From the NCBI GenBank assembly GCA_900537125.1, contig UNRJ01000001.1, positions 496,001 through 560,000 of the forward strand: 64,000 nucleotides of DNA, in the 5' to 3' direction. This document shows positions 1 to 64,000 of the stretch, piece after piece (position 1 is the stretch's first letter; each line of letters begins with the position of its first letter). Origin of the DNA: Rhodobacteraceae bacterium Alg238-R152. Its GTDB lineage: Bacteria; Pseudomonadota; Alphaproteobacteria; Rhodobacterales; Rhodobacteraceae. Under the pieces are notes generated by a model, which was not told the DNA's origin, did not search any database, and was given only the letters and a program-made list of their open reading frames with translations. Both the position numbers and the translations under genes were made by a program.

Positions 1-675
1 TCGGCGGGGTATGGGAGGGCACAAGTGCTGCGAGAGGTGTCCTTTGCCGCAAAACCGGGCGAGATCCTCTGTTTGGCCGGACGGAATGGGGCCGGGAAGA
101 CCACCACGGTGCAAGCCATCATGGGCTTGCTGCCATTGATGGGAGGGAGCGTGACCTGGAAGCAGATCGTTTTGTCCGATTTACCGCCGCATCAGGTGCC
201 GCGCGCAGGGATTGGATATGTGCCGCAGGGGCGACGATTGTTTGGCGACCTTACGGTGGGGCAAAACCTCGACATTGGGCGCTTTACGAATGGCAAGGAC
301 TTGCACGCTCTGGATGATGTTCTTGAGCTTTTTCCAAGGCTTAGAGAACGCTACACGCAGCGTGCAAATACACTCAGCGGCGGTGAACAACAGATGCTGG
401 CCATGGGGCGGGCGATGTGTTTGCGGCCGAGTGTTCTGTTGCTGGATGAACCAACCGAAGGGCTGCAACCGTCGATGATCACCGCCATTCGTGATGCCAC
501 CGCTCAGATGCGGGATCGCGGTGTGGCTGTGGTTCTGGTGGAGCAGAGATTGGACGCCATTGCGGCGCTCGCCGATCAGGTGGCCTTGCTTGAAAACGGT
601 CGCTTACGGGCGGTTTTAACACGCGAAGAGGTTGCGGTTGACCCACAGAAATTGGCGCACCTGCTTGGCGTGTGA
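1..675 (+). CDS. LivF-type ABC transporter ATP-binding protein (5' end outside window)
   Basis: ATPase subunit of a branched-chain-amino-acid/urea-type (LivF) ABC importer. The reading frame is open from base 1 (SAGYGRAQVLREV), which is the usual beginning of a LivF protein, so the gene starts just upstream and the GTG at 25 is not the true start. Visible are Walker A (GRNGAGKTT), the LSGGEQQ signature, Walker B (VLLLDEP) and the switch His region replaced by VLVEQR, typical of LivF. About 224 residues are present, near the family length of 230-240. The permease and binding-protein genes presumably lie to the left. It points at the Mo-hydroxylase operon past a convergent marR gene, so the importer may carry that pathway's substrate; this is inference from position. 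Confidence 0.9.
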   Translation, partial: SAGYGRAQVLREVSFAAKPGEILCLAGRNGAGKTTTVQAIMGLLPLMGGSVTWKQIVLSDLPPHQVPRAGIGYVPQGRRLFGDLTVGQNLDIGRFTNGKDLHALDDVLELFPRLRERYTQRANTLSGGEQQMLAMGRAMCLRPSVLLLDEPTEGLQPSMITAIRDATAQMRDRGVAVVLVEQRLDAIAALADQVALLENGRLRAVLTREEVAVDPQKLAHLLGV

Positions 676-766
676 TCGGTGATATATGGATCCCAAATCC
701 ACGTCAGTACTGCGTCGGTATGGTGGCAGTATTGCGGAGGTGCAAAAATTGCCTGAAACGCGCCCC

Positions 767-1216
767 TTACGTGAGTTTTTCGAGCAGCAAAAGGAAGATG
801 GTTTGCTCCGCTTCATTCAGCGGCGCGAGGGTGTCTTTGGTGATTTGATGCGCGGCTGGTGCCACAGATTCAAACAAGTCCCAACCCGCCGCAGTGGGTT
901 TGAGCAGAAGGCAGCGTTGATCGTTCGGATCAGGCGAACTTGCCACCAGGCTTTTTGTGCGCAGCCGGTCAATGACGCCTTTGATTGTGGCGCCGTCCAT
1001 GGCGGTGGCCCGGCCAAGAGCGTTTTGAGAAACGGCTCCAAGTTCGCAGAGTTTGGCAAGGGCGGCAAATTGCGTTGGCGTCAGATCAGAAATCTCCTCG
1101 GCAAAGACTGCCAGATGCCGCTGATTGGCGCGGCGCATAAGAAAGCCAACCTGTGTGTCTAAGCAATAGCCCGCAGCAGCATCAGATGGGGACAGTGGCG
1201 AAGTTTTGGAAGTCAT
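767..1216 (-). CDS. MarR-family transcriptional regulator
   Basis: A 149-residue winged-helix regulator. Residues about 40-125 give the MarR core (LTPTQFAALAKLCELG, a recognition helix around AMDGATIKGVIDRL, and a wing with DPNDQRCLLL). I start it at the ATG at 1216 (MTSKTSPLSP) rather than the longer TTG-type frame to 1300, because the longer N-terminus is unlike the family and would run through the operator-like palindrome at 1296-1307. It is divergent from the molybdenum-hydroxylase operon at 1339 and convergent with the LivF gene. The arrangement suggests it represses the operon and responds to an aromatic or heterocyclic ligand; the ligand is unknown. Confidence 0.85.
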   Translation of the reverse strand: MTSKTSPLSPSDAAAGYCLDTQVGFLMRRANQRHLAVFAEEISDLTPTQFAALAKLCELGAVSQNALGRATAMDGATIKGVIDRLRTKSLVASSPDPNDQRCLLLKPTAAGWDLFESVAPAAHQITKDTLAPLNEAEQTIFLLLLEKLT

Positions 1217-1295
1217 CTCGGGTTGCCTTATTCTGGGCGAAGACGCGATTTGTTGACAGAGATGTAAAACTTGCCGCAAAATCCATTGGTATACA

Positions 1296-1307
1296 TACAA
1301 GTTTGTA
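1296..1307. promoter_or_regulatory. Palindrome, candidate MarR operator
   Basis: TACAA-GT-TTGTA, a perfect 5-bp inverted repeat with a 2-bp centre, lies between the divergent marR and hydroxylase genes, 31 bp before the ATG at 1339. MarR proteins usually bind short imperfect palindromes in such positions. Assignment is by position and symmetry only. Confidence 0.4.
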
Positions 1308-1338
1308 GTGCCGCGCCCTGACGATTTGAGAGGTCACC

Positions 1339-2178
1339 ATGGGGATTTATCATCGCCCCGACAAGTTGAAAGATGCGCTCGCGGTTTTGGCGTCATCGGG
1401 CGCACGGCCGGTGGCCGGATGCACAGATGTTTTTGCGACCACAGAGGCGCAGGAGCTGGCCGGAGACGTGCTTGATCTCACCGATATTGCAGAGCTTCGG
1501 GGGGTTTCGGAGACCGCAGAGTGCTGGCGCATTGGCGCAACAACAACCTGGCGCGAGGTGCGTTTTGCGGACCTTCCATCGGCGTTTGACATGTTGGTAG
1601 AGGCGGCCCGTGAAGTTGGCGGTGTGCAGGTCCAGAATACCGGCACTGTTGCGGGCAATATCTGCAATGCATCCCCGGCGGCGGATGGGATGCCGCCGCT
1701 GTTGGCGTTGGATGCACAGATCGAACTGGTGTCTGCACATGGTGTGCGGCAAGTGCCCTTGGCAGCCTATGTGACCGGGCCACGTCAGAGTATCCGGCAC
1801 ACCGATGAGTTGGTAAGTGCAATTTTGGTACCAAAAGCCCGTGCGGTGGGACGAAGCCGATTCCTCAAATTGGGCGCACGCAAACATTTGGTGATCTCCA
1901 TTGCGATGGTGGCGGTGCGGTTGGACGTTGTTGCCGGACAGATCAGAGAGGCTGCGGTGGCTGTCGGGGCCTGTGGACCTGTGGCACAACGCGCAACTGC
2001 CGTGGAGAAGGCGCTGGTTGGCGCTGACATTGAAGGAGCTGACCAATTGGTAAGATCGGTGTTTCTGCAGGAGGTCTTGGCACCCATTTCGGATGTGCGA
2101 AGCGATGCGGGATATCGTCGTGAGGCGGCGGTGGAATTGGTGCGACGAGCGGTACGCCAACTGGCGGGGGAGATCTGA
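1339..2178 (+). CDS. Xanthine-dehydrogenase-family FAD-binding subunit
   Basis: A 279-residue FAD subunit (CoxM/XdhB-like) of a molybdenum hydroxylase; it passes electrons from the 2Fe-2S clusters to the final acceptor. The FAD-binding region is seen in VAGCTDVF (residues about 26-33, the usual AGGTD position) and in NTGTVAGNICNASPAADGMPPLL (about 100-123), written here as NTGTVAGN and ASPAADGMPPLL. The C-terminal third matches the CO-dehydrogenase flavoprotein C-terminal fold. Length fits the family (270-290). The start ATG follows GAGGTCACC. Its stop overlaps the next start as TGATG, so the two subunits are translationally coupled. Substrate cannot be told from this subunit. Confidence 0.9.
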   Translation: MGIYHRPDKLKDALAVLASSGARPVAGCTDVFATTEAQELAGDVLDLTDIAELRGVSETAECWRIGATTTWREVRFADLPSAFDMLVEAAREVGGVQVQNTGTVAGNICNASPAADGMPPLLALDAQIELVSAHGVRQVPLAAYVTGPRQSIRHTDELVSAILVPKARAVGRSRFLKLGARKHLVISIAMVAVRLDVVAGQIREAAVAVGACGPVAQRATAVEKALVGADIEGADQLVRSVFLQEVLAPISDVRSDAGYRREAAVELVRRAVRQLAGEI

Positions 2179-4889
2179 TGGTTTCCTTTACGGTCAATGG
2201 TGTAAGTCAAGATGTGGATGTACCGTTGGGGCGCCGATTGTCACATGTTTTACGGGAAGAGCTAAATCTGCGCGGCACCAAAGTGGGCTGCGATTCTGGT
2301 GACTGCGGGGCCTGCACCGTGTTGGTGGACGGGGACGCGATTTGTGCGTGTCTGACACCAGTGGCGCAAGTGGCTGGGAGGGCGGTGGAAACCGTCGAGG
2401 GCCTTGCCAAAACGGGCCCAACTGCGCTTCAGAAGGCCTTTTTACGGCATGGTGCAACGCAATGTGGGATTTGCACGCCGGGCATGGTGATGGCGGCGGA
2501 AGCCTTATTGCGGTGCAATACCAAGCCGGATCGAGCGGCGGTGGAAACCGCTTTGGGGGGCGTGCTGTGCCGGTGTACGGGTTACACAAAGATCATTGAT
2601 GCGGTGTTGGACGCGGCAGGACGTGGCACGGGTCCAGAACCGAGCGCCGGATGCGCAGTCGGCGCACGGGTTGAGCGGCTGGATGGTGCGGCCAAGGTTA
2701 TGGGCAACGAGGCATTTGGGGCAGATGTTGTCGAAAAAAGTGCGCTTATTATACGTGCCGTGCGCAGCCCGTACGCCGCAGCGAGTTTTGCATTTGGCAA
2801 TCTGGAGCAATGGGCAGAGGCACGGGGAGTGCGGGTGTTTACGGCCAAAGACATTCCTGGCATCAATTGCTTTGGCGTCATTGAGCGTTTTGCCGATCAA
2901 CCCGCATTGGCCGAGACGAACGCCCGTATGGCTGGAGAAGCAGTGGCGCTGGTTGCGGGTTCTGAAGATGTGATGGCAGCGCTGTCTTTTGAAGACTTTC
3001 CAGTGATTTGGACCGTGAAAGACCCGCATCTTAGCCTAAAAGACGCAGCGGCCAGTGGAGCCGCAGTGTTGCATAAGTCACGAGGTGATAACCAGCTCAT
3101 CGCCGGGGTGGTCAAACGCGGGGATGTGAAGGTGGCATTGGCGGAAGCGGCGCATGTCGTGGAAGGCAGCTTGCGGACCGGGCATGTGGAACACGCCTAT
3201 ATCGAACCTGAGGCCGGGCTGGCCTGGATGGAGGGAGATGTCCTCAACATTCGCGCGTGTACACAGGCACCGGTCTTGGATCGAGATTCGACGGCCAAGG
3301 TTTTGGGATTGCCAGTGGAGCGGGTGCGTATACGACCTGCGGCAACAGGTGGTGGATTTGGCGCGAAGTTGGATTTGTCAGTGCAGCCGTTGCTTGGGTT
3401 GGTGACTTTACTGACCGGTCAGCCAAGTAAGATGGTGTTCACGCGCAGCGAAAGCATGGTGGCCAGCACCAAACGCCATCCTGCGCAGATGCATGCGCAG
3501 GTCGGCGCTGATGTAGATGGGCAGCTGGTTGGGATGGTGTTTGATGGCGATTTTGACACTGGGGCCTACGCGAGTTGGGGCCCAACGGTGGCTGTGCGGG
3601 TGCCTGTGCATGCCAGCGGGCCGTATGTGGTGCCAAACTACAGCGCAGAGGCGCGCGCTATTCACACCAACGGGCCTGTATCTGGTGCCTTCCGCGGGTT
3701 TGGTGTGCCGCAGGCTGCGGCGTTGCAGGAGCAGTTGTTTGATCAGTTGGCAGATCAAATTGGCATGGACCGATTGGCATTTCGACAAAAGAATGCGTTG
3801 CGCGATGGGGTGACGACTGTTTGTGGTCAGGCGCTGTCAGGTGTCGGCATTGGGGCCTGTTTGCAGGCGTTGCAGTCCCGGTGGGATGCGGCGTTGATTT
3901 CGGTGGCTGGTTTCAATGCGTCGACGGAGGGTAAGGCACGGGGCGTTGGCGTTGCAAGCTGTTGGTATGGATGCGGAAATACCGCTCTGCCAAACCCGTC
4001 AACCATGCGGATTGGGATCTCGGCAGAAGGGACTATTTGCCTTCACCAGGGGGCTATGGATATTGGTCAAGGGGCCAATACGGTGATTGCACAACTGGCC
4101 GCAGATGCGCTCGGCGTTCCGGTGCATCAGATCAAATTAATTGACGCGGACACCGCTGTGACGCCGGATTGTGGCAAGACGTCTGCCAGCCGTCAAACGG
4201 TGGTGAGTGGCAAGGCGGCCGTTTTGGCAGCGACGGCGTTACGGGCAAAAATTTTGCAAATGGCCAATATGGGATCAGAGGCTGAGATTTCCTTGTCCGG
4301 TGGCGTGCTGACACTGATTGAAGGCGTGGCGCGGCGGGACATTTCGTTGCGGCAGTTGCCGCAAGCGGCTTATGGATACGTGTTATGGGCAGAGGAAACA
4401 TATGATCCGCCTACCGAGGTTTTGGATGAGAACGGGCAGGGCGCCCCTTATGCGGTTTATGGATACGGGGCGCAGCTTGCCGAGGTTGAGGTCGATCTGG
4501 CGCTAGGAACAGTGAAGGTTTTGAAAGTCACGGCGGCGCATGATTTGGGCAAGGTGATCAATCCGTTGTTGGCTGAAGGACAGATTGAGGGGGGCATTGC
4601 GCAGGGGCTGGGCATGGCGCTGATGGAGGAATTTCATCCGGGCAAGACCGAGAACCTGCATGATTACCTGATCCCAACAATTGGGGACGTGCCGGAAGTG
4701 GTGTCACATCTGATAGAAGTGCCCGATCCAGAGGGGCCGATGGGGGCCAAAGGGTTGGGTGAACATGTGTTGATCCCCACTGCGCCGGCGATCCTGAATG
4801 CGATACGACATGCCACCGGGGCGGTGCTGACACAATTGCCAGCCCGGCCGGATCGCGTGTTGGCGGCGATTCAGGCGGCAATGTCATGA
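2178..4889 (+). CDS. Molybdenum hydroxylase, fused 2Fe-2S and Mo-cofactor subunit
   Basis: A 903-residue fusion of the small iron-sulfur subunit and the large molybdopterin subunit of the xanthine dehydrogenase family. Residues 1-155 hold the plant-type cluster (Cys38, 43, 46, 58) and the second cluster (Cys96, 99, 131, 133: CGICTPG and CRCTG). Residues from about 165 are the two-part aldehyde-oxidase/Mo-binding domain, with GGGFGAKLD near the cofactor, GAFRGFGVPQ, and the near-terminal AKGLGE that supplies the catalytic Glu. The fused layout, with the FAD subunit separate, is found in a subset of this family. Hydroxylation of an N-heterocycle is expected; the neighbours (a 6-hydroxynicotinate-reductase-like protein) favour a pyridine-type ring over a purine, but this is inference. 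Overlaps the next gene by ATGA. Confidence 0.9.
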   Translation: MVSFTVNGVSQDVDVPLGRRLSHVLREELNLRGTKVGCDSGDCGACTVLVDGDAICACLTPVAQVAGRAVETVEGLAKTGPTALQKAFLRHGATQCGICTPGMVMAAEALLRCNTKPDRAAVETALGGVLCRCTGYTKIIDAVLDAAGRGTGPEPSAGCAVGARVERLDGAAKVMGNEAFGADVVEKSALIIRAVRSPYAAASFAFGNLEQWAEARGVRVFTAKDIPGINCFGVIERFADQPALAETNARMAGEAVALVAGSEDVMAALSFEDFPVIWTVKDPHLSLKDAAASGAAVLHKSRGDNQLIAGVVKRGDVKVALAEAAHVVEGSLRTGHVEHAYIEPEAGLAWMEGDVLNIRACTQAPVLDRDSTAKVLGLPVERVRIRPAATGGGFGAKLDLSVQPLLGLVTLLTGQPSKMVFTRSESMVASTKRHPAQMHAQVGADVDGQLVGMVFDGDFDTGAYASWGPTVAVRVPVHASGPYVVPNYSAEARAIHTNGPVSGAFRGFGVPQAAALQEQLFDQLADQIGMDRLAFRQKNALRDGVTTVCGQALSGVGIGACLQALQSRWDAALISVAGFNASTEGKARGVGVASCWYGCGNTALPNPSTMRIGISAEGTICLHQGAMDIGQGANTVIAQLAADALGVPVHQIKLIDADTAVTPDCGKTSASRQTVVSGKAAVLAATALRAKILQMANMGSEAEISLSGGVLTLIEGVARRDISLRQLPQAAYGYVLWAEETYDPPTEVLDENGQGAPYAVYGYGAQLAEVEVDLALGTVKVLKVTAAHDLGKVINPLLAEGQIEGGIAQGLGMALMEEFHPGKTENLHDYLIPTIGDVPEVVSHLIEVPDPEGPMGAKGLGEHVLIPTAPAILNAIRHATGAVLTQLPARPDRVLAAIQAAMS

Positions 4890-6340
4890 ACCGGCCACCG
4901 AGACAGCGCGAGGAGAAAATCCGATGTGATGCCTGTCCGGTGATGTGCTTCATTGCGGAGGGGCGGATTGGCGCCTGCGATCGCTATGCCAACATAAACG
5001 GGGAAATCGTTCGCTGTGATCCGTTGACGGTTTTGGACCGCGCGATAGATGCCGGAAAAGAGGTACGGCCATTTCTGGGGCGGGATTGGCATGATGGCTT
5101 GTCTACTGATGATCTTTTTGTCACCGCAGTGGGGGCTGGCACAACCTATCCAGATTTCAAACCCGCGCCATTTTTGGTCAGCCGAGAAATTGATGGAGTC
5201 GACTTCGTCACGATCGTCACCGAGGCGATTTTTTCCTATTGCGGTGTGAAAATCAAAATCGATACAGACCGACATTTGGGCGAAGAAGGCGCGGTGGTGC
5301 GCTCGCAAGGTGAAGCTGTTGGTCTGATGGTGACAAGTGAGTATGGCAGTCAAATGATGAGCCTTGGCGGCGTGGATCACTTGACTGGTGGCGGCAAAGC
5401 AGAGGGGCGCGTGACATGTGATGTTTTGGTGCAGTTGTTGAACCGAGCGCCTGTGGTTTTGAATGTTGACGACGGTGCAGAAGTGGTGGTTCAAGCCGGG
5501 GTTGCGCCGATTGTGGATGGGCAAAAACAAGAACGCATGCGGGTTGGATGTGGGTCGGCGACGATTGGGATGTTTGCCAGTCAGTGGAGGGGGTTAGTCG
5601 ACGAAGTTGTCGTGGTGGATGATCACATTACAGGTGTGGTGAGCGAACATCAGGCAGGCAAAGTTATTGATTGGCCGGAAACAGGCATTCGCATCAAAGG
5701 GCGACGCAGCACACCGGGACGGTATTTTCAGGTTGCCGGTCCTGGATTGGGTTGGGGGGGGACAGATATTGACAACCCGTTGGTGATCCTGGGCCCGTGG
5801 CGGTCGGAGAAAGGGGCGCGGGAGGGATTGCGCCTTTTGATGGTGAGTACGACCGGTGAACATGCGGCTTACTATGAATTGGATGCAAATCTTGAGCCTC
5901 AGAAACGGGCCATGCCGGAGGCTTTGTTGCCGACCGTGGAACTGATTGCGGAAAACTGTGAACCTTCGTTGTGCACTGTTATGTTTATGGGCGGGGCTGG
6001 TGGATCGCTGCGTTCTGGCGTTACCCAGAATCCGGTAAAACTCACCCGAGCCGTTCAAAATCAACAAGCCACGGTGACTGTTGGTGGCGCGCCGTCGTAC
6101 GTTTGGCCGGGCGGCGGGATCACGGTGATGGCGGACGTGACCAAAATGCCGGACGGCGCGTTTGGGATGGTGCCCACCCCAGCAGTGGTTGCACCGTTGG
6201 AGTTCACTGTTTCGCGGGACACGTACACACGTCTTGGTGGGCATTATGACCATGTTCGGGATGTGACCGATATTTTGAAATCGGGCGGGGACTATGTGCG
6301 CAGTGTGCATGTGGTCCCGACCAAAGCAAAAGCCCCATGA
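4886..6340 (+). CDS. 6-hydroxynicotinate reductase-like Fe-S protein
   Basis: 484 residues. The N-terminus has a cysteine cluster (Cys14, 17, 21, 31, with Cys44 after it: CDACPVMC and GACDRY) suited to a 4Fe-4S centre. The remainder is glycine-rich with several GG-containing turns (GAGTTYP, FMGGAGGSLRSG, WPGGGITVMAD). I recognise it as the family named after 6-hydroxynicotinate reductase, which in anaerobic nicotinate fermentation reduces the hydroxylated pyridine ring to 1,4,5,6-tetrahydro-6-oxonicotinate. Here it follows a molybdenum hydroxylase, the same enzyme order as hydroxylation then ring reduction. In an apparently aerobic organism the true substrate may differ. Coupled on both sides by 4-bp overlaps. 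Confidence 0.7.
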   Translation: MNRPPRQREEKIRCDACPVMCFIAEGRIGACDRYANINGEIVRCDPLTVLDRAIDAGKEVRPFLGRDWHDGLSTDDLFVTAVGAGTTYPDFKPAPFLVSREIDGVDFVTIVTEAIFSYCGVKIKIDTDRHLGEEGAVVRSQGEAVGLMVTSEYGSQMMSLGGVDHLTGGGKAEGRVTCDVLVQLLNRAPVVLNVDDGAEVVVQAGVAPIVDGQKQERMRVGCGSATIGMFASQWRGLVDEVVVVDDHITGVVSEHQAGKVIDWPETGIRIKGRRSTPGRYFQVAGPGLGWGGTDIDNPLVILGPWRSEKGAREGLRLLMVSTTGEHAAYYELDANLEPQKRAMPEALLPTVELIAENCEPSLCTVMFMGGAGGSLRSGVTQNPVKLTRAVQNQQATVTVGGAPSYVWPGGGITVMADVTKMPDGAFGMVPTPAVVAPLEFTVSRDTYTRLGGHYDHVRDVTDILKSGGDYVRSVHVVPTKAKAP

Positions 6341-7194
6341 CCGGGGCCGCTGAAATAAGTTGGCTGCCAGACGGTCGACGGATGCATTTGCACCATGGGC
6401 CGATTGACCTCATCCTTGAGATATTTGGAACCGGACGAGCTGTCGCGTACAGGGCTGCCGTATTGAGATTTCAAACGGTGCTACAGGAATTGGTGGAAGA
6501 ATTACCAAAGCTAAAGAAGCCAGCCACCCCCAATACCCAATTAAACGGCAGCATCGCCCGCAACATGCAAAACGCGGTGGAAGTTCACCTGCCGGAATTT
6601 GTGACACCAATGGCGGCTGTCGCCGGTGCCGTTGCGGATGAAATTGCCAAGGTTATTTCCAAAGTTCCAGACGTGACCAAAGCCTATGTGAACAACGGTG
6701 GGGATGTTGCGCTGGTCATGAACGAGGCCGAAGTCATGGTGACCGACATCGGGGGCGGGATCGCCAGGGCAACCATACACGGAAGTGGTTGCGTGCGTGG
6801 CGTAGCGACCTCTGGTTGGCGCGGACGCAGTCTTTCGTTAGGCATTGCGGATGCTGTCACGGTTTTGGGGTCGACGGCGGCGTTGGCAGATGTGGCAGCT
6901 ACGTTGATTGGCAACGAGGTTGACCTCCCCGACCACACGGGAATTGTGCGAGAGATGGCGCATAGTCAGCAAATTGACAGTGATCTGGACTGCAAGTTGG
7001 TCACCGTTGAAGTGCCGGTACTTGGGCGGGAAGAGATTGCCACTGCACTGGAGCGTGGCACACGTTTTGCGCAAACACTGGGGGTCAAAGAGGGTGTATG
7101 GGGCGGGATTCTCGTGCTTCAGGGACACGTTAGCAGCTTTGGCGACCCCAGCTTGGCGCAGTGTGTTTCAAGAGGCCAATCGACCCTGATTTAG
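6337..7194 (+). CDS. UPF0280 family protein (ApbE superfamily)
   Basis: 285 residues of the uncharacterised UPF0280 family, which belongs to the ApbE-like superfamily. Recognisable features are AAVAGAVADEIAKVI (residues about 88-102), YVNNGGDVAL (about 112-121), IGGGIARATIHGSGCVRGVATSGWRGRS, split here into shorter pieces IGGGIARATI and GVATSGWRG, and the later LGIADAVTVLG; these match the ApbE fold's nucleotide/metal region. ApbE itself transfers FMN to threonine or serves as an FAD-dependent factor. Because this gene is translationally coupled (ATGA) to the reductase-like gene, a maturation role for that enzyme is possible but unproven. Last gene of the operon; it meets the minus-strand hypothetical gene tail to tail. 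Confidence 0.75.
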   Translation: MTGAAEISWLPDGRRMHLHHGPIDLILEIFGTGRAVAYRAAVLRFQTVLQELVEELPKLKKPATPNTQLNGSIARNMQNAVEVHLPEFVTPMAAVAGAVADEIAKVISKVPDVTKAYVNNGGDVALVMNEAEVMVTDIGGGIARATIHGSGCVRGVATSGWRGRSLSLGIADAVTVLGSTAALADVAATLIGNEVDLPDHTGIVREMAHSQQIDSDLDCKLVTVEVPVLGREEIATALERGTRFAQTLGVKEGVWGGILVLQGHVSSFGDPSLAQCVSRGQSTLI

Positions 7195-7197
7195 ACC

Positions 7198-7980
7198 TTA
7201 CGTTTCCTCCAGCCAATCAAGCCAGCTGCGCAACCAATAGCCTGCAAAGCTATGGCGCTGTCCTTTGATTTGGTCGGCGTATTGAGAGACGAGCTTGTCG
7301 CGTGCAAACCATGTTGGGTCTTCATAGAGAAAAAGATCCGGGCGGCGGATGGCGATGCGTTTCAGAAATGATACCGGAAGGTCGGGAAGGGTTTGGGAAA
7401 GGCAGATGAGGCTTGTTTTAGTTGGAAAATGCGGCGTTTGAAGCCGGGGGCGGCGATTTTGCAGATTAAGCTCTGGATTGTAGAAACTCAGGCTGTCGAG
7501 TGGCAATGTATTGGTTACGGGTAGGTCACCAGATCGCATGAGGAGCAATGCGCCACTTCCGATTGTCAATTGGTTCAGCGACAAATGTAGTCTGGCTAGC
7601 GGGGCCAGTATGTCATGCAGGGCCCGTATCAGGGGCGTAAAGCGAGCTTGACCTTGATCTGGCCACAAGGTTTGCCACTGGAGCAGATAAATCGGGGGGC
7701 TGAACGGGGGGCGGACGCGCATCAAGTCCCCAATAAGAGATGTCGTTGCCACCGCATCTTGCCATGTTGGACCGGGCAGAAGAAACAGCGGCGACCTCGC
7801 GATGGAACCGTCGCTGCCGGCCAACTTAACCAAACGGGCCAAGCGGGTGCTGTGGACCAGTTCCGAGTTCGCAACTGTAGGTCGCTTGTGTGGCGGCATA
7901 TCTTGGGCCAAGGGGTCCTCGTATTTTACAAGACGGACCGTCGGAGATCCGGTGAAATAGAAAGTGGCTGCCAACACCAA
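7198..7980 (-). CDS. Hypothetical protein, start uncertain
   Basis: About 260 residues; I do not recognise a family. Composition is protein-like: mixed alpha/beta with many Leu, Pro and Arg, no obvious signal peptide or membrane segment, and a C-terminus rich in aromatic residues (SFAGYWLRSWLDWLEET). The frame has no convincing start: it could begin at the TTG at 7980 or the GTG at 7977, neither with a clear Shine-Dalgarno site, and the frame stays open upstream to a stop at 8038. Either a rare start is used or the N-terminus has been lost. It lies between the heterocycle operon and rsmA and converges on the UPF0280 gene. Confidence 0.55.
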   Translation of the reverse strand: MVLAATFYFTGSPTVRLVKYEDPLAQDMPPHKRPTVANSELVHSTRLARLVKLAGSDGSIARSPLFLLPGPTWQDAVATTSLIGDLMRVRPPFSPPIYLLQWQTLWPDQGQARFTPLIRALHDILAPLARLHLSLNQLTIGSGALLLMRSGDLPVTNTLPLDSLSFYNPELNLQNRRPRLQTPHFPTKTSLICLSQTLPDLPVSFLKRIAIRRPDLFLYEDPTWFARDKLVSQYADQIKGQRHSFAGYWLRSWLDWLEET

Positions 7981-8251
7981 AGTTTGGCAGGGGGAAAAGT
8001 CAGAAGTGGGAGGCAGATCTAGACATTGCGCGGTGCGTCACAGATCCACCTCAGAAGCCCTAAGGTGGACAGGCAGGTTGTTTCTATAGGGAATATGGTG
8101 GCCGCTGACCGGTTTGACTTTTGAAAGCTGACCATTTTTTTGTGAATTCACGCCATAGGCAAATTTCTGTTCGAGCAGGTTTTCAAGCAAGCAACACTGG
8201 CCAACCTGAAGACAGGTCGACGCAAGAGTTTTGGGACAATGCTGAGTGGGC

Positions 8252-9094
8252 TTAGCTCTTTTTCATTTCACGTGCCAAGGCACAGAATTGTTCCAGGCTC
8301 ACCACTTCGGCACGGTCGGTGGGTTTTATGCCAGCGGCAATTAGACGGTCTTCGATATCCGGTGCTTGACCTTTCAGAGCGGCGCGCAGCATTTTCCGGC
8401 GCTGATTGAACGCTGCGGCGACAATACGAGACAGAGTTTTAGCATCCGCTGGATAACGCGGCTCAGGCAAAGCTGTGAGATGCACGACGGCGGAGTGCAC
8501 CTTGGGAGGAGGGGAAAACGCGCCGGGTGGCAAGGACATCACGATATTGGCGTTGGCGCGCCATTGGGCCAGCAGAGCCAGCCGCCCATACGCTTTGGAA
8601 CCCGGCTGCGCGGTGATGCGTTCGGCCACCTCGCGCTGAAACATCAAGGTCAAGCTTTGCCAGAACGGCGGCCACTCTTTGGGGGTGAGCCAACGTACAA
8701 GCAATTCGGTGCCAACGTTGTATGGCAAATTGGCCGCAACGCGGATTGGTGGTGTGAGGTAAGACAGCGGGTCAACTTCAAGCGCGTCGCCGTTGATCAC
8801 TTGCAGCTGACCGGGATAGGCAGCCTGAATTTCAGCAAGCGCCGGAATGCAGCGGTCGTCTTTTTCAATCGCCAGAACGCGACGTGCCCCTTCGGCGAGA
8901 AGACCACGCGTCAATCCACCGGGACCGGGGCCAATTTCTAGAACGTCACAGTCGGAAAGATCACCGGCACGGCGGGCAATTTTGGCGGTCAGGTTGAGAT
9001 CCAAAAGGAAGTTTTGCCCCAAAGATTTGCGAGCAGAGAGGCCATGAGTGTCGATCACTTGACGCAGCGAAGGAAGATCATCAATGGCGCTCAT
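8252..9094 (-). CDS. rsmA: 16S rRNA (adenine1518/1519-N6)-dimethyltransferase
   Basis: 280 residues. Dimethylates two adjacent adenines in the 3'-terminal hairpin of 16S rRNA during late 30S assembly, using SAM. Seen are the N-terminal [13 protein letters not shown] motif I ([11 protein letters not shown], residues about 51-61), the acidic end of motif II (IEKD) and the catalytic NLPYNV (about 120-125). Length fits KsgA/RsmA (265-290). It lies 76 bp downstream of pdxA on the same strand and ends the conserved lptD-surA-pdxA-rsmA series known from many Proteobacteria. Confidence 0.97.
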
Positions 9095-9170
9095 GGGTCG
9101 ACTCTTAGATTTTGGCGGCTGCGCCGCGGTGACATGCTTTTCGCGGGGATATTTGCGACCATATGACGGG

Positions 9171-10139
9171 TCAAGCGCTTTGTACCATGCGGGCGGCCAT
9201 ACGTAAGGCGGCTATGGTGCTGGACGGGTTGGCCTTACCGGTGCCAGCGATATCAAAAGCGGTGCCGTGATCAGGTGAGGTACGGACAAATGGCAGGCCA
9301 AGGGTGACGTTCACGCCTCCGTCAAAGTCCAAAGTCTTGATCGGGATCAGGGCTTGATCGTGGTAGGCGCAAACAGCCACGTCATAGCGCGCGCGGGCGG
9401 CGGTGTGGAACATGGTATCGGCAGGAAGCGGGCCTGCGATGTCAAAGCCTTCGGCACGCAGTTTGTTCAAGACAGGTGCGATTACCGTGGCGTCCTCATG
9501 CCCCATGGCGCTGCCCTCTCCTGCGTGCGGATTGAGTCCCGCGACGGCGATGCGGGGGGAGTTGATGCCAAACTGAGTTTCAAGACCTATGGCGGTGATG
9601 CGGATGGTTTCCTCAAGCAACCCTGGTGTGAGCGCCGTGGGCACGTCAGCGAGCGGGATGTGAATGGTGGTCGGAACCACGCGCAGTATCTCAGAGGCCA
9701 ACATCATCACAACATTGTCGACGCCAGCAAGGTCGGCGAGGTATTCTGTGTGACCGGGATAGGGGAAATCGGCCCCGTCCTTGAGAGCTTTTTTGTGGAT
9801 GGGAAGCGTACAGACGGCGCTGGCTTCACCGCTCATCGCCAAGTCCACCGCGTGGGCGATCACATCAATCACGCCGTCAGCGTTTTCAGGCTGTGCGGTG
9901 CCTGGGGTGCGCGGCGCGGCAAATGGATGTGGCAGAACTGGCAAGGCATCTGCCATGATTTGCACGGTTTCCAGCGGGCTTTGCAGGAGTTTATGAGGCA
10001 CGGACCCTGGCAGGTGTGCAGGATCGGCAATCAGAAAGAAAGGCAGCTCATCTTTCAGCGCGAACCAGGCTTTTTCAGCAATCTCCAAACCGACACCAGC
10101 CGGTTCGCCGCAAGTCAGAGCAATCGGCGCACGGCTCAT
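9171..10139 (-). CDS. pdxA: 4-hydroxythreonine-4-phosphate dehydrogenase
   Basis: 322 residues. NAD-dependent oxidation of 4-phosphohydroxy-L-threonine in pyridoxal-phosphate synthesis (DXP-dependent route). Typical motifs are [16 protein letters not shown] at the N-terminus, [13 protein letters not shown] [26 protein letters not shown] with metal-binding His, [12 protein letters not shown], and the [19 protein letters not shown] end, given here as [17 protein letters not shown] start it at ATG 10139 ([13 protein letters not shown]): a longer frame exists, but its N-terminal part would lie inside surA and is unlike PdxA. The start overlaps the surA stop as ATGA, indicating coupling. Confidence 0.97.
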
Positions 10140-11386
10140 TTTTCGATGATCCGGGCTTGGGCACGCAGCTGGCTGAGATAGCTGTTTGCATAGCTTTCCA
10201 GTCTCAGGTTGCGCAGGGATTGGGCGACGTCTTCGCGTGAGAGTTCCTCGCCAATTTCCGCAGTGCGGCCACACAACATCAGAACAATGAGGCTCTGTCC
10301 ATTAGCGGTGGTCAGATTGGTCGAGATTTCATGGTCATCGAGCTTGGCCAGTTCGATTGCGATGTCGCGGGGGATTTCACTAGGTTTTTGGGTTTCTCGG
10401 AACAAACGTTCGGCGGGCAGGTCAAAACCAACGCCATAGAGATCATCACATTTGTCGACCGAGGCGCGCACTTTCGCAGCCTCCAGTAGGGTGTCTTCGG
10501 TACGGCCACCTGGAATATAGAATTTTGCGTAGTCCACAGCGGAGTACCGTGGGGCGCTGCGCCCCGTTTCAGCAATGCCGCGCAGCTGGAACAAAGCCAC
10601 TGCGTTTGGCAATTGCAACGGTGGAGACACCTGGCCTTTGCGAAGGGAAGTCACAACCGGACGCAGCGGCGCGGGCAGGTTGGTGACATTCATCCAATCG
10701 ACATGGCCCCCTTTTTCTTTGGTGCCAGAAGCCGAGTAGATGCGCGCAGCAGATTCAAATTCGGAAAAGCTTTTGAGGTCTGAGATTTGCGCGGCAAGAC
10801 TATCAACCTGCGCACGGGTTTGAGGCGTGACCGGAATAATGATCTCCGACAACAAGACACGCACACCACCTTGGCCGCTGTTTTGCGCGATGGCCCGGTC
10901 AATCTCTTCTTCGCTGACCTGCGCGTTTGCGCCAAATCGGGATTGCACCACGCCACCCCAAGCGATCTGCGAGATGATAAAGTCGCGCAGCGCTTCTGCG
11001 GAGATGCCTTCTGCCTCGAGTGCTTTGAGCATGTCGTCGGGCTTCATGTTCACGCGTTTCGCGAAGTTTTCCAAACCAGCGGTGACGCCTTCCTCGGAGG
11101 GTACAATTCCAGCCTGTTGAGCCGCCTGCAGTTTAAGGCGGTCCTCAACCAGCTGCTCACGGGCCAATTCAAGCGGATCGCCGGGGGCGCTCATAATCAC
11201 GAGCAGCCGTGCACGCTGCTCAATTTCATAATGGGTGACAACCGTATCATTGACCAAAACGGCTGGGCTAAATGCGTTTTGTGCAAGTGTTGGGAGTGAA
11301 AACAGACCCAACACGGCGCAGGCGGCCGTGGTATTGGCAAATGCGCGGCGCGCGGAGCGGATCAGTGTGCGTGGCGTCATCTTCAC
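10136..11386 (-). CDS. surA: SurA-like periplasmic chaperone / parvulin peptidyl-prolyl isomerase
   Basis: 416 residues. Periplasmic chaperone for unfolded outer-membrane proteins. A signal peptide (TACAVLGLFSLPTLAQ region) is followed by a SurA N-terminal domain (AVLVNDTVVTHYEIEQRARLL, shortened here to VNDTVVTHYEIEQRA) and a single parvulin-like domain around residues 175-280 (LLSEIIIPV ... GGHVDWMNVTNLP). I prefer the GTG at 11386: AGGAAG lies 5 nt before it, and this leaves a 16-bp gap after lptD. The ATG two codons later (11380) is a close alternative. The neighbourhood (lptF, lptG, lptD before; pdxA, rsmA after) supports the SurA name. Confidence 0.88.
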   Translation of the reverse strand: MKMTPRTLIRSARRAFANTTAACAVLGLFSLPTLAQNAFSPAVLVNDTVVTHYEIEQRARLLVIMSAPGDPLELAREQLVEDRLKLQAAQQAGIVPSEEGVTAGLENFAKRVNMKPDDMLKALEAEGISAEALRDFIISQIAWGGVVQSRFGANAQVSEEEIDRAIAQNSGQGGVRVLLSEIIIPVTPQTRAQVDSLAAQISDLKSFSEFESAARIYSASGTKEKGGHVDWMNVTNLPAPLRPVVTSLRKGQVSPPLQLPNAVALFQLRGIAETGRSAPRYSAVDYAKFYIPGGRTEDTLLEAAKVRASVDKCDDLYGVGFDLPAERLFRETQKPSEIPRDIAIELAKLDDHEISTNLTTANGQSLIVLMLCGRTAEIGEELSREDVAQSLRNLRLESYANSYLSQLRAQARIIEK

Positions 11387-11402
11387 GTTGTCTTCCTGTA
11401 GG

Positions 11403-13580
11403 TCAGCCGCATTTGCGGTCATAGCTCTTGTCATTTGAATTCACCGAAAATCCAAGCAGGGCAACGTTAAAGCCCACCCGAGTGCTCGATTGCACGGTAG
11501 AGGATGTTGAGAAGCGGCGCGAGAGTGAAAGTTCCATGCGCAGGCACTCGTTTCGGTACTCAAGGCCAACCCCTGCCTCCGAGGTTTCTCCGCTGACTGC
11601 ATCAAACTGCCAGTCCATGAGACCGGTCCAATGGCGGTTGAGGCGGTAGCTGCCGTCGAACTTCAATTCGGAAATGTCATTTGGGCGGGACTCAGCGAGG
11701 TCTTTTTGCAACCAGATGTAACTGGCGTCGAGCCACAGCCTGTCGTTGGCCCAGCCCAAACGCGCACCGGCTTTGTTTAGATCGCCGCGTGTGTCCACGA
11801 GCGCGCGACCGGTGAACACCAAACCACTTTGGTTGCCGATTTGGCCGGCGAGTAATACATCCGAGGATGTGCCAGACAGGCCGGAACTCTTGGTGAAATC
11901 GGTTTGTTTGTCCTGTCTGAATATCTGACCAAATGTCAGGTTTCCGCGCCAACCGGTGGTGCTGACGCGGGACCAATTGACACCAATTGCGGATGACAGG
12001 CCACGCTCGCGACGGTCATAAGACGGAAAGCGCGATAGGGACAAAAGATTGCCCTCGTCAAACTCCACATGGGTGCTTTCGTCATTTGCCACATCAAGCG
12101 TGTCGCCGCCGGTCCAGGCCGCCTGGACCAACGGCTCTAAGATGTAAGTCGCGCCATCACTGCCGATTTTGGACATTGGGTAGCGCAAATAGGCTGCAAC
12201 AGATGGGGCCAGCCCGCTGTCAAATGTGCTGACAGAGCTGTCGTTTTCAGTGCGGTAAGCGTCAAAGGCCAAGGCGGTGGTGACGCCGCTGCGCACGCCG
12301 TTTCCGAGCGTCCAATCGCCCAGCCATTGCACGTTGGCATTGGCACGGCCGACATCACGGCCGGGATCCCCATCTATGGTTGAGCGCCGCTGATGGCCAT
12401 GGGCTTCTACGTTGGTGCGCAACTCGCCGCCCCAGACGTTGAGGTAACGACGCTCGGTCTCCGCTTTGAGAACCAAAAACGGGATTTCGTCGTTGTCCTC
12501 ATCTTCGCGCAACGTCTGATAATGATACGCGGCAAACCGGGTGTTCTCAGTTCGACTGGCGCGCGCGATGGTGATGTCGCTGTTGAGCCGGTCATAATCA
12601 GAGTAGTCGTAATCGGTCAGATAGGTGTCATCTGACACGGCTTTCAAATCAAACGTAAGCTTATATTCTTTGCCGAGTTGGAACAGACCACCGGCAAAGA
12701 GATAACCCCTGACGATATCAGACCGAATATCATCGTCAGATATGGCACCCTCCAGCTCGATGCCACCTTTGTCAAAGGCCTGCCTGTAGCGAAACTCCAT
12801 GGTACGGGTTTCTGATGACAGATAGGGCGTCAAAGTGATATCGCGATTTGGCCCAATTGGCACAAAATACGGAACCTTGATGCCATAGTTCAGCAGCGAG
12901 GAGTGATTGAACTCTGGGATCAGAAAACCTTGAGCACGGTCAAGTGTCGGGTCCGGCATGCGCAGGTGCGGGAAGTAGAAAACGGGAACGTCGCGCACCA
13001 GAACGCTCGCGTGATCAAAGTAAAGTTGCTTTTCAACTTGATCGTGTACCACCCGGCGCGCGCGAATTTGCCACAGAGGCGGCTCGCCATTTTCACATAC
13101 ATGACAGGAGCTTACAGTTGTTTTATCCAGGACGCTGTAGCGCCCCTCAACCCGTGTCATGCGGGTGGCAGCCAGTTGAACCTGATCCGCCAGCACAAGG
13201 CGGGCGCTGTGAATCAGGCCATTGCGCAGATCAGCGTCCAATTCTGCGGCGTCAGCAACAACTGTGGCTTGATCGCCTTGACTGATATGGATCGGGCCTT
13301 TGAGGGAAATCTCGCCGGTGTCGTTGTTGTAGACAATCTCTGTCGCCGTCAGACGCACGTCACCAGACAAAGCCTCCACGTTGCCGCGGGCGATCAACAG
13401 ACCATCTGGCGTCAGGTTCACTGAATCTGCGACCAGAACCACATTCTGAGGTTCAGATTGTGGTGTTTGTGTAGGGCCGGTCTGGGAGGAGGGGGATTGC
13501 GCCTGTCCCTCTGTGGATAGGCCCAAAATGAGAGCGGTTGCTGTCAGAACAGGACATAAGAAGCGCGGAGAGATCGTCAT
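11403..13580 (-). CDS. lptD: LPS-assembly outer-membrane protein LptD
   Basis: 725 residues. Beta-barrel that, with LptE, inserts lipopolysaccharide into the outer leaflet. A signal peptide (cleavage near GQAQS) precedes an OstA/LptA-like jellyroll domain (residues about 45-150: LVADSVNLTPDGLLIARGNV, GEISLKGP) and a long LptD barrel. Cysteines at the N-terminal side (SSCHVCENG) and at the C-terminus (NECLRM, DRKCG) are placed for the disulfides that mature LptD. ATG 13580 overlaps the lptG stop (ATGA), so I reject the longer frame to 13643. Cotranscribed with lptF and lptG, the inner-membrane part of the same trans-envelope bridge. Confidence 0.96.
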   Translation of the reverse strand: MTISPRFLCPVLTATALILGLSTEGQAQSPSSQTGPTQTPQSEPQNVVLVADSVNLTPDGLLIARGNVEALSGDVRLTATEIVYNNDTGEISLKGPIHISQGDQATVVADAAELDADLRNGLIHSARLVLADQVQLAATRMTRVEGRYSVLDKTTVSSCHVCENGEPPLWQIRARRVVHDQVEKQLYFDHASVLVRDVPVFYFPHLRMPDPTLDRAQGFLIPEFNHSSLLNYGIKVPYFVPIGPNRDITLTPYLSSETRTMEFRYRQAFDKGGIELEGAISDDDIRSDIVRGYLFAGGLFQLGKEYKLTFDLKAVSDDTYLTDYDYSDYDRLNSDITIARASRTENTRFAAYHYQTLREDEDNDEIPFLVLKAETERRYLNVWGGELRTNVEAHGHQRRSTIDGDPGRDVGRANANVQWLGDWTLGNGVRSGVTTALAFDAYRTENDSSVSTFDSGLAPSVAAYLRYPMSKIGSDGATYILEPLVQAAWTGGDTLDVANDESTHVEFDEGNLLSLSRFPSYDRRERGLSSAIGVNWSRVSTTGWRGNLTFGQIFRQDKQTDFTKSSGLSGTSSDVLLAGQIGNQSGLVFTGRALVDTRGDLNKAGARLGWANDRLWLDASYIWLQKDLAESRPNDISELKFDGSYRLNRHWTGLMDWQFDAVSGETSEAGVGLEYRNECLRMELSLSRRFSTSSTVQSSTRVGFNVALLGFSVNSNDKSYDRKCG

Positions 13581-14674
13581 CCGTCCTCCATATGCAACAA
13601 CAGTCCGAGAGCCAACAGAACACTTGCTGTTGGTGGCGCCCATGCCGCCAGTAATACAGGGATTTGACCATTTTCGCCAAGGATTTGGGCGAAGTTTCTG
13701 ATGAAATGCAGGCTGAATCCAATCAGCACAGAGGTCAGCACCGCAATTCCGGTATTACCAAATCGCGTGTGGCGCATTGTGAAGGCGGAGGCTACCAGAA
13801 CCATGGCCATTAGGAACAGCGGTTGGGCCAATTCCATTTGCAGCCAAACTTGGTGGCGGCGCGCAGAAAACCCTGCGTCGTTGAGCTCTGCGATAAACGC
13901 TGGAAGTTTCCAAATGGAAATGGAAGACGGCGTGCCAAACCGCTCACGGATGCGGTCCGGAGTGAGGCTGCTTGGAAAGGTCAGGGTCTCGGTGCGCGTC
14001 GGCTCGGCGCCTTCATTGAGGCCCACATTCAACGGCCATGTGCGCACGTTGGAGAGCTCCCAACCGCCGTCGACCAGACGGGCTGTGTCGGCCTCCATCC
14101 GTTCTTGAGGGCCACCTTCAAGGGCGTAGGTGATAATTGTGATTTCCTCAAAAACTGAGGCATCGGTATTGGCGCTGCCTGCGTGGATCACCGCGTGTCC
14201 GGCAGCGCCGCCTTGTCGCAGCCAGATCCCTTCGTCAGACAAAGACAGCGCGCTGCGCCCACCAGATCGCAGCATGTCGCTTTGGGTTTCATACTGAACA
14301 GAGGTCGCTGCGACAATTGGGTTGAGCGTGCTGACTGCCAACAAACCAATAAACAAAGACACCAAAGTTGGTGATAAAACCGACACAATTCCAGACCGCC
14401 CCGCGGCGCGAACAACCACCAGTTCAGAGCTGCGCGCCAGGTTGATGAACAGCGCAATGGTGGCCAGAATGATGATCAAAGGCATCAACTGGTACAGGCT
14501 CTCGGGTGTTCTGAGCAAAGTCAGGCCCAGAACTTTGTCAAACCCAACGGTGTCCACGTCAAAGCGGCGCAATTGTTCCATCATGTCGATCAGAACGGTC
14601 AAAACAAAGAACACGGTTGCGATGCCAAGAAAGATCCAAGTGAATTTCCGCGCGAAATAGAAATGTACAGTCAT
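13577..14674 (-). CDS. lptG: LPS export ABC transporter permease LptG
   Basis: 365 residues, YjgP/YjgQ family. Six transmembrane helices: three near the N-terminus (FLGIATVFFVLTVLIDMM; LYQLMPLIIILATIALFI; IVSVLSPTLVSLFIGLLA) and three at the C-terminus, with the periplasmic jellyroll domain between (residues about 120-270). With LptF and LptB it extracts LPS from the inner membrane. ATG 14674 overlaps the lptF stop (ATGA); the longer frame to 14776 lies inside lptF and is rejected. The ATPase LptB gene is not in this window, as is common. Confidence 0.95.
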   Translation of the reverse strand: MTVHFYFARKFTWIFLGIATVFFVLTVLIDMMEQLRRFDVDTVGFDKVLGLTLLRTPESLYQLMPLIIILATIALFINLARSSELVVVRAAGRSGIVSVLSPTLVSLFIGLLAVSTLNPIVAATSVQYETQSDMLRSGGRSALSLSDEGIWLRQGGAAGHAVIHAGSANTDASVFEEITIITYALEGGPQERMEADTARLVDGGWELSNVRTWPLNVGLNEGAEPTRTETLTFPSSLTPDRIRERFGTPSSISIWKLPAFIAELNDAGFSARRHQVWLQMELAQPLFLMAMVLVASAFTMRHTRFGNTGIAVLTSVLIGFSLHFIRNFAQILGENGQIPVLLAAWAPPTASVLLALGLLLHMEDG

Positions 14675-15789
14675 GTTGCAGCCTTCCGACGCCACCGGAT
14701 CGGGTTGGCGGAGAGGTGGAGTAAACTGCCCGCGATCACAAAACCAAGCGCGCTCGGAAAATACATCAGCGGCCAAAGATCAGGGTTGGAGCGCACGGGA
14801 TCAGCAATGGCGTTTTTGAGGGCTTCCAAAATGACCAGAATGACAAAAGCCGCAATGATCTGTCGCCAGACGCCAAAACGACTGAACCCGCCAGCCAACA
14901 ACATGGCAAAGCCAATAAGAGCAAAACTGATTGTTGAAAGTGGCATGGCAAACCGGTCATGCAAATCTTCGGTGATACCACCAATACTATCACCGGTTTG
15001 CTCGGAAATAGCGTCCATATTTCCGATGAGTTCCCATGACGGAAAGTGCTTTGCAGAGACACGTGGTGCAGCTTCTGGATCAATTAGCGCGCTGATATCG
15101 TAAGAAAAATCCGCAAAGTTGGTCGTCATAAGCGTGTCGGTGTCGTGGCGATGAAGTTGTGCCAAACCGTCCACCATGACAAGTTTTGGGCCGGTGTCAT
15201 CCTGGACCAGATAGGCGTCAGACGCGGTGTAGGAGGTAGAGCGGCCTTTGGTGCGGTGATCGGCTAAAAAGACGTCCCGCAACACACCATCGGGTGTGAT
15301 TTCGCGGATGTAGAAGGTCACACCATCTGCCGGATGTAAGAACGTCCCATCAGTCAACAGGCGCGCAGTGACGTTTTCGGTGATCTCTTTTTGCCTCATG
15401 GTCAGTTCGGCGTTGCTTGCCGGAACCAAGAAATGCGTGAGCGCAGATAACATTAGCGCACAGATGACACCAAAGATTGCGACCGGTCGGGCGAGGCGCC
15501 AAGGGCTAAAACCGGTGGCTTGCATCACCGTCAATTCGCTTTCGCTACTCAGTCGATTGGTGACATAGACCGTGCCGGCGAACACAGCGATGGGCAGCAC
15601 CAAACGGATCACGTTGGGCAGTGTTAACACCGACAATTCCAGAAAGACGGAGACATTTTGGCCGCTGGCAATCAGCTGATCAAACAGCGAGACCGCGCGA
15701 TTGACCCAGTAGACGGATACAAGGATCAGCGCAAAAAATCCGAACAGAGTCAGGAACTGCGACAGGATATATCTGTCGAATCTGCTCAC
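14671..15789 (-). CDS. lptF: LPS export ABC transporter permease LptF
   Basis: 372 residues. Partner permease of LptG, with the same layout: N-terminal helices (FLTLFGFFALILVSVYW onward), a periplasmic beta-jellyroll, and C-terminal helices (ISFALIGFAMLLAGGF; AAFVILVILEAL; LMYFPSALGFVIAGSLL). I choose the GTG at 15789 (VSRFDRYILSQF, the usual family opening), with a G-rich Shine-Dalgarno about 10 nt before it; a TTG at 15807 is the alternative. First gene of the six-gene minus-strand series lptF-lptG-lptD-surA-pdxA-rsmA and divergent from pepA, so the shared promoter region is 15790-15932. Confidence 0.94.
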   Translation of the reverse strand: MSRFDRYILSQFLTLFGFFALILVSVYWVNRAVSLFDQLIASGQNVSVFLELSVLTLPNVIRLVLPIAVFAGTVYVTNRLSSESELTVMQATGFSPWRLARPVAIFGVICALMLSALTHFLVPASNAELTMRQKEITENVTARLLTDGTFLHPADGVTFYIREITPDGVLRDVFLADHRTKGRSTSYTASDAYLVQDDTGPKLVMVDGLAQLHRHDTDTLMTTNFADFSYDISALIDPEAAPRVSAKHFPSWELIGNMDAISEQTGDSIGGITEDLHDRFAMPLSTISFALIGFAMLLAGGFSRFGVWRQIIAAFVILVILEALKNAIADPVRSNPDLWPLMYFPSALGFVIAGSLLHLSANPIRWRRKAAT

Positions 15790-15932
15790 CTGCTTAGAAT
15801 CCCCCAAACCTTATTATGGGCCGCACTTTAGGGGAATTGATCATGTGGTGAAACTGCTATCTGGCGAAGGCCTCTGGTCAAGCGAGAAGGCGCGGGTTAG
15901 GTATTTCAAAATGAAAATTTCGGAGGTTTGTG

Positions 15933-17399
15933 ATGCGCCCTGTGACGATTTCTTTTGAAGAAACTTTGTTGGATGAAATTGGCACAGTTGAGGGGCGCAT
16001 TGCGGTCTTTGTTCCTGCGGAAGGCAATTTGGATCAAGGCGCACGACGGCTTAACCGGTTAACCCGTGGAGCGGTGGAACGGCTGCGCGACAGCAAAGCC
16101 GAAGACGCCAGCCTTGGAACCGTGTTCAGCTTGTCCTTTCCAGCGGGTGTGGCTGCAGAAGCGGTGGATGTGGTGATCTTGCCGCGTCGATGCTCTGTTG
16201 AAGAGGCGCGCAAAGCGGGCGCTGGCCTTGCCAAAGTGCGCGGCAATGCAGCGTTGACGGTGTTGGCAGGGACCAATCCAAAAGCGGCGCATATCGCCTA
16301 TGGCATTGCGATGCGGGACTACGGTTTTGATGATCACAAAACCGCCGACGCTAAAGAGGATACGCGGGCTGTCACCATAATGGTGAGTAAGCCAGACGAG
16401 ATGAAAGAAGCCGCCATGCCCCTGTTGGCCGTGGCTGAAGGGACGTTTTTCACCCGTGACTTGGTGAATGAGCCTGCCAATGTTTTGACCACTACAGAAT
16501 TTGCCAACCGTTTGGTTGCGCTCAAAGATATTGGTCTTGAAGTTGAGGTTCTTGAAGAAGACAAGCTCAATGAGCTGGGCATGGGCGCGCTGTTGTCCGT
16601 TGGTGAAGGCTCTGATAGCCCATCCAAAGTGGCCGTGATGCACTGGAACGGCGGTGAAAAAGGCGCAGCGCCTTTGGCGCTGGTGGGCAAAGGTGTGGTG
16701 TTTGACACCGGCGGCATCTCACTCAAACCAGCCGCAGGCATGGAAGACATGACCATGGATATGGGGGGTGCTGGCGTTGTGGCGGGTGCAATGAAAGCGC
16801 TGGCGTTGCGCAAAGCCAAAGCCAACGTTGTTGGGCTTGTTGGTCTAGTGGAAAACATGCCGTCCGGCAGCGCTACACGCCCCGGAGATGTGGTGACCTC
16901 GATGAAGGGCGACACCATTGAAGTCATCAATACGGATGCTGAAGGGCGGTTGGTGCTGTGTGATGTGATGCACTACGCCCAAGAGCGGTTTAAGCCCGTT
17001 GGTATGATTGATCTGGCAACATTGACCGGGGCCGTGATTATTGGTCTTGGCCATGAGAATGCGGGTGTGTTTTCCAATGATGACGCGATGTGCAATGGCT
17101 TTTTGAAGGCGGCAAACGCGGAAGGCGAGGGCGCGTGGCGTATGCCTTTGGGCAAGGGCTATGCCAAACAACTTAAATCTCGCATTGCAGATGTTAAAAA
17201 TGTCGGTGGCCGTCCAGCGGGTTCGATCACGGCAGCAGAATTTTTGCAGCGCTTTGTGCAAGACGGGACACCTTGGATTCACCTAGATATTGCTGGGGTG
17301 GCCAGTGTGAAATCCGAAACAGCGCTGGCACCAGCGGGGGCCACCGGTTGGGGTGTGAGCGCACTGAGCCGGTTGGTTGCTGACAGGTTTGAGGGCTAA
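15933..17399 (+). CDS. pepA: Leucyl aminopeptidase (M17)
   Basis: 488 residues. Dinuclear metal aminopeptidase removing N-terminal residues from peptides in the cytoplasm. The C-terminal M17 domain has the metal/catalytic Lys and Asp region (GKGVVFDTGGISLKP, residues about 251-265), DMTMDMGGAG, and the NTDAEGRL signature (about 330-337) with Asp and Glu ligands. The N-terminal domain (1-160) is the usual macro-like fold. Start at ATG 15933: the GTG just before it is only 3 nt from CGGAGG, whereas the ATG is 6 nt away. Divergent from lptF and 3 bp ahead of holC. Confidence 0.96.
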   Translation: MRPVTISFEETLLDEIGTVEGRIAVFVPAEGNLDQGARRLNRLTRGAVERLRDSKAEDASLGTVFSLSFPAGVAAEAVDVVILPRRCSVEEARKAGAGLAKVRGNAALTVLAGTNPKAAHIAYGIAMRDYGFDDHKTADAKEDTRAVTIMVSKPDEMKEAAMPLLAVAEGTFFTRDLVNEPANVLTTTEFANRLVALKDIGLEVEVLEEDKLNELGMGALLSVGEGSDSPSKVAVMHWNGGEKGAAPLALVGKGVVFDTGGISLKPAAGMEDMTMDMGGAGVVAGAMKALALRKAKANVVGLVGLVENMPSGSATRPGDVVTSMKGDTIEVINTDAEGRLVLCDVMHYAQERFKPVGMIDLATLTGAVIIGLGHENAGVFSNDDAMCNGFLKAANAEGEGAWRMPLGKGYAKQLKSRIADVKNVGGRPAGSITAAEFLQRFVQDGTPWIHLDIAGVASVKSETALAPAGATGWGVSALSRLVADRFEG

Positions 17400-17402
17400 A
17401 TT

Positions 17403-17870
17403 TTGGGCGCTGCCTACTTCTATCACCTGACCCAGACCTCAATGGAGGTCACTCTGCCGCGCCTTTTGGAGAAGGCGCGCGGGGCAGGGTGGAAGATTGC
17501 TGTGCGCGGTCAGGAACAAGGCCGCATGGAGTGGCTTGATCAAAAACTATGGTTGCTGGGAGACGACAGTTTCCTGGCCCATGGTTTGGCCGGCGGTCCC
17601 CATGATTCCTTACAGCCAGTGCTGCTGACCACGTCCAATGCTCTGCCCAATGCGGCGGCATGTGTGATGTGCGTAGATGGGGCCCACGTGAGTGCCGATG
17701 AGGTCAATGCCGTGGAGCGGGTGTGTATTCTTTTTGATGGGCATGATCCAGAGGCTGTGCAACACGCGCGGAGTCAGTGGAAGTCGCTGACCGATGCCGG
17801 GTGTGCCGCGCAATACTGGTCTGAAGAGACCGGAAACTGGCAGAAAAAGGCCGATTCTGAGGGCAGTTAA
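17403..17870 (+). CDS. holC: DNA polymerase III chi subunit
   Basis: 155 residues, HolC family. The chi subunit links the clamp loader (through psi) to single-strand-binding protein in the replisome. Recognisable are AYFYHLTQTSMEVTLPRLLEKA at the N-terminus (shortened: YFYHLTQTSMEVTLP), EQGRMEWLDQKLWLLGDDSFLAHG in pieces (RMEWLDQKLW, DDSFLAHG) and the late CILFDGHDPEAV. The start is a TTG 3 bp after the pepA stop, in the usual pepA-holC gene pair of Proteobacteria; no better start exists without losing the conserved first strand. Confidence 0.93.
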   Translation: MGAAYFYHLTQTSMEVTLPRLLEKARGAGWKIAVRGQEQGRMEWLDQKLWLLGDDSFLAHGLAGGPHDSLQPVLLTTSNALPNAAACVMCVDGAHVSADEVNAVERVCILFDGHDPEAVQHARSQWKSLTDAGCAAQYWSEETGNWQKKADSEGS

Positions 17871-17879
17871 CGGGTGATG

Positions 17880-18461
17880 TTAACGTGTCAGGATCAGCTT
17901 GTTGCTAGAAATCGTGATTTGATCGTAGAGCTGCAAATAACTCATCCCAAGAAGTGATTGACGCATTTCACCTTCGTTCACACTGGCCCGCACATCTTTG
18001 TCAACATAGCCACCGAGCTCAACCTCTTGAAGCCAAACAGGGGCGATGCGCACTTCGCCATTGGCGGTCATGGCACGACCGAAGTAGGGCAGGTTGTCAG
18101 GGTCCAAACCAGCACGACTGGCATCCGCTTGTGTCAGAACGACGTCACTTGCCCCCGTATCAACCACAAACAATACGTCTGCGCCATTCACAGTCAGGGT
18201 GGCGTAATAGTGGCCGTCGTTGCTGCGGGGAATCTCAACGCGGCCCTCGTCTGCCAGCACAACCTGAGTAGGTTTCACTGTGCTGCGGATATCCTCCCAC
18301 ATACCGACCACGGCAATGGCGCCCAAAAAGATCAGCGCCCAAATGGCACCGTAGCGCAGGGTTTGGCCCAGATTGATGCGGCCTGAGCCTATGGTCCAGA
18401 TCAGCACCATGACCAAAAGCAGGAGGAGGTAGGCGAGGTTGCCAAAAGAGATTTGTTCCAT
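17880..18461 (-). CDS. Membrane-anchored clan AA (retropepsin-like) aspartic protease
   Basis: 193 residues. Two N-terminal membrane helices (LAYLLLLLVMVLIWTIG; GAIWALIFLGAIAVVGMW) are followed by a single retropepsin-like domain with VVDTGASDVVL holding the catalytic Asp (about residue 104) and a later SLLGMSYL loop, as in the TIGR02281 clan AA family. The active enzyme is expected to be a homodimer with its catalytic domain outside the inner membrane. I start at ATG 18461; upstream sequence in frame overlaps marC and is unlike the family. Substrate is unknown. Convergent with holC, and 4 bp after marC, so probably cotranscribed with it. Confidence 0.87.
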   Translation of the reverse strand: MEQISFGNLAYLLLLLVMVLIWTIGSGRINLGQTLRYGAIWALIFLGAIAVVGMWEDIRSTVKPTQVVLADEGRVEIPRSNDGHYYATLTVNGADVLFVVDTGASDVVLTQADASRAGLDPDNLPYFGRAMTANGEVRIAPVWLQEVELGGYVDKDVRASVNEGEMRQSLLGMSYLQLYDQITISSNKLILTR

Positions 18462-18465
18462 GTGC

Positions 18466-19089
18466 TTAGCCCGCAAATCCAAAATCTTTGAGACCATCCA
18501 AAATGAATTGTACCGAAAGCGCGGCCAGTAACATGCCAAGGAGGCGTGTGATAACGGTAATTCCTGTGCGGCCCAACAATCGCTCAAAAAAGCCGGAGGT
18601 CAGGAACAGGCAGAACACAATCGCAAGCACCAATGCCGCGACGCCCAATACCGCCAATGTGGCTTGCACACCGGAATCCTGACCAGCCAGGAGGATCACC
18701 GAGGTGATGGCACCGGGACCTGCCAACAAAGGGATGGAAAGTGGGAAGATCGAGGGATCAGGATAGTCCTCTTCGGCCTCTTCCGCTTGATCCTCGCGGC
18801 GTTTGGTGCGGCGCTCAAACAACATGTCGAACGCTGTTACAAAAAGCAGGATGCCGCCTGCAATCCGGAAGGCAGGCATGGAAATGCCAATTCCACCCAA
18901 CACCGCTTCACCGAGGAAACCAAAGATCGATAAGATAACAAAAGAAGTCACGCAGGCACGGATCGCTATCTTGCGCCGTTCGTTGGCCGGCACGCCCTGA
19001 GTGAGCGAGATGAAGATCGGGAACAACCCAATGGGATCAATGATCACAAAAAGCGTCACAAAAGCGGTGATGAAGGCAGCGCTGTCCAT
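18466..19089 (-). CDS. MarC family membrane protein
   Basis: 207 residues with six predicted transmembrane helices (for example FITAFVTLFVIIDPIGLFPIF at the N-terminus, split as FVTLFVIIDPIGLFP, and LLAGPGAITSVILLAG in the middle). MarC/YchE/YhgN family; once linked to multiple antibiotic resistance, but the function is not established. The family hallmarks DPIGLFP and PLLAGPGAI are present. The loop at about residues 90-110 is unusually charged (RRTKRREDQAEEAEEDYPD). Followed directly by the aspartic protease gene. Confidence 0.92.
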   Translation of the reverse strand: MDSAAFITAFVTLFVIIDPIGLFPIFISLTQGVPANERRKIAIRACVTSFVILSIFGFLGEAVLGGIGISMPAFRIAGGILLFVTAFDMLFERRTKRREDQAEEAEEDYPDPSIFPLSIPLLAGPGAITSVILLAGQDSGVQATLAVLGVAALVLAIVFCLFLTSGFFERLLGRTGITVITRLLGMLLAALSVQFILDGLKDFGFAG

Positions 19090-19132
19090 GGTGCGTTGAG
19101 GGCTCCTGTCAGTGTTGGATCAAACGCTACGC

Positions 19133-20989
19133 TTAGCCTTCGGCTTTTTCCAGCTTTTCCAACGCCTTCATCCAAAGTTCCTCGGCGCGGTCCTGCGCAT
19201 CCCGCACTTCGGCATACTTTTTCTGCCAGACGGCCATTTCCCCAAGCTTTTCGTCTTCGTAGAGGGTTGGGTCTGCGAGTTTTTTGGCCAGTTTCTCGGC
19301 CATCTCATTGATCTTAACAACCCGCTGCTCGGATTTCTTCACCTCGGAACGCAGGGCTTGAATGTCGTCGCGGCTGGCCTTTTTGGCGGCAGGCTTTGGC
19401 TTGGACTTCGATTTGGATCCGGCAGGCTTGTCCGAGGTAAGCAAAAGTTTGCGGTAGGCCTGCAGATCTTCTTCATATGGTTTTACTGTGCCGTCTTTCA
19501 CCAGCCAAAGACGGTCTGCAACCAGCGTCAACAGATGCATGTCGTGGCTGACCAAGATGACCGCGCCGGTGTAAGCGGTGAGCGCCTCAACCAAAGCCTC
19601 GCGGCTTTCAATGTCCAGGTGGTTGGTTGGTTCGTCGAGGATCAACAAGTGTGGGGCATCCAACGTGGCCAACAGCAACGACAAACGCGCCTTTTGCCCA
19701 CCCGACAGGCGGCCAACTTCGGTTTCAGCTTGGGCGGCACCAAGGCCAAAGCCTGCGAGACGGGCTCGCAGACGGGCTTGCCCCTCAGCGGGGCGTTCGC
19801 GCATTAAGTGCTGAATTGGGGTTTCATCGACGTAGAGCTCGTCAACTTGGTGTTGTGCAAAGAAACCGATGCGCAGCTTGTTGGACGTAGTGAACTTGCC
19901 ACCCATTGGCTCTAGGCGGCTGGACAGCAATTTGGCCAATGTGGATTTACCCTGACCGTTTTTGCCCAAAAGCGCGATGCGATCGTCCTGATCAATGCGC
20001 AAGTTCAGGTTTTTGAGCACGACGGTGTCGTCATAGCCAGTAGAACCGCCCTCGATGGCAATGATTGGTGGCGAAAGCTCTTCCGGTTTGGGGAAAGTGA
20101 ACACCACGCGCGCCGCATCTTCGGGCGCCGTGATCGGGGTCATCTTCTCCAGCATCTTTACGCGGCTTTGCGCCTGTTTTGCTTTGGAGGCTTTGGCTTT
20201 GAAACGATCCACAAAGGCTTGCAGGTGCTCGCGGTGGGCCTGTTGTTTCTTGGCTGCTGCAGCCTGAACAGCGCGCTGTTCTGCGCGTTGCTTGGCGAAC
20301 TGGTCATATGTACCGGTGTAATACGCCAGCTTGCGCTCATCCAAATGCAGGATCGCCCCCACTGAGCGGTTCAAAAGCTCGCGGTCGTGGGAAATGATGA
20401 GCACCGTGTGCGGGTATTTGACCAGATAATTCTCAAGCCACAAAGCCCCTTCGAGATCGAGGTAGTTGGTCGGTTCGTCAAGAAGCAGGTAGTCGGGTTG
20501 TGAAAACAACACGGCTGCCAAAGCCACACGCATGCGCCAACCACCGGAGTAAGCGGAGCAGGGTTGTAGTTGGTCTTCGTGGTCAAAGCCCAAGCCTTTG
20601 AGGATCGAGGCGGCGCGCGCTTCGGCACTCCAAGCGTCGATGTCTGTCAGCCGGGTTTGAATTTCAGCAATACGATTGGAATCCGTGGCGGTCTCCGATT
20701 CCGCCAGCAAGGAGGCGCGCTCTGTGTCGGCGGCCAGGACTGTGTTGATCAGCGAGACCTCGTTGGAGGGCACCTCCTGCGCGACGCCGCCGATCCGGGC
20801 GCGGTTGGGCAGGGTGATGCTGCCCCCTTCAAGCGACAATTCTCCGCGGATCAGGCGGAATAGGGTGGTTTTACCTGCCCCATTGCGGCCAATCAGACCC
20901 ACTTTGTGGCCGGTGGGAATGGTGGCGGAGGCCTCTTCAAACAGAGGGCGGCCTTCAACGGAATAGGAGATGTCTGAAATCTTAAGCAT
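19133..20989 (-). CDS. ABC-F family ATPase (YheS/Uup-like)
   Basis: 618 residues with two ABC domains and no membrane segments. Domain 1: [34 protein letters not shown]. Domain 2: [38 protein letters not shown]. Between them lies the charged linker (residues about 230-300) that ABC-F factors place at the ribosomal P-site tRNA. A basic, Lys-rich coiled-coil C-terminus (about 520-618) is like Uup or YheS. It probably relieves translational stalls; antibiotic resistance is possible but not indicated. I start at ATG 20989 ([13 protein letters not shown]). Confidence 0.92.
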
Positions 20990-21121
20990 GAGGCGGGTTT
21001 GGCGCACTATTGCGGCGGCGTCAATCACCGCTTTTCAAGTGCGTCAACGCGTGGTATCGCAGCGCCAATTCGAATATCGGCTGGACGTGGTGTCTGGCCC
21101 TCACTTTATGGAGATACAGAC

Positions 21122-21544
21122 ATGGCTCTGGAACGCACCTTCTCGATCATCAAACCTGACGCCACTCGCCGCAACCTGACTGGCGCGATCAACGCCAAGT
21201 TTGAAGAAGCTGGCCTGCGCGTTGTTGCACAGAAGCGTATTCACCTGACCAAAGCGCAAGCTGGCGTGTTCTACGCTGTGCACGCTGAGCGTCCGTTCTA
21301 CGACGAACTGTGCGAATTCATGGCGTCTGAGCCAATTGTTGCTCAGGTTCTGGAAGGTGAAGGCGCCATCGCGAAAAACCGCGAAGTTATGGGCGCAACC
21401 AACCCAGCAGACGCAGCCGCCGGCACCATCCGCGCCGAGTTTGCAGAATCTGTTGGCGAAAACTCCGTACACGGTTCCGACGCTCCGGAAACTGCAGCGG
21501 TAGAAATCGCATACTTCTTCTCCGGTCTGGAGCTGGTGGGTTAA
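21122..21544 (+). CDS. ndk: Nucleoside-diphosphate kinase
   Basis: 140 residues. Transfers the gamma-phosphate from ATP to NDPs through a phosphohistidine. The N-terminus [17 protein letters not shown] and the active-site motif [12 protein letters not shown] (His about 117) are diagnostic. ATG 21122 fits the standard 140-residue length; a longer frame to 20999 is rejected. The coding sequence has strong codon bias (many GCC, CGT, GAA, AAC) compared with the neighbours, as expected for a highly expressed gene. It ends at the terminator 21576-21605. Confidence 0.97.
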
Positions 21545-21575
21545 GCCCAACCGCTTTACGGAAGATGAGATTGAG

Positions 21576-21605
21576 ACGCGGGAGGGCAACCTCTCGCGTT
21601 TTTTT
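21576..21605 (+). terminator. Rho-independent terminator of ndk
   Basis: Ten-base-pair stem (ACGCGGGAGG with CCTCTCGCGT, one G-U pair) around a GCAA tetraloop, followed by seven T residues at 21599-21605, 32 bp after the ndk stop. Confidence 0.9.
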
Positions 21606-21614
21606 GCGTGGGGG

Positions 21615-21950
21615 TCAGGCTTCGCGCTTCTCGATTACACCAATCATATTGAGTACGGCCTCAAGATCGGAACGACCTTTGTCGTGCGAACTAGATTTGA
21701 GCGCGTCAAACCGTTTGCGCAGGGCATCTTTTTCTTTGCCTTTGCAATCGTTCCACGGACGGCCTTGCAGCCCCATCACCAAAACGTAGTAGCCAATGAA
21801 ATGCGGTTTGGTACCGGTTTTGAGCAGGCGGGAATAAGTCTCATCGGCGCCCAACGTGCGGACTTCTTCCGCAGAGTGGATACCGGCGCGCCCACAAGCC
21901 TCTTCATAGGCGGGGCCCAGATTGCGAATGCTGGAAATTGGCTCTGACAT
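21615..21950 (-). CDS. TfoX/Sxy family C-terminal-domain protein
   Basis: 111 residues. N-terminal helix-hairpin-helix-like TfoX C-terminal domain (ISSIRNLGPAYEEACGRAGI, then VRTLGADETYSRLL, residues about 5-50, and HFIGYYVLVMGLQGRPWNDC). The N-terminal half found in full-length TfoX/Sxy is absent, which is usual for many alphaproteobacterial members. Sxy regulates competence in gammaproteobacteria; the function of this short form is unknown. The ATG is at 21950. Converges on ndk. Confidence 0.85.
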   Translation of the reverse strand: MSEPISSIRNLGPAYEEACGRAGIHSAEEVRTLGADETYSRLLKTGTKPHFIGYYVLVMGLQGRPWNDCKGKEKDALRKRFDALKSSSHDKGRSDLEAVLNMIGVIEKREA

Positions 21951-22024
21951 GGCGGCACATTAGACCGCACAGCCCGGCAGGGGCAAGCAGTGCCCTCAGC
22001 ATTTTGTTGAGATCTATGATCTGC

Positions 22025-22123
22025 TTAGATCATTGCCCAATCGCTGAAGATTGGTGTGTTGCTTGGGGCCGGTTTGGATTGTTTTTCCGGCTGGCGTGGC
22101 TGGTCGCTTTTGGTTTGTGACAT
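22025..22123 (-). CDS. Predicted 32-residue small protein
   Basis: An ORF of 32 codons running from ATG 22123 to TAA 22025, with a textbook Shine-Dalgarno AAGGAG (22131-22136) 7 nt before the start. The product is hydrophilic and proline-rich at first (MSQTKSDQPRQPEKQSK) and ends SNTPIFSDWAMI. No membrane segment. Good start signal and protein-like composition support translation, but nothing in the sequence indicates function. It occupies part of the otherwise empty interval between the TfoX-like gene and the AI-2E-family gene. Confidence 0.5.
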   Translation of the reverse strand: MSQTKSDQPRQPEKQSKPAPSNTPIFSDWAMI

Positions 22124-22136
22124 GGTCTGGCTCCTT

Positions 22137-22580
22137 TGCTTCATGCCAGCACAGCTCCCTTTCCAAAGTGTGGAGACGGCCAGCGGCTATAGGATTGATT
22201 TTAGCGATCATGGTGCGGAGGTGATGCCGGAAATGGGGCGATTTTGTGCGGATCAGTTAAGACTTGAGGCAAAGGCAGTTGGCCTTTTCGGGGGCCGTTA
22301 GACGGCACGTTTGTTGAGGCTGTGCCGAAAAAACTTCCAAAAATCAGTTGATTGATCCAGAGGACCTGCGACAGTTAGAGTGCAAGAGAAGGCCATCGAT
22401 ATTTTGCTTGAGAGATGATTTCTGCAACTTTTTGGTGACGGAAGTATTGTCAAATAAGGTGGCGTTTTGCGCTTGGGTTTAGTGCGTAGATTTTGAGAAT
22501 GATTTTGTAGATCGTGGCCAGTAAGATCGCATAGGGGTCGCCGAGCCGCGAAAATACACGGTAAAGTAAAGGTTGTGAGC
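22137..22580. other. Intergenic stretch without a recognised gene
   Basis: About 440 bp. Frames in it are short, lack ribosome-binding sites and show no family resemblance. The last 60 bp should hold the promoter of the AI-2E-family operon, but no strong -35/-10 pair stands out. Confidence 0.5.
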
Positions 22581-23732
22581 ATGGACGGAAGTGACAAACA
22601 ACCAATTGGTCGTGGCATGACATTCGTAACCCAAGTGGTTCTGTGTTTGTTTTTTGGCATTGCCGGATTGATTTATGGTGCCTCCGTGCTGGTGCCATTG
22701 TCTTTGGCGGTATTGTTGTTTGTGCTGATTTCAGCAATCATCGACCGCTTCAAAGGGACAAAACTGTTTGGCCGGAACACGCCAGATTGGATCGCGCATG
22801 TATTGGCGTTTGGTTTGGTTGTCGTTGGTGTTGCCATCATCTTGTCGATTCTAACCAGTCAAGCGGGCGCTGTGAGTGAAGCCTTTCCGCGATATGAGGC
22901 CCGGTTTGCCCATATTATCAGCCAGTTTGCATCCTTGATTGGTGATGAAGCCTTTACTGCTGCTAAGGCTGGCGTGGCTGAGATGAACCTGTCCAATCTT
23001 GCCTCTGGTGCTTTGTCCTCGGCAAGCGGCTTCCTGAGCGCGTTGTTTTTGGTGATCCTGTATGTCGCTTTTTTGATGAGTGAGCGTAGGTCAATGAGAC
23101 AGAAACTGGCCCTAGCCATTCCCGATCACCAAGCGCACGACAAGGTGCTCAAGATTGCGAACAGCATGTCCACCAGCCTGCAGCGGTACGTCAGTATCAA
23201 GACTTTTGTCAGCATTCTCACTTCTGTCGGATGTTATGCCTTTATGAAACCGGTTGGGTTGGACTTTGCGGAAACCTGGGCGGTTTTGGCGTTTATGCTA
23301 AACTTCATTCCCACCATTGGGTCCATTCTGGGGGTTGTGTTGCCAACCATCGTTGCGCTGGTTCAGTTTGAGACAGCTCTGCCGATATTTGTGGTGGTAT
23401 TGGGCTGCGGTGCTGTGCAGTTCACAATTGGCAATGTCCTGGAGCCGAAGATAACGGGGCGGTCGTTGAATCTGTCTCCGTTTTTGGTGATCTTGTCATT
23501 GACGTTCTGGACGGCGGTCTGGGGCATTCCTGGCGCTTTGATGAGCGTGCCCTTGACGGTCTGCATCATGATTGTGCTGTGCCACATTCCAGCAACACGA
23601 CCGTTGGCGGTTCTGATGTCTGGTGATGGGTATGTTGGTGGCGATAACGCACAAACGCAGGAAGAGGCAGAGAAGGTGTTGGGAATGCTTCAAAAGGATG
23701 GTTCCGAGTTTATTCAGGAGGAGGCAAACTGA
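22581..23732 (+). CDS. AI-2E family transporter (PerM-like)
   Basis: 383 residues, eight predicted membrane helices, matching the AI-2E exporter/PerM family (domain over residues about 15-350; LNFIPTIGSILGVVLPT and the late LSLTFWTAVWGIPGALMSVPL region, cited in part, are family hallmarks). Despite the name, members move varied solutes, including Na+/H+ exchange. Start at ATG 22581, 8 nt after AAAGG; the GTG at 22575 is too close to that site. The stop overlaps the following ATG (TGATG), beginning a three-gene operon with two small membrane proteins. Confidence 0.9.
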   Translation: MDGSDKQPIGRGMTFVTQVVLCLFFGIAGLIYGASVLVPLSLAVLLFVLISAIIDRFKGTKLFGRNTPDWIAHVLAFGLVVVGVAIILSILTSQAGAVSEAFPRYEARFAHIISQFASLIGDEAFTAAKAGVAEMNLSNLASGALSSASGFLSALFLVILYVAFLMSERRSMRQKLALAIPDHQAHDKVLKIANSMSTSLQRYVSIKTFVSILTSVGCYAFMKPVGLDFAETWAVLAFMLNFIPTIGSILGVVLPTIVALVQFETALPIFVVVLGCGAVQFTIGNVLEPKITGRSLNLSPFLVILSLTFWTAVWGIPGALMSVPLTVCIMIVLCHIPATRPLAVLMSGDGYVGGDNAQTQEEAEKVLGMLQKDGSEFIQEEAN

Positions 23733-24004
23733 TGGCTACCAAAGCAGAATTGGAAGCGGAGCTTGTTCTGCTTCGCGCAGAATTGGCAAAACGTGATGCT
23801 GCGGTTGCCCCTGATCGGCCTGAGGATGTGGGCGCGACAGATGCCTCTTCCCCTCTATCTCAAACCGATGAAACTTCGGAGGTGGCGCTGGACACTGACA
23901 TCAAGGAGATCCTCGCGGATCTCGAGGACATTCCGCAAAAACAGCCGCTGATGTTTGCACTTGGCGCTTTTGCGGTCGGCTATCTTATTGGGCGCATAAA
24001 ATAG
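23732..24004 (+). CDS. Small membrane-anchored hypothetical protein
   Basis: 90 residues. An N-terminal amphipathic, coiled-coil-like stretch (TKAELEAELVLLRAELAKRD), an acidic low-complexity middle, and one C-terminal helix (PLMFALGAFAVGYLIGRIK) with a Gly motif and a basic end, the layout of ElaB/YqjD-like tail-anchored proteins. Coupled to the AI-2E-family gene upstream and 10 bp before the holin-like gene. Function unknown; the ElaB/YqjD comparison is about topology only. Confidence 0.8.
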   Translation: MATKAELEAELVLLRAELAKRDAAVAPDRPEDVGATDASSPLSQTDETSEVALDTDIKEILADLEDIPQKQPLMFALGAFAVGYLIGRIK

Positions 24005-24014
24005 GAACACTGTG

Positions 24015-24482
24015 ATGAGCAATCGAATTTCGAGAAATATCTCAATTGTATTGCGGTCAGAGCGGTTGATCGCGCAACGGCATCTGGCCGTGCTGCGGCG
24101 TCAGACCGGCTTGATGGCAATGGCGCTGGTTGTGGCCGGAATCGGATTGGTGATGATCAATGTCGCCGCGTTCTTTGCCCTAGAAGAAGGGATGACCGCT
24201 GCCTCTTCGGCACTGATTGTTGGCGTTGTGAATTTTGTGCTGGCGGGCTTGTTTGTGATGTTGGCCAGCTCCAAATCAGGTCTTGAAGAAGACATTCATG
24301 CCGTGAGCAAAGTGCGCGATATGGCAATTGAAGATTTGGAGGCCGAAGTGCGTCAAGCTGCGGATGAGGCGAAGTCTGCGGTCGATGCCGTGAAGGCGAT
24401 GGCGGCCAATCCAATAGGTGGCATAGCGCCAAGTGTGGCCGCAAGCATTGCCAAAGCCATCGTGAAAGCCATGAAAACCTGA
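24015..24482 (+). CDS. Phage-holin-superfamily (PF07332-like) membrane protein
   Basis: 155 residues. Two transmembrane helices (MAMALVVAGIGLVMINVAAFF; ALIVGVVNFVLAGLFVMLA, each quoted in part) and an Ala-rich, charged C-terminal helix (about 100-135). Resembles the putative Actinobacteriophage holin III/YqjE-like family, present in many bacteria outside prophages. With the preceding ElaB-like protein it recalls the YqjD-YqjE pair of enterobacteria, which are membrane and ribosome-associated. A GTG at 24012 is an alternative start; AGGA lies 5 nt before it and 8 nt before the ATG. Confidence 0.75.
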   Translation: MSNRISRNISIVLRSERLIAQRHLAVLRRQTGLMAMALVVAGIGLVMINVAAFFALEEGMTAASSALIVGVVNFVLAGLFVMLASSKSGLEEDIHAVSKVRDMAIEDLEAEVRQAADEAKSAVDAVKAMAANPIGGIAPSVAASIAKAIVKAMKT

Positions 24483-24674
24483 TCGAGGGACTGGCTAGAC
24501 CTTAGCCTCGGGAGGTCTTGAGAGACAATCGCTATGCCTCTTCGGAAAAAGGGCCGGGAGACGGCAATCATTTCCTGTCACTGACATCGAATCAGAAGAT
24601 TGAGTTCTGACAATCTTCACCCAAGTAGCATCACGCGAAATTGGCCGTTGTCAGGAATGCTCAAACCAATGATG

Positions 24675-25832
24675 TCAGAGTGCGACGATTTTTATGTGGT
24701 TGCCCTTAGCAGCGAGCGCGACTTTGCCTTCGCACAGCCGCAGCGCATCTTCGCCAAACACTTCGTGACGCCATCCGTGCAACGCCTGAACATCCCGGCC
24801 ACCTGAGGCAAGTGTGTCCAAATCTGCAGAGGAGGCGATCAGTTTGGGAGCCACGCTTGAGCTTTCGGTCTTTGCCTTCAGCAACACACGCAGGAGATCC
24901 GCCAGCGCGGGATTGACCTGTTGCTTGTCATCGCGTTTTGGCAGGCTTGGCATATCCCCCTGAGGACAGTTTTTGCCCGCTTCGATGGCTGCCAAAATTC
25001 CGTCGGCAATATCCCCTCTGCGGGCCTCACGCAAAAGCAGACGAGAGCGGCTCAAGTCATTCATGTTGCCGGGCTTGGTGGATGCAAGTTCTACCAGTGC
25101 ATCATCTTTGAAGACGCGGTTGCGCGGAATGTTGCGGCTTTGGGCGTGGATCTCACGGAACCTAGCCAGTTCACGCACAATCGCGAGGAATTTAGGCGAG
25201 GTGGTGCGGGTCTTCACACGTTTCCACGCGTTTTCCGGATCAACGATGTAGGTTTCCGGGCGGGTCAGAAGTTGCAACTCTTCTTCGACCCAATGGGCGC
25301 GGTTGGTTTCCGCCAGTTTGGCTGCGAGAAACTCATAGATCTTGCGCAGATGTGTCACGTCACCAATCGCATAGGTCTTCTGAGCATCGGTCAGCGGACG
25401 GCGAGACCAATCAGTGAAGCGGGAACTTTTATCAAGACTTTGTTTGGCAATCTTGCGCACCAAAGTCTCATAGCCTGCCTGTTCGCCAAAGCCACAGACC
25501 ATGGCAGCAACTTGCGTGTCAAACAATGGGTCCGGGAACACCCCCGCTTCGACAAAGAAAATCTCCAGATCCTGACGCGCGGCGTGAAACACTTTCACAA
25601 CATTGGTGTCACGGAACAGCTCATACATCGGTTCCAGCGACAAGCCTTCTACCAATGGATCCACGAGAACCGCATTATCGTTGCCATCACCCGGCATAGC
25701 CATCTGCACCAAACAGAGTTTGGAGTAATAGGTACGCTCGCGCAGGAATTCCGTGTCGATCGTCACATAAGGCTCTTTGCGCGCCATTTCACAAAATTGC
25801 GCGAGCTCTTCGGTCGTTGTGAGGGTTTTCAT
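24675..25832 (-). CDS. rnd: Ribonuclease D
   Basis: 385 residues. 3'-to-5' exoribonuclease that trims tRNA precursors. DEDDy catalytic residues are visible: TIDTEFLRE (Asp and Glu, residues about 24-32), HAARQDLEIF (about 82-91) and YAIGDVTHL with Tyr/Asp near residue 154. An HRDC domain covers about 205-285 (FLAIVRELARFREIHAQ start). Length is standard (370-390). Convergent with the holin-like gene; the 190 bp between them hold nothing recognised. Confidence 0.95.
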   Translation of the reverse strand: MKTLTTTEELAQFCEMARKEPYVTIDTEFLRERTYYSKLCLVQMAMPGDGNDNAVLVDPLVEGLSLEPMYELFRDTNVVKVFHAARQDLEIFFVEAGVFPDPLFDTQVAAMVCGFGEQAGYETLVRKIAKQSLDKSSRFTDWSRRPLTDAQKTYAIGDVTHLRKIYEFLAAKLAETNRAHWVEEELQLLTRPETYIVDPENAWKRVKTRTTSPKFLAIVRELARFREIHAQSRNIPRNRVFKDDALVELASTKPGNMNDLSRSRLLLREARRGDIADGILAAIEAGKNCPQGDMPSLPKRDDKQQVNPALADLLRVLLKAKTESSSVAPKLIASSADLDTLASGGRDVQALHGWRHEVFGEDALRLCEGKVALAAKGNHIKIVAL

Positions 25833-25917
25833 ATGCAGCGTGTCTTCTTGGTGTGTTCTATAAGGCTGTGGATAACAGCACTACGCACAAACGTAGAGGA
25901 AAGCAATTGATCCACCC

Positions 25918-26511
25918 TTAAAGAGTGATGGGTGTTGTATTTCCCGCCGCAAAGTGGCGCAGTACTGCTGGGTAGAGCTTGTGTTCCTGGACCAGAACCC
26001 GGGCCGCCAAAGTGTCTGGTATGTCACCGTCCTCAATGGAAATGCGTGCCTGGCCAAGAATTGGGCCATCGTCCAAAGCAGGCGTCACGAGATGTACAGT
26101 GCAGCCGTGCTCTTTGTCACCGGCTTCAAGTGCGCGGGCATGGGTGTGCAGGCCCTTGTATTTGGGCAGCAAGGATGGGTGGATGTTGAGCATCCGGCCT
26201 TCCCATGGCGCCACAAAACTTTCGGTCAACACCCGCATGAAACCTGCAAGACAGAGGATGTCAGGCTGAACTTTATCCAATTCTGTTTGAAGCGCGGCCT
26301 CAAACGCGGGGCGATCACCTTTGTAAGGTCTGTGGTCCACGGAAACGGCTTTAACACCCATAGCTTCAGCTTTCGCCAATCCGCCAGCGTCGGCGCTATT
26401 GGCCAGCACCAATACGGGCTCTGCCGCATGACCCGGCTTGGCCATGTCTTCGAGGAGGCGGACCATGTTGGAGCCGCCACCTGAAATAAAGATCGCGACG
26501 CGTTTTTTCAC
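25918..26511 (-). CDS. purN: Phosphoribosylglycinamide formyltransferase
   Basis: 197 residues. Transfers a formyl group from 10-formyl-THF to GAR, the third step of purine synthesis. Motifs: [12 protein letters not shown] at the N-terminus, [26 protein letters not shown] with the catalytic His (cited in part as NIHPSLLP), and [18 protein letters not shown] with the catalytic Asp. Start is GTG at 26511, overlapping the purM stop as GTGA, so purM and purN are translationally coupled. Confidence 0.97.
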
Positions 26512-27557
26512 AGGAGAGAGCCTGTGTAGGAGACACCCTCACCAGAAACGACGGTACCCAGCTGGTAAACCGTCTCGCCTTGCTCTTGCAGTAGCGTGGT
26601 CAGAGTCTCTGCTTGTTCAGCTTCAACAGACAGGATCATGCCGACGCCACAGTTGAAGGTTTTGAGTAGTTCAGCCTCTGCCATATCACCGGTTTTGGCC
26701 AACCATTGGAAGACAGGGGGCAGGTCCCATGCGTTCAGGTCGATGTTGCCTGCCAGACCTTCTGGCAGCACACGTGGCAGGTTTTCCGTCAAGCCTCCGC
26801 CGGTGATGTGGGCCAGCGCATGCACACCGTCAGCGCGCACTGCCGCGAGACATTGTTTCACATATAGGCGGGTTGGGGCCAGAAGCGCTGCGCCAAGTGT
26901 TTGGCTGTCGTCCCAAGGGCAGGTGTCGTCCCACTTGAGACCCGAGACCTCAACCAGCTTGCGCACAAGGCTGTAGCCGTTGGAGTGCACTCCGTTGGAG
27001 GCGAGACCCAAAAGCACATCACCTTCTTTCACGCCGACGGGCAAGTCTGCACCGCGTTCCATTGCGCCAACAGAGAAGCCAGCAAGGTCAAAGTCGCCGG
27101 CTTCATACATGCCGGGCATTTCAGCGGTTTCACCGCCGATCAGCGCGCAGCCGGACTGAACACAGCCCTCCGCGATGCCTTCGATGATGCGAGCAGCGGT
27201 CTCTGTTTCCAATTTTCCGGTGGCAAAGTAGTCGAGGAAGAACAGGGGTTCTGCGCCTTGGCAGACAAGGTCGTTCACGCACATGGCGACAAGGTCGATG
27301 CCGACGCCGTCGACGTTGCCAGTATCAATTGCAATGCGCAGCTTGGTGCCCACGCCGTCGGTCGCGCCGACGAGGATTGGATCGGTGTAGCCCGCATCTT
27401 TGAGATCAAACAGTGCGCCAAAGCCACCCAAACCTGCCATCACGCCGGAGCGTTTTGTGCGTTTGGCGGCGGGTTTGATGCGCTCCACCAGGGCGTTGCC
27501 CGCGTCAATGTCCACACCTGCATCCGCGTAGGTGATGCCGTTTTTGCCGTCGCTCAT
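26508..27557 (-). CDS. purM: Phosphoribosylformylglycinamidine cyclo-ligase (AIR synthetase)
   Basis: 349 residues. ATP-dependent closure of the imidazole ring in purine synthesis. Recognised by [14 protein letters not shown] at the N-terminus, [34 protein letters not shown] (quoted in part: [16 protein letters not shown]), [11 protein letters not shown] and [14 protein letters not shown]. Standard family length. First gene of the purM-purN pair; a hairpin at 27629-27656 separates it from the lactonase-like gene upstream. Confidence 0.97.
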
Positions 27558-27628
27558 GGGGTATGTCCTTACAATCCGATGCTTGGCGTGGTCCTTACTG
27601 CATCACTAGCCCAAAGGGAACCGGGGAA

Positions 27629-27656
27629 TGCACCGCCTGCGTCAACAGGCGGTGCA
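27629..27656 (-). terminator. Hairpin between lactonase-like gene and purM
   Basis: Perfect 11-bp inverted repeat (TGCACCGCCTG and CAGGCGGTGCA) with a 6-nt loop. It follows the stop of the lactonase-like gene by 10 bp in the minus direction but has no T tract on either side, so it may act as a weak or Rho-assisted terminator or as an mRNA-end stabiliser. Confidence 0.5.
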
Positions 27657-27665
27657 TCTGCGGTT

Positions 27666-28631
27666 TTAGGCGCCGTATTGCCACGGGGCAGGCTGATAAG
27701 CGTAGCCGTCACCCGCTTTACGCACCTTACCGAGACCCGGGAAGTCGAGGTGTGACCCGGTGACCAGCAGATTGTCGGCCACAGCGCGGTCAAACATGCC
27801 AAGGCGGGTTTTGACGGTGAGTTTGGCGTCGGTGTCAAACGCAATGGTGAGGTTTGGGTTGTCGAATTGCAACGCGGTCATGTGCACAAGGTCACCCCAG
27901 AACAAGAGCTGCTCGCTACCGGATTGAAGCAGGTAGCCCGCGTGACCGGGCGTGTGACCGGGCAGGGGCAGGCTGGTCAGACCGGACAAAACCTCGTGCT
28001 CTCCGGAATGCAGCATCATGCGATCAGCATAAGGTGCGACGGTATTGCGCGCGATTTGGAAAAAGCCACGCGCGCTTTCTGGAACGCCCGCCATGATTGC
28101 ATCGTCATGCCAGAAATCAAATTCGGTTTGGCCGACGGAAATCTGCGCGTTTGCAAACACCGCTTGGCCGTTGGCGTCAATTAGTCCGCCAGAATGATCA
28201 GGGTGAATGTGGGTCAGTGCAACCATATCGATTGTCTCGGGGGAGACGTTGATGGCTGCTAGTGCGTTGTTCAAATCCCCCAGAGTGTCGCCCAAAAACG
28301 AAGACGTGCCCGCATCGATCAAAATGCGCTGACCATTGAGTTCCACAAGGAAGGCGTTCACAGGGATGCGCACACCACCGGGATGCAGTTTTTGCTGAGC
28401 GTTGTCTAAGACGGCCGAGACCGTGGCTTCTTCAAATCCCGTGATCATCTGCGGTGCCGCGTCAAGGTAGCCATCCAGAAGCGCGGTTACTGTCGCGTCA
28501 CCTACCGTAAACCGGTAAGTACCCTGAAACGGTTTGGTCGTGGGGGATGATGCCAAAACAGGCACCGGAACGGCGGCCAAAGCAGGGGTGGCAGCAGCAG
28601 CAAAAAGGAAGTTTCTGCGGTTTATCGACAT
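27666..28631 (-). CDS. Tat-exported MBL-fold hydrolase (AHL-lactonase-like)
   Basis: 321 residues. A twin-arginine signal (NRRNFLFAAAATPALA) suggests periplasmic export after folding. The metallo-beta-lactamase fold carries THIHPDHSGG (the HxHxDH motif, residues about 127-136), PLPGHTPGH, an Asp in FWGDLVH and a C-terminal SHLDFPG. This set is typical of the AidB/MLR-like quorum-quenching lactonases and relatives, but the substrate cannot be proven. Start at ATG 28631, since the longer frame to 28718 would bury the Tat signal. Divergent from a LysR regulator, which probably controls it. Confidence 0.85.
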   Translation of the reverse strand: MSINRRNFLFAAAATPALAAVPVPVLASSPTTKPFQGTYRFTVGDATVTALLDGYLDAAPQMITGFEEATVSAVLDNAQQKLHPGGVRIPVNAFLVELNGQRILIDAGTSSFLGDTLGDLNNALAAINVSPETIDMVALTHIHPDHSGGLIDANGQAVFANAQISVGQTEFDFWHDDAIMAGVPESARGFFQIARNTVAPYADRMMLHSGEHEVLSGLTSLPLPGHTPGHAGYLLQSGSEQLLFWGDLVHMTALQFDNPNLTIAFDTDAKLTVKTRLGMFDRAVADNLLVTGSHLDFPGLGKVRKAGDGYAYQPAPWQYGA

Positions 28632-28663
28632 AAGGGTCTCCAATATCCCTGAAGCAAATTGTG

Positions 28664-28679
28664 ACCAGCAAGCGCTGGT
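28664..28679. promoter_or_regulatory. Inverted repeat, candidate LysR operator
   Basis: ACCAGC-AAGC-GCTGGT, a perfect 6-bp inverted repeat in the 125-bp space between the divergent lactonase-like and lysR genes. Such a dyad between a LysR gene and its divergent target is a usual binding site; here it is inferred from position. Confidence 0.4.
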
Positions 28680-28756
28680 GCGAAGGAGATAAGCTTGATA
28701 TTTGGCGGCTTGTACCAATGTGATGGTGATACGGGGTATAAGGATAACGAATAGGC

Positions 28757-29689
28757 ATGGATCGATTTGGATTACTGGAGACCTTTGTCAGCGCGCTGAA
28801 TGAGGGGAGCTTGTCCGCTGCAGGGCACCAGCGCGGCATTTCACAATCTGCCGCAAGTCAGCAGATCAAACAGCTTGAGTCCAATATAGGACAGCAACTT
28901 TTGCACCGTTCACCTCAAGGTGTGTCCGCGACCCGCGCCGGCGTTCTGGTGCATGAGCACGCCCAAAAACTTTTGGAGCGATATGAATTGATGTTGGCGG
29001 AGCTTGAGGCGCTCGACACAGATGTGGCTGGTACAATACGTATCAATGCCGGAAACTTCCTTGGGCGCGTTGTGTTTGGCCCTGTGTTGATTGAACTGGG
29101 CAAAGCCCATCCAGAGCTCAATATAGTGTTACGGCTTGAGGATCGGTTGGTGGACGTGGTTCGTGAGGGTTTTGATCTTGTCATTCGTGCAGGAAGTTTG
29201 GGAGAGACCGCCGGTTATGGTCGGAAAATCGCGTCCTTAGAGACGGTGTTTTTTGCCACTCCTGACTACCTGGATGCGCATGGTCGGCCAGAGCAACCAG
29301 AAGACTTAAAGCGGCTGAAGTTTATACAACACCATGAAGACAAGTCTTTTGGACATTTCGATGTGCAAAAAGACGGTCTGTCGTATCAGGCTCCCATCCG
29401 TGTTGGATTTACGGCAGATGATCCCGGTATCATCGTCAATGCCGTATGCAGGGGCATGGGATATACCCGCGCGGCGCGGATGTTGATTCAGAAAGAGCTG
29501 GATGAGGGCATCTATGAAGTAGTGCTACCTGCCTACACAGCCCCTAGCAAAGATGTATTTGCAATCTCGCCAACCAAAACCATTGCGGGTTCGCGGGTTG
29601 AACTTGTGATCAACGCATTTGTCGACAAACTTGTTGAACTGCGGCGTCAGGCAACACTCAAGGTGGTGAATGACAAACTGACCGCTTGA
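28757..29689 (+). CDS. LysR-family transcriptional regulator
   Basis: 310 residues. N-terminal helix-turn-helix (residues about 5-62: FVSALNEGSLSAAGHQRGIS, then SAASQQIKQLE, RSPQGVSATRAG) and a LysR substrate-binding domain (about 88-290), of the CrgA-like subgroup. No sensory ligand can be inferred. The divergent neighbour is the Tat-exported MBL hydrolase, the likely target. ATG 28757 gives the standard N-terminus. Confidence 0.93.
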   Translation: MDRFGLLETFVSALNEGSLSAAGHQRGISQSAASQQIKQLESNIGQQLLHRSPQGVSATRAGVLVHEHAQKLLERYELMLAELEALDTDVAGTIRINAGNFLGRVVFGPVLIELGKAHPELNIVLRLEDRLVDVVREGFDLVIRAGSLGETAGYGRKIASLETVFFATPDYLDAHGRPEQPEDLKRLKFIQHHEDKSFGHFDVQKDGLSYQAPIRVGFTADDPGIIVNAVCRGMGYTRAARMLIQKELDEGIYEVVLPAYTAPSKDVFAISPTKTIAGSRVELVINAFVDKLVELRRQATLKVVNDKLTA

Positions 29690-29724
29690 CGCCCCGCGCG
29701 GCATTTCATAACCAAGCACTTGGC

Positions 29725-29801
29725 GGGCCTGTAGCTCAATTGGTTAGAGCAGAGCGCTCATAACGCTTTGGTTGCGGGTTCAAGTCCTGCCGGGCCTACC
29801 A
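29725..29801 (+). tRNA. tRNA with CAU anticodon (Ile2 or elongator Met)
   Basis: Complete 77-nt cloverleaf with encoded CCA. Acceptor GGGCCTG pairs with CGGGCCT (two G-U pairs), the D arm is TAGCTCAATTGGTTAGAGC, the anticodon loop CTCATAA has CAT at 29759-29761, and the T arm is GCGGG-TTCAAGT-CCTGC. The CAU anticodon is shared by initiator Met, elongator Met and lysidine-modified Ile2. It is not initiator-like, since it lacks the C1:A72 mismatch and the GGG anticodon stem. The D and T arms look most like Ile2 in my memory, but this is not certain. Confidence 0.93.
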
Positions 29802-29846
29802 AAACCGCCATAAATACCCAAAAACGCTTAATTTCTGCGGCACACG

Positions 29847-30353
29847 TTAGCGTGCGCGACGATCAAGGCTGTTGCTAAGCGCTTTCACGCGCACCGTGCG
29901 CACACCCGCCATTTGTTGTTCAGTCAGCACAACAGCTGTTGTCACTTCGCGGGTTTGATCCGAGCCACCAATAACAGGTTCGATTGGAGGGCGCCCCATC
30001 AGATCGAGGGTCAAAACGCCGCCTTCTGGCGCACCATTGTTTTGAAGAATCAAACGTGTGTCAGATGTGCCGTGCACCGAAGATACACCAACTGCCATAA
30101 TCAGGCGGCCTTCAGTCACCTTATGCACCTCGACTGACGTTACTTTGTCGATTGGCAACCCGCGATACTCGTCCGTTTCTTGTGCAGTAAAGAATGAACG
30201 GCCGTCCTCGGTTTGCTCTGGAATTAACGCGTTTACGTTTTCTTGTGCGCCAGCCGCATCATCCTTTGCCCACCAAGTCGTGGGATTCCATCGCGACTGG
30301 CAGGCTGACAAAGCCAAAGTGGCGGTCAACAAAAGCAGAGCAGGTGTGCGCAT
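29847..30353 (-). CDS. Predicted lipoprotein
   Basis: 168 residues. Type II signal peptide with a clear lipobox (LLTATLALSAC, Cys about residue 18). The mature part has no family I can name; it is predicted mainly beta (VTSVEVHKVTEGRLIMAVGV, cited in part) and ends in basic residues. Orphan gene between the tRNA and sufE, transcribed away from sufE. An envelope location is likely; function is unknown. Confidence 0.85.
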   Translation of the reverse strand: MRTPALLLLTATLALSACQSRWNPTTWWAKDDAAGAQENVNALIPEQTEDGRSFFTAQETDEYRGLPIDKVTSVEVHKVTEGRLIMAVGVSSVHGTSDTRLILQNNGAPEGGVLTLDLMGRPPIEPVIGGSDQTREVTTAVVLTEQQMAGVRTVRVKALSNSLDRRAR

Positions 30354-30504
30354 CGATAGGCCTCATTCTTTGGCTTCATGGGTTACCCTATTCATCCCGC
30401 CTTGAAAAGCGTCAGATGCGGCCAAGTATGTCTGGGGCTGGACCTTTTGAGGAGCGCGGCTTAGGTGAGTTACGGAATTTTCACGTCACAGGAGAGATCC
30501 GGCC

Positions 30505-30915
30505 ATGGCCACCGAAGCCTTTGAAGACATTGTCGAGGACTTTGAGTTCATCGAGGATTGGGAAGACCGGTATCGCTATGTGATTGAGCAAGGCAAAGAC
30601 ATGCCTATTCTCGATGAAGCTCTGCGTGTGCCAGCCACAAAAGTTGATGGCTGTGCGAGTCAGGTTTGGCTGCACCCAACCATTGAAGGCGGTGTATTGA
30701 CCTTTGACGGTGCAAGTGACGCGATGATTGTAAGTGGTTTGATTGCCGTTTTGCGCAAGCTTTATAACGGACTGAGCCTTGCGGATGTGGTGGCGGTTGA
30801 TGCACGGGCGGAGCTCGAGCGGCTCGGCTTGAACGAGCATTTGTCGTCGCAGCGCTCTAACGGGTTGCGGGCAATGATTGAGCGGATTCGATTGGTGGCA
30901 TCCGAAGCAGCCTAA
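30505..30915 (+). CDS. sufE: SufE family sulfur-acceptor protein
   Basis: 136 residues. Accepts sulfur from the cysteine desulfurase SufS for Fe-S cluster assembly. The N-terminal DFEFIEDWEDRYRYVIEQGK (shortened: FIEDWEDRYRYVIE) and the active-site Cys in KVDGCASQVWL (about residue 50) are family hallmarks. It stands alone here, not in a suf operon, as often in this group. GAGAG 9 nt before ATG 30505. Confidence 0.94.
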   Translation: MATEAFEDIVEDFEFIEDWEDRYRYVIEQGKDMPILDEALRVPATKVDGCASQVWLHPTIEGGVLTFDGASDAMIVSGLIAVLRKLYNGLSLADVVAVDARAELERLGLNEHLSSQRSNGLRAMIERIRLVASEAA

Positions 30916-30951
30916 AGAGCCCTATTGGGCGTTGCCTTCAGATGGAATTTT

Positions 30952-31182
30952 TTAGGGGCCAAATGACGCGCGCGTGCGAAAATAGGCCAAAACATAAATC
31001 CGAATGGCTGTGGCGAGCCCCGCTTCCAGATCACGATCCGCGTCAATTTGTGCCGCTAGGGCATTGATTGGGATGTTTTTTTCCTCCGCAATGTCGCGGA
31101 ATGCGCGCCAAAAATCGTCTTCCAAAGATACGCTGGTGCGGTGACCACGTAAGGTCAATGAGCGCTTTATGGGGCGGCTCAT
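30952..31182 (-). CDS. Ribbon-helix-helix domain protein
   Basis: 76 residues. Begins with a basic beta strand and helix (SRPIKRSLTLRGHRTSVSLE) and two helices (FWRAFRDIAEEKNI; NALAAQIDADRD), matching the RHH_4 type seen in alphaproteobacteria. These dimers bind DNA, but targets are unknown. Its ATG overlaps the stop of the DUF4169 gene (ATGA), so both are made from one message. Confidence 0.85.
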   Translation of the reverse strand: MSRPIKRSLTLRGHRTSVSLEDDFWRAFRDIAEEKNIPINALAAQIDADRDLEAGLATAIRIYVLAYFRTRASFGP

Positions 31183-31349
31183 TCGCGTTCTTTTCCGTCT
31201 AGCTCTTGGCGCGCCTTGTCCGTTTGAGCGGCTTCAAGCTGTTTCTGGGCTTTGGTTCGACCAAACTTCACAGCGTTTTCCTCTGCCTGCGTTTGTTTGT
31301 CAGCGCGAACTTTGGCTTTGCGGAACTTATTGAGATTCACAACGGTCAT
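31179..31349 (-). CDS. DUF4169 family small protein
   Basis: 56 residues (MTVVNLNKFRKAKVRADKQT opening). The NLNKFRKAK start and a Lys/Glu/Gln-rich helical body are the DUF4169 hallmarks. Function unknown; the fixed coupling with a ribbon-helix-helix protein in Rhodobacteraceae suggests a shared role. TGA overlaps the next gene's ATG. Confidence 0.85.
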   Translation of the reverse strand: MTVVNLNKFRKAKVRADKQTQAEENAVKFGRTKAQKQLEAAQTDKARQELDGKERE

Positions 31350-31396
31350 GGTGTGAGCCTACCGGTATACTGTGATGTTGCCCAGCAAGAGTTAAG

Positions 31397-31534
31397 TCAC
31401 AGCGTGACGCCGTCAGGTTCACAAGTAATGATCTCATCAATCACCATGGCAAACACGGGTGTCGAAGCCAGGGACAGGCCGCCCAAAAGAAGAATGAGAA
31501 TCAGGTAGGCGGGGCGGATGCTCTGTTTTTTCAT
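31397..31534 (-). CDS. Predicted 45-residue exported or membrane peptide
   Basis: A short frame from ATG 31534 to TGA 31397. The product begins MKKQSIRPAYLILILLLGG with a basic end and a hydrophobic core, followed by an Ala-x-Ala-like site (TPVFAM), then VIDEIITCEPDGVTL. It may be a signal peptide plus a 15-residue mature peptide or a single-helix membrane protein. Ribosome-binding signal is weak (GGTAC). It lies between fumC and the DUF4169 gene on the same strand. No family recognised. Confidence 0.5.
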   Translation of the reverse strand: MKKQSIRPAYLILILLLGGLSLASTPVFAMVIDEIITCEPDGVTL

Positions 31535-31594
31535 TGGCTGTACCTAGGGTTTCTGTCTTTGAATTTCAAACGTTTGACAGCAAAATTTCCGTCG

Positions 31595-31628
31595 AAAAAG
31601 AAAAAGACGGCCCAAATTTGAGGCCGCC
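31595..31628 (-). terminator. Rho-independent terminator of fumC
   Basis: In the minus direction GGCGGCC and GGCCGTC form a 7-bp stem (one G-U pair) with a 9-nt loop, followed by TTTTTCTTTTT. It lies 27 bp after the fumC stop. Confidence 0.85.
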
Positions 31629-31654
31629 TTTCCAGATGTGTGAGCGTGGAGGAA

Positions 31655-33049
31655 TTAGGCTTTGGGGCCAATCATCTGTTCTGGACGCACCACGGCGTCA
31701 AACGTTTCTTCGTCCACAAAACCAAGCGCGACCGCTTCTTCTTTCAATGTGGTGCCGTTTTTATGAGCTGTCTTAGCCACTTTGGTCGCGTTGTCGTAAC
31801 CAATGGTCGGTGCCAAAGCGGTGACCAGCATCAGGCTTTCTTTCATCAGCTTGTCGATACGTGGCTCGTTGGCTTTGATGCCGTTCAGCATGCGCTCGGT
31901 GAAGCTGTCAGCCACATCGCCCAACAACTGCATGGATTGCAGAAGGTTGTAAGACATCATTGGGTTGTAGACGTTCAGCTCGAAATGGCCCTGGGAGCCG
32001 GCAAAGGTCATGGCAGCATTGTTGCCCATGACGTGTGCGGCAACCTGGGTCATGGCCTCTGCCTGTGTTGGATTTACCTTGCCCGGCATGATCGAGGAGC
32101 CTGGCTCGTTTTCCGGCAAGATAAGCTCGCCTAGACCGGAGCGTGGGCCAGATCCCAAGAACCGAATGTCGTTGGCGATTTTGTACATGGCACCAGCCAC
32201 CGTTGCCAGGGCGCCAGACATAAAGACCATGGCATCATGCGCTGCCAGCGCTTCAAATTTGTTCGGCGCGGTCACGAAGGGCAAGCCGGTGATGTCTGCC
32301 ATATGGCCTGCTACGGCTTCACCCCAACCCGGTTGGGTGTTCAAGCCGGTACCGACGGCGGTGCCACCTTGCGCCAACTCATAAATGCCCGGCAGAGCCG
32401 CCTCAACACGGGCGATACCCTGACGAATTTGATGGGCGTAGCCACCAAATTCCTGTCCAAGAGTCAAAGGCGTGGCGTCCTGGGTGTGGGTGCGGCCAAT
32501 TTTGATGATGTCCTTGAACTCTTCGGACTTCGCTTCCAAACCTTCAGCCAGTTTGGTCAATCCCGGCAACAAAACATCGCGTACGGTCATCGCGGCGCCA
32601 ATGTGCATTGCGGTTGGGAAGGTGTCGTTGGAGGACTGACCCATGTTGCAGTGATCATTTGGGTGCACAGGGTCTTTGGTTCCAATCACGCCGCCAAGGA
32701 TTTCGATCGCGCGGTTTGCGATCACTTCGTTGGAGTTCATGTTAGACTGAGTGCCGGAGCCGGTCTGCCAGACAACAAGCGGGAAGTTGTCGTCAAATTT
32801 TCCAGCCACCACTTCAGATGCGGCTTGAATGACAGCGTCAGCGATTGTGGCATCCATCTTGCCAGTCGCTTTGTTTTCCATGGCACAGGCTTGCTTGATC
32901 ACACCAAGGGCGCGCACAATCGCCACAGGCTGTTTTTCCCAGCCAATCGGGAAGTTCATGATCGAGCGCTGGGTCTGTGCGCCCCAATACTTGTCGGAAG
33001 GGACCTCAAGCGGGCCAAAGCTATCGGTTTCAGTACGGGTATCTGCCAT
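31655..33049 (-). CDS. fumC: Class II fumarate hydratase
   Basis: 464 residues. Iron-independent, oxygen-stable fumarase of the TCA cycle. Superfamily signature [11 protein letters not shown] (residues about 317-327) and the substrate-binding [10 protein letters not shown] and [14 protein letters not shown] are all present. The start follows GGAGG by 5 nt. Monocistronic: it has its own terminator and is divergent from nothing nearby (sspB lies upstream on the same strand, 210 bp away). Confidence 0.97.
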
Positions 33050-33260
33050 GACGACCTCCGGTAAAATATGTCAGGAGTGTCATACCCTAAGTGGGGCAAA
33101 GTGCAATACTGTATACCGTGGGATACCGCTAACACGGCGCGGCATATGAGCCGTTTCATGGTGCAAAAAACCGAACCGCTTCGTGACACGCAAAAAGAAA
33201 TCGACAGCAAAGCTGTACTGATTCAGAACGATGCGCGTGCGCAAAACTGGATTGACAGAA

Positions 33261-33731
33261 CTACTTCCGAAAGCTGTCTAGAGACACAACCTCTGCATCC
33301 TTGCGGGGTTCTTCTACAATTTCTTCGAGGCTGATTTCTTCCGGCAGCTCATCAAGCTCTTCCTCTTGATCTTCGTCGTCCTGGGTTTCGAACCGTAGGC
33401 CAAACTCCACTGATGGATCTACGAAGGTTTTGATTGCATTGTATGGAATATAAAGAGGTTCCGGGGCATCGCCGAAGTTCAGCGTGATCGCAAAGCCGTC
33501 ATCTGTCACCGACAAATTGTCATACCAATGTTGCATGACAACGGTCATTTCACCGGGATACCGATCTGCCAACCATTCGGCAATTTCGACATCTGGGTGT
33601 TGCGTGTCAAATGTGATGAAAAAGTGATGTTCGCCCGGCAACCCATTTTGTTGCACGTCGGTCAAAACCGTCTGAATCAAGCTGCGCATCGCGCGATGCA
33701 TGAGATTTCCGTAGTCGATGGTCCCGGACAT
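33261..33731 (-). CDS. sspB: SspB-type ClpXP adaptor
   Basis: 156 residues. Alphaproteobacterial SspB delivers ssrA-tagged proteins to ClpXP. A folded N-terminal domain (DYGNLMHRAMRSLIQTVL; HHFFITFDTQHPDVEI; FAITLNFGDAPEPLYIPY) is followed by an acidic linker (DDEDQEEELDELPEEISLEE) and a short ClpX-docking tail (AEVVSLDSFRK). I use ATG 33731 (MSGTIDYGNL). Its partner RNA, tmRNA, is encoded 2 kb away at 35768-36097. Confidence 0.93.
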   Translation of the reverse strand: MSGTIDYGNLMHRAMRSLIQTVLTDVQQNGLPGEHHFFITFDTQHPDVEIAEWLADRYPGEMTVVMQHWYDNLSVTDDGFAITLNFGDAPEPLYIPYNAIKTFVDPSVEFGLRFETQDDEDQEEELDELPEEISLEEIVEEPRKDAEVVSLDSFRK

Positions 33732-33811
33732 GTCAGTGCTCCGATAGTCTGTTGTTTTTACAATAGACCATTGTGCGGGAAACAAAAGACGATCCAGCGC
33801 AAAAAATTGAC

Positions 33812-35068
33812 CTAAAACAGACCAATTGTCATTGCGGCGGTGGCAGAGAGCGCCAGCACGCCAAGAAGTGGCAGGCGAAGCACCAACATGGCAAAGATTG
33901 CGGCGGCGGTTAGCGCACTTGCCGTGACGTCAATACTGCTGAGGACGGGCAGGGTACCTATCGGGCTTTGCACCGTTTTGGCAAACAGGAGATTGAGGGT
34001 GAACCATAGGCTGAGGTTGATGATCACCCCAACCACCGCGGCTGAGATCAATGTGAGCGCGGCGCTGAGTCGCGGGTTTGCGAGGATGCGCGAGACATGT
34101 GGCGCACCGGCAAAAATCCAAAGGAAACAGGGAATAAACGTGCACCAGAGCGCAAGGAAACCTGCCATGATCGCAAGGGAAGGGCCACCTTGTAGCTGTC
34201 CGGCCAACGTGGCGACAAATTGCGTGACCAAGATCAAAGGACCCGGGGTTGTTTCAGCCAACCCCAAGGCGTCCATCATCTGATCGGTGGTGAGCCACCC
34301 AAAATCTTGCACCACGGCCTGCACCATATAGGCGAGCACCGCGTACGCGCCGCCAAATGTGACCACGGCAAGCTGTGAGAAAAACAAGGCGACATCTCTT
34401 AAGAAGCCTCCCGCCGAGACTGCGACCAAGACTGGCACAAGCCAAAGGGTGCCCCAGATCAGACCGGACCTTAGTGACTGCGACCAGGGATTTTCTGTGT
34501 GTGTGTCATTTGCCGCTGAGACGGTTCGCGGGGCCGAGTTTGACAATATGAATCCAAGTGTCGCCGCAAGCGCTATTACAGCTGGAAAGGGCATTGCCTC
34601 GGTGTAAAGTACCGCAAAACTCACAACGGCCACTATCAGATTAAGACTTTTTGTCAGCACCTTACGAGATAGGCCGATCAATGCTTGGACAATGATCGCC
34701 ACAACCGCCGCTTTTACGCCAAGGAAAGCAGAAGCCACCAAAGGCAGAGCGCCAAAGGCTGCGTAGCCAGCGACCAAGAGAAAGATCAGAACCGCGCCTG
34801 GGAGAACAAACAAGCAGCCCGCAAGAACGCCGCCCAGCGTTCCGCGAAGTTTCCAACCACAGAATGTCGCCAGCTGCATCGCTTCTGGACCAGGTAACAA
34901 CATACAAAAGGAGAGTGCGCCGAGAAAATCTTTCTCTTTGAGCCAACCAGTGCGGTCAACAAGCTCTTGGTGCATCAACCCAATTTGAGCTGCGGGTCCC
35001 CCAAAGGACATCAATCCGATGCGTCCAAAGACGCGCAGCAATTGGGTGAGATCAGGTATCTGCGACAT
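33812..35068 (-). CDS. chrA: Chromate transporter (ChrA, CHR superfamily)
   Basis: 418 residues with about 10-12 membrane helices and two homologous CHR domains (about 5-185 and 215-415). Hallmarks: FGRIGLMSFGGPAAQIGLM, with LLPGPEAMQLATF in domain 1 and FGGAYAVLAYM with TTPGPLILVTQFV in domain 2. ChrA exports chromate by proton motive force; some long-chain members have other anion roles. It overlaps no neighbour. No chrB regulator is seen next to it. Confidence 0.93.
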   Translation of the reverse strand: MSQIPDLTQLLRVFGRIGLMSFGGPAAQIGLMHQELVDRTGWLKEKDFLGALSFCMLLPGPEAMQLATFCGWKLRGTLGGVLAGCLFVLPGAVLIFLLVAGYAAFGALPLVASAFLGVKAAVVAIIVQALIGLSRKVLTKSLNLIVAVVSFAVLYTEAMPFPAVIALAATLGFILSNSAPRTVSAANDTHTENPWSQSLRSGLIWGTLWLVPVLVAVSAGGFLRDVALFFSQLAVVTFGGAYAVLAYMVQAVVQDFGWLTTDQMMDALGLAETTPGPLILVTQFVATLAGQLQGGPSLAIMAGFLALWCTFIPCFLWIFAGAPHVSRILANPRLSAALTLISAAVVGVIINLSLWFTLNLLFAKTVQSPIGTLPVLSSIDVTASALTAAAIFAMLVLRLPLLGVLALSATAAMTIGLF

Positions 35069-35118
35069 GGCTTATGGCTAGCGCGCGACACCCTGGATGC
35101 AAGTGTTTTCTGTGACGG

Positions 35119-35550
35119 TTAGGCGACCTTTTGCCCAGTCAAGCACATGGCCATTGTCTGTTCCGGCAGGAAGCCCATTTTTTCAAAAAACGCAACCAAA
35201 TCAAAGTTGTTATAGGCTTCCACCATGGTTGCACCTTCAAAACGCACAAAGAGTTGGCCAAAGCCCGTGATGCGTTCGCTGGTGACCGGATTGAGAATGC
35301 TCATGGTCCAAAGCGCCGCGGCCCAATCGCCGTCCACCATGACCTTTTCTACGCAGACGATTGGATCTTCGACCAAGGCCAAATACATGCTGGCCATTTC
35401 ACGGAAATCGTCTGGTCCCACGTCAAAGCCAGGTAAAACGCCTTCCGCTGTGCTGTCAGGACGAAACATTTCGTCAATCGCATCCATATCGGCTTCTACC
35501 CAAACACGCCGAAACCAATCTTCGATTACTTGTTGTTTATCTACAGACAT
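35119..35550 (-). CDS. SnoaL/NTF2-like protein
   Basis: 143 residues with an alpha+beta cone fold like SnoaL polyketide cyclases or ester cyclases: an N-terminal helix (IEDWFRRVWVEADMDAIDEM, shortened), a DFREMASMYLALVED helix, and strands ending GQLFVRFEGATMVEAYNNFD. Enzymatic activity in this fold is very diverse, so no substrate is proposed. Same strand as chrA and 50 bp before it; they may be cotranscribed. Confidence 0.85.
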   Translation of the reverse strand: MSVDKQQVIEDWFRRVWVEADMDAIDEMFRPDSTAEGVLPGFDVGPDDFREMASMYLALVEDPIVCVEKVMVDGDWAAALWTMSILNPVTSERITGFGQLFVRFEGATMVEAYNNFDLVAFFEKMGFLPEQTMAMCLTGQKVA

Positions 35551-35767
35551 TGTGAGTGCCTTCCAGTTGTATCCCCAAAACAGACGCTACGGTCCAAAGA
35601 GTAAGTGAATGGTTAAAAAAAAAGGTCAAATCGTGGCGAAATTGGGATTTTTAACAAATAAAGCAGTTTTGTCCCTGAAGTATTAATGCCGAGTCTCAAA
35701 TTAACCACTTTTTGCTGCAAAATTAACATCTTCCACAGCTCTACCGCGACTCGGTTAATTTAAGAAA

Positions 35768-36097
35768 CTGGGGGTGGAAAGTGCAGGATTCTGTTGCCAG
35801 GTTCCTGCGGACCCCGCCTTAGGTCGCTAAACCTAAGGAGTTAGTTTCGGCGACATTTACAGCTTACGCTGCAACTGCCATTGCCGGAGCACGATTGTCA
35901 TTTGCAATTGTACAAGTTTCGCCGATAACGGTGGCAGACAGCCGAAACAAAGCTAACTTCTTTAGACGTCCGTCGATCCTATTTCGTCCCCATGATCCCC
36001 AAATGAAGGATGTTTGGTGGAGACGCCGGGTACCGCCCCCGGGTCCGATCCGTTTATTGCAAGCGCGTTTATGTCCATAGTCCCCGAAGGAACACCC
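35768..36097 (-). ncRNA. ssrA: tmRNA, circularly permuted two-piece form
   Basis: Transfer-messenger RNA that rescues stalled ribosomes. In gene order: an acceptor piece ending with T arm CCGGG-GGCGGTA-CCCGG, acceptor strand CGTCTCC (36025-36019) and encoded ACCA (to 36015); a spacer of about 23 nt (36014-35992); then the coding piece beginning with the matching acceptor strand GGGGACG (35991-35985). The tag frame is at 35905-35864 and reads ANDNRAPAMAVAA-stop, a typical alphaproteobacterial degradation tag. A final stem (GGGGT with ACCCCC) closes near 35770. Ends are approximate. The tag is recognised by SspB and ClpXP, both expected here. Confidence 0.92.
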
Positions 36098-36099
36098 TA

Positions 36100-36128
36100 T
36101 AGATAAGCCTGTTGCCGGGGAGGTGCAA
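36100..36128 (-). promoter_or_regulatory. ssrA: Promoter of ssrA
   Basis: Minus-strand TTGCAC (36128-36123), a 17-bp spacer, and TATCTA (36105-36100), followed about 5 nt later by the GGG expected at the start of the tmRNA precursor. Close to the sigma-70 consensus and correctly placed. Confidence 0.7.
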
Positions 36129-36256
36129 GCAGCGTTAATCAAATTTTGGCGCGTCGGTAACACGTCTGCATTACGGCTGTTTCGCGGAGGTGGAGTGTGT
36201 GACGGCCCGGCAAGTGTTGCTGGACCGTGCGTTGCGTCCTCAAAAGTTAAACTGCG

Positions 36257-36910
36257 TTAGGCATGATCTGCGTAGGAAGCGTCCCAGAAATCGCGTTCAA
36301 GAGACACAGCACGTAAGAAGAGAGCCTCAACCTCGCGTTGGGACTCTGAACTCAAGGTTGGCCAAACAGCATCCAGCTGACCGCGCAGATACGCAACCAC
36401 GCCTTCAAAGCCGTCCCCAGCGTGCAGGGTAATCCATTCGGCAAAATAGAACGGCAGGTCGTCTTTGGGAGGGTTCACCGGGGTGGCCCAGCTCAGATAG
36501 ACCCATTCCGCGACAACCAACACCGCCAGCATCAATTCATACCGACCGGAGGCGGCGGCTTCGGCCATAAGGGTGTTGAACCCTTCGGTGGGCGGGGCAG
36601 GTGGCGCATTTTGCTCTGCCTCAGTCATGTCGAGCGCCTCAAAGGAGCGCAAAAAGTATGTGTTCTCAGGGCCCGTGACCAAGGCGAGAAATTGCGCCGC
36701 AGGCACCGAGTCAGCCAAAGTTGGTGCGTGGGCAATGGCGCTTGCGAGTAGGCGTACAAAATTACCGACAAACTGGTAGTCCTGGGCCAGATACCAGCGC
36801 ATTTTGTTGAGGGGCAGGGTGCCGTCTGCCAACTCGGTACAAAACGGGTGCGTGGTTGCGGCAGTCCAGTCGTCACCCGCAAGGGCGCGCAGATGGTCGG
36901 TCGGGCGCAT
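36257..36910 (-). CDS. tenA: TenA-family thiamin-salvage protein (TenA_E-like)
   Basis: 217 residues, all-helical TenA/thiaminase II fold; hydrolyses aminopyrimidine breakdown products of thiamin to salvage HMP. Recognised by HPFCTELADGTLPLNKMRWYLAQDYQFV (cited in part: FCTELADGTLPL, YLAQDYQF) and the C-terminal ERDFWDASY with the conserved Glu. In the place of the classic catalytic Cys (PCYWLY in Bacillus TenA) this protein has VAEWVY, so it belongs to the Cys-lacking TenA_E type. AGGAG 6 nt before ATG 36910. Orphan; no TPP riboswitch seen. Confidence 0.88.
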   Translation of the reverse strand: MRPTDHLRALAGDDWTAATTHPFCTELADGTLPLNKMRWYLAQDYQFVGNFVRLLASAIAHAPTLADSVPAAQFLALVTGPENTYFLRSFEALDMTEAEQNAPPAPPTEGFNTLMAEAAASGRYELMLAVLVVAEWVYLSWATPVNPPKDDLPFYFAEWITLHAGDGFEGVVAYLRGQLDAVWPTLSSESQREVEALFLRAVSLERDFWDASYADHA

Positions 36911-37023
36911 AAGAATCTCCTGTTGCGTGGCTCTTGTGGCCAGTTTGGTCGGAGAAAACGCAGATTGCGCAAGAGGTGCAAGCAGGTTTTGCTTTGCTCA
37001 TCATCCAAGAGCCAATAGTGACG

Positions 37024-37752
37024 TTACCGGCGAGCGCGGGCCTCCATCGCCTCTTCGCCCAGTGTGAGCGTATAGGTGGTCAGCTCGGCTAGGGCGGCAT
37101 CAGCGTCGGCGCCATTTTGCATCTCCAGAGCATCGGCAATGCGGGTGTGCAGGCCGATGATCACGTCGCGGTTGCGCTGAGTGAAGGTGATCATGTTCAT
37201 CAATGGTTGCATGGCTTCAACTGCACCTGCCAATTGATAAGACAGCACGGGATTGCCGGCGCCATCCACCAGCGCGCGGTGGAAGGCCACGTCGCTATCA
37301 CAAAAACGCTCATCTGAGAGGCCTGGTTGGGCCTGACGGTGGATTTCGGCGCGCATGGTGGCGAGATGATCCGGGGTCCGTCGGGCGGACGATAGTGGCG
37401 CACAGGCACGCTCCAATGCAAAGCGGGCCTCGCAGGCGGTTTGAAAGTCCACGGCATTCATGGAGAGCAAAAGCGTGCTGGTTGTGATGTGTTGGGCGTA
37501 GGCCTCGTCATAAGACAGGCGTCTTACAAAAGCTCCGCCGGTTGCGCCGCGCTGGGTTCGGATCAAATTCTGTGCCGCCAAACGCTTGAGCGCTTCACGC
37601 ACTGTGGAGCGAGAGACCTGGAATTGGTCGGCGAGTTCGGCCTCTGAGGGCAGGCGTTCATCGACATTCATGTCACCAGAGATGATGGCATCACGGATGG
37701 CTTTGGCGATCTGGGCGGAGAGATCAGCGGGGCTTTGAGGATCTATTTTCAA
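37024..37752 (-). CDS. GntR/FadR-type (FCD domain) transcriptional regulator
   Basis: 242 residues. N-terminal winged helix (residues about 10-75: LPSEAELADQFQVSRSTVREAL, in part) and a helical FCD ligand domain with metal-binding positions (about 90-220; DSDVAFHRALVDGAGNPVL contains the usual Asp/His). The start seems to be TTG 37752: nearby ATGs run into TGA or TAA within four codons. The start lies beside the first of two operator-like TGTCTGACA sites, so autoregulation by covering the start region is likely. Divergent from DUF2182-DUF1326. Confidence 0.88.
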   Translation of the reverse strand: MKIDPQSPADLSAQIAKAIRDAIISGDMNVDERLPSEAELADQFQVSRSTVREALKRLAAQNLIRTQRGATGGAFVRRLSYDEAYAQHITTSTLLLSMNAVDFQTACEARFALERACAPLSSARRTPDHLATMRAEIHRQAQPGLSDERFCDSDVAFHRALVDGAGNPVLSYQLAGAVEAMQPLMNMITFTQRNRDVIIGLHTRIADALEMQNGADADAALAELTTYTLTLGEEAMEARARR

Positions 37753-37799
37753 TTGTCTGACATTTAGTGTTTGCTGCGCGTTTAATTGTCTGACATTTT
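37751..37799. promoter_or_regulatory. Two tandem GntR/FCD-type operator sites
   Basis: AATTGTCTGACATTT occurs twice, at 37751-37765 and 37784-37798, each holding the dyad TGTC-T-GACA (37754-37762 and 37787-37795). The copies are 33 bp apart, about three helical turns, on the same face of DNA. TGTC(N)GACA is like the sites of FCD-domain GntR regulators. The pair sits between the regulator gene and DUF2182 and likely controls both. Confidence 0.65.
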
Positions 37800-37842
37800 A
37801 GACAGCAAGTTGTGAGTCGTGGCAAGAGGAGGAATGTCGACG

Positions 37843-38604
37843 ATGATCGCAGATCGCATTCGTTCTATGACAGGGTTTCATTGGTTGGCGCTGTTTGGCG
37901 GCATCCTGGCCGCTTGGGCTGTGTTGTTTTTGATGGCTATTCCGGCAGAATTGCGAGACCTAAACGCGATCTACGGCGCGGATTTCTGGACTTCTCTTTG
38001 CACAATCACTCCAGATGCAAGCGGATTTGCGCGGGTGCTTTTGATGTGGGTTGTGATGAGTGCCGCGATGATGGCACCCACGGCATTGCCCGCGTTCGCC
38101 ACCTATGATGATTTGGCCCAACAGGCACCTGGGGCGAAGTTTTCCGCGCTTGTAGGCGGCTATTTGGGCGTGTGGATCGGGTTTTCCATACTGGCCGCAG
38201 CGTTACAAATGGTGTTGTTTCAAGCCGGCCTGTTGGGGGCATTGGGCGAAAGCCGCTCAGGCTTCTTTTCGGCCTTTTTGTTGGTGGTTGCAGGACTGTA
38301 TCAATTCTCGCCAATGAAAGAGGCCTGCCTGTCCAAGTGCCGCATGCCAATGACGTTTTTTATGCAGCACTGGGAGGAGGGGCCGTGGAAAAACGGCCTA
38401 CGTCTGGGCCTGACGTGTTTGGGCTGCTGCTGGGCGTTGATGCTTTTGGCTTTTGTGGGTGGCGTGATGAACATTGCCTTTATGGGGCTGGCCACGCTGA
38501 TCATGATTTTTGAGAAACTGCCCGAAATCGGGCGTTGGGTGACAAAACCGCTGGGGCTCGTGCTGCTGTGCATTGCAGGCTTCGTGGCGGCTAACGCCCT
38601 TTGA
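37843..38604 (+). CDS. DUF2182 family membrane protein
   Basis: 253 residues, six or seven membrane helices. Family hallmarks: LLMWVVMSAAMMAPTALPAF (residues about 60-79) and SPMKEACLSKCRMP with Cys/Met ligands, followed by GLRLGLTCLGCCWALML. These Cys/Met-rich loops led to its description as a predicted metal-binding membrane protein; its real function is unknown. I choose ATG 37843, 10 nt after AGGAGG; the ATG at 37834 is only 1 nt from it. Followed 24 bp later by the DUF1326 gene, a common partner. Confidence 0.85.
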   Translation: MIADRIRSMTGFHWLALFGGILAAWAVLFLMAIPAELRDLNAIYGADFWTSLCTITPDASGFARVLLMWVVMSAAMMAPTALPAFATYDDLAQQAPGAKFSALVGGYLGVWIGFSILAAALQMVLFQAGLLGALGESRSGFFSAFLLVVAGLYQFSPMKEACLSKCRMPMTFFMQHWEEGPWKNGLRLGLTCLGCCWALMLLAFVGGVMNIAFMGLATLIMIFEKLPEIGRWVTKPLGLVLLCIAGFVAANAL

Positions 38605-38628
38605 AGACCACTTGAGGAGGAACACACC

Positions 38629-39321
38629 ATGGCATCGGACAACATTCAAGCGCCCGCCAAAATCGACAACCGTCATCCGGAGGCGGCCAAGTCCGGGTTG
38701 GGCACCATTCCGTGGACCATCAAAGGGGAGCTGATCCTCAACTGTAACTGTACTGTGTTCTGTCCCTGCGTGGTCAGCCTCGGCCTGCATCCGCCAACCG
38801 AAGGGCATTGTCAGACCTGGGGTGGTGTGCGGATTGACGAAGGTCAGTATGGCGATGTCGACCTGTCAGGTCTCAACATTGGTTTGTTGATTGAGATCCC
38901 AGGCATGATGAGCCGCGGAAATTGGAAAGTTGCGCTGTTCATTGATGATCGCGCCAGCCCTGAGGCCTACAATGCGCTGATCGATATCTTCAGTGGCAAA
39001 GCAAAAGGCACCACAGGTCTGTTCAAGGTGCTGGTTGGGGAGATCATTGGCGTGGAGCGTCAGCCGGTGGGCTACGAAACTTCAGAGGACGGCAAAACCC
39101 GTCACATCACCGTGGGTCGCAAGATTGAAGGTGTGGTCTACCCTGTTGAAGGCAAAGACAAAGACGAAGAGATCGTGATCAAAAACACCAAATACTGGAT
39201 GGGGCCGGACATCACTGTGGCCACGGCCAGCAAAGGCCGTGTGCGGGCCTTTGGTCGGGTGTGGGATTTTGATGGGCGTTCCGCTGAAATCTGTCAGATC
39301 GACTGGCACGGACCTCGGTAA
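38629..39321 (+). CDS. DUF1326 family protein
   Basis: 230 residues, soluble, with no signal peptide. An N-terminal cysteine motif (LILNCNCTVFCPCVVSLG: CNC then CPC, residues about 37-46) plus HCQTW about 20 residues later is the family signature and suits metal binding. The rest is a beta-rich domain. DUF1326 genes often lie beside DUF2182, and a soluble metal-binding partner for the membrane protein is a fair guess; no biochemistry is known to me. Strong Shine-Dalgarno GAGGAGG precedes ATG 38629. Downstream DinB-like gene follows after 5 bp. Confidence 0.88.
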   Translation: MASDNIQAPAKIDNRHPEAAKSGLGTIPWTIKGELILNCNCTVFCPCVVSLGLHPPTEGHCQTWGGVRIDEGQYGDVDLSGLNIGLLIEIPGMMSRGNWKVALFIDDRASPEAYNALIDIFSGKAKGTTGLFKVLVGEIIGVERQPVGYETSEDGKTRHITVGRKIEGVVYPVEGKDKDEEIVIKNTKYWMGPDITVATASKGRVRAFGRVWDFDGRSAEICQIDWHGPR

Positions 39322-39326
39322 GCACC

Positions 39327-39845
39327 ATGGGCATGATCACGCCAGAGTATTGCCAGATGATGGCGCGCTACAATGCGTGGCAGAACGCGCAGATGCGGGC
39401 GGCGTGTGAGACACTGACCGAGGCGGAATTGCGGGCTGATCGTGGTGCGTTTTTTGGCTCGGTTATGGCCACGCTCAACCATATTTTGTGGGGGGATACC
39501 TTGTGGATGGGCCGATTTGACGGTGGGGATGCACCGTCTGTGCCCGCAAAGCAGCATGCCGAGATTTGCGCTACATTTGCAATTTGGGCACAGGAGCGCC
39601 TGCGTATGGATCAGCGCATTATGAGATGGTCTGACCATGTTACGCTGGAAAGCCTAGGTGGTGATTTGCGGTGGTATGCGCAGATGTTGGACAAAGACAT
39701 GCACAAGCCGATGGCGCAATGTGTGGTGGGATTGTTCAATCATCAAACGCATCATCGCGGGCAGGTGCATGCCATGCTGACCGGGTTTGGTCGCAAAACC
39801 GAAGACACCGATTTGGTTTTGATGCCGGATGGGTTTGATCTGTGA
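39327..39845 (+). CDS. DinB family protein
   Basis: 172 residues, four-helix bundle of the DinB/YfiT-like metalloenzyme superfamily. Three His positions expected to bind a divalent metal are in ATLNHILWGD and in NHQTHHRGQVHAML near the C-terminus. Members include mycothiol- and bacillithiol-dependent transferases, but alphaproteobacterial ones are uncharacterised. Third gene of the DUF2182-DUF1326-DinB run under the GntR-type operator sites. A second ATG at 39333 is possible. Confidence 0.87.
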   Translation: MGMITPEYCQMMARYNAWQNAQMRAACETLTEAELRADRGAFFGSVMATLNHILWGDTLWMGRFDGGDAPSVPAKQHAEICATFAIWAQERLRMDQRIMRWSDHVTLESLGGDLRWYAQMLDKDMHKPMAQCVVGLFNHQTHHRGQVHAMLTGFGRKTEDTDLVLMPDGFDL

Positions 39846-39922
39846 CGCGGAGGGCAGGGCCTTCGGCGAGGATATTTAGGGACAATGAATGCGGCGCGGC
39901 GGCGCGGCTTGGAGGGAGAGAA

Positions 39923-40918
39923 ATGATGTTCAAAGCACTGGTGATGGACCAAAACGACGACGGTTTGGCAAGCGCGTCGATCAAAGATTTGACGCTGGAT
40001 GACCTGCCAAATGCCGAGGTGACCGTGGCGGTGGAGTATTCCACGGTGAACTACAAAGACGGGCTATGCCTGTCGCCCAAAGGCGGCGGACTGGTGCGCA
40101 AATACCCGCATATCCCAGGCATTGATTTTGCCGGCACCGTCGAGGCTTCCGATGATGACCGCTACAAGCCGGGCGACAAGGTTGTGCTGACCGGGTGGCG
40201 TGTGGGCGAGGCGCATTGGGGCGGATATGGGCAAAAGGCGCGGGTCAAAGCGGATTGGCTGGTGCCATTGCCAGACGGCTTGTCCCCACAGCAGGCGATG
40301 GCGGTGGGCACCGCGGGTTTCACGTCGATGTTGTCGGTGATGGCGCTGGAAGATCACGGATTGAAGCCGGGCAACGGGCCGGTGTTGGTGACTGGTGCGG
40401 CTGGCGGTGTGGGCTCTGTGGCGGTCGCGATCCTGGCCAACCTTGGCTGTGAAGTTGCGGGTGTGACCGGGCGGCCTGAAAGCGGTGACTACCTTAAGTC
40501 CCTGGGCGCCACCCAGATTGTGGCCCGTGAAGAGCTGAATGAAACGGTGAAACGTCCACTGGAAGGTGAGACATGGGCGGGCTGTATTGATGCGGTAGGC
40601 GGCGCGATGTTGGCGCGTGTGTTGGGCCAAATGAAATACGGCGGCTCGGTTGCGGCGGTTGGTTTGGCTGGTGGTGCGGCGTTGCCCGCGACCGTGATCC
40701 CGTTTCTGCTGCGCGGGGTGAACCTTTTGGGTATCGATTCCGTGATGCAGCCGTATGATAACCGCCTGCGAGCCTGGGAGCGAATTGCCAAAGACCTGCC
40801 GATGGACAAGCTGGAAGCGATGGTGAAACCCGCGACGCTGACGGATTTGCCGCAATTGGGTGCCGACATTTTGAAAGGTCAGGTCCAAGGGCGCGTTGTG
40901 GTTGACGTAAACGCCTAA
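39923..40918 (+). CDS. acuI: Acryloyl-CoA reductase (NADPH), AcuI/YhdH type
   Basis: 331 residues, zinc-independent medium-chain dehydrogenase/reductase. Reduces the toxic acryloyl-CoA to propionyl-CoA; in roseobacters it detoxifies acrylate from DMSP. Features: YSTVNYKDGLCLS (N-terminal), GIDFAGTVEAS, the NADPH fold VLVTGAAGGVGSVAV (about residues 150-164), and GLAGGAALPATVIPFLLRGVNLLGIDSV, quoted in part as FLLRGVNLLGID, all typical of the YhdH/AcuI group. GGAGG 7 nt before ATG 39923; ATG 39926 is equally possible. No other DMSP gene is in the window. Confidence 0.9.
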   Translation: MMFKALVMDQNDDGLASASIKDLTLDDLPNAEVTVAVEYSTVNYKDGLCLSPKGGGLVRKYPHIPGIDFAGTVEASDDDRYKPGDKVVLTGWRVGEAHWGGYGQKARVKADWLVPLPDGLSPQQAMAVGTAGFTSMLSVMALEDHGLKPGNGPVLVTGAAGGVGSVAVAILANLGCEVAGVTGRPESGDYLKSLGATQIVAREELNETVKRPLEGETWAGCIDAVGGAMLARVLGQMKYGGSVAAVGLAGGAALPATVIPFLLRGVNLLGIDSVMQPYDNRLRAWERIAKDLPMDKLEAMVKPATLTDLPQLGADILKGQVQGRVVVDVNA

Positions 40919-40940
40919 GCGCGCGAGAAAACAGACAAAC

Positions 40941-40969
40941 AGGCGGGTGAGGGATCTTGCCCGCCTTTT
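40941..40969 (+). terminator. Terminator after acuI
   Basis: AGGCGGG and CCCGCCT form a 7-bp stem with a 12-nt loop, followed by four T residues; 22 bp after the acuI stop. Confidence 0.75.
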
Positions 40970-40994
40970 GCATGTCTTTGGGAGAAAATCCGCT

Positions 40995-41411
40995 ATGGCG
41001 TATGACAGTGACAATATTTTTGCAAAAATCCTGCGGGGCGAAATCCCCAGCGAGAAGCTCTATGAAGACGATGACACCTATGTGTTTATGGACATCATGC
41101 CGCGCGCGGATGGGCATTGCCTGATCATCCCAAAAACCCCGTGCCGCAATATGTTGGATGCAACTCCGGAGCAGCTCTTGGCATGCCTTCAGACAGTGCA
41201 AAAAATGGGCCATGCCGTGATGACAGCCCTTGGTGCTGAAGGTGTGACCGTACAACAGTTTAATGAAGCTGCCGGCGGGCAGGAGGTATTCCACCTGCAT
41301 TACCATGTGCTGCCACGCCACGAAGGGGTGAAACTGCGCCCGCCGGGCACAATGGCGGATTTTGCGGTCCTCAAAGAGCAGGCGGATAAGATCCGTGCTG
41401 CATTGGCATAA
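40995..41411 (+). CDS. HIT family nucleotide hydrolase/transferase
   Basis: 138 residues, histidine-triad protein. The C-terminal HLHYHVLPR carries the HxHxH catalytic triad, and IFAKILRGEIPSEKLYEDD is the usual opening of HINT-like members. Likely hydrolyses adenosine phosphoramidates; cytoplasmic. ATG 40995 is chosen because the longer frame overlaps the acuI terminator. Followed by its own hairpin. Confidence 0.93.
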   Translation: MAYDSDNIFAKILRGEIPSEKLYEDDDTYVFMDIMPRADGHCLIIPKTPCRNMLDATPEQLLACLQTVQKMGHAVMTALGAEGVTVQQFNEAAGGQEVFHLHYHVLPRHEGVKLRPPGTMADFAVLKEQADKIRAALA

Positions 41412-41426
41412 ACGTCGCGGTGTGTT

Positions 41427-41466
41427 GTCGTTTCTCAGCTTGACCCAACCGGGAAACGACGGTTTT
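41427..41466 (+). terminator. Candidate terminator after HIT gene
   Basis: GTCGTTTC (41427-41434) and GAAACGAC (41453-41460) make a perfect 8-bp stem with an 18-nt loop, followed by GGTTTT. The T tract is short, so termination may be partial. Confidence 0.6.
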
Positions 41467-41494
41467 GTGCAGGGCAAATAAGGGAAGGTTTCCA

Positions 41495-42715
41495 ATGCTT
41501 GACGTAGATTTTGTGCGCAGTCAGTTTCCGGCGTTTTCAGAGAAATCGCTGGAAGGACAAGCCTTTTTTGAGAACGCAGGCGGGAGTTACACCTCTGCTC
41601 AGGTGATTGATCGGTTGAGCCGATTTTATCGAGAACGCAAAGTGCAGCCTTATGCGCCGTATCGTGCCTCCGAGCTGGCCGGGGCGGAAATGGATGAGGC
41701 GCGGGCCCGGCTAGCGGGTCTTTTGGGGGTGGACAGTGATGAAGTGTCCTTTGGCCCGTCGACCACGCAGAATGTTTATGTTCTGGCACAGGCGTTCCGT
41801 CAGTGGATGGACCCTGGTGATGCGATCATCGTGACCAATCAAGATCATGAGGCAAATACCGGCCCGTGGCGGCGGTTGGCGGAGGACGGCATCGAAATTC
41901 GGGAATGGAAGATTGATCCCGAGACCGGACATCTGGACCCCGAAAAGCTCATGGAGCTGCTGGATGACCGGGTACGACTGGTGTGCTTCCCACATTGCTC
42001 CAACGTAGTTGGCGAAATCAATCCGGTCGCCAAGATCACATCATTGGCCCATGCGGCGGGGGCCTTTGTTTGTGTTGACGGGGTCAGCTACGCGCCTCAT
42101 GGGCTGCCGGATGTGGGGGGTATGGCGGCGGACATCTATATGTTCTCAGCCTACAAAACCTACGGACCACACCAAGGTATTATGGTGATCCGGCGCAATC
42201 TGGGAGAAATGCTGCCCAACCAAGGGCATTATTTCAACGGGGGCGACCTCTACAAGCGGTTTACGCCTGCTGGACCAGATCATGCGCAGGTGGCGGCAAG
42301 CGCGGGCATGGTTGACTACATAGAGGCGCTGGCGGCACATCATGGTGTGTTGGGCGAAACACCAGTATCAACTGGGGCCGCAGTACATGACCTTATGCGT
42401 GCCCATGAAGAAACGCTGCTGCAGCCGCTATTGGATTATGTAAGCTCAAAAAATTCTGTGAGATTAATTGGCCCTACGGAGGCGGCCCAGAGGGCCCCAA
42501 CAGTGGCTTTAGTTGCCAATACGCCGGGCGAAGCGTTGGCAGCTCAGTTGGCATCCCACGGCGTTATGGCGGGCGGCGGTGATTTCTACGCGCTGCGCGC
42601 GCTGGAGGGCATGAATGTTGATGCAACTCACGGCGTTTTACGGGTGAGTTTTGTGCATTACACCAGCGAAAGCGACGTGCAAAAGTTGATTTCAGCTTTG
42701 GATGCGACGCTGTAG
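41495..42715 (+). CDS. Cysteine desulfurase-like aminotransferase class V protein
   Basis: 406 residues, PLP-dependent fold type I. The Schiff-base Lys is in MFSAYKTYGPHQG (about residue 225) with the cofactor Asp in VCVDGVSYAPH upstream. The opening FPAFSEKSLEGQAFFENAGGSY matches the VC1184/TIGR01976 cysteine-desulfurase-like group, which is separate from SufS and IscS. No clear mobile catalytic Cys loop is apparent, so true desulfurase activity is uncertain. Shine-Dalgarno GGGAAGG precedes ATG 41495. Confidence 0.87.
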   Translation: MLDVDFVRSQFPAFSEKSLEGQAFFENAGGSYTSAQVIDRLSRFYRERKVQPYAPYRASELAGAEMDEARARLAGLLGVDSDEVSFGPSTTQNVYVLAQAFRQWMDPGDAIIVTNQDHEANTGPWRRLAEDGIEIREWKIDPETGHLDPEKLMELLDDRVRLVCFPHCSNVVGEINPVAKITSLAHAAGAFVCVDGVSYAPHGLPDVGGMAADIYMFSAYKTYGPHQGIMVIRRNLGEMLPNQGHYFNGGDLYKRFTPAGPDHAQVAASAGMVDYIEALAAHHGVLGETPVSTGAAVHDLMRAHEETLLQPLLDYVSSKNSVRLIGPTEAAQRAPTVALVANTPGEALAAQLASHGVMAGGGDFYALRALEGMNVDATHGVLRVSFVHYTSESDVQKLISALDATL

Positions 42716-43175
42716 TATTGGATCAGATTTGCTTCGTAAGCTGTTGTAAAATAATTTAAAAATGGCTTTGATCTGCCGCGGACATCTTACTTACACTCAC
42801 ACGGTCTGTGGTGTCGCGGAATTCTGCGGTTGCCTGACTTTGGTATTTAGACAAGAGGCCCAGCGAAGGCGCTCTTGTCGAAGACCGTCCGAGATCCCAT
42901 ATTGAAAACCTCAGCGGCACAGCAACATGCGTGCGCTGGCGCCGCGGAGAGCCTTGCCGCGGGAGTTTGAGGCGCGGGGGATGCTCTGATCCTGCGGCGA
43001 GGTGCGTCGCGTTAGTTTTATTGAAAACTGGTCTTCTGTGGGTAAATTGCCCGCCTGAAACTTGGTTGGAACGGCGCGCGCACCGCTGATGAAACGGCCA
43101 ATTCAGAATAATTTCTTGCCGTAAGGTGCTGTTCTCGCCTAGCATTTGGAGCACACAGGGAAGAAGGGACTTCAA
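42716..43175. other. Intergenic stretch without a recognised gene
   Basis: About 460 bp between the desulfurase-like gene and cfa. The frames here have no ribosome-binding sites and no protein-like composition. No tRNA, small-RNA scaffold or strong hairpin with T tract was found. It should contain the cfa promoter near its right end. Confidence 0.5.
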
Positions 43176-44387
43176 ATGTACCTGACAACCACAAATGGTG
43201 AGGACAACCTACCGCGCTATTTTTCGGCGGTGTTTGAAGCTGCATTGAAGATCAACCATGGGCGCATCGACTTTGTCTTAGAAGATGGGCGCAGGTTTCG
43301 TGCAGAGGGGCCAAGGCCCGGTCCGCTATGCGAAATGCATGTGCACAACGGAGACACGTTTGCGCGTCTGATGCGCGAGGGTGAACTTGGCTTCTGTGAA
43401 GCTTATCTTGAAGGTTGGTGGTCATCACCTGATTTACAGGCGTTCTGTGACTTTCTGCGCACCGACAACGATGCGCTTTATGATGGGTTTCCGGGTCTGT
43501 ATTTTGTGCGGGCGTTTGAGCGGTTGCGTCATTGGAAGAACAACAACACAAAGTCCCAAGCCAAGAAAAACATCAGCCACCACTATGACTTGGGCAACGA
43601 GTTTTATGGGCTGTGGCTGGATGACACCATGACCTACTCGTCGGCAATTTTTGAAACCGGGCAAGAGAGCATGGAAGACGCGCAAACCGCAAAATACGCC
43701 AGTATGGTGGATCATATGGGGGTGAAACCCGGTGATCACGTGCTGGAAATTGGCTGTGGCTGGGGCGGATTTGCGGAATACGCGGCCAAGGAACGTGGAA
43801 TAAAGGTCACGGGTCTGACAATTTCTGAAGAGCAGTTGAAGTTTGCTCGGGAGCGCATTGAAAAGGCGGGACTTTCCGATCTTGTGGAGTTCAAGCTTCA
43901 AGACTATCGAGACGAAACAGCCACTTACGATGGCATCGCCAGCATCGAGATGTTTGAAGCGGTGGGCGAGAAATACTGGTCGGTCTATTTTGACACCGTG
44001 CGGGAACGGTTGAAGCCTGGTGCCAAAGCCACATTACAGATCATCACCATCACTGAGAGTCGGTTTGACCAATACCGAAAGGGCGTTGATTTCATTCAGA
44101 AATACATCTTTCCTGGCGGGATGCTGCCCAGTCCGTCAGCGCTGAGAGAAGAAGTTACGAAAGCTGGATTAAGTGTATTGGGCTCAGTTGAATTTGGCGA
44201 CAGCTACAGCCAAACGTTGCGGCGCTGGTATGGGACATTCAACGACAGTTGGGATCACATCCAAACTATGGGGTTTGATGAACGTTTCCGCCGCATGTGG
44301 AATTTTTATCTGACCTCTTGTGCTGCGGCGTTTCACAGTGGAAGCTGCGACGTGACTCAAATCACGATTTCAAAGCCCGGTACATGA
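43176..44387 (+). CDS. cfa: Cyclopropane-fatty-acyl-phospholipid synthase family protein
   Basis: 403 residues. SAM-dependent methylation of lipid double bonds, at the membrane surface. Motifs: NISHHYDLGNEFYGLWLDDTMTYSSAIF (cited as HHYDLGNEFY and MTYSSAIF), SAM site VLEIGCGWGGFAEYAA (residues about 190-205), SIEMFEAVGEKYW with the conserved Glu, and QKYIFPGGMLPS. N-terminal lipid-binding domain about 1-120. AAGAAGGG lies before ATG 43176. Its TGA overlaps the trgA start (ATGA), so it is coupled to the tellurite-resistance genes. Confidence 0.93.
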   Translation: MYLTTTNGEDNLPRYFSAVFEAALKINHGRIDFVLEDGRRFRAEGPRPGPLCEMHVHNGDTFARLMREGELGFCEAYLEGWWSSPDLQAFCDFLRTDNDALYDGFPGLYFVRAFERLRHWKNNNTKSQAKKNISHHYDLGNEFYGLWLDDTMTYSSAIFETGQESMEDAQTAKYASMVDHMGVKPGDHVLEIGCGWGGFAEYAAKERGIKVTGLTISEEQLKFARERIEKAGLSDLVEFKLQDYRDETATYDGIASIEMFEAVGEKYWSVYFDTVRERLKPGAKATLQIITITESRFDQYRKGVDFIQKYIFPGGMLPSPSALREEVTKAGLSVLGSVEFGDSYSQTLRRWYGTFNDSWDHIQTMGFDERFRRMWNFYLTSCAAAFHSGSCDVTQITISKPGT

Positions 44388-44818
44388 TCACATCAAATAA
44401 GTTAATCGCTGCTATCAGTCTCGCCACGATAGGTGGATTGGTGGCCGAATTTGTGAAACCCCAGATGCCGGAGGGGTCCGACCCCGGTCACATGACCTTG
44501 GTCAGCGCCGGTATTGGCCTGGTTGTTGGCTGGCGTGTGATGGGACGGCGGGCCGGGCGCAGTCGCCCTCTGGAGCTTGGCCTTTTAGGCGTTGCCTCGT
44601 TGGTGTTCTGGGGCTTGATTATGTTTGGTATCATCGAAATGCTGCGCCTAGCGATGCGACGCCGATTGGACGAGCCAGTGGAGGCCATGGAGCGCGTTGT
44701 GACGATTGCGATGGAGTATGCGCTGTATCTGGCCCATCCCAGCATTCTGGTGACCTTAGCCGTGGGCGCCGTTGTGAGCGGGTATGTTACAAATTATGCT
44801 GCTCGGAACTGGGGCTGA
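44384..44818 (+). CDS. trgA: TrgA family membrane protein
   Basis: 144 residues with three membrane helices (LIAAISLATIGGLVAEFV; LGLLGVASLVFWGLIMFGII; PSILVTLAVGAVVSGYV). TrgA is one part of the tellurite-resistance locus trgAB-cysK described in Rhodobacter sphaeroides; its biochemical role is not known. Gene order here (trgA, trgB, cysK) agrees with that locus, and cfa is joined upstream by a 4-bp overlap. I begin at ATG 44384. Confidence 0.85.
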   Translation: MITSNKLIAAISLATIGGLVAEFVKPQMPEGSDPGHMTLVSAGIGLVVGWRVMGRRAGRSRPLELGLLGVASLVFWGLIMFGIIEMLRLAMRRRLDEPVEAMERVVTIAMEYALYLAHPSILVTLAVGAVVSGYVTNYAARNWG

Positions 44819-44821
44819 ACC

Positions 44822-45946
44822 ATGAAAAATGTATTTGTCTATGGCACGTTGCGTTGCGTGCCGTTGCTTGAGGCCGTGCTTGGTACAACAGCAAGTGAAC
44901 TGGATTTGAAACCTGCGAACTTGATAAGCCACACGGTGTTTTCCGTAAGTGGTCAGGATTTTCCAATCCTCAAACCGAGCGAAGGCCAGGCTTTTGGCTT
45001 GCTGATAAGGGGCTTGAGCGACGAAGGCGTTGCGCGGCTCCGGTTTTACGAGGGGAGCTTTGACTATGATCTGGTTGATGTTTCTGTAAACGTCGACGGT
45101 CAAGTGGTCGCGGCTCAGGTGTTTAAAAGCGACAATGAAGGGTGGGTTCCCAACGGGCCTTGGTCGCTTGAACGCTGGGCAGAAACCTTTGGCGAGGTGA
45201 CAGTGCTGCGTGCGCAGGAAGAAATGACCTATTTTGGTGTGCGAGACCGCGCAGAAGTGGATCGGATGCTGCCAACGATCAAGGCGCGCGCCACCGCCAA
45301 AATGCAGGCGCGCCGGCGCAATGATGCGGTGAGCCCCAGTGGGATGACCCGCGCGGACGTAAGTGACGTCACGCTCAGCCGACCATATGCCAACTACTTT
45401 ACGATGGATGAATATGATCTCACGTTCCGCCGCTATGACGGGGCGCAAAGCGACATGGTGCGGCGTGCTGTCTTTGTCGCCACCGATGCGGTGATTGTGT
45501 TGCCTTATGATCCGGTACGGGATCGGGTTTTGTTGATCGAACAGTTTCGCCCGGGGCCCTATGCCCGTGGCGATGAGTTGCCGTGGCAACTGGAGCCAAT
45601 TGCCGGTCGTTTGGATGCCGATGAGTTGCCGGAAATCTGCGCTCGTAGAGAGGCGCAAGAGGAGGCTGGACTGGAATTGGCGGCCCTACATGAAGTGGCA
45701 AACTGTTATGCGTCGCCGGGGTGTAGTACGGAATTTTATAATATTTACGTGGGCTTGTCGGATCTTCCTGACGAAGTTGTCGGCGTGTCAGGCTTAGCGC
45801 AGGAAGCCGAAGACATTCGATCCTATCTCTACAGTTTTGATGAGTTAATGCAGATGGTGGACAATATGCAAGTGGTGAATGCACCGTTGGTTCTGGCTTC
45901 GCTGTGGTTGGCACGTCATCGCGACAGGTTGCGCGGGACCGCTTGA
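44822..45946 (+). CDS. trgB: TrgB: gamma-glutamylcyclotransferase-like plus NUDIX hydrolase fusion
   Basis: 374 residues, two domains. Residues 1-130 are an AIG2/GGCT-like fold (FVYGTLRCVPLL opening). Residues about 195-365 are a NUDIX hydrolase with the full box GRLDADELPEICARREAQEEAGL, quoted in pieces as GRLDADELPE and REAQEEAGL, like ADP-ribose pyrophosphatases. TrgB contributes to tellurite resistance in Rhodobacter sphaeroides; the reaction is unknown. Follows trgA by 3 bp and precedes cysK by 57 bp with an AAAGGA site. Confidence 0.9.
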   Translation: MKNVFVYGTLRCVPLLEAVLGTTASELDLKPANLISHTVFSVSGQDFPILKPSEGQAFGLLIRGLSDEGVARLRFYEGSFDYDLVDVSVNVDGQVVAAQVFKSDNEGWVPNGPWSLERWAETFGEVTVLRAQEEMTYFGVRDRAEVDRMLPTIKARATAKMQARRRNDAVSPSGMTRADVSDVTLSRPYANYFTMDEYDLTFRRYDGAQSDMVRRAVFVATDAVIVLPYDPVRDRVLLIEQFRPGPYARGDELPWQLEPIAGRLDADELPEICARREAQEEAGLELAALHEVANCYASPGCSTEFYNIYVGLSDLPDEVVGVSGLAQEAEDIRSYLYSFDELMQMVDNMQVVNAPLVLASLWLARHRDRLRGTA

Positions 45947-46003
45947 GTTTGCCCCGCGCCTTGCCTACACAGGATTTCAGACATCTATAAAGGACCGTGC
46001 AAC

Positions 46004-47041
46004 ATGCATATCGCCCGTGATCTGGCCCAAGCGATTGGCAACACCCCTCTGATCCGCCTGAACAAAGTCAGCGATGAGACCGGGTGTGAGATTTTTGGCA
46101 AGGCGGAGTTTATGAACCCCGGCCAATCCGTCAAAGACCGCGCTGCGCTTTACATCATCAAAGATGCCATAGCGCGGGGTGAGTTGAAGCCTGGCGGCAC
46201 CATTGTTGAAGGCACGGCCGGCAACACCGGGATTGGCCTTGCTCTGGTTGGGGCCTCCATGGGCTTCAAGACCGTGATTGTGATCCCTGAGACGCAATCT
46301 CAGGAAAAGAAAGACATGCTGCGTCTTGCCGGGGCGGAGTTGGTGCAGGTGCCTGCGGCGCCGTATAAAAACCCAAACAACTACGTGCGCTACTCTGGCC
46401 GTCTGGCGGCAGAACTGGCCAAGACGGAACCAAACGGCGCAATCTGGGCTAACCAATTTGACAATGTGGCCAACCGACTGAGCCACGTGGAAACCACGGG
46501 CCCGGAGATCTGGGAACAGACCGGTGGCAAGGTTGACGCCTTCACCTGTGCGGTGGGCTCTGGTGGTACCTTGGCTGGCGTTGCAGAAGCGTTGCAGCCC
46601 AAAGGTGTAAAAATCGGCCTCGCGGACCCAATGGGGGCGGCGCTATATAACTTCTACACCAATGGCGAGTTGAAATCCGAAGGTGGGTCTATCACCGAAG
46701 GCATCGGGCAGGGGCGTATCACGGCCAACCTGGAAGGCTTCACGCCGGACATGAGCTATCAGATTTCGGATGAAGAGGCGCTGCCCTATGTGTTTGACCT
46801 TCTGGAAAACGAAGGCCTGTGCCTTGGCGGGTCGTCTGGCGTGAATGTGGCCGGTGCGGTGCGTATGGCCAAAGAGATCGGGCCTGGGCACACCATTGTC
46901 ACGATCCTTTGTGACTATGGCACGCGCTATCAGTCCAAGCTATTCAACCCGGAATTCCTGAAGGAAAAAGGCCTGCCTACCCCGGCCTGGCTGGGCAACA
47001 AGGGCCCAAGCAGCATTCCGGGTGTTTTTGAAGACGTGTGA
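46004..47041 (+). CDS. cysK: Cysteine synthase A
   Basis: 345 residues. PLP-dependent formation of cysteine from O-acetylserine and sulfide. IGNTPLIRLNKVSDETG and NPGQSVKDRAAL carry the PLP Lys (about residue 46), with EGTAGNTGIGLAL binding the phosphate region and GSGGTLAGVAEAL later. In R. sphaeroides the cysK next to trgAB also supports tellurite resistance, presumably through thiol supply. The C-terminus is somewhat longer than E. coli CysK (323). Confidence 0.95.
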   Translation: MHIARDLAQAIGNTPLIRLNKVSDETGCEIFGKAEFMNPGQSVKDRAALYIIKDAIARGELKPGGTIVEGTAGNTGIGLALVGASMGFKTVIVIPETQSQEKKDMLRLAGAELVQVPAAPYKNPNNYVRYSGRLAAELAKTEPNGAIWANQFDNVANRLSHVETTGPEIWEQTGGKVDAFTCAVGSGGTLAGVAEALQPKGVKIGLADPMGAALYNFYTNGELKSEGGSITEGIGQGRITANLEGFTPDMSYQISDEEALPYVFDLLENEGLCLGGSSGVNVAGAVRMAKEIGPGHTIVTILCDYGTRYQSKLFNPEFLKEKGLPTPAWLGNKGPSSIPGVFEDV

Positions 47042-47054
47042 GGCAATTAAATAA

Positions 47055-49484
47055 ATGCGCCCAGCGATAAAGCTTTTGAGTGTTGCGGTCACAGTATTGG
47101 CCGTTTGGGTCACAGCGGTTTGGGCGCAAGGCACTTTGCCACCTGACTATGGCGAATGGCGGCGGGTTGCGGACCGTGCCGCCGAAGCCATCGACAATGA
47201 TCGCGCCTCTGAGGCGGCGATGGACACGTTGCGCGATCAGCTCAGTTTGTGGAGTGAGGGGTTTTCTTCCGAAAGCTCAAGGTCGCGTATTTCCGTCACA
47301 ACCTTAAACGCGCAACTGGACCGTCTTGGACCCGTGCCAGAGGGCGGCGAGGCGGGGGATATTGCTGAAGAACGCCGTGAACTCGAATTGGCTCTTTCGG
47401 AGGCCAGTGCACCGGCAAGGCGCGCCGAGCTGGCACAAACCGAAGCAAATGAACTTATCCGCTCCATCGATGTCTTACTGCGCGAACGGCAAACACAGAT
47501 TCTACTAGAGGCGGGCCCGGTTCCGCTCAAGCCAGAATTATGGGCGCCGGCACTGCGAGAACTCAGCGAGTCCTTCCGGCTGATTGTATTGGAATTTCAG
47601 ACCGGGTGGGTGCATGAGAAACAACGCAATGAGCTGCGCAATTCATTGCCACGTATGCTGTTTTTCCTCGCCATTGCCTTTGTTCTCCTGACCCGTGGCA
47701 TGCGCTGGACGGAACGTGTACTTCAAGGGTTGATCCAAAACCGTCAACATCTCTCAGCGACTCGTTGGATTTCGGTTTTTGCGCTGTCATACGGGCAGGT
47801 TGTATTGCCAATGTTGGGGGTTTTTGCTTTCTCCAAGGCAGTTTACGCCACGGACTTGCCGGGACTACGTGGCGATGTGGTGCTGTCTATCCTGCCGTTA
47901 ATGACCTTTGAATTGCTGACTGCGCGTTGGCTGGGGGAGCGGGTGTTCTCACGCAACAACCGGCCGCTATTGCTGGTCAATTTGACCGAGAATGAAAAGC
48001 GCAAAGGGCGACGGGCGAGCACGGTACTTGGGGCGATGCTTGCGTTGAGTTCTCTGTTTGTGGAACTGGCGCGCTATGAGAGCTGGACCCGCGGCACCGA
48101 AGCCGTTGTGTTCTTTGTGATCACGGTTGTCGCGGCCTACTTCCTTGGCCTCCTTGGCAGATTGGTGGCGCGTCATGCCGGGTCCATGCGCACTGAGGAT
48201 GAAGGACCGCTGACCGCGGTTGGGCAGCTCATCTCACTGTTAGGTCGGTATACGTTTGTGATTTCAGTGGTTGGCAGTGTTTTGGCCACCATTGGGTTGA
48301 CACGTGGGGCGAGCTATCTGGTGTTTTCCAGCGCGCGAAGCGTTCTGCTGGTAGCGTTTTTGCTGGTGGCACAACGTGTTATCCAGAAAATATTCTCCGC
48401 CTTAAATGGCCGCGATGATGATGACAGCCCGCTTGCGGCGGTTTTGGCAGGTATTGGACTTGTGATCCTCTCATTGCCTCTGTTCTTGATGTGCTGGGGG
48501 GCGCAGGCGTCTGATTTGCACCAAATCTGGCGGGGCATTGCCGATGGATTGCAGTTTGGGGATTTGGTGTTGTCGCCTGAAACCATTCTGCTTTTTGTTG
48601 TGGTTTATGCCGTTGGCCACGCTGTCACCCGTTTGTCCCAGAGTTTTCTGCGCGACAACGTTTTGCCAAAAACCAAACTTGATGCGGGCGGACAGACTGC
48701 GGTTGTATCCGGCGCAGGCTATATTGGCATTTTCTTGGCTGCGTTGATTGCCTTGACGGTGGCCGGCATCAACCTTGGCAACATTGCATTGTTTGCAGGA
48801 GCCTTGTCAGTGGGCATCGGTTTTGGCCTGCAAAACATCGTGTCCAACTTTGTCAGCGGCATCATCCTGTTGATTGAGCGCCCGGTGAGCGAAGGTGACT
48901 GGATCGATGTGAATGGTCAGATGGGCTACGTGCGCGATATTTCGGTGCGTTCCACACGGATTGAGACGTTTGACCGCACGGACGTGGTGATCCCCAACAG
49001 CGATCTGATTTCTGGCACGGTGACCAATTACACCCGAGGCAACACCGTGGGGCGGGTGATTGTGCCGGTGGGGGTAGCTTATGGCACTGATACGCGATGG
49101 GTTGAGGGTATTTTGCGTGAACTTGCGGAGGCCCATCCAATGGTTCTCGCCAATCCGGCGCCTTCGGTTGTGTTTCAGGGGTTTGGCGCGGACTCGCTGG
49201 ATTTTGAGATTCGGGCCATTCTGCGGGATGTGAACTGGATGCTGACAGTCAAAAGTGATCTGAACCATGAAATCGCTCGGCGGTTTGTGGAAGAAGGTAT
49301 CGAGATACCCTTTGCACAGCGTGACTTGTGGCTGCGCAATCCGGAGGCCTTGCGTGGCGACACCCCGGTGACCAATACTGCAACGGCACCTGTGGCCCGA
49401 AGCGTCACACCTACAAACAGAACACCAATTCCGCCGGACATCGATGATATGGACGGATCGGACGCAGATGGGGACGGACGATGA
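47055..49484 (+). CDS. MscS-family mechanosensitive channel with DUF3772 domain
   Basis: 809 residues, inner membrane. Signal peptide (LLSVAVTVLAVWVTAVWAQ), a periplasmic helical DUF3772-type region (about 30-200), about ten membrane helices, and the MscS pore and beta domain (about 545-750): the pore helix has the Gly/Ala pattern NIALFAGALSVGIGFGLQNI, followed by VSNFVSGIILLIERPVSEGDWI (cited as GIILLIERPV). Opens under membrane tension at osmotic downshock. The C-terminal tail is acidic (DIDDMDGSDADGDGR). Last codons overlap alaX by ATGA. Confidence 0.92.
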   Translation: MRPAIKLLSVAVTVLAVWVTAVWAQGTLPPDYGEWRRVADRAAEAIDNDRASEAAMDTLRDQLSLWSEGFSSESSRSRISVTTLNAQLDRLGPVPEGGEAGDIAEERRELELALSEASAPARRAELAQTEANELIRSIDVLLRERQTQILLEAGPVPLKPELWAPALRELSESFRLIVLEFQTGWVHEKQRNELRNSLPRMLFFLAIAFVLLTRGMRWTERVLQGLIQNRQHLSATRWISVFALSYGQVVLPMLGVFAFSKAVYATDLPGLRGDVVLSILPLMTFELLTARWLGERVFSRNNRPLLLVNLTENEKRKGRRASTVLGAMLALSSLFVELARYESWTRGTEAVVFFVITVVAAYFLGLLGRLVARHAGSMRTEDEGPLTAVGQLISLLGRYTFVISVVGSVLATIGLTRGASYLVFSSARSVLLVAFLLVAQRVIQKIFSALNGRDDDDSPLAAVLAGIGLVILSLPLFLMCWGAQASDLHQIWRGIADGLQFGDLVLSPETILLFVVVYAVGHAVTRLSQSFLRDNVLPKTKLDAGGQTAVVSGAGYIGIFLAALIALTVAGINLGNIALFAGALSVGIGFGLQNIVSNFVSGIILLIERPVSEGDWIDVNGQMGYVRDISVRSTRIETFDRTDVVIPNSDLISGTVTNYTRGNTVGRVIVPVGVAYGTDTRWVEGILRELAEAHPMVLANPAPSVVFQGFGADSLDFEIRAILRDVNWMLTVKSDLNHEIARRFVEEGIEIPFAQRDLWLRNPEALRGDTPVTNTATAPVARSVTPTNRTPIPPDIDDMDGSDADGDGR

Positions 49485-50200
49485 GCAAATTGTTGTTTTT
49501 GGAAGACGCCTATCAGAAAGAAGCGATTGGCGTGGTGATAGGACATACACCTGAGGGCGGTATTTTGCTGGATGCCCCACTGTTCTATGCAACCAGCGGC
49601 GGGCAGCCAGGTGACAGCGGCCATCTTGAGTGGGACGGTCATTCAATCGAGATCGCGACCACAGTAAAGACTCTGGAAGGGGGGATCGCGTTGGTCCCTT
49701 CAGCGCCGGAAGAACTGCCGCCCATTGGCACCGATGTGACACAGGTGTTGGACTGGGGGCGACGGCATCGGCACATGCGGGTGCACACGGCGTTGCATTT
49801 GTTGTCTGTGGTGGTTCCATTGCCGGTGACCGGTGGGTCGATTGGTGCGGAAAAGGGCCGGGTAGATTTTGATATGCCGGAGGCGCCAGAAGAAAAGCAG
49901 GTGCTAAGTGACGCGCTAAATGCGTTGATTAATCGTGACTTGGCTGTCACAGAAAATTGGATTTCGGACGAAGAATTGGCGGCCAATCCCGGACTGGTGA
50001 AGACCATGTCCGTGTCCCCACCCAAAGGGACCGGAAAAGTGCGGTTGGTGCGGATTGGCACTGAGCACGAACAGGTTGATTTGCAACCCTGCGGCGGCAC
50101 TCATGTGGCCAGCACTGGCGAGATTGGCCGGGTGCGCATTGGCAAGATCGAGAAAAAAGGTAAACGGAACCGGCGGGTGTATCTACATCTGGACGCCTAG
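49481..50200 (+). CDS. Alanyl-tRNA editing protein (AlaX)
   Basis: 239 residues. Free-standing version of the AlaRS editing and C-terminal second-additional domains; deacylates mischarged Ser-tRNA(Ala). The four zinc ligands are in HTALHLL (HxxxH, residues about 104-108) and CGGTH (CxxxH, about 207-211). The opening FLEDAYQKEAIGVVIG and FYATSGGQPGDSG are family-typical. Start overlaps the channel gene's stop (ATGA); otherwise no functional link is apparent. Confidence 0.93.
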   Translation: MSKLLFLEDAYQKEAIGVVIGHTPEGGILLDAPLFYATSGGQPGDSGHLEWDGHSIEIATTVKTLEGGIALVPSAPEELPPIGTDVTQVLDWGRRHRHMRVHTALHLLSVVVPLPVTGGSIGAEKGRVDFDMPEAPEEKQVLSDALNALINRDLAVTENWISDEELAANPGLVKTMSVSPPKGTGKVRLVRIGTEHEQVDLQPCGGTHVASTGEIGRVRIGKIEKKGKRNRRVYLHLDA

Positions 50201-50280
50201 ATGTTCGGCTCGTCTTGGTTGCGAAACAAGTAAGCCGCAGAGCATACGCCTGCGGTTTTTGAGATCTTGATGAGTGGACG

Positions 50281-50323
50281 CAAAAAAGGCGGGGTGCCAT
50301 GTCCAGTAGACCCCGCCTCTTTT
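50281..50323. terminator. Bidirectional terminator between alaX and PAS-protein gene
   Basis: AGGCGGGG (50287-50294) and CCCCGCCT (50311-50318) make an 8-bp GC-rich stem with a 16-nt loop. A CTTTT follows on the plus strand, and a run of six T residues follows on the minus strand, so it can end both converging transcripts. Confidence 0.85.
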
Positions 50324-50343
50324 GTAGTAAGACCAGAATCCTT

Positions 50344-51039
50344 CTAGTCGTCCGACACTACCACCCGCAGGTGCGGATGCCGGGTTGGGGCAAGGCGCGG
50401 CGCGGCCGCTGGGGCGGAGCGATCCTTTGCAGCCAGCAACCCAGCCGGCTTGGTGATTTCGACCTTTTGCGGCTGTGATGTGGCCACGGCATCAGAAGAA
50501 GTGGTGCTTGGCATGTCGATCCGGCGCAGGAAGCTGCCTTCCAAATCAAACCGCTGTGGTGCGCGACCCAGATCGCCATCCACGGTGATTGCGCCAAGAA
50601 TTCGGTTCACTTCACCGCTGTCAGAACGCAATGGCAAAAGCATCATTTCAGCGTTCAGCCCGCTGCGACGGAACCCACGTGTGGTGTTCATTTCCAGACG
50701 ACCAATAGCTGGTGCGGCAAACACTTTTTCCAGTGCCTGACCAAAGCTGTCACGTGATCCTTCATTGATCAGTGCGGACATTGGCATACCACGCATATCC
50801 ATACCCATCACATCGGTCAGCGTGTTACAGGAAACCCGCAGACGCGCCATACCCGGCGCTATGCGTTCCAGAATGAACGCGTGCTTGAGCACTTTTTGAA
50901 TCCGCCGCGGATCCACATCGCTGCGATAGGGCACAGGATGACCGTCACGAAGACCGTCCCAGTATGCTTTTACGTCCTGCATTACGGCGATGCTCTGCAC
51001 CTTTGCCGCACTGGATTTACCGTCACCAAAAATTCTCAT
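50344..51039 (-). CDS. PAS-domain (PAS_5-like) protein
   Basis: 231 residues. Core at residues about 15-145 (VKAYWDGLRDGHPVPYRSDVDP; FILERIAPGMARLRVSCNTLTDVMG, both cited in part) matches the PAS_5 family common in alphaproteobacteria, often linked to cell-envelope or cyclic-di-GMP signalling but without output domain here. The C-terminal 60 residues are disordered, Ala/Pro-rich. ATG 51039 follows a GGGGGAAG site by 3-4 nt; the longer frame is not supported. Divergent from yicC. Confidence 0.8.
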   Translation of the reverse strand: MRIFGDGKSSAAKVQSIAVMQDVKAYWDGLRDGHPVPYRSDVDPRRIQKVLKHAFILERIAPGMARLRVSCNTLTDVMGMDMRGMPMSALINEGSRDSFGQALEKVFAAPAIGRLEMNTTRGFRRSGLNAEMMLLPLRSDSGEVNRILGAITVDGDLGRAPQRFDLEGSFLRRIDMPSTTSSDAVATSQPQKVEITKPAGLLAAKDRSAPAAAPRLAPTRHPHLRVVVSDD

Positions 51040-51159
51040 GCTCTTCCCCCCAGGAAAAACTCTGCGTCTGATCATCGTACCCACACCCAAAACTGCAGAC
51101 CCATTTGTTTTTTGCGTTGGCCTGAAGTCGTAAACAACTTGTGAATCAGTTATCTCACA

Positions 51160-51181
51160 TTTTATCGGATTTGCGATAAAA
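51160..51181. promoter_or_regulatory. Perfect dyad, candidate operator
   Basis: TTTTATCG-GATTTG-CGATAAAA, 8-bp arms with a 6-bp centre, in the 239-bp divergent region between the PAS gene and yicC. It is AT-rich and symmetric like a regulator site; the regulator is unknown. Confidence 0.35.
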
Positions 51182-51278
51182 AATGATTTCAATGGTTAAC
51201 CTGTTGCGCCGTTAACATTGCTCTTCCTACGGGAATAGCTTTAGCTGTAGCGCAAGTGAAAATGCAGGAGGACGGCCC

Positions 51279-52169
51279 GTGCTGGAGTCGATGACCGGAT
51301 ACGCAAACCTAAAAGGTGAAGCGCTTGGACACAGCTGGACGTGGGATTTGCGCAGCGTAAATGCCAAAGGGCTGGATCTGCGGCTGCGGGTGCCAGATTG
51401 GATTGAGGGACTGGAACCTGCGGTGCGTGGAGCGTTGTCCAAAGGCATGGCGCGGGGATCGGTGAACCTGTCGCTGCGCGTGAGCCGCGATGATGACACC
51501 GGGGCCTTGGCGGTCAATGCCGCGCAGGTTGAGGCGGTATTGGCAGCCATTCAGGCGGTTGAAGAACGCGCCATGGACAAAGGCATCTCGCTTGCGCCCT
51601 CCAAAGCGAGTGATTTAATTGCGCAACGAGGCGTAATGGAACAGGCGGTAGAGGAAACGGACAGCAAAGCGCTTTTGGTGGCCCTCTCCGCGCAGATGCC
51701 AGCGTTGCTGGCGAGCTTCAAAGACATGCGGCTTCGAGAAGGGAAAGCCCTGGAGGCTGTGTTAAGTGATCAGCTCGAACAAGTGTCCGACCTCACGCAG
51801 CAAGCCGCAGAAGCGGCGGAAGCACGGCGTGCGGAGGTTGCAGACACCTTGCGCGCCAACCTTGCCAGGGTGTTGGAAAACGCAGATGGCGTGGACGAAG
51901 GCCGCGTGGCGCAGGAATTGGCGATGTTGGCCGTGAAAGCTGATGTGATGGAAGAGCTAGATCGATTACGAGCGCATGTCACGGCCGCGCGGGAGCTCAT
52001 TGCCAAAGGCAGCCCGGTGGGCCGTAAGCTTGATTTTCTGATGCAGGAGTTCAACCGCGAAGCCAATACGCTGTGTTCCAAAGCGCAGTCGGTGGATTTG
52101 ACGCGGATTGGGCTGGACCTCAAGGCCGTGATCGACCAGATGAGAGAGCAAGTTCAAAACGTGGAATAA
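51279..52169 (+). CDS. YicC/YloC family endoribonuclease
   Basis: 296 residues. N-terminal YicC domain ([37 protein letters not shown], cited as SMTGYA and [13 protein letters not shown]) and the C-terminal DUF1732 domain ([20 protein letters not shown], in part), the usual hallmarks. E. coli YicC is an RNase that promotes decay of the RyhB small RNA. Start is GTG 51279, 7 nt after AGGAGG. Operon with gmk (4-bp gap) and a gamma carbonic anhydrase gene. Confidence 0.93.
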
Positions 52170-52173
52170 TCAC

Positions 52174-52815
52174 ATGACCCAGAGACGTGGCCTGCTTATC
52201 ATTCTGTCTTCTCCTTCTGGCGCGGGAAAATCCACTCTCGCGCGTCGGTTGATGGAGTGGGATTCCGGTTTGAGTTTTTCGATTTCTGCCACGACGCGGT
52301 CACCACGCCCCGGTGAAGAGCACGGACGAGAGTACTTTTTCCTCGCTGAGGACGACTTCAAAACCCAGGTGACCCAGGGCCAGATGCTGGAACACGCGCA
52401 CGTGTTTGGGAACTTTTACGGCTCCCCAGCCGGGCCAGTGCGCGAAACCATCGAGAACGGCAACGACGTGTTGTTTGATGTGGACTGGCAAGGTGAGGCG
52501 CAGATCCGCAATTCTGACTTAGGCAAGCACGCGCTGTCTATCTTCATTCTGCCACCATCGATCAAAGAGCTGCATCGCCGCCTGGTCAGCCGCGCGCAGG
52601 ACAGCAATGATGTGATTGATAAACGCATGCAGAAAAGTTGGGACGAGATCAGCCACTGGCACTCTTATGATTATGTGCTTGTAAATGACGACCTGGATGC
52701 CACCGAAGCGCAATTGAAGACCATTATTGCGGCCGAACGCATGCGGCGGGAACAGCAACCGGCCTTGCAAGGCCATGTGAACGGGTTGCAAAGTGAATTT
52801 CAGGAGATGTCTTGA
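52174..52815 (+). CDS. gmk: Guanylate kinase
   Basis: 213 residues. ATP:GMP phosphotransferase. P-loop [15 protein letters not shown] at residues about 9-23, GMP-binding [19 protein letters not shown] (cited in part) and [14 protein letters not shown]. The lid region is present. Standard bacterial length (205-215). The yicC-gmk order is common in alphaproteobacteria. TGA overlaps the next ATG (TGATG). Confidence 0.97.
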
Positions 52816-53336
52816 TGCCGATGTATGAACTGGACGGTATTGCGCCAAAGCAGGACGACAGCAGCTGGATTGCACCCGATGCAAATGTGATTGGCAATGT
52901 GGTGCTGGAGGCGGAGACTTCGGTTTGGTTTGGCAGCACGCTGCGTGGGGACAATGAGACCATCACAGTTGGCAAAGGGTCCAACGTGCAGGAAAACACG
53001 GTGATGCACACCGATCCCGGCTTTCCCTTGACGATCGGTAAGAACTGCACGATTGGCCATAAAGCGATGCTGCATGGTTGCACCATTGGGGACAACAGTC
53101 TGATCGGCATGGGGGCCACGGTGCTCAACGGTGCCAAGATTGGCAATAACTGCCTGATTGGGGCGGGGGCGTTGATCACCGAAGGCAAAGAGATTCCGGA
53201 CGGCAGTCTGGTGATGGGCGCACCGGGTAAAATTGTACGGCAGTTGGATGAAGCGGCGATCGCTGGCTTGACGATGTCGGCCAAGCACTACCAAGACAAC
53301 GCCAAACGCTTCAAAGCGGGGCTGCGCGAGGTTTGA
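52815..53336 (+). CDS. Gamma carbonic anhydrase family protein
   Basis: 173 residues, left-handed beta-helix of hexapeptide repeats ([57 protein letters not shown], each in part). Metal-binding His are in [16 protein letters not shown]. YrdA/CaiE-like members may be carbonic anhydrases or acyltransferase-like; activity is not established for this protein. CAGGAG 8 nt before ATG 52815; the TTG just before and ATG 52821 are alternatives. Confidence 0.9.
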
Positions 53337-53364
53337 CGACCGATTTTGCCCCGTCACCGGTGAT

Positions 53365-53382
53365 CTGTCATAAAACCGTTAC
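53365..53382 (+). promoter_or_regulatory. Pho box before phoR
   Basis: CTGTCAT-AAAA-CCGTTAC: two 7-mers 11 bp apart, close to the PhoB consensus CTGTCAT-N4-CTGTCAT. It lies 77 bp before the phoR start, so phoR is likely induced by phosphate starvation. Confidence 0.75.
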
Positions 53383-53458
53383 AGTAAAACGGTTTGAGCC
53401 GTGGGGTTAATGTGCTCCTTGCTGGGCAGCGCGGGACGGAACGGACGGGAGCGGGGCG

Positions 53459-54538
53459 ATGCCGCATGATTTTTACAAGAGCTACCTAGAGGCTGTGCCG
53501 CTCCCTGCGGTGCTGGTCGACGCGAAAGCGCGCATTCTGGCTGGTAACGCCGCGGCCGTGCAACTCAATCCCCATGCGGATAATGACCGGCCGCTGATTG
53601 TGGTGTTCCGCCAGCCCAGCCTAAATAGTGCCATAGATGCGTGTTTAAAAGACGGGCAAAGTCATCGGGCAATTTATACACACAGCGATGGACCGCAGGA
53701 ACATCGGTTTGAGGTCACGGTATCTTCAATAAACTTGGTTGGCGAAAGTGAAGGTGATCTCGACGAGCATGTGTCTCGCACCAGCGGGGCACTGATCTGT
53801 TTTCAAGATGTCACCGAGGGTCATAAACTGGATCAGATGCGACGGGAGTTTGTCGCCAATGTGAGCCATGAGCTGCGCACGCCTCTGACGGCGATCCTTG
53901 GATTTGTGGAAACGCTACAAGGCCCGGCGCGAAACGATTCGACAGCGACCGCGCGTTTCTTGGGCATTATGTCAGCGGAAGCCAGTCGTATGAACCGGTT
54001 GGTTGGCGATCTTCTGTCCCTGAGCCGCGTGGAGGAAGTTTCTCGGTTGCGGCCCACAGATCCGGTTGAATTGAACCAAATCATTGGGGCGGTCCTTCGT
54101 AATCTTTCCTCAATGGCAGACGCAAATGGCAGCACAATCTCTTTCACTCCCACAAGTGAGACAGCCATCGTTGGGGGCGATGCAGACCAGCTTTTGCAGG
54201 TGGTGACAAACCTCGTTGAAAACGCGTTGAAGTATGGCGGCGAAAACACCCATGTGGACATTTCCCTGCGCTCAGCGACAGGGCGGACAGCGTTAAAAGG
54301 CGACAATGGGTTTGAAATCACGGTGAGAGATGATGGTCCAGGCATCGATCGTGTTCATATCGCCCGCCTGACCGAGCGGTTTTACCGGATTGATTCTCAT
54401 CGGTCGCGTGAAAAGGGCGGAACTGGGCTTGGACTGGCCATTGTAAAACACATCGTAAACCGCCACCGCGGCCGGCTCAAGATTGAGAGCGAGTTGGGAA
54501 AAGGCAGTGTTTTCAGAGTGGTACTCCCAGTAACATGA
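53459..54538 (+). CDS. phoR: Phosphate-regulon sensor histidine kinase PhoR (no membrane segment)
   Basis: 359 residues. PAS-like N-terminus (about 8-118: LPAVLVDAKARILAGNAAAVQLN), HisKA with the phospho-acceptor His in FVANVSHELRTPLTA (about residue 138), and HATPase_c with NLVENALKYGG, DDGPGID and GTGLGLAI. Sensor kinase partner of PhoB. Typical PhoR has one or two N-terminal membrane helices; none is seen here, so it may be recruited through PhoU/PstB. First gene of phoR-pstSCAB-phoU-phoB. Confidence 0.92.
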   Translation: MPHDFYKSYLEAVPLPAVLVDAKARILAGNAAAVQLNPHADNDRPLIVVFRQPSLNSAIDACLKDGQSHRAIYTHSDGPQEHRFEVTVSSINLVGESEGDLDEHVSRTSGALICFQDVTEGHKLDQMRREFVANVSHELRTPLTAILGFVETLQGPARNDSTATARFLGIMSAEASRMNRLVGDLLSLSRVEEVSRLRPTDPVELNQIIGAVLRNLSSMADANGSTISFTPTSETAIVGGDADQLLQVVTNLVENALKYGGENTHVDISLRSATGRTALKGDNGFEITVRDDGPGIDRVHIARLTERFYRIDSHRSREKGGTGLGLAIVKHIVNRHRGRLKIESELGKGSVFRVVLPVT

Positions 54539-54553
54539 CCCTTATTTGTGGAG

Positions 54554-54601
54554 CTGTCACAAAAAACGACATATGTCATACAGCTGTTACATACGTGTCA
54601 C
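54554..54601 (+). promoter_or_regulatory. Cluster of Pho-box repeats before pstS
   Basis: CTGTCAC at 54554, ATGTCAT at 54573, CTGTTAC at 54584 and GTGTCAC at 54595; the last three recur with the 11-bp period of PhoB half-sites. They lie 77-124 bp before the pstS ATG and imply strong PhoB activation of pstS. Confidence 0.8.
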
Positions 54602-54677
54602 AAAAGCTTTGATCAGGCGCCTTAGACAGCGGCTAGAGACTGTCATTGAACAGTCTGGATCAATTGGAGTTACACTT

Positions 54678-55730
54678 ATGTCCGTCAAACTAACTGCCTC
54701 TGCTCTGGCCATCACGGCCGTTGCTGCCACTTCTGCCGCTGCGCGTGACCAAGTACAGGTCGCTGGTTCTTCGACCGTTCTGCCCTATGCTTCCATTGTC
54801 GCCGAAGCGTTTGGTGAAAACTTCGACTTCCCAACCCCGGTTGTTGAATCCGGTGGGTCTTCTGCTGGTCTGAAGCGTTTCTGCGAAGGTGTTGGCGAAA
54901 ACACCATCGACGTGGCCAATGCCTCCCGCAAGATCAAAGACAAAGAGATCAAAGCATGTGCCGAAGCGGGTGTGACCGACATCATCGAAGTGCGCATTGG
55001 TTATGATGGCATCGTGTTTGCTTCCGACATCAACGGCAACGGTTTTGAATACACCCCAACCGATTGGTTTCTGGCGCTGTCCAACGAGATCCTCGTGGAC
55101 GGTCAAATGGTTGCTAACCCGAACAAAACCTGGGCCGACGTGAACGCAAACTTCCCGGCTCAAGCACTGCAAGCCTTCATTCCTGGCACCAAGCACGGCA
55201 CCCGTGAAGTGTTTGAAGACAAAGTGATCCTGGCGGGCTGTGAAGCCACCGGCGCATTTGACGTGCTGCTGGCAGCAGCCGAAGGCGACACCGACAAAGC
55301 CAAGCACAAAGCGGCTGAAAAAGCCTGTATCTCCCTGCGCACCGACGGCGTGTCCGTGGACATCGACGGCGATTACACCGAGACCCTGGCACGCATCGAA
55401 AGCAACAAAGACGGCATCGGCGTCTTTGGTCTGGCGTTCTATGAGAACAACACCGACAAGCTGCAGGTTGCGACCATGTCCGGCATCGTGCCCTCCACCG
55501 AGAGCATCGCAACCGGTGAATACCCAGTGTCCCGCCCACTGTTCTTCTACGTGAAGAAAGCGCACATCGGCGTGATCCCAGGCCTGAAAGAATTCGCAGA
55601 GTTCTTCATTGCTGACGAAATTGCCGGCGAAGATGGTCCTCTGGCTGAATACGGCCTGGTGTCTGATCCTGAGCTTACCGACACCCAGACCGCAGTTGCA
55701 GACGAAGCTGTGCTCGGCTCCAACATGTAA
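54678..55730 (+). CDS. pstS: Phosphate-binding periplasmic protein PstS
   Basis: 350 residues. A signal peptide (ALAITAVAATSAAAR) directs export, and the mature protein binds phosphate for the PstCAB importer. VAGSSTVLPYASIV (Ser ligands), SGGSSAGLKRFC and NASRKIKD are typical phosphate contacts. Codon use is strongly biased compared with neighbours, consistent with very high induced expression. GGAG precedes ATG 54678; the longer frame to 54546 runs through the Pho boxes and is rejected. Confidence 0.96.
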   Translation: MSVKLTASALAITAVAATSAAARDQVQVAGSSTVLPYASIVAEAFGENFDFPTPVVESGGSSAGLKRFCEGVGENTIDVANASRKIKDKEIKACAEAGVTDIIEVRIGYDGIVFASDINGNGFEYTPTDWFLALSNEILVDGQMVANPNKTWADVNANFPAQALQAFIPGTKHGTREVFEDKVILAGCEATGAFDVLLAAAEGDTDKAKHKAAEKACISLRTDGVSVDIDGDYTETLARIESNKDGIGVFGLAFYENNTDKLQVATMSGIVPSTESIATGEYPVSRPLFFYVKKAHIGVIPGLKEFAEFFIADEIAGEDGPLAEYGLVSDPELTDTQTAVADEAVLGSNM

Positions 55731-55743
55731 TCACTCCTTTGAT

Positions 55744-55771
55744 CGGGCGGCGCGACATTTCGAGCCGCCCG
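55744..55771 (+). terminator. Intercistronic hairpin after pstS
   Basis: CGGGCGGC and GCCGCCCG, an 8-bp stem with a 12-nt loop, between pstS and pstC without a good T tract. It may stabilise the pstS message or stop part of the transcripts, giving more PstS than permease. Confidence 0.6.
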
Positions 55772-55799
55772 GTTGTTTCCTGAACAAAGGCGCCCACAG

Positions 55800-57272
55800 A
55801 TGCCACTTTCCTGGCTTGTCCTATCGGTCCTCTCCCTCGCCGCGGCGGGGTATTTTATTGGACGGATACGTGTTTTGAAATTGGCGGGGGGCGATGTGCG
55901 CGCTCTGCACAGCTTGCCCATCTACTACGGCACCAATGTCGCGGTGAGCGTGGCGGTGCCTGCATTGGCGGTGTTGGTGGTGTGGTTGTTGGCGCAGCCT
56001 ACTCTAATCGAACGCTCCGTGTCGGGCATGATGGCGCCGGAGATGATCCCGGAAGGCTCCAACCTGAACCTGGTGATGTCGGATGTACGCCGCGTGGCGG
56101 ACGGTCTGAACACCGCGATTGCAGGTGGGGCAATGAGCTTGGCTGAAGCCGAGGCGATGGATGCCACTGTTGTGGATGTGCGCGCACGATTGGGTGAGCT
56201 GGGTGTTGCTCTTGGCCAAGATGTACGTCCCGAAGTTCTGGCGGCAGCGAAATCTTATCGAAGCGCAGCCGTGACCGGTAACACATTGCGCACCCTGATT
56301 GTTCTGGCGCTGGCCGTGGTTGGCTTTGGCATTTCTTTCAGCAAAACCAAGCCGGACTATCGTGCCCGCAATGTGGTGGAACGCGCGGTATTGGCGTTGC
56401 TGATGGGCGCGGCCTCGCTGGCGATCCTAACCACCGTGGGCATTGTGCTGTCGATGCTGTTTGAAACCATCAACTTCTTTGGTCTGCACAACTGGCGCGA
56501 CTTCTTCTTTGGCACCACCTGGGCGCCAAACTTCCGTGGCGACAGCGAGTTGTCGATCCTACCACTGCTGTGGGGCACGCTCTATATCTCGTTCATCGCG
56601 TTGCTGGTCGCGGTGCCGGTAGGGCTCTTTGCTGCCATTTACCTCTCGGAGTACGCCGGGCCTAAAACCCGCGCCATCGCCAAGCCACTTTTGGAAATTC
56701 TCGCGGGTATTCCAACGATCGTTTATGGTCTCTTTGCCTTGCTGACGGTCGGGCCATTGCTGGTTAATATGTTTGGCCAAAGTGGCTCTCTGGGCCTGGG
56801 ATGGATGAGTGGAGCCACCTCTGTTTTGACGGCGGGCATTGTGATGGGCATCATGCTGATCCCCTTTGTGAGTTCGCTGTCTGATGACATCATCAACGCG
56901 GTACCGCAAACCATGCGGGATGGCTCGCTTGGCCTTGGCGCAACGCCGAGTGAAACCATCCGCCAAGTTGTGATCCCAGCGGCGTTGCCTGGCATCGTGG
57001 GAGCCATCCTGTTGGCGGCAAGCCGCGCCATTGGCGAGACTATGATTGTGGTGATGGGGGCAGGGGCGATTGCCAAGTTTTCGGCCAACCCGTTTGAAAG
57101 CATGACCACAATCACAACCCGGATTGTGAGCCAATTGACAGGCGACGGCGACTTTTCCAGCCCGGAAACGCTGGTGGCTTTTGCCCTTGGCCTCTCCCTC
57201 TTTGTTCTGACCCTCGGCCTCAATGTGCTGGCGCTCTACATCGTGCGCAAATATCGGGAGCAATACGAATGA
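55800..57272 (+). CDS. pstC: Phosphate ABC transporter permease PstC
   Basis: 490 residues, longer than E. coli PstC (319) because of an N-terminal extension of about 170 residues with extra helices and a periplasmic segment. The transport domain (about 210-490) has six helices and the EAA loop (AVPQTMRDGSLGLGATPSETI, in part). The binding-protein-dependent-permease fold is clear. ATG 55800 is preferred; the earlier TTG 55773 lacks a ribosome-binding site. Long forms are common in alphaproteobacteria. Overlaps pstA by ATGA. Confidence 0.94.
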   Translation: MPLSWLVLSVLSLAAAGYFIGRIRVLKLAGGDVRALHSLPIYYGTNVAVSVAVPALAVLVVWLLAQPTLIERSVSGMMAPEMIPEGSNLNLVMSDVRRVADGLNTAIAGGAMSLAEAEAMDATVVDVRARLGELGVALGQDVRPEVLAAAKSYRSAAVTGNTLRTLIVLALAVVGFGISFSKTKPDYRARNVVERAVLALLMGAASLAILTTVGIVLSMLFETINFFGLHNWRDFFFGTTWAPNFRGDSELSILPLLWGTLYISFIALLVAVPVGLFAAIYLSEYAGPKTRAIAKPLLEILAGIPTIVYGLFALLTVGPLLVNMFGQSGSLGLGWMSGATSVLTAGIVMGIMLIPFVSSLSDDIINAVPQTMRDGSLGLGATPSETIRQVVIPAALPGIVGAILLAASRAIGETMIVVMGAGAIAKFSANPFESMTTITTRIVSQLTGDGDFSSPETLVAFALGLSLFVLTLGLNVLALYIVRKYREQYE

Positions 57273-58618
57273 CCGACGCGACGCAAAACACAGGCGCCGT
57301 TGCGCCCAAAAGCTCGCTGCACACATTGGATGCACGCACCAAGCGCCGCAATGCAGCCGAAAGCCGTTTCAAGCTCTATGGCATGGTCGCGATTGGCATT
57401 GGCCTGCTGATGCTGGTGACGCTGCTCACCACCATCCTGTCCAAAGGGACCGGTGCGTTCACGCAGACCTTTGTGACCATGGAAGTGGATCTGCTGGAAA
57501 GCAAACTGGACAAATCCGGCGAGCGCGATCTGGAGAAGATCAAAAAGGTCACCACCTTTGGCTATGCGCCGTTGATCAAGAGTGCATTTGAGAAAACCGT
57601 GAAAACCCATGGTATGGAGACCGATCTCAAATCCAAAACCATGGCGAAGATCCTGTCTAAATCGGCCGCCAGCCAGCTTCGTAACTATGTGATCGCCAAT
57701 CCGGATCAGATTGGTCAGACCATCGAGTTCCGCTTTCTCGCCAACAGCCGTGTGGACGGCTACATGAAAGGACGTGTGACCCGGGACAGCATTGCCAACG
57801 ACAAGAACATCACGCCGGCACAACTCGATTTTGTGGATCAGTTGATTGAGGTTGGCGCGTTGACGAAAACCTTCAACATCGATTTCATCATTGGTGCCGA
57901 TGCGTCAGATCAGCGTCCGGAAGCCGCCGGGATAGGAGTCGCCATGATGGGCTCTCTGTTTATGATGCTGGTGGTGTTGGCGTTGGCTTTGCCCATTGGT
58001 GTCGCGGCTTCGATCTATCTTGAGGAATTTGCGCCCAAGAACTGGATCACCGACATCATTGAGGTGAACATCTCCAACCTCGCCGCGGTGCCGTCGATTG
58101 TGTTTGGTATTCTGGGGCTGGCGGTGTTCATCAACTATATGCACCTGCCGCAATCGGCGCCGTTGGTCGGTGGTCTGGTGCTGACGCTGATGACGCTGCC
58201 AACCATCATCATCTCCACCCGCGCCGCGTTAAAAGCGGTGCCGCCAAGCATCCGCGATGCAGCATTGGGGGTAGGGGCCTCAAAAATGCAGGCGGTGTTT
58301 CACCATGTGCTGCCGCTGGCCGCACCTGGTATCCTGACCGGCACCATCATCGGTCTCGCTCAGGCGCTTGGGGAGACCGCGCCGCTGCTGCTGATCGGGA
58401 TGATTGGCTTCATTGCCTCCAATATGCCGGAGACCGTGGGCGAGGGGCTGCTGTCGCCAAACTCCGCCATGCCAGCCCAGATTTACGAATGGGCCAAACG
58501 GGCGGACCCGGCCTTCTATGAACGCGCATGGGGCGGCATCATCATTCTCTTGATCTTCCTCATCTCTATGAACACTCTTGCAGTACTCCTGCGCCGCCGG
58601 TTTGAACGCCGGTGGTAA
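57269..58618 (+). CDS. pstA: Phosphate ABC transporter permease PstA
   Basis: 449 residues, again longer than the E. coli protein (296). N-terminal cytoplasmic part and one helix ([21 protein letters not shown], in part), a DUF3333-type periplasmic domain (about 65-205), then the permease domain with the EAA loop ([21 protein letters not shown], in part). Works with PstC and PstB. Start overlaps pstC stop (ATGA). Confidence 0.94.
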
Positions 58619-58635
58619 GCGAAGGAACTCTCTTA

Positions 58636-59433
58636 ATGTATGACACCGCAAAACTGGGGACTGACGTGATCCAGACAACAACCAAAATTTCCGCCCGCAA
58701 TGTGCAAGTTTACTATGGTGACACCCACGCGATCAAAAACGTGAATGTGGACATCGAGGCGAAGTCCGTGACCGCATTTATCGGACCTTCGGGGTGCGGA
58801 AAATCCACATTTCTTCGCTGTATCAATAGGATGAACGATACAATTGATGTATGTCGTGTCGAAGGTGATATCAACATCGACGGCGAAGACATCTATGACA
58901 AACGGGTCGATCCGGTACAGTTGCGCGCCAAAGTTGGCATGGTATTTCAGAAGCCAAACCCGTTCCCAAAGTCGATTTATGACAATATAGCTTACGGGCC
59001 TCGCATTCACGGATTGGCAAAAAACAAATCTGACCTGGATGAAATTGTGGAGAAATCTCTGCGCCGCGGGGCGATTTGGAACGAGGTAAAAGACCGCTTG
59101 CACGCGCCTGGCACAGGGTTGTCAGGTGGTCAGCAACAGCGACTTTGCATTGCGCGTGCCATTGCGACGGAACCAGAAGTTCTGCTGATGGATGAGCCTT
59201 GCTCCGCGCTTGATCCGATTGCAACCGCACAGGTGGAAGAACTGATAGATGAGCTGCGCGATCAGTTCTCGGTGGTAATTGTCACCCATTCCATGCAGCA
59301 AGCCGCTCGTGTGAGCCAGAAAACGGCCTTCTTCCACCTCGGAAACCTTGTGGAGTATGGCGATACGTCCCAGATTTTCACCAACCCAACTGATGAGCGC
59401 ACCGAAAGCTACATCACCGGCCGGATCGGATAA
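58636..59433 (+). CDS. pstB: Phosphate ABC transporter ATP-binding protein PstB
   Basis: 265 residues. Walker [11 protein letters not shown]-loop [18 protein letters not shown] (in part), signature [14 protein letters not shown], Walker [16 protein letters not shown] and switch [11 protein letters not shown]. PstB-specific residues such as KPNPFP are present. ATG 58636, after GAAGGA; a start at 58612 would overlap pstA. Also takes part in signalling to PhoR via PhoU. Confidence 0.97.
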
Positions 59434-59445
59434 GGAAAGAAAGCC

Positions 59446-60141
59446 ATGAACGACCAACATATTGTTTCCGCCTTTGACCGCGACCTTGAAGGCATTCAGG
59501 CACATGTGATGAAAATGGGTGGACTTGTTGAGGCGGCAATTGGCGAAGCGGCCAATGCGATGTCCACGCGCGACGAAGATCTCGCGGCTCAGGTGAGGGC
59601 AGCTGACAAAGCCATTGATGGGCTTGAAGAATTGATCAACGAACGCTGCGCCAACCTGATTGCACTGCGTGCGCCCGCAGCGGTTGATCTGCGTGTTGTC
59701 CTGTCTGTGATGAAAATTGCTGGCAACCTCGAGCGCATTGGTGACTATGCCAAAAACATGGCCAAGCGCACATCGGTTCTGGTGCATATGGAGCAGGTTG
59801 AGGGCGCCAATGGCTCGCTCAAACGTATGGCGCATGAAGTGCAGCTGATGCTGAAAGACGTGCTGGACGCGTTTATTCAGCGTGATGCGGATCTGGCCCG
59901 TGATGTGCTTGAACGCGATGAGGGCGTCGATCAGATGTACAATGCACTGTTCCGAGAATTCCTGACTTTTATGATGGAAGATCCGCGCTACATCACGCCC
60001 TGTATGCACCTGCATTTCATGGCCAAAAACACCGAACGCATGGGGGATCATGTCACGGCCATCGCGGAGCAGGTGATATATCTAGTGACGGGTGCCATGC
60101 CGGAAGACGCACGTCCCAAAGCCACTCGGCTTGATGCCTAA
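59446..60141 (+). CDS. phoU: Phosphate signalling complex protein PhoU
   Basis: 231 residues, two tandem three-helix PhoU domains (about 15-105 and 120-210). Metal-binding-type ExxxD motifs are seen in LEELINERCANLIALRAP (in part) and ITPCMHLHFMAKNTERMGDH (in part). PhoU shuts off PhoR when phosphate is ample. Located between pstB and phoB, the standard place. Confidence 0.95.
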   Translation: MNDQHIVSAFDRDLEGIQAHVMKMGGLVEAAIGEAANAMSTRDEDLAAQVRAADKAIDGLEELINERCANLIALRAPAAVDLRVVLSVMKIAGNLERIGDYAKNMAKRTSVLVHMEQVEGANGSLKRMAHEVQLMLKDVLDAFIQRDADLARDVLERDEGVDQMYNALFREFLTFMMEDPRYITPCMHLHFMAKNTERMGDHVTAIAEQVIYLVTGAMPEDARPKATRLDA

Positions 60142-60165
60142 CCAAGCTGAATGAGGATAAAGACG

Positions 60166-60855
60166 ATGGCAAAAGATCATCCCACCGTTCTCTTGGTTGA
60201 AGATGAACCAGCGCAACGCGAAGTTCTTAGCTACAATTTACAGGCCGAAGGGTTTGACGTTGAAATAGCCGCTGACGGCGATACCGCCTTACTGATGGTA
60301 CAAGAGGTGCAACCGGACATCATCGTGTTGGACTGGATGCTTCCGGGCATCTCAGGTATCGAGATTTGCCGCCGCCTGAAGACACGAAGTGAAACGCAAA
60401 AAATCCCGGTGATTATGTTGTCTGCACGCTCTGAAGAAGTGGATCGGGTGCGTGGCCTGGAGACAGGTGCAGACGACTATGTTGTAAAGCCGTATTCCGT
60501 GATGGAATTGATGGCGCGGGTGCGAAATCAGCTGCGCCGTGTTCGTCCATCCTCAGTTGGTCAAACGCTGACCTATGAAGACATCATGCTGGACGCTGAA
60601 ACCCACCGGGTCACCCGCAATGACGCAGCACTGCGGCTTGGGCCAACAGAATTTCGATTGCTGGCAACTTTTATGGAGAAACCAGGTCGCGTGTGGAGCC
60701 GGGAACAACTCCTGGACCGTGTTTGGGGCAGGGATATCTATGTCGACAGTCGCACAGTGGACGTGCACATTGGTCGTCTGCGCAAGGCGCTCTGTGTGCA
60801 TGGTGGCGATGATCCACTACGGACGGTGCGCGGTGCCGGATATGCTTTGGGTTAG
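60166..60855 (+). CDS. phoB: Phosphate-regulon response regulator PhoB
   Basis: 229 residues. Receiver domain with acidic pocket VEDEP, phospho-acceptor in IIVLDWMLPG (Asp about 54), KPYS Lys, and OmpR-type winged helix (about 130-228) ending VDVHIGRLRKAL ... GAGYALG. Family length. GAGG 9 nt before ATG 60166; an ATG at 60151 is inside that Shine-Dalgarno stretch and less likely. Phosphorylated by PhoR; binds the Pho boxes found upstream. Confidence 0.96.
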   Translation: MAKDHPTVLLVEDEPAQREVLSYNLQAEGFDVEIAADGDTALLMVQEVQPDIIVLDWMLPGISGIEICRRLKTRSETQKIPVIMLSARSEEVDRVRGLETGADDYVVKPYSVMELMARVRNQLRRVRPSSVGQTLTYEDIMLDAETHRVTRNDAALRLGPTEFRLLATFMEKPGRVWSREQLLDRVWGRDIYVDSRTVDVHIGRLRKALCVHGGDDPLRTVRGAGYALG

Positions 60856-60874
60856 GACAGGCAATCAACAACTT

Positions 60875-60901
60875 AAGGAGCGTGCTTAAAGTGCGCTCTT
60901 T
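60875..60901 (+). terminator. Weak hairpin after phoB
   Basis: AAGGAGCG and CGCTCTTT can pair over 8 bp (one G-U) with an 11-nt loop, 19 bp after the phoB stop. The T tract is only three residues long. Confidence 0.4.
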
Positions 60902-60980
60902 GGTGTTACTCTATTAGGGTACAAAGTTTCTTCCAATAAATGGCTCAGTTGGAAGTAGCGGGCTCCTGTGATGGCTCAAG

Positions 60981-62037
60981 ACTCGTTGCGACGTTTTCCG
61001 CTATCTCAGTATCTCTTCTTTGAAGGCCTCGGTCGGCGTGCGCCACCCAAGGCATTTTCTGGGGGTTCCGTTCAGGCGGTCACAAATCGCCTTCATATTG
61101 CGATTTGAAAGCGCCGCGAGCTGGGTGTCACGAGGCAGATATCGCCGCGCCCGTTTGTTTAGATTCTCAATCGATCCTTTCTGCCAAGGAGCCTGCGGGT
61201 CACAGAACCAGCTTTCCGTGCCAATGCCAGATTGCAATCTGCGCCATTCGCGGAATTCAAAACCGCGGTCAAAAGTGATTGAACGACGTGCTGGTTGGGG
61301 CAGGGGTTCCATCACATCCATCAGCTTGTTCATCAGATGCGTCGAGCTGCGATCATTGTTACGGAACAGGACAGCGAACCGCGTCTTGCGCTCCACCAGA
61401 GACGCCACATTCATGCTGCCTTGCGCGCGCTCAAAGATCATCAGATCACCTTCCCAGTCTCCGAAGGTCTCACGGGTATTCACATGGTCCGGACGTTGAT
61501 GGATGGAGCGATCTGGAGGAAAAACCTGGCCTCTGGGCCGTCTGGCGTAACGAGGTCGTCGTTTCTTGCGTCGGCTGGGCAAGTGCCGAGCCAATTGCTC
61601 GGATTGACCTTCAGGGCTGTAAACATAGGCATAGATCGTTTCGTGACTGATGCGAACTGGTTGCCCGTCATACTCGAGCCGGCCCGCAATCTGTTCTGGC
61701 GTCCATCCTGTTTTCAGGCGCTCAATTACATGGGTACGCAAATCTTCCAGACGGATGAGTTTGCGCCGTCGAGCGCGTCTGGCTTCTGCGAACTTCTGGG
61801 CATTCACGCCATAGTATCCGTCCAGATAAGGCAGTTCGTTGTCTTCAAAGCCATTGCGCTTGATCTCACGATAGATGGTGCTGCGATGCCTGCCGATCTC
61901 AGTTGCAATCTTGCTCACGGGCAATTTCGCGTTCAACATATCTTCAATTGCGCGTCTCTCACGCAGATCCAGCTCTGTGTGCGCCATGTTCAATCTCCTT
62001 GCTTTTCAGCAAGATAGGGGATTTGTCGCAACCCAGT
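60981..62037 (-). mobile_element. IS30-family insertion sequence
   Basis: About 1.06 kb. Both ends share the 8-mer GTTGCGAC (60985-60992) / GTCGCAAC (62025-62032), and a CTATCT further in, giving an imperfect inverted repeat of about 26 bp. The single transposase gene fills the rest. I cannot see a convincing target-site duplication, so the exact outer ends are uncertain. The insertion sits between the pst/pho operon and the damaged luxR-like gene. Confidence 0.8.
61001..61987 (-). CDS. IS30 family transposase
   Basis: 328 residues, full length for the family. N-terminal helix-turn-helix (HTELDLRERRAIEDMLNAKL region; KIATEIGRHRSTIYREIKRN, in part) and a DDE catalytic core with Asp in FGDWEGDLM, Asp in ITFDRGFEF and Glu in KGSIENLNKRARRYLP (in part). 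No internal stop or frameshift, so it may still be active. I start at ATG 61987, 7 nt after AAGGAG; a TTG two codons before is possible. Confidence 0.94.
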   Translation of the reverse strand: MAHTELDLRERRAIEDMLNAKLPVSKIATEIGRHRSTIYREIKRNGFEDNELPYLDGYYGVNAQKFAEARRARRRKLIRLEDLRTHVIERLKTGWTPEQIAGRLEYDGQPVRISHETIYAYVYSPEGQSEQLARHLPSRRKKRRPRYARRPRGQVFPPDRSIHQRPDHVNTRETFGDWEGDLMIFERAQGSMNVASLVERKTRFAVLFRNNDRSSTHLMNKLMDVMEPLPQPARRSITFDRGFEFREWRRLQSGIGTESWFCDPQAPWQKGSIENLNKRARRYLPRDTQLAALSNRNMKAICDRLNGTPRKCLGWRTPTEAFKEEILR

Positions 62038-62378
62038 TTAGAATGTGCCCGGCTCCATTACGTTAGCCGCATAATAAGTATTATGTAAATTACCGAACTG
62101 CGAAGGATCGGAGGGTTTTCCTTACAAGCCAGGTTTCACCACCGGACGACCTTGCTTGCGCGCGGCATAATAGATCAGCCACGATCATACAGAGGTTTCC
62201 GATCAGTTACCGCAAAGAGACAGCTCAACGCAGGCTAGACATCCCACACGTGTTTACTATAATCTTTCTGGCAGTTCATGGGGATGAGCTGTGCGTTAAG
62301 ATACCCCACAAATTGTCTTGGTTCAGATCTGCCACCATTGGCCGCGCAGTTCTGTGTTATGTGTAACAGAGGGTCACG
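62038..62378. other. Intergenic stretch next to the insertion sequence
   Basis: About 340 bp with no intact gene. A minus-strand frame at 62122-62184 ends AARKQGRPVVKPGL-stop, which looks like the C-terminal tail of a lost protein but is too short to assign. Otherwise AT-richer than the surroundings. The promoter of the luxR-like gene should lie near 62300-62370. Confidence 0.45.
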
Positions 62379-63171
62379 ATGAACGACACGATCGACTACA
62401 TCGAAAAAATTATGAACCAGACTAGCCTTGAGGCGCTCTGGGACGTTCACTGCGCAAAAATGCAGTCTTTTGGCTTTGACAAAATCATCTACGGATACAC
62501 CAATTACCGAAGCGGTATGTCACTTGGCGATGTGGAAGACTTCTTTATCCTCTCAACCTACGATCGAGACTACCTTGATGAGTTTATTGGTGGCGGTCTC
62601 TATTTCAATGGCCCCATGATGAAATGGACATTGGAGAATGCAGGCGCGCAAAGCTGGCGCTTGGCCCGCGAGGCCTATGATGCTGATACACTTTCTGAGA
62701 AGCAACGCCAGGTTTTTGAATTCAATCAAGACTACGGTCTGGAATGAATTCAATCAAGACTACGGTCTGGAAGCGGGGTATACGGTCAGTTTCCCCACGG
62801 TTTCGTCTCGCACCAAAGGAGCCATTTCCCTGGGGGCGCGATCTGGCGTAACACAGGAGTCGCTTGATGCGTTGTGGGAAAAGTCGGGACGCGACATTGC
62901 TTTGATCAACAATGTGGCACATTTAAAAATCCAGTCCCTGCCCTACGACAACCCAGAGCGCGAACTCACCAGCCGTCAGCGTGAAGTGCTTGAATGGGTT
63001 GGAGATGGTAAAACAATTCAAGACATTGCGCTTTTGATCGGACGCACGCCGGCGACGGTTGAGAAGCATTTGCGGCTGGCGCGTGATGCGATGAATGTTG
63101 AGACAACGGCCCAAGCCTTGCTCAAAGCGACCTTCATGCGGCAAATTTACTTGCTTGAAGGCCCCAGCTGA
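62379..63171 (+). pseudogene. LuxR-type regulator disrupted by a 28-bp tandem duplication
   Basis: Residues from ATG 62379 (after GAGG) form an autoinducer-binding-like domain (SFGFDKIIYGYTNYRSG; LTDF-type FFILSTYDRDYLDEF) and stop at a TGA at 62745-62747. The second half, in another frame, carries the rest of that domain and a GerE/LuxR helix-turn-helix (ELTSRQREVLEWVGDG; TPATVEKHLRLARDAM). The junction is an exact 28-bp tandem repeat (62717-62744 and 62745-62772). Removing one copy joins both parts into one frame of 254 codons. No luxI gene is in the window. Function as a truncated protein is possible but unsupported. Confidence 0.85.
62717..62772 (+). repeat. Exact 28-bp tandem duplication
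   Basis: Two identical 28-bp units, 62717-62744 and 62745-62772 (unit begins TGAATTCAATCAAGAC). Since 28 is not a multiple of three, the copy shifts the frame and creates the TGA at 62745-62747. Confidence 0.97.
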
Positions 63172-63289
63172 CGCATAATAGCGTCACTAGTATGGTATCC
63201 CTGACTTGTTGGTTAAGCGTCAGAATGTCAAAATGACATGGTTCCGTGAGTGGTGGCTTTGGCCTTTGGAACATATCGACTTTGACCTT

Positions 63290-63448
63290 CGTAATATCGA
63301 AGCTCTCTGGGTCGACCGGTAATCAACCCGGTGTCGGTGCTCGGTCTATTTTGGCCGGGACCTGACATTTTTCGGTGGTCTCCCCATCCCCATGTTTTGG
63401 AGACCTGAGAAAAGAAACGGCGTCATCTTCGGGTGGCGTCGTTTTTTT
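63290..63448 (+). ncRNA. Candidate structured RNA ending at a strong terminator
   Basis: An unassigned region with several strong helices: ACCGG/CCGGT around 63318, a 7-bp GGTCTCC/GGAGACC stem near 63377-63403, and a final terminator hairpin. No coding frame fits. It could be a small RNA or a leader of the following broken gene. The 5' end is a guess. No known family recognised. Confidence 0.35.
63417..63448 (+). terminator. Strong rho-independent terminator
   Basis: ACGGCGTCATC and GGTGGCGTCGT pair over 11 bp (three G-U pairs) around a TTCG tetraloop, followed by seven T residues (63442-63448). The nearest upstream plus-strand gene ends 245 bp earlier, so it likely ends a separate short transcript. 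Confidence 0.88.
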
Positions 63449-63460
63449 GAGATCTGTTGT

Positions 63461-63735
63461 ATGGTTTCTGATCAAAGACTTTTATTTTTCGTCACGGCGA
63501 AACTTATTGGAATGCTGAATCTCGTAAGCAAGGCCGCCTTGACTCCTCGCTGACGCAGAGAGGACGCCAACAAGCCAGAGACTACGCACTTGCATTAGAC
63601 CGGCTCCAAATCCTTGGCGACAGTGTGACCATTTTTGCCAGTCCCTTGGGGCACGTCAAAGAGACTGTTGAAATCATGCTGACGGAGCTTGATCTGGAGG
63701 ATACTCGCCAAGCGCTACATGCATCCCTGCCCCAA
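63461..63735 (+). pseudogene. Histidine phosphatase family remnant
   Basis: ATG 63461 opens MVSDQRLLFFV, then the frame must shift to continue RHGETYWNAESRKQGRLDSS, the phosphoglycerate-mutase/histidine-phosphatase catalytic motif, and LTQRGRQQARDYALALDRLQ. A net loss of bases at about 63494 breaks the gene between FFV and RHG. The family needs about 190 residues, including a second His and a Glu region; here sequence similarity ends near 63720, at the tsf terminator. So it is both frameshifted and 3'-truncated. Confidence 0.75.
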
Positions 63736-63738
63736 CCA

Positions 63739-63769
63739 CAAAAAAGGCCGCCCCGAATGGAGCGGCCTT
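63739..63769 (-). terminator. Terminator of tsf
   Basis: In the minus direction AAGGCCGCTCC and GGGGCGGCCTT form an 11-bp stem with a 4-nt loop, followed by TTTTTT. It lies 22 bp after the tsf stop. Confidence 0.9.
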
Positions 63770-63791
63770 CTCAAAATTTGTGCGGTCGGGC

Positions 63792-64000
63792 TTAGCCCTG
63801 AGCGGCTTTGGCCACTTCTGCTGCGAAGTCTTCTTCTTTTTTCTCGATGCCTTCGCCCACTTCCATACGGACGTATGCAACAATCTCAGCACCGGCTTCT
63901 TTGGCTGCGGCTGCAACGGTCAGATCCGGGTTGATGACGAAGTTCTGACCCAGCAGAGTGACTTCGGCCAAGAATTTCTTCATGCGGCCCACGATCATCT
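63792..64000 (-). CDS. tsf: Elongation factor Ts, C-terminal end (continues past window)
   Basis: The last 68 or so residues of EF-Ts, the nucleotide-exchange factor for EF-Tu: [27 protein letters not shown] (in part: [13 protein letters not shown]) and the C-terminal core helix, ending VAKAAQG. The frame is open to the window edge, so the start is outside. Codon use is strongly biased, as for a translation factor. It converges on the histidine-phosphatase remnant. Confidence 0.93.

What the first reader, a model, noticed from the sequence alone, without database searches (positions are those of the whole stretch)
62379..63171. LuxR-type regulator switched off by an exact 28-bp tandem duplication
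Two perfect 28-bp copies (62717-62772) put the signal-binding and DNA-binding halves in different frames. Deleting one copy restores exactly 254 codons with no other damage. Both copies are identical, so the event is very recent; slippage could reverse it, making it a possible on/off switch of quorum sensing or a laboratory-selected loss. An assembly error must also be considered.
Basis: seen in the sequence. Interest (0 to 1): 0.7.

Follow-up and report, generated by a model that had tools for sequence, protein, structure and literature searches.

The report
LuxR solo broken by tandem duplication
In one marine Shimia-type bacterium, a conserved regulator gene that is intact in the relatives found to carry it is cut in two by an exact 28-base tandem duplication; this is probably an ordinary, young loss-of-function mutation rather than a built-in switch, and whether the gene senses quorum signals at all is open.

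Summary
Two identical 28-bp copies lie at 62717-62772 and put residues 1-122 and 114-254 of a LuxR-type protein in different frames. The genome falls in the marine genus Shimia. The gene is the LuxR solo next to tsf, published in 2015 as group 1 of unknown LuxR solos. In all 24 other genomes of the genus searched and all 80 named loci fetched it lies in one open frame; none of 11 relatives aligned at the site has the second copy.

The break falls inside the signal-binding domain, not between domains. The protein carries W57Y, Y61F, D70G and E178Q, so it may not bind AHLs. No relative has a repeat here and the ends show no microhomology, so nothing suggests an evolved switch; passive reversion is plausible but untested. 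An assembly join error gets no support from 812 kb of the genome or its contig ends, but only reads can exclude it.

Best reading: a young, probably strain-specific null allele of a core solo regulator.

The parts
62379..62747 (+). first piece of the LuxR solo: 122 codons plus TGA, about two thirds of the autoinducer-binding domain
62717..62744 (+). 28-bp repeat, copy 1
62745..62772 (+). 28-bp repeat, copy 2; begins with the TGA
62746..63171 (+). second piece in another frame: end of the autoinducer-binding domain and LuxR/GerE HTH domain, with stop
62070..62085 (.). palindrome CATAATAAGTATTATG upstream of the gene, the only exact CATAATANNTATTATG in the genome held; candidate operator (inference)
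61001..61993 (-). transposase ORF (HTH_38; weak rve; IS30-like by recall) of an insertion between phoB and the LuxR solo
63792..64000 (-). tsf (elongation factor Ts), 3' part inside the window; conserved neighbour that marks the solo's group
60151..60855 (+). response regulator gene upstream, phoB by its position after pst/phoU-like genes (name recalled)

Best explanation
A single, young mutation duplicated 28 bp in tandem inside a conserved, tsf-linked LuxR solo of a Shimia-type strain. Because 28 is not a multiple of three, a TGA arises at the junction of the copies and translation ends after 122 residues, in the middle of the ligand-binding domain; the DNA-binding domain is left in another frame. 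Shown: the duplication, the frame break, its absence from relatives, and no other stop or indel in the gene. Inferred: that no working regulator is made, that the mutation is strain-specific and arose recently in nature or in culture, and that it could revert passively by losing one copy. It is probably not an evolved switch.
For: Exact 28-bp duplication. Single copy in 11 of 11 relatives aligned at the site. In 24 of 24 other genomes of the genus the first-piece match lies in one open frame of 254 aa or more; in 80 of 80 named loci the frame is open for at least 248 codons; both pieces share a frame in 109 of 109 relatives' loci, a set that counts some genomes twice. The two pieces align without internal gaps to 254-aa orthologues. 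Window-to-relative over relative-to-relative difference is 1.56 and 1.81 for the two pieces, inside the 0.61-1.96 of 14 neighbouring genes though in its upper part (five relatives). Pairwise dN to six relatives was 0.072-0.083, dS saturated in 5 of 6 pairs. No second copy of the gene in the genome.
Against: No raw reads and no second isolate of the species could be examined, so neither fixation nor reality in the cell is shown. Classical slippage usually leaves microhomology (recalled) and here there is none; no Ku match was found; the mutational route is unexplained. Ten residues unanimous in six close relatives differ in the window, against 0-6 for each of those six, and the ratios of the two pieces exceed those of 11 and 13 of 14 neighbouring genes; both would also fit a somewhat older loss.
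Confidence: 0.72

Rival explanations
1. Assembly artefact: the true genome has one copy and the assembler joined two ends that overlap by 28 bases without merging them.
For: The duplication is exact, without microhomology, of a length that a short-k assembler overlap could have (recalled), and breaks a gene that is open in 24 of 24 other genomes of the genus.
Against: No other exact tandem duplication over 12 bp in the window plus 40 own stretches, 812 kb or about 19% of the genome, 4.3 kb of it unreadable. Contigs C1-C12 show no exact end-to-end overlap of 15-300 bp; many ends share longer repeats. No N in the window; genome scored 99.96% complete.
Confidence: 0.15
2. Reversible phase switch: cells move between one copy (regulator on) and two copies (off) often enough to matter.
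For: A perfect 28-bp direct repeat is a plausible slippage substrate, and the two-copy strand folds better than most shuffles (z -2.63; 3 of 200 shuffles as good). Duplications inside capsule genes are reported to control phase variation in pneumococcus (titles of Waite et al. 2001 and 2003 in a reference list, and one citing passage).
Against: No relative carries a repeat at the site and the one-copy sequence has no direct repeat at the duplication ends, so the forward step is not favoured. No population data.
Confidence: 0.07
3. The split gene still makes an active product: a DNA-binding piece acting without signal, or a truncated piece that blocks other LuxR proteins.
For: HTH-less LuxR proteins can act as antagonists: CerN of Cereibacter sphaeroides (abstract and passages). 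The isolated C-terminal domain of LuxR is active in Vibrio (recalled). The second frame has ATG codons upstream (62638, 62677, 62680), and after the break CTG 62830 has GGAG 8 bases before it and TTG 62872 has AGGAG 12 bases before it.
Against: CerN keeps its autoinducer-binding domain; here that domain is cut at Pfam position 99 of 149. There is no ATG in the second frame after the break before the HTH; the upstream ATGs would add foreign residues; the ATG at 62744 is in the third frame (position arithmetic).
Confidence: 0.06

Closest known systems
Group 1 of unknown LuxR solos (tsf-linked, Rhodobacterales), 2015 survey PMC4338825 (abstract and passages seen)
   Same: LuxR-type solo beside tsf on the opposite strand; same substitutions at conserved positions (W57Y, Y61F, D70G, E178Q).
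   Different: The window copy is split by a 28-bp tandem duplication; Shimia is not in the genus list of that table row.
Duplications inside pneumococcal capsule genes (Waite et al. 2001, 2003; only titles in the reference list and a citing passage of PMC4022640)
   Same: Short duplication inside an open reading frame that inactivates it.
   Different: Their titles report phase variation; here no reversal is shown.
Agr phase variants of Staphylococcus aureus, PMC6686034 (passages)
   Same: Quorum-sensing regulator lost by local sequence change; one variant had a duplication within agrA, and no revertants of it were obtained.
   Different: Unrelated two-component system; the revertible cases were a duplication plus inversion in agrC and a poly(A) tract.
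CerN of Cereibacter sphaeroides, PMC11655674 (abstract and passages)
   Same: LuxR-type protein without its HTH, also in Rhodobacterales (order recalled).
   Different: CerN has the autoinducer-binding domain with all six pocket residues and a shown function.

Membership tests
LuxR-type autoinducer-binding regulator (PF03472 + PF00196) | Autoinducer-binding domain followed by LuxR/GerE HTH | tested here: met
   Both found above cut-off but spread over two pieces in different frames: PF03472 63.4 and 30.5 bits, PF00196 30.6 bits. Relatives have them in one frame.
Group 1 tsf-linked LuxR solo (PMC4338825) | luxR solo next to tsf on the opposite strand | tested here: met
   tsf at 63792-64667, minus strand; tsf matched on 74 of 80 relatives' loci.
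Group 1 tsf-linked LuxR solo (PMC4338825) | W57Y, Y61F, D70I/G/A, E178Q (P71V listed too) | tested here: met
   Read by eye from the profile alignment to LasR and alignment A3: Y, F, G, P unchanged, and Q in the HTH. TraR itself was not aligned.
AHL receptor of a complete quorum-sensing pair | luxI gene beside it | tested here: not met
   The only LuxI match of the genome lies on contig C9; this gene is on C1.
AHL receptor of a complete quorum-sensing pair | binds AHL | not testable with these tools
   Pocket positions W57, Y61 and D70 differ; ligand unknown.
Phase-variable (contingency) gene | repeat tract conserved at the locus in relatives | tested here: not met
   In 80 relatives' frames the only exact tandem duplication of period 8-120 is one 8-bp case in L080, at another place. 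Single copy at the site in 11 of 11 aligned.
Phase-variable (contingency) gene | reversible change of copy number in a population | not testable with these tools
   No reads, no second isolate.

The most novel reading that the evidence does not exclude
The two-copy allele is a natural, revertible off-state of a core Rhodobacterales LuxR solo: populations hold both alleles, and loss of one 28-bp copy turns the regulator back on, giving bet-hedging in a regulator that is intact in the relatives examined that carry it.
Probability: 0.05. Interest if true: 0.55.

Novelty: new member of a known kind. Interest (0 to 1): 0.22.

Why it matters
If real, the strain is a natural mutant of a regulator found in all 25 genomes of the genus searched (own genome included), listed from many Rhodobacterales genera and placed among the unknown solos in 2015. 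Comparing it with intact relatives could show what the solo controls. It also warns that phenotypes of this strain, if it is used as a reference, may be those of a mutant. As a mutation type it is ordinary.

Tried and rejected
Chance repeat: rejected. A second copy that would make the loss harmless: none. Old pseudogene: disfavoured by the lack of further lesions and by neighbour-gene ratios, though the ratios lie in the upper part of the range and substitutions alone cannot date the break. Translational restart at the ATG overlapping the TGA (62744): wrong frame. Microhomology-driven slippage: no direct repeat at the ends. Ku end joining: no Ku match in the genome (of 14 control genomes only B. 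subtilis rings). Assembler overlap signature: not found. Solved structures with the first piece alone: no match. NCBIfam: no match for the first piece, only sub-cut-off matches for the second. Papers: a lasR duplication search found nothing; led to PMC6686034 and PMC4022640; two searches gave nothing that I used; one search listed PMC4022640 again; PMC4338825 was listed. Passages of PMC4818494 (Shimia SK013), PMC4602140 and PMC3907830 gave nothing on the tsf-linked solo. The only search naming Shimia was; I make no claim that the allele is unreported. Script faults: one search stopped with an error; my start offset gave empty genes for L085 and L091, so one search scanned 78 of 80; one search repeated the scan on all 80.

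Full report
WHAT IS THERE. The window holds two identical 28-bp copies in tandem at 62717-62744 and 62745-62772. The array scores 112 in Tandem Repeats Finder; the next best of 17 rows in the window scores 44. The base before copy 1 differs from the last base of a copy and the base after copy 2 differs from the first base of a copy, so there is no microhomology at the ends (letters). The duplication lies in a LuxR-type gene. The first piece (62379-62747, 122 aa) ends at a TGA at the junction of the copies; the second piece is open in another frame to 63171. Pfam finds the autoinducer-binding domain in both pieces (positions 2-99 and 94-148 of 149) and the LuxR/GerE HTH in the second. The break is therefore inside the ligand-binding domain and not between the two domains.

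WHERE IT COMES FROM. The window is bases 496001-560000 of contig C1 of a 4.27-Mb genome in 14 contigs. The species of the window was not identified.

RELATIVES. With the first piece as query, 32 of 60 genomes match: all 25 of the genus (own genome included), 7 of 11 from other genera of the family, and 0 of 24 from other families of the class; in the 24 other genomes of the genus the match lies in one open frame of at least 254 aa. In the 80 named loci kept (the best 80 of 533 that encode a relative) the frame around the gene is open for at least 248 codons. Both pieces lie in the same frame in 109 of 109 relatives' loci; the only 3 loci with different frames are copies of the window's own region. 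The 109 count some genomes twice, because the unnamed and named collections overlap. An alignment of the site shows the 28-base insertion in the window and in none of 11 relatives. In the frames of the 80 named loci the only exact tandem duplication of period 8-120 is one of 8 bp at another place.

AGE. Identity of two 28-bp copies is weak evidence for youth: it only bounds their divergence below about 10% (my arithmetic). Better evidence is that the pieces show no other stop or indel. The ratio of window-to-relative to relative-to-relative amino-acid difference is 1.56 and 1.81 for the two pieces, against 0.61-1.96 in 14 neighbouring genes, with tsf at 1.67 and rpsB at 1.71 (five relatives; one neighbour was matched over only 64% of its length in one relative). 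That is inside the range but above 11 and 13 of the 14. Also, 10 residues unanimous in six close relatives are changed in the window, versus 0-6 in each of those six. So there is no sign of long decay, but a somewhat older loss is not excluded.

ARTEFACT OR REAL. If an assembler had left unmerged overlaps, similar exact duplications should occur elsewhere. In 748 kb of other stretches of the genome plus the window (812 kb, about 19%; two short contigs, 4.3 kb, read as N) the only other exact tandem duplication of period 12-300 is one of 12 bp. Contigs C1-C12 share no exact end-to-end overlap of 15-300 bp; many ends share longer repeats. In 1.47 Mb of the 80 named loci four exact tandem duplications of period 15 or more were found, of periods 16-21, none in this gene. 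An artefact is thus not supported but is not excluded without reads.

WHAT THE GENE IS. It lies beside tsf, which is on the opposite strand; tsf matched on 74 of the 80 named loci. A 2015 survey lists 'luxR solo - tsf (C)' as group 1 of unknown LuxR solos of many Rhodobacterales genera, with substitutions W57Y, Y61F, D70I/G/A, P71V and E178Q (PMC4338825, abstract and passages). The window pieces show Y, F, G and an unchanged P at the first four of these positions and Q at 178, read by eye from the profile alignment with LasR and from alignment A3. So the gene fits that group, and the same survey says that such changes question AHL binding. The only LuxI match of the genome is on contig C9, next to a response regulator and a histidine kinase gene, and the only other match to the autoinducer-binding domain is on C5, near thymidine kinase. 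Calling the damaged gene a quorum-sensing regulator is therefore a guess.

HOW IT MOST LIKELY WORKS. The duplication shifts the frame and ends translation after 122 residues. The truncated domain is unlikely to fold (inference). After the break the second frame has no ATG before the HTH; its candidates are GTG, TTG and CTG codons, of which CTG 62830 has GGAG 8 bases before it and TTG 62872 has AGGAG 12 bases before it, so weak expression of a DNA-binding piece is not excluded. The likely result is loss of the regulator (inferred). Loss of one copy by slippage could undo it; the two-copy strand folds better than most shuffles (z -2.63). But the forward step has no predisposing repeat and no relative examined shows one, so this is not an evolved switch on present evidence. 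How the duplication arose is open: no microhomology, and no Ku match in the genome.

SURROUNDINGS. A transposase gene (HTH_38 above cut-off, rve below its cut-off; IS30-like by recall) lies between the phoB-like gene and the solo; the stretch 60900-62200 occurs once in the genome, and the insertion is missing in the five close relatives aligned. It lies upstream of a conserved leader. That leader holds the palindrome CATAATAAGTATTATG, the only exact match of its pattern in the genome; exact matches lie in 7 of the 80 named loci, 100-370 bases before the same gene. It may be the operator of the solo (inference).

NOVELTY. The gene fits a published group, and duplications inside open reading frames that inactivate genes are known (PMC4022640, passages and reference titles of Waite et al. 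2001 and 2003; a duplication in agrA without revertants, PMC6686034, passages). I rate it a new member of a known kind, with low interest unless population data show reversible switching.

Noticed in passing
window 62070-62085: Palindrome CATAATAAGTATTATG, the only exact CATAATANNTATTATG of the genome, upstream of the LuxR solo; exact matches also in 7 of 80 named relatives' loci. Candidate operator.
   Followed up: partly
window 62180-62380: The 200 bp before the LuxR solo are well conserved in the five close relatives aligned (blocks such as AGACATC, CACGTGT, AGTTCATGGGGATGAGCTG), perhaps a regulated leader.
   Followed up: no
window 61001-61993: Single-copy transposase gene inserted between the phoB-like gene and the LuxR solo, absent in the five close relatives aligned; a second event of this lineage about 0.7 kb from the duplication.
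   Followed up: partly
L116 11398-11985: Divergent LuxI-type synthase with no autoinducer-binding LuxR beside it, next to a response regulator and a histidine kinase gene; each of the 25 genomes of the genus has at least one LuxI match.
   Followed up: partly
L117 7722-8600: The genome's other LuxR with an autoinducer-binding domain lies near thymidine kinase, a context like group 5 in PMC4338825.
   Followed up: partly
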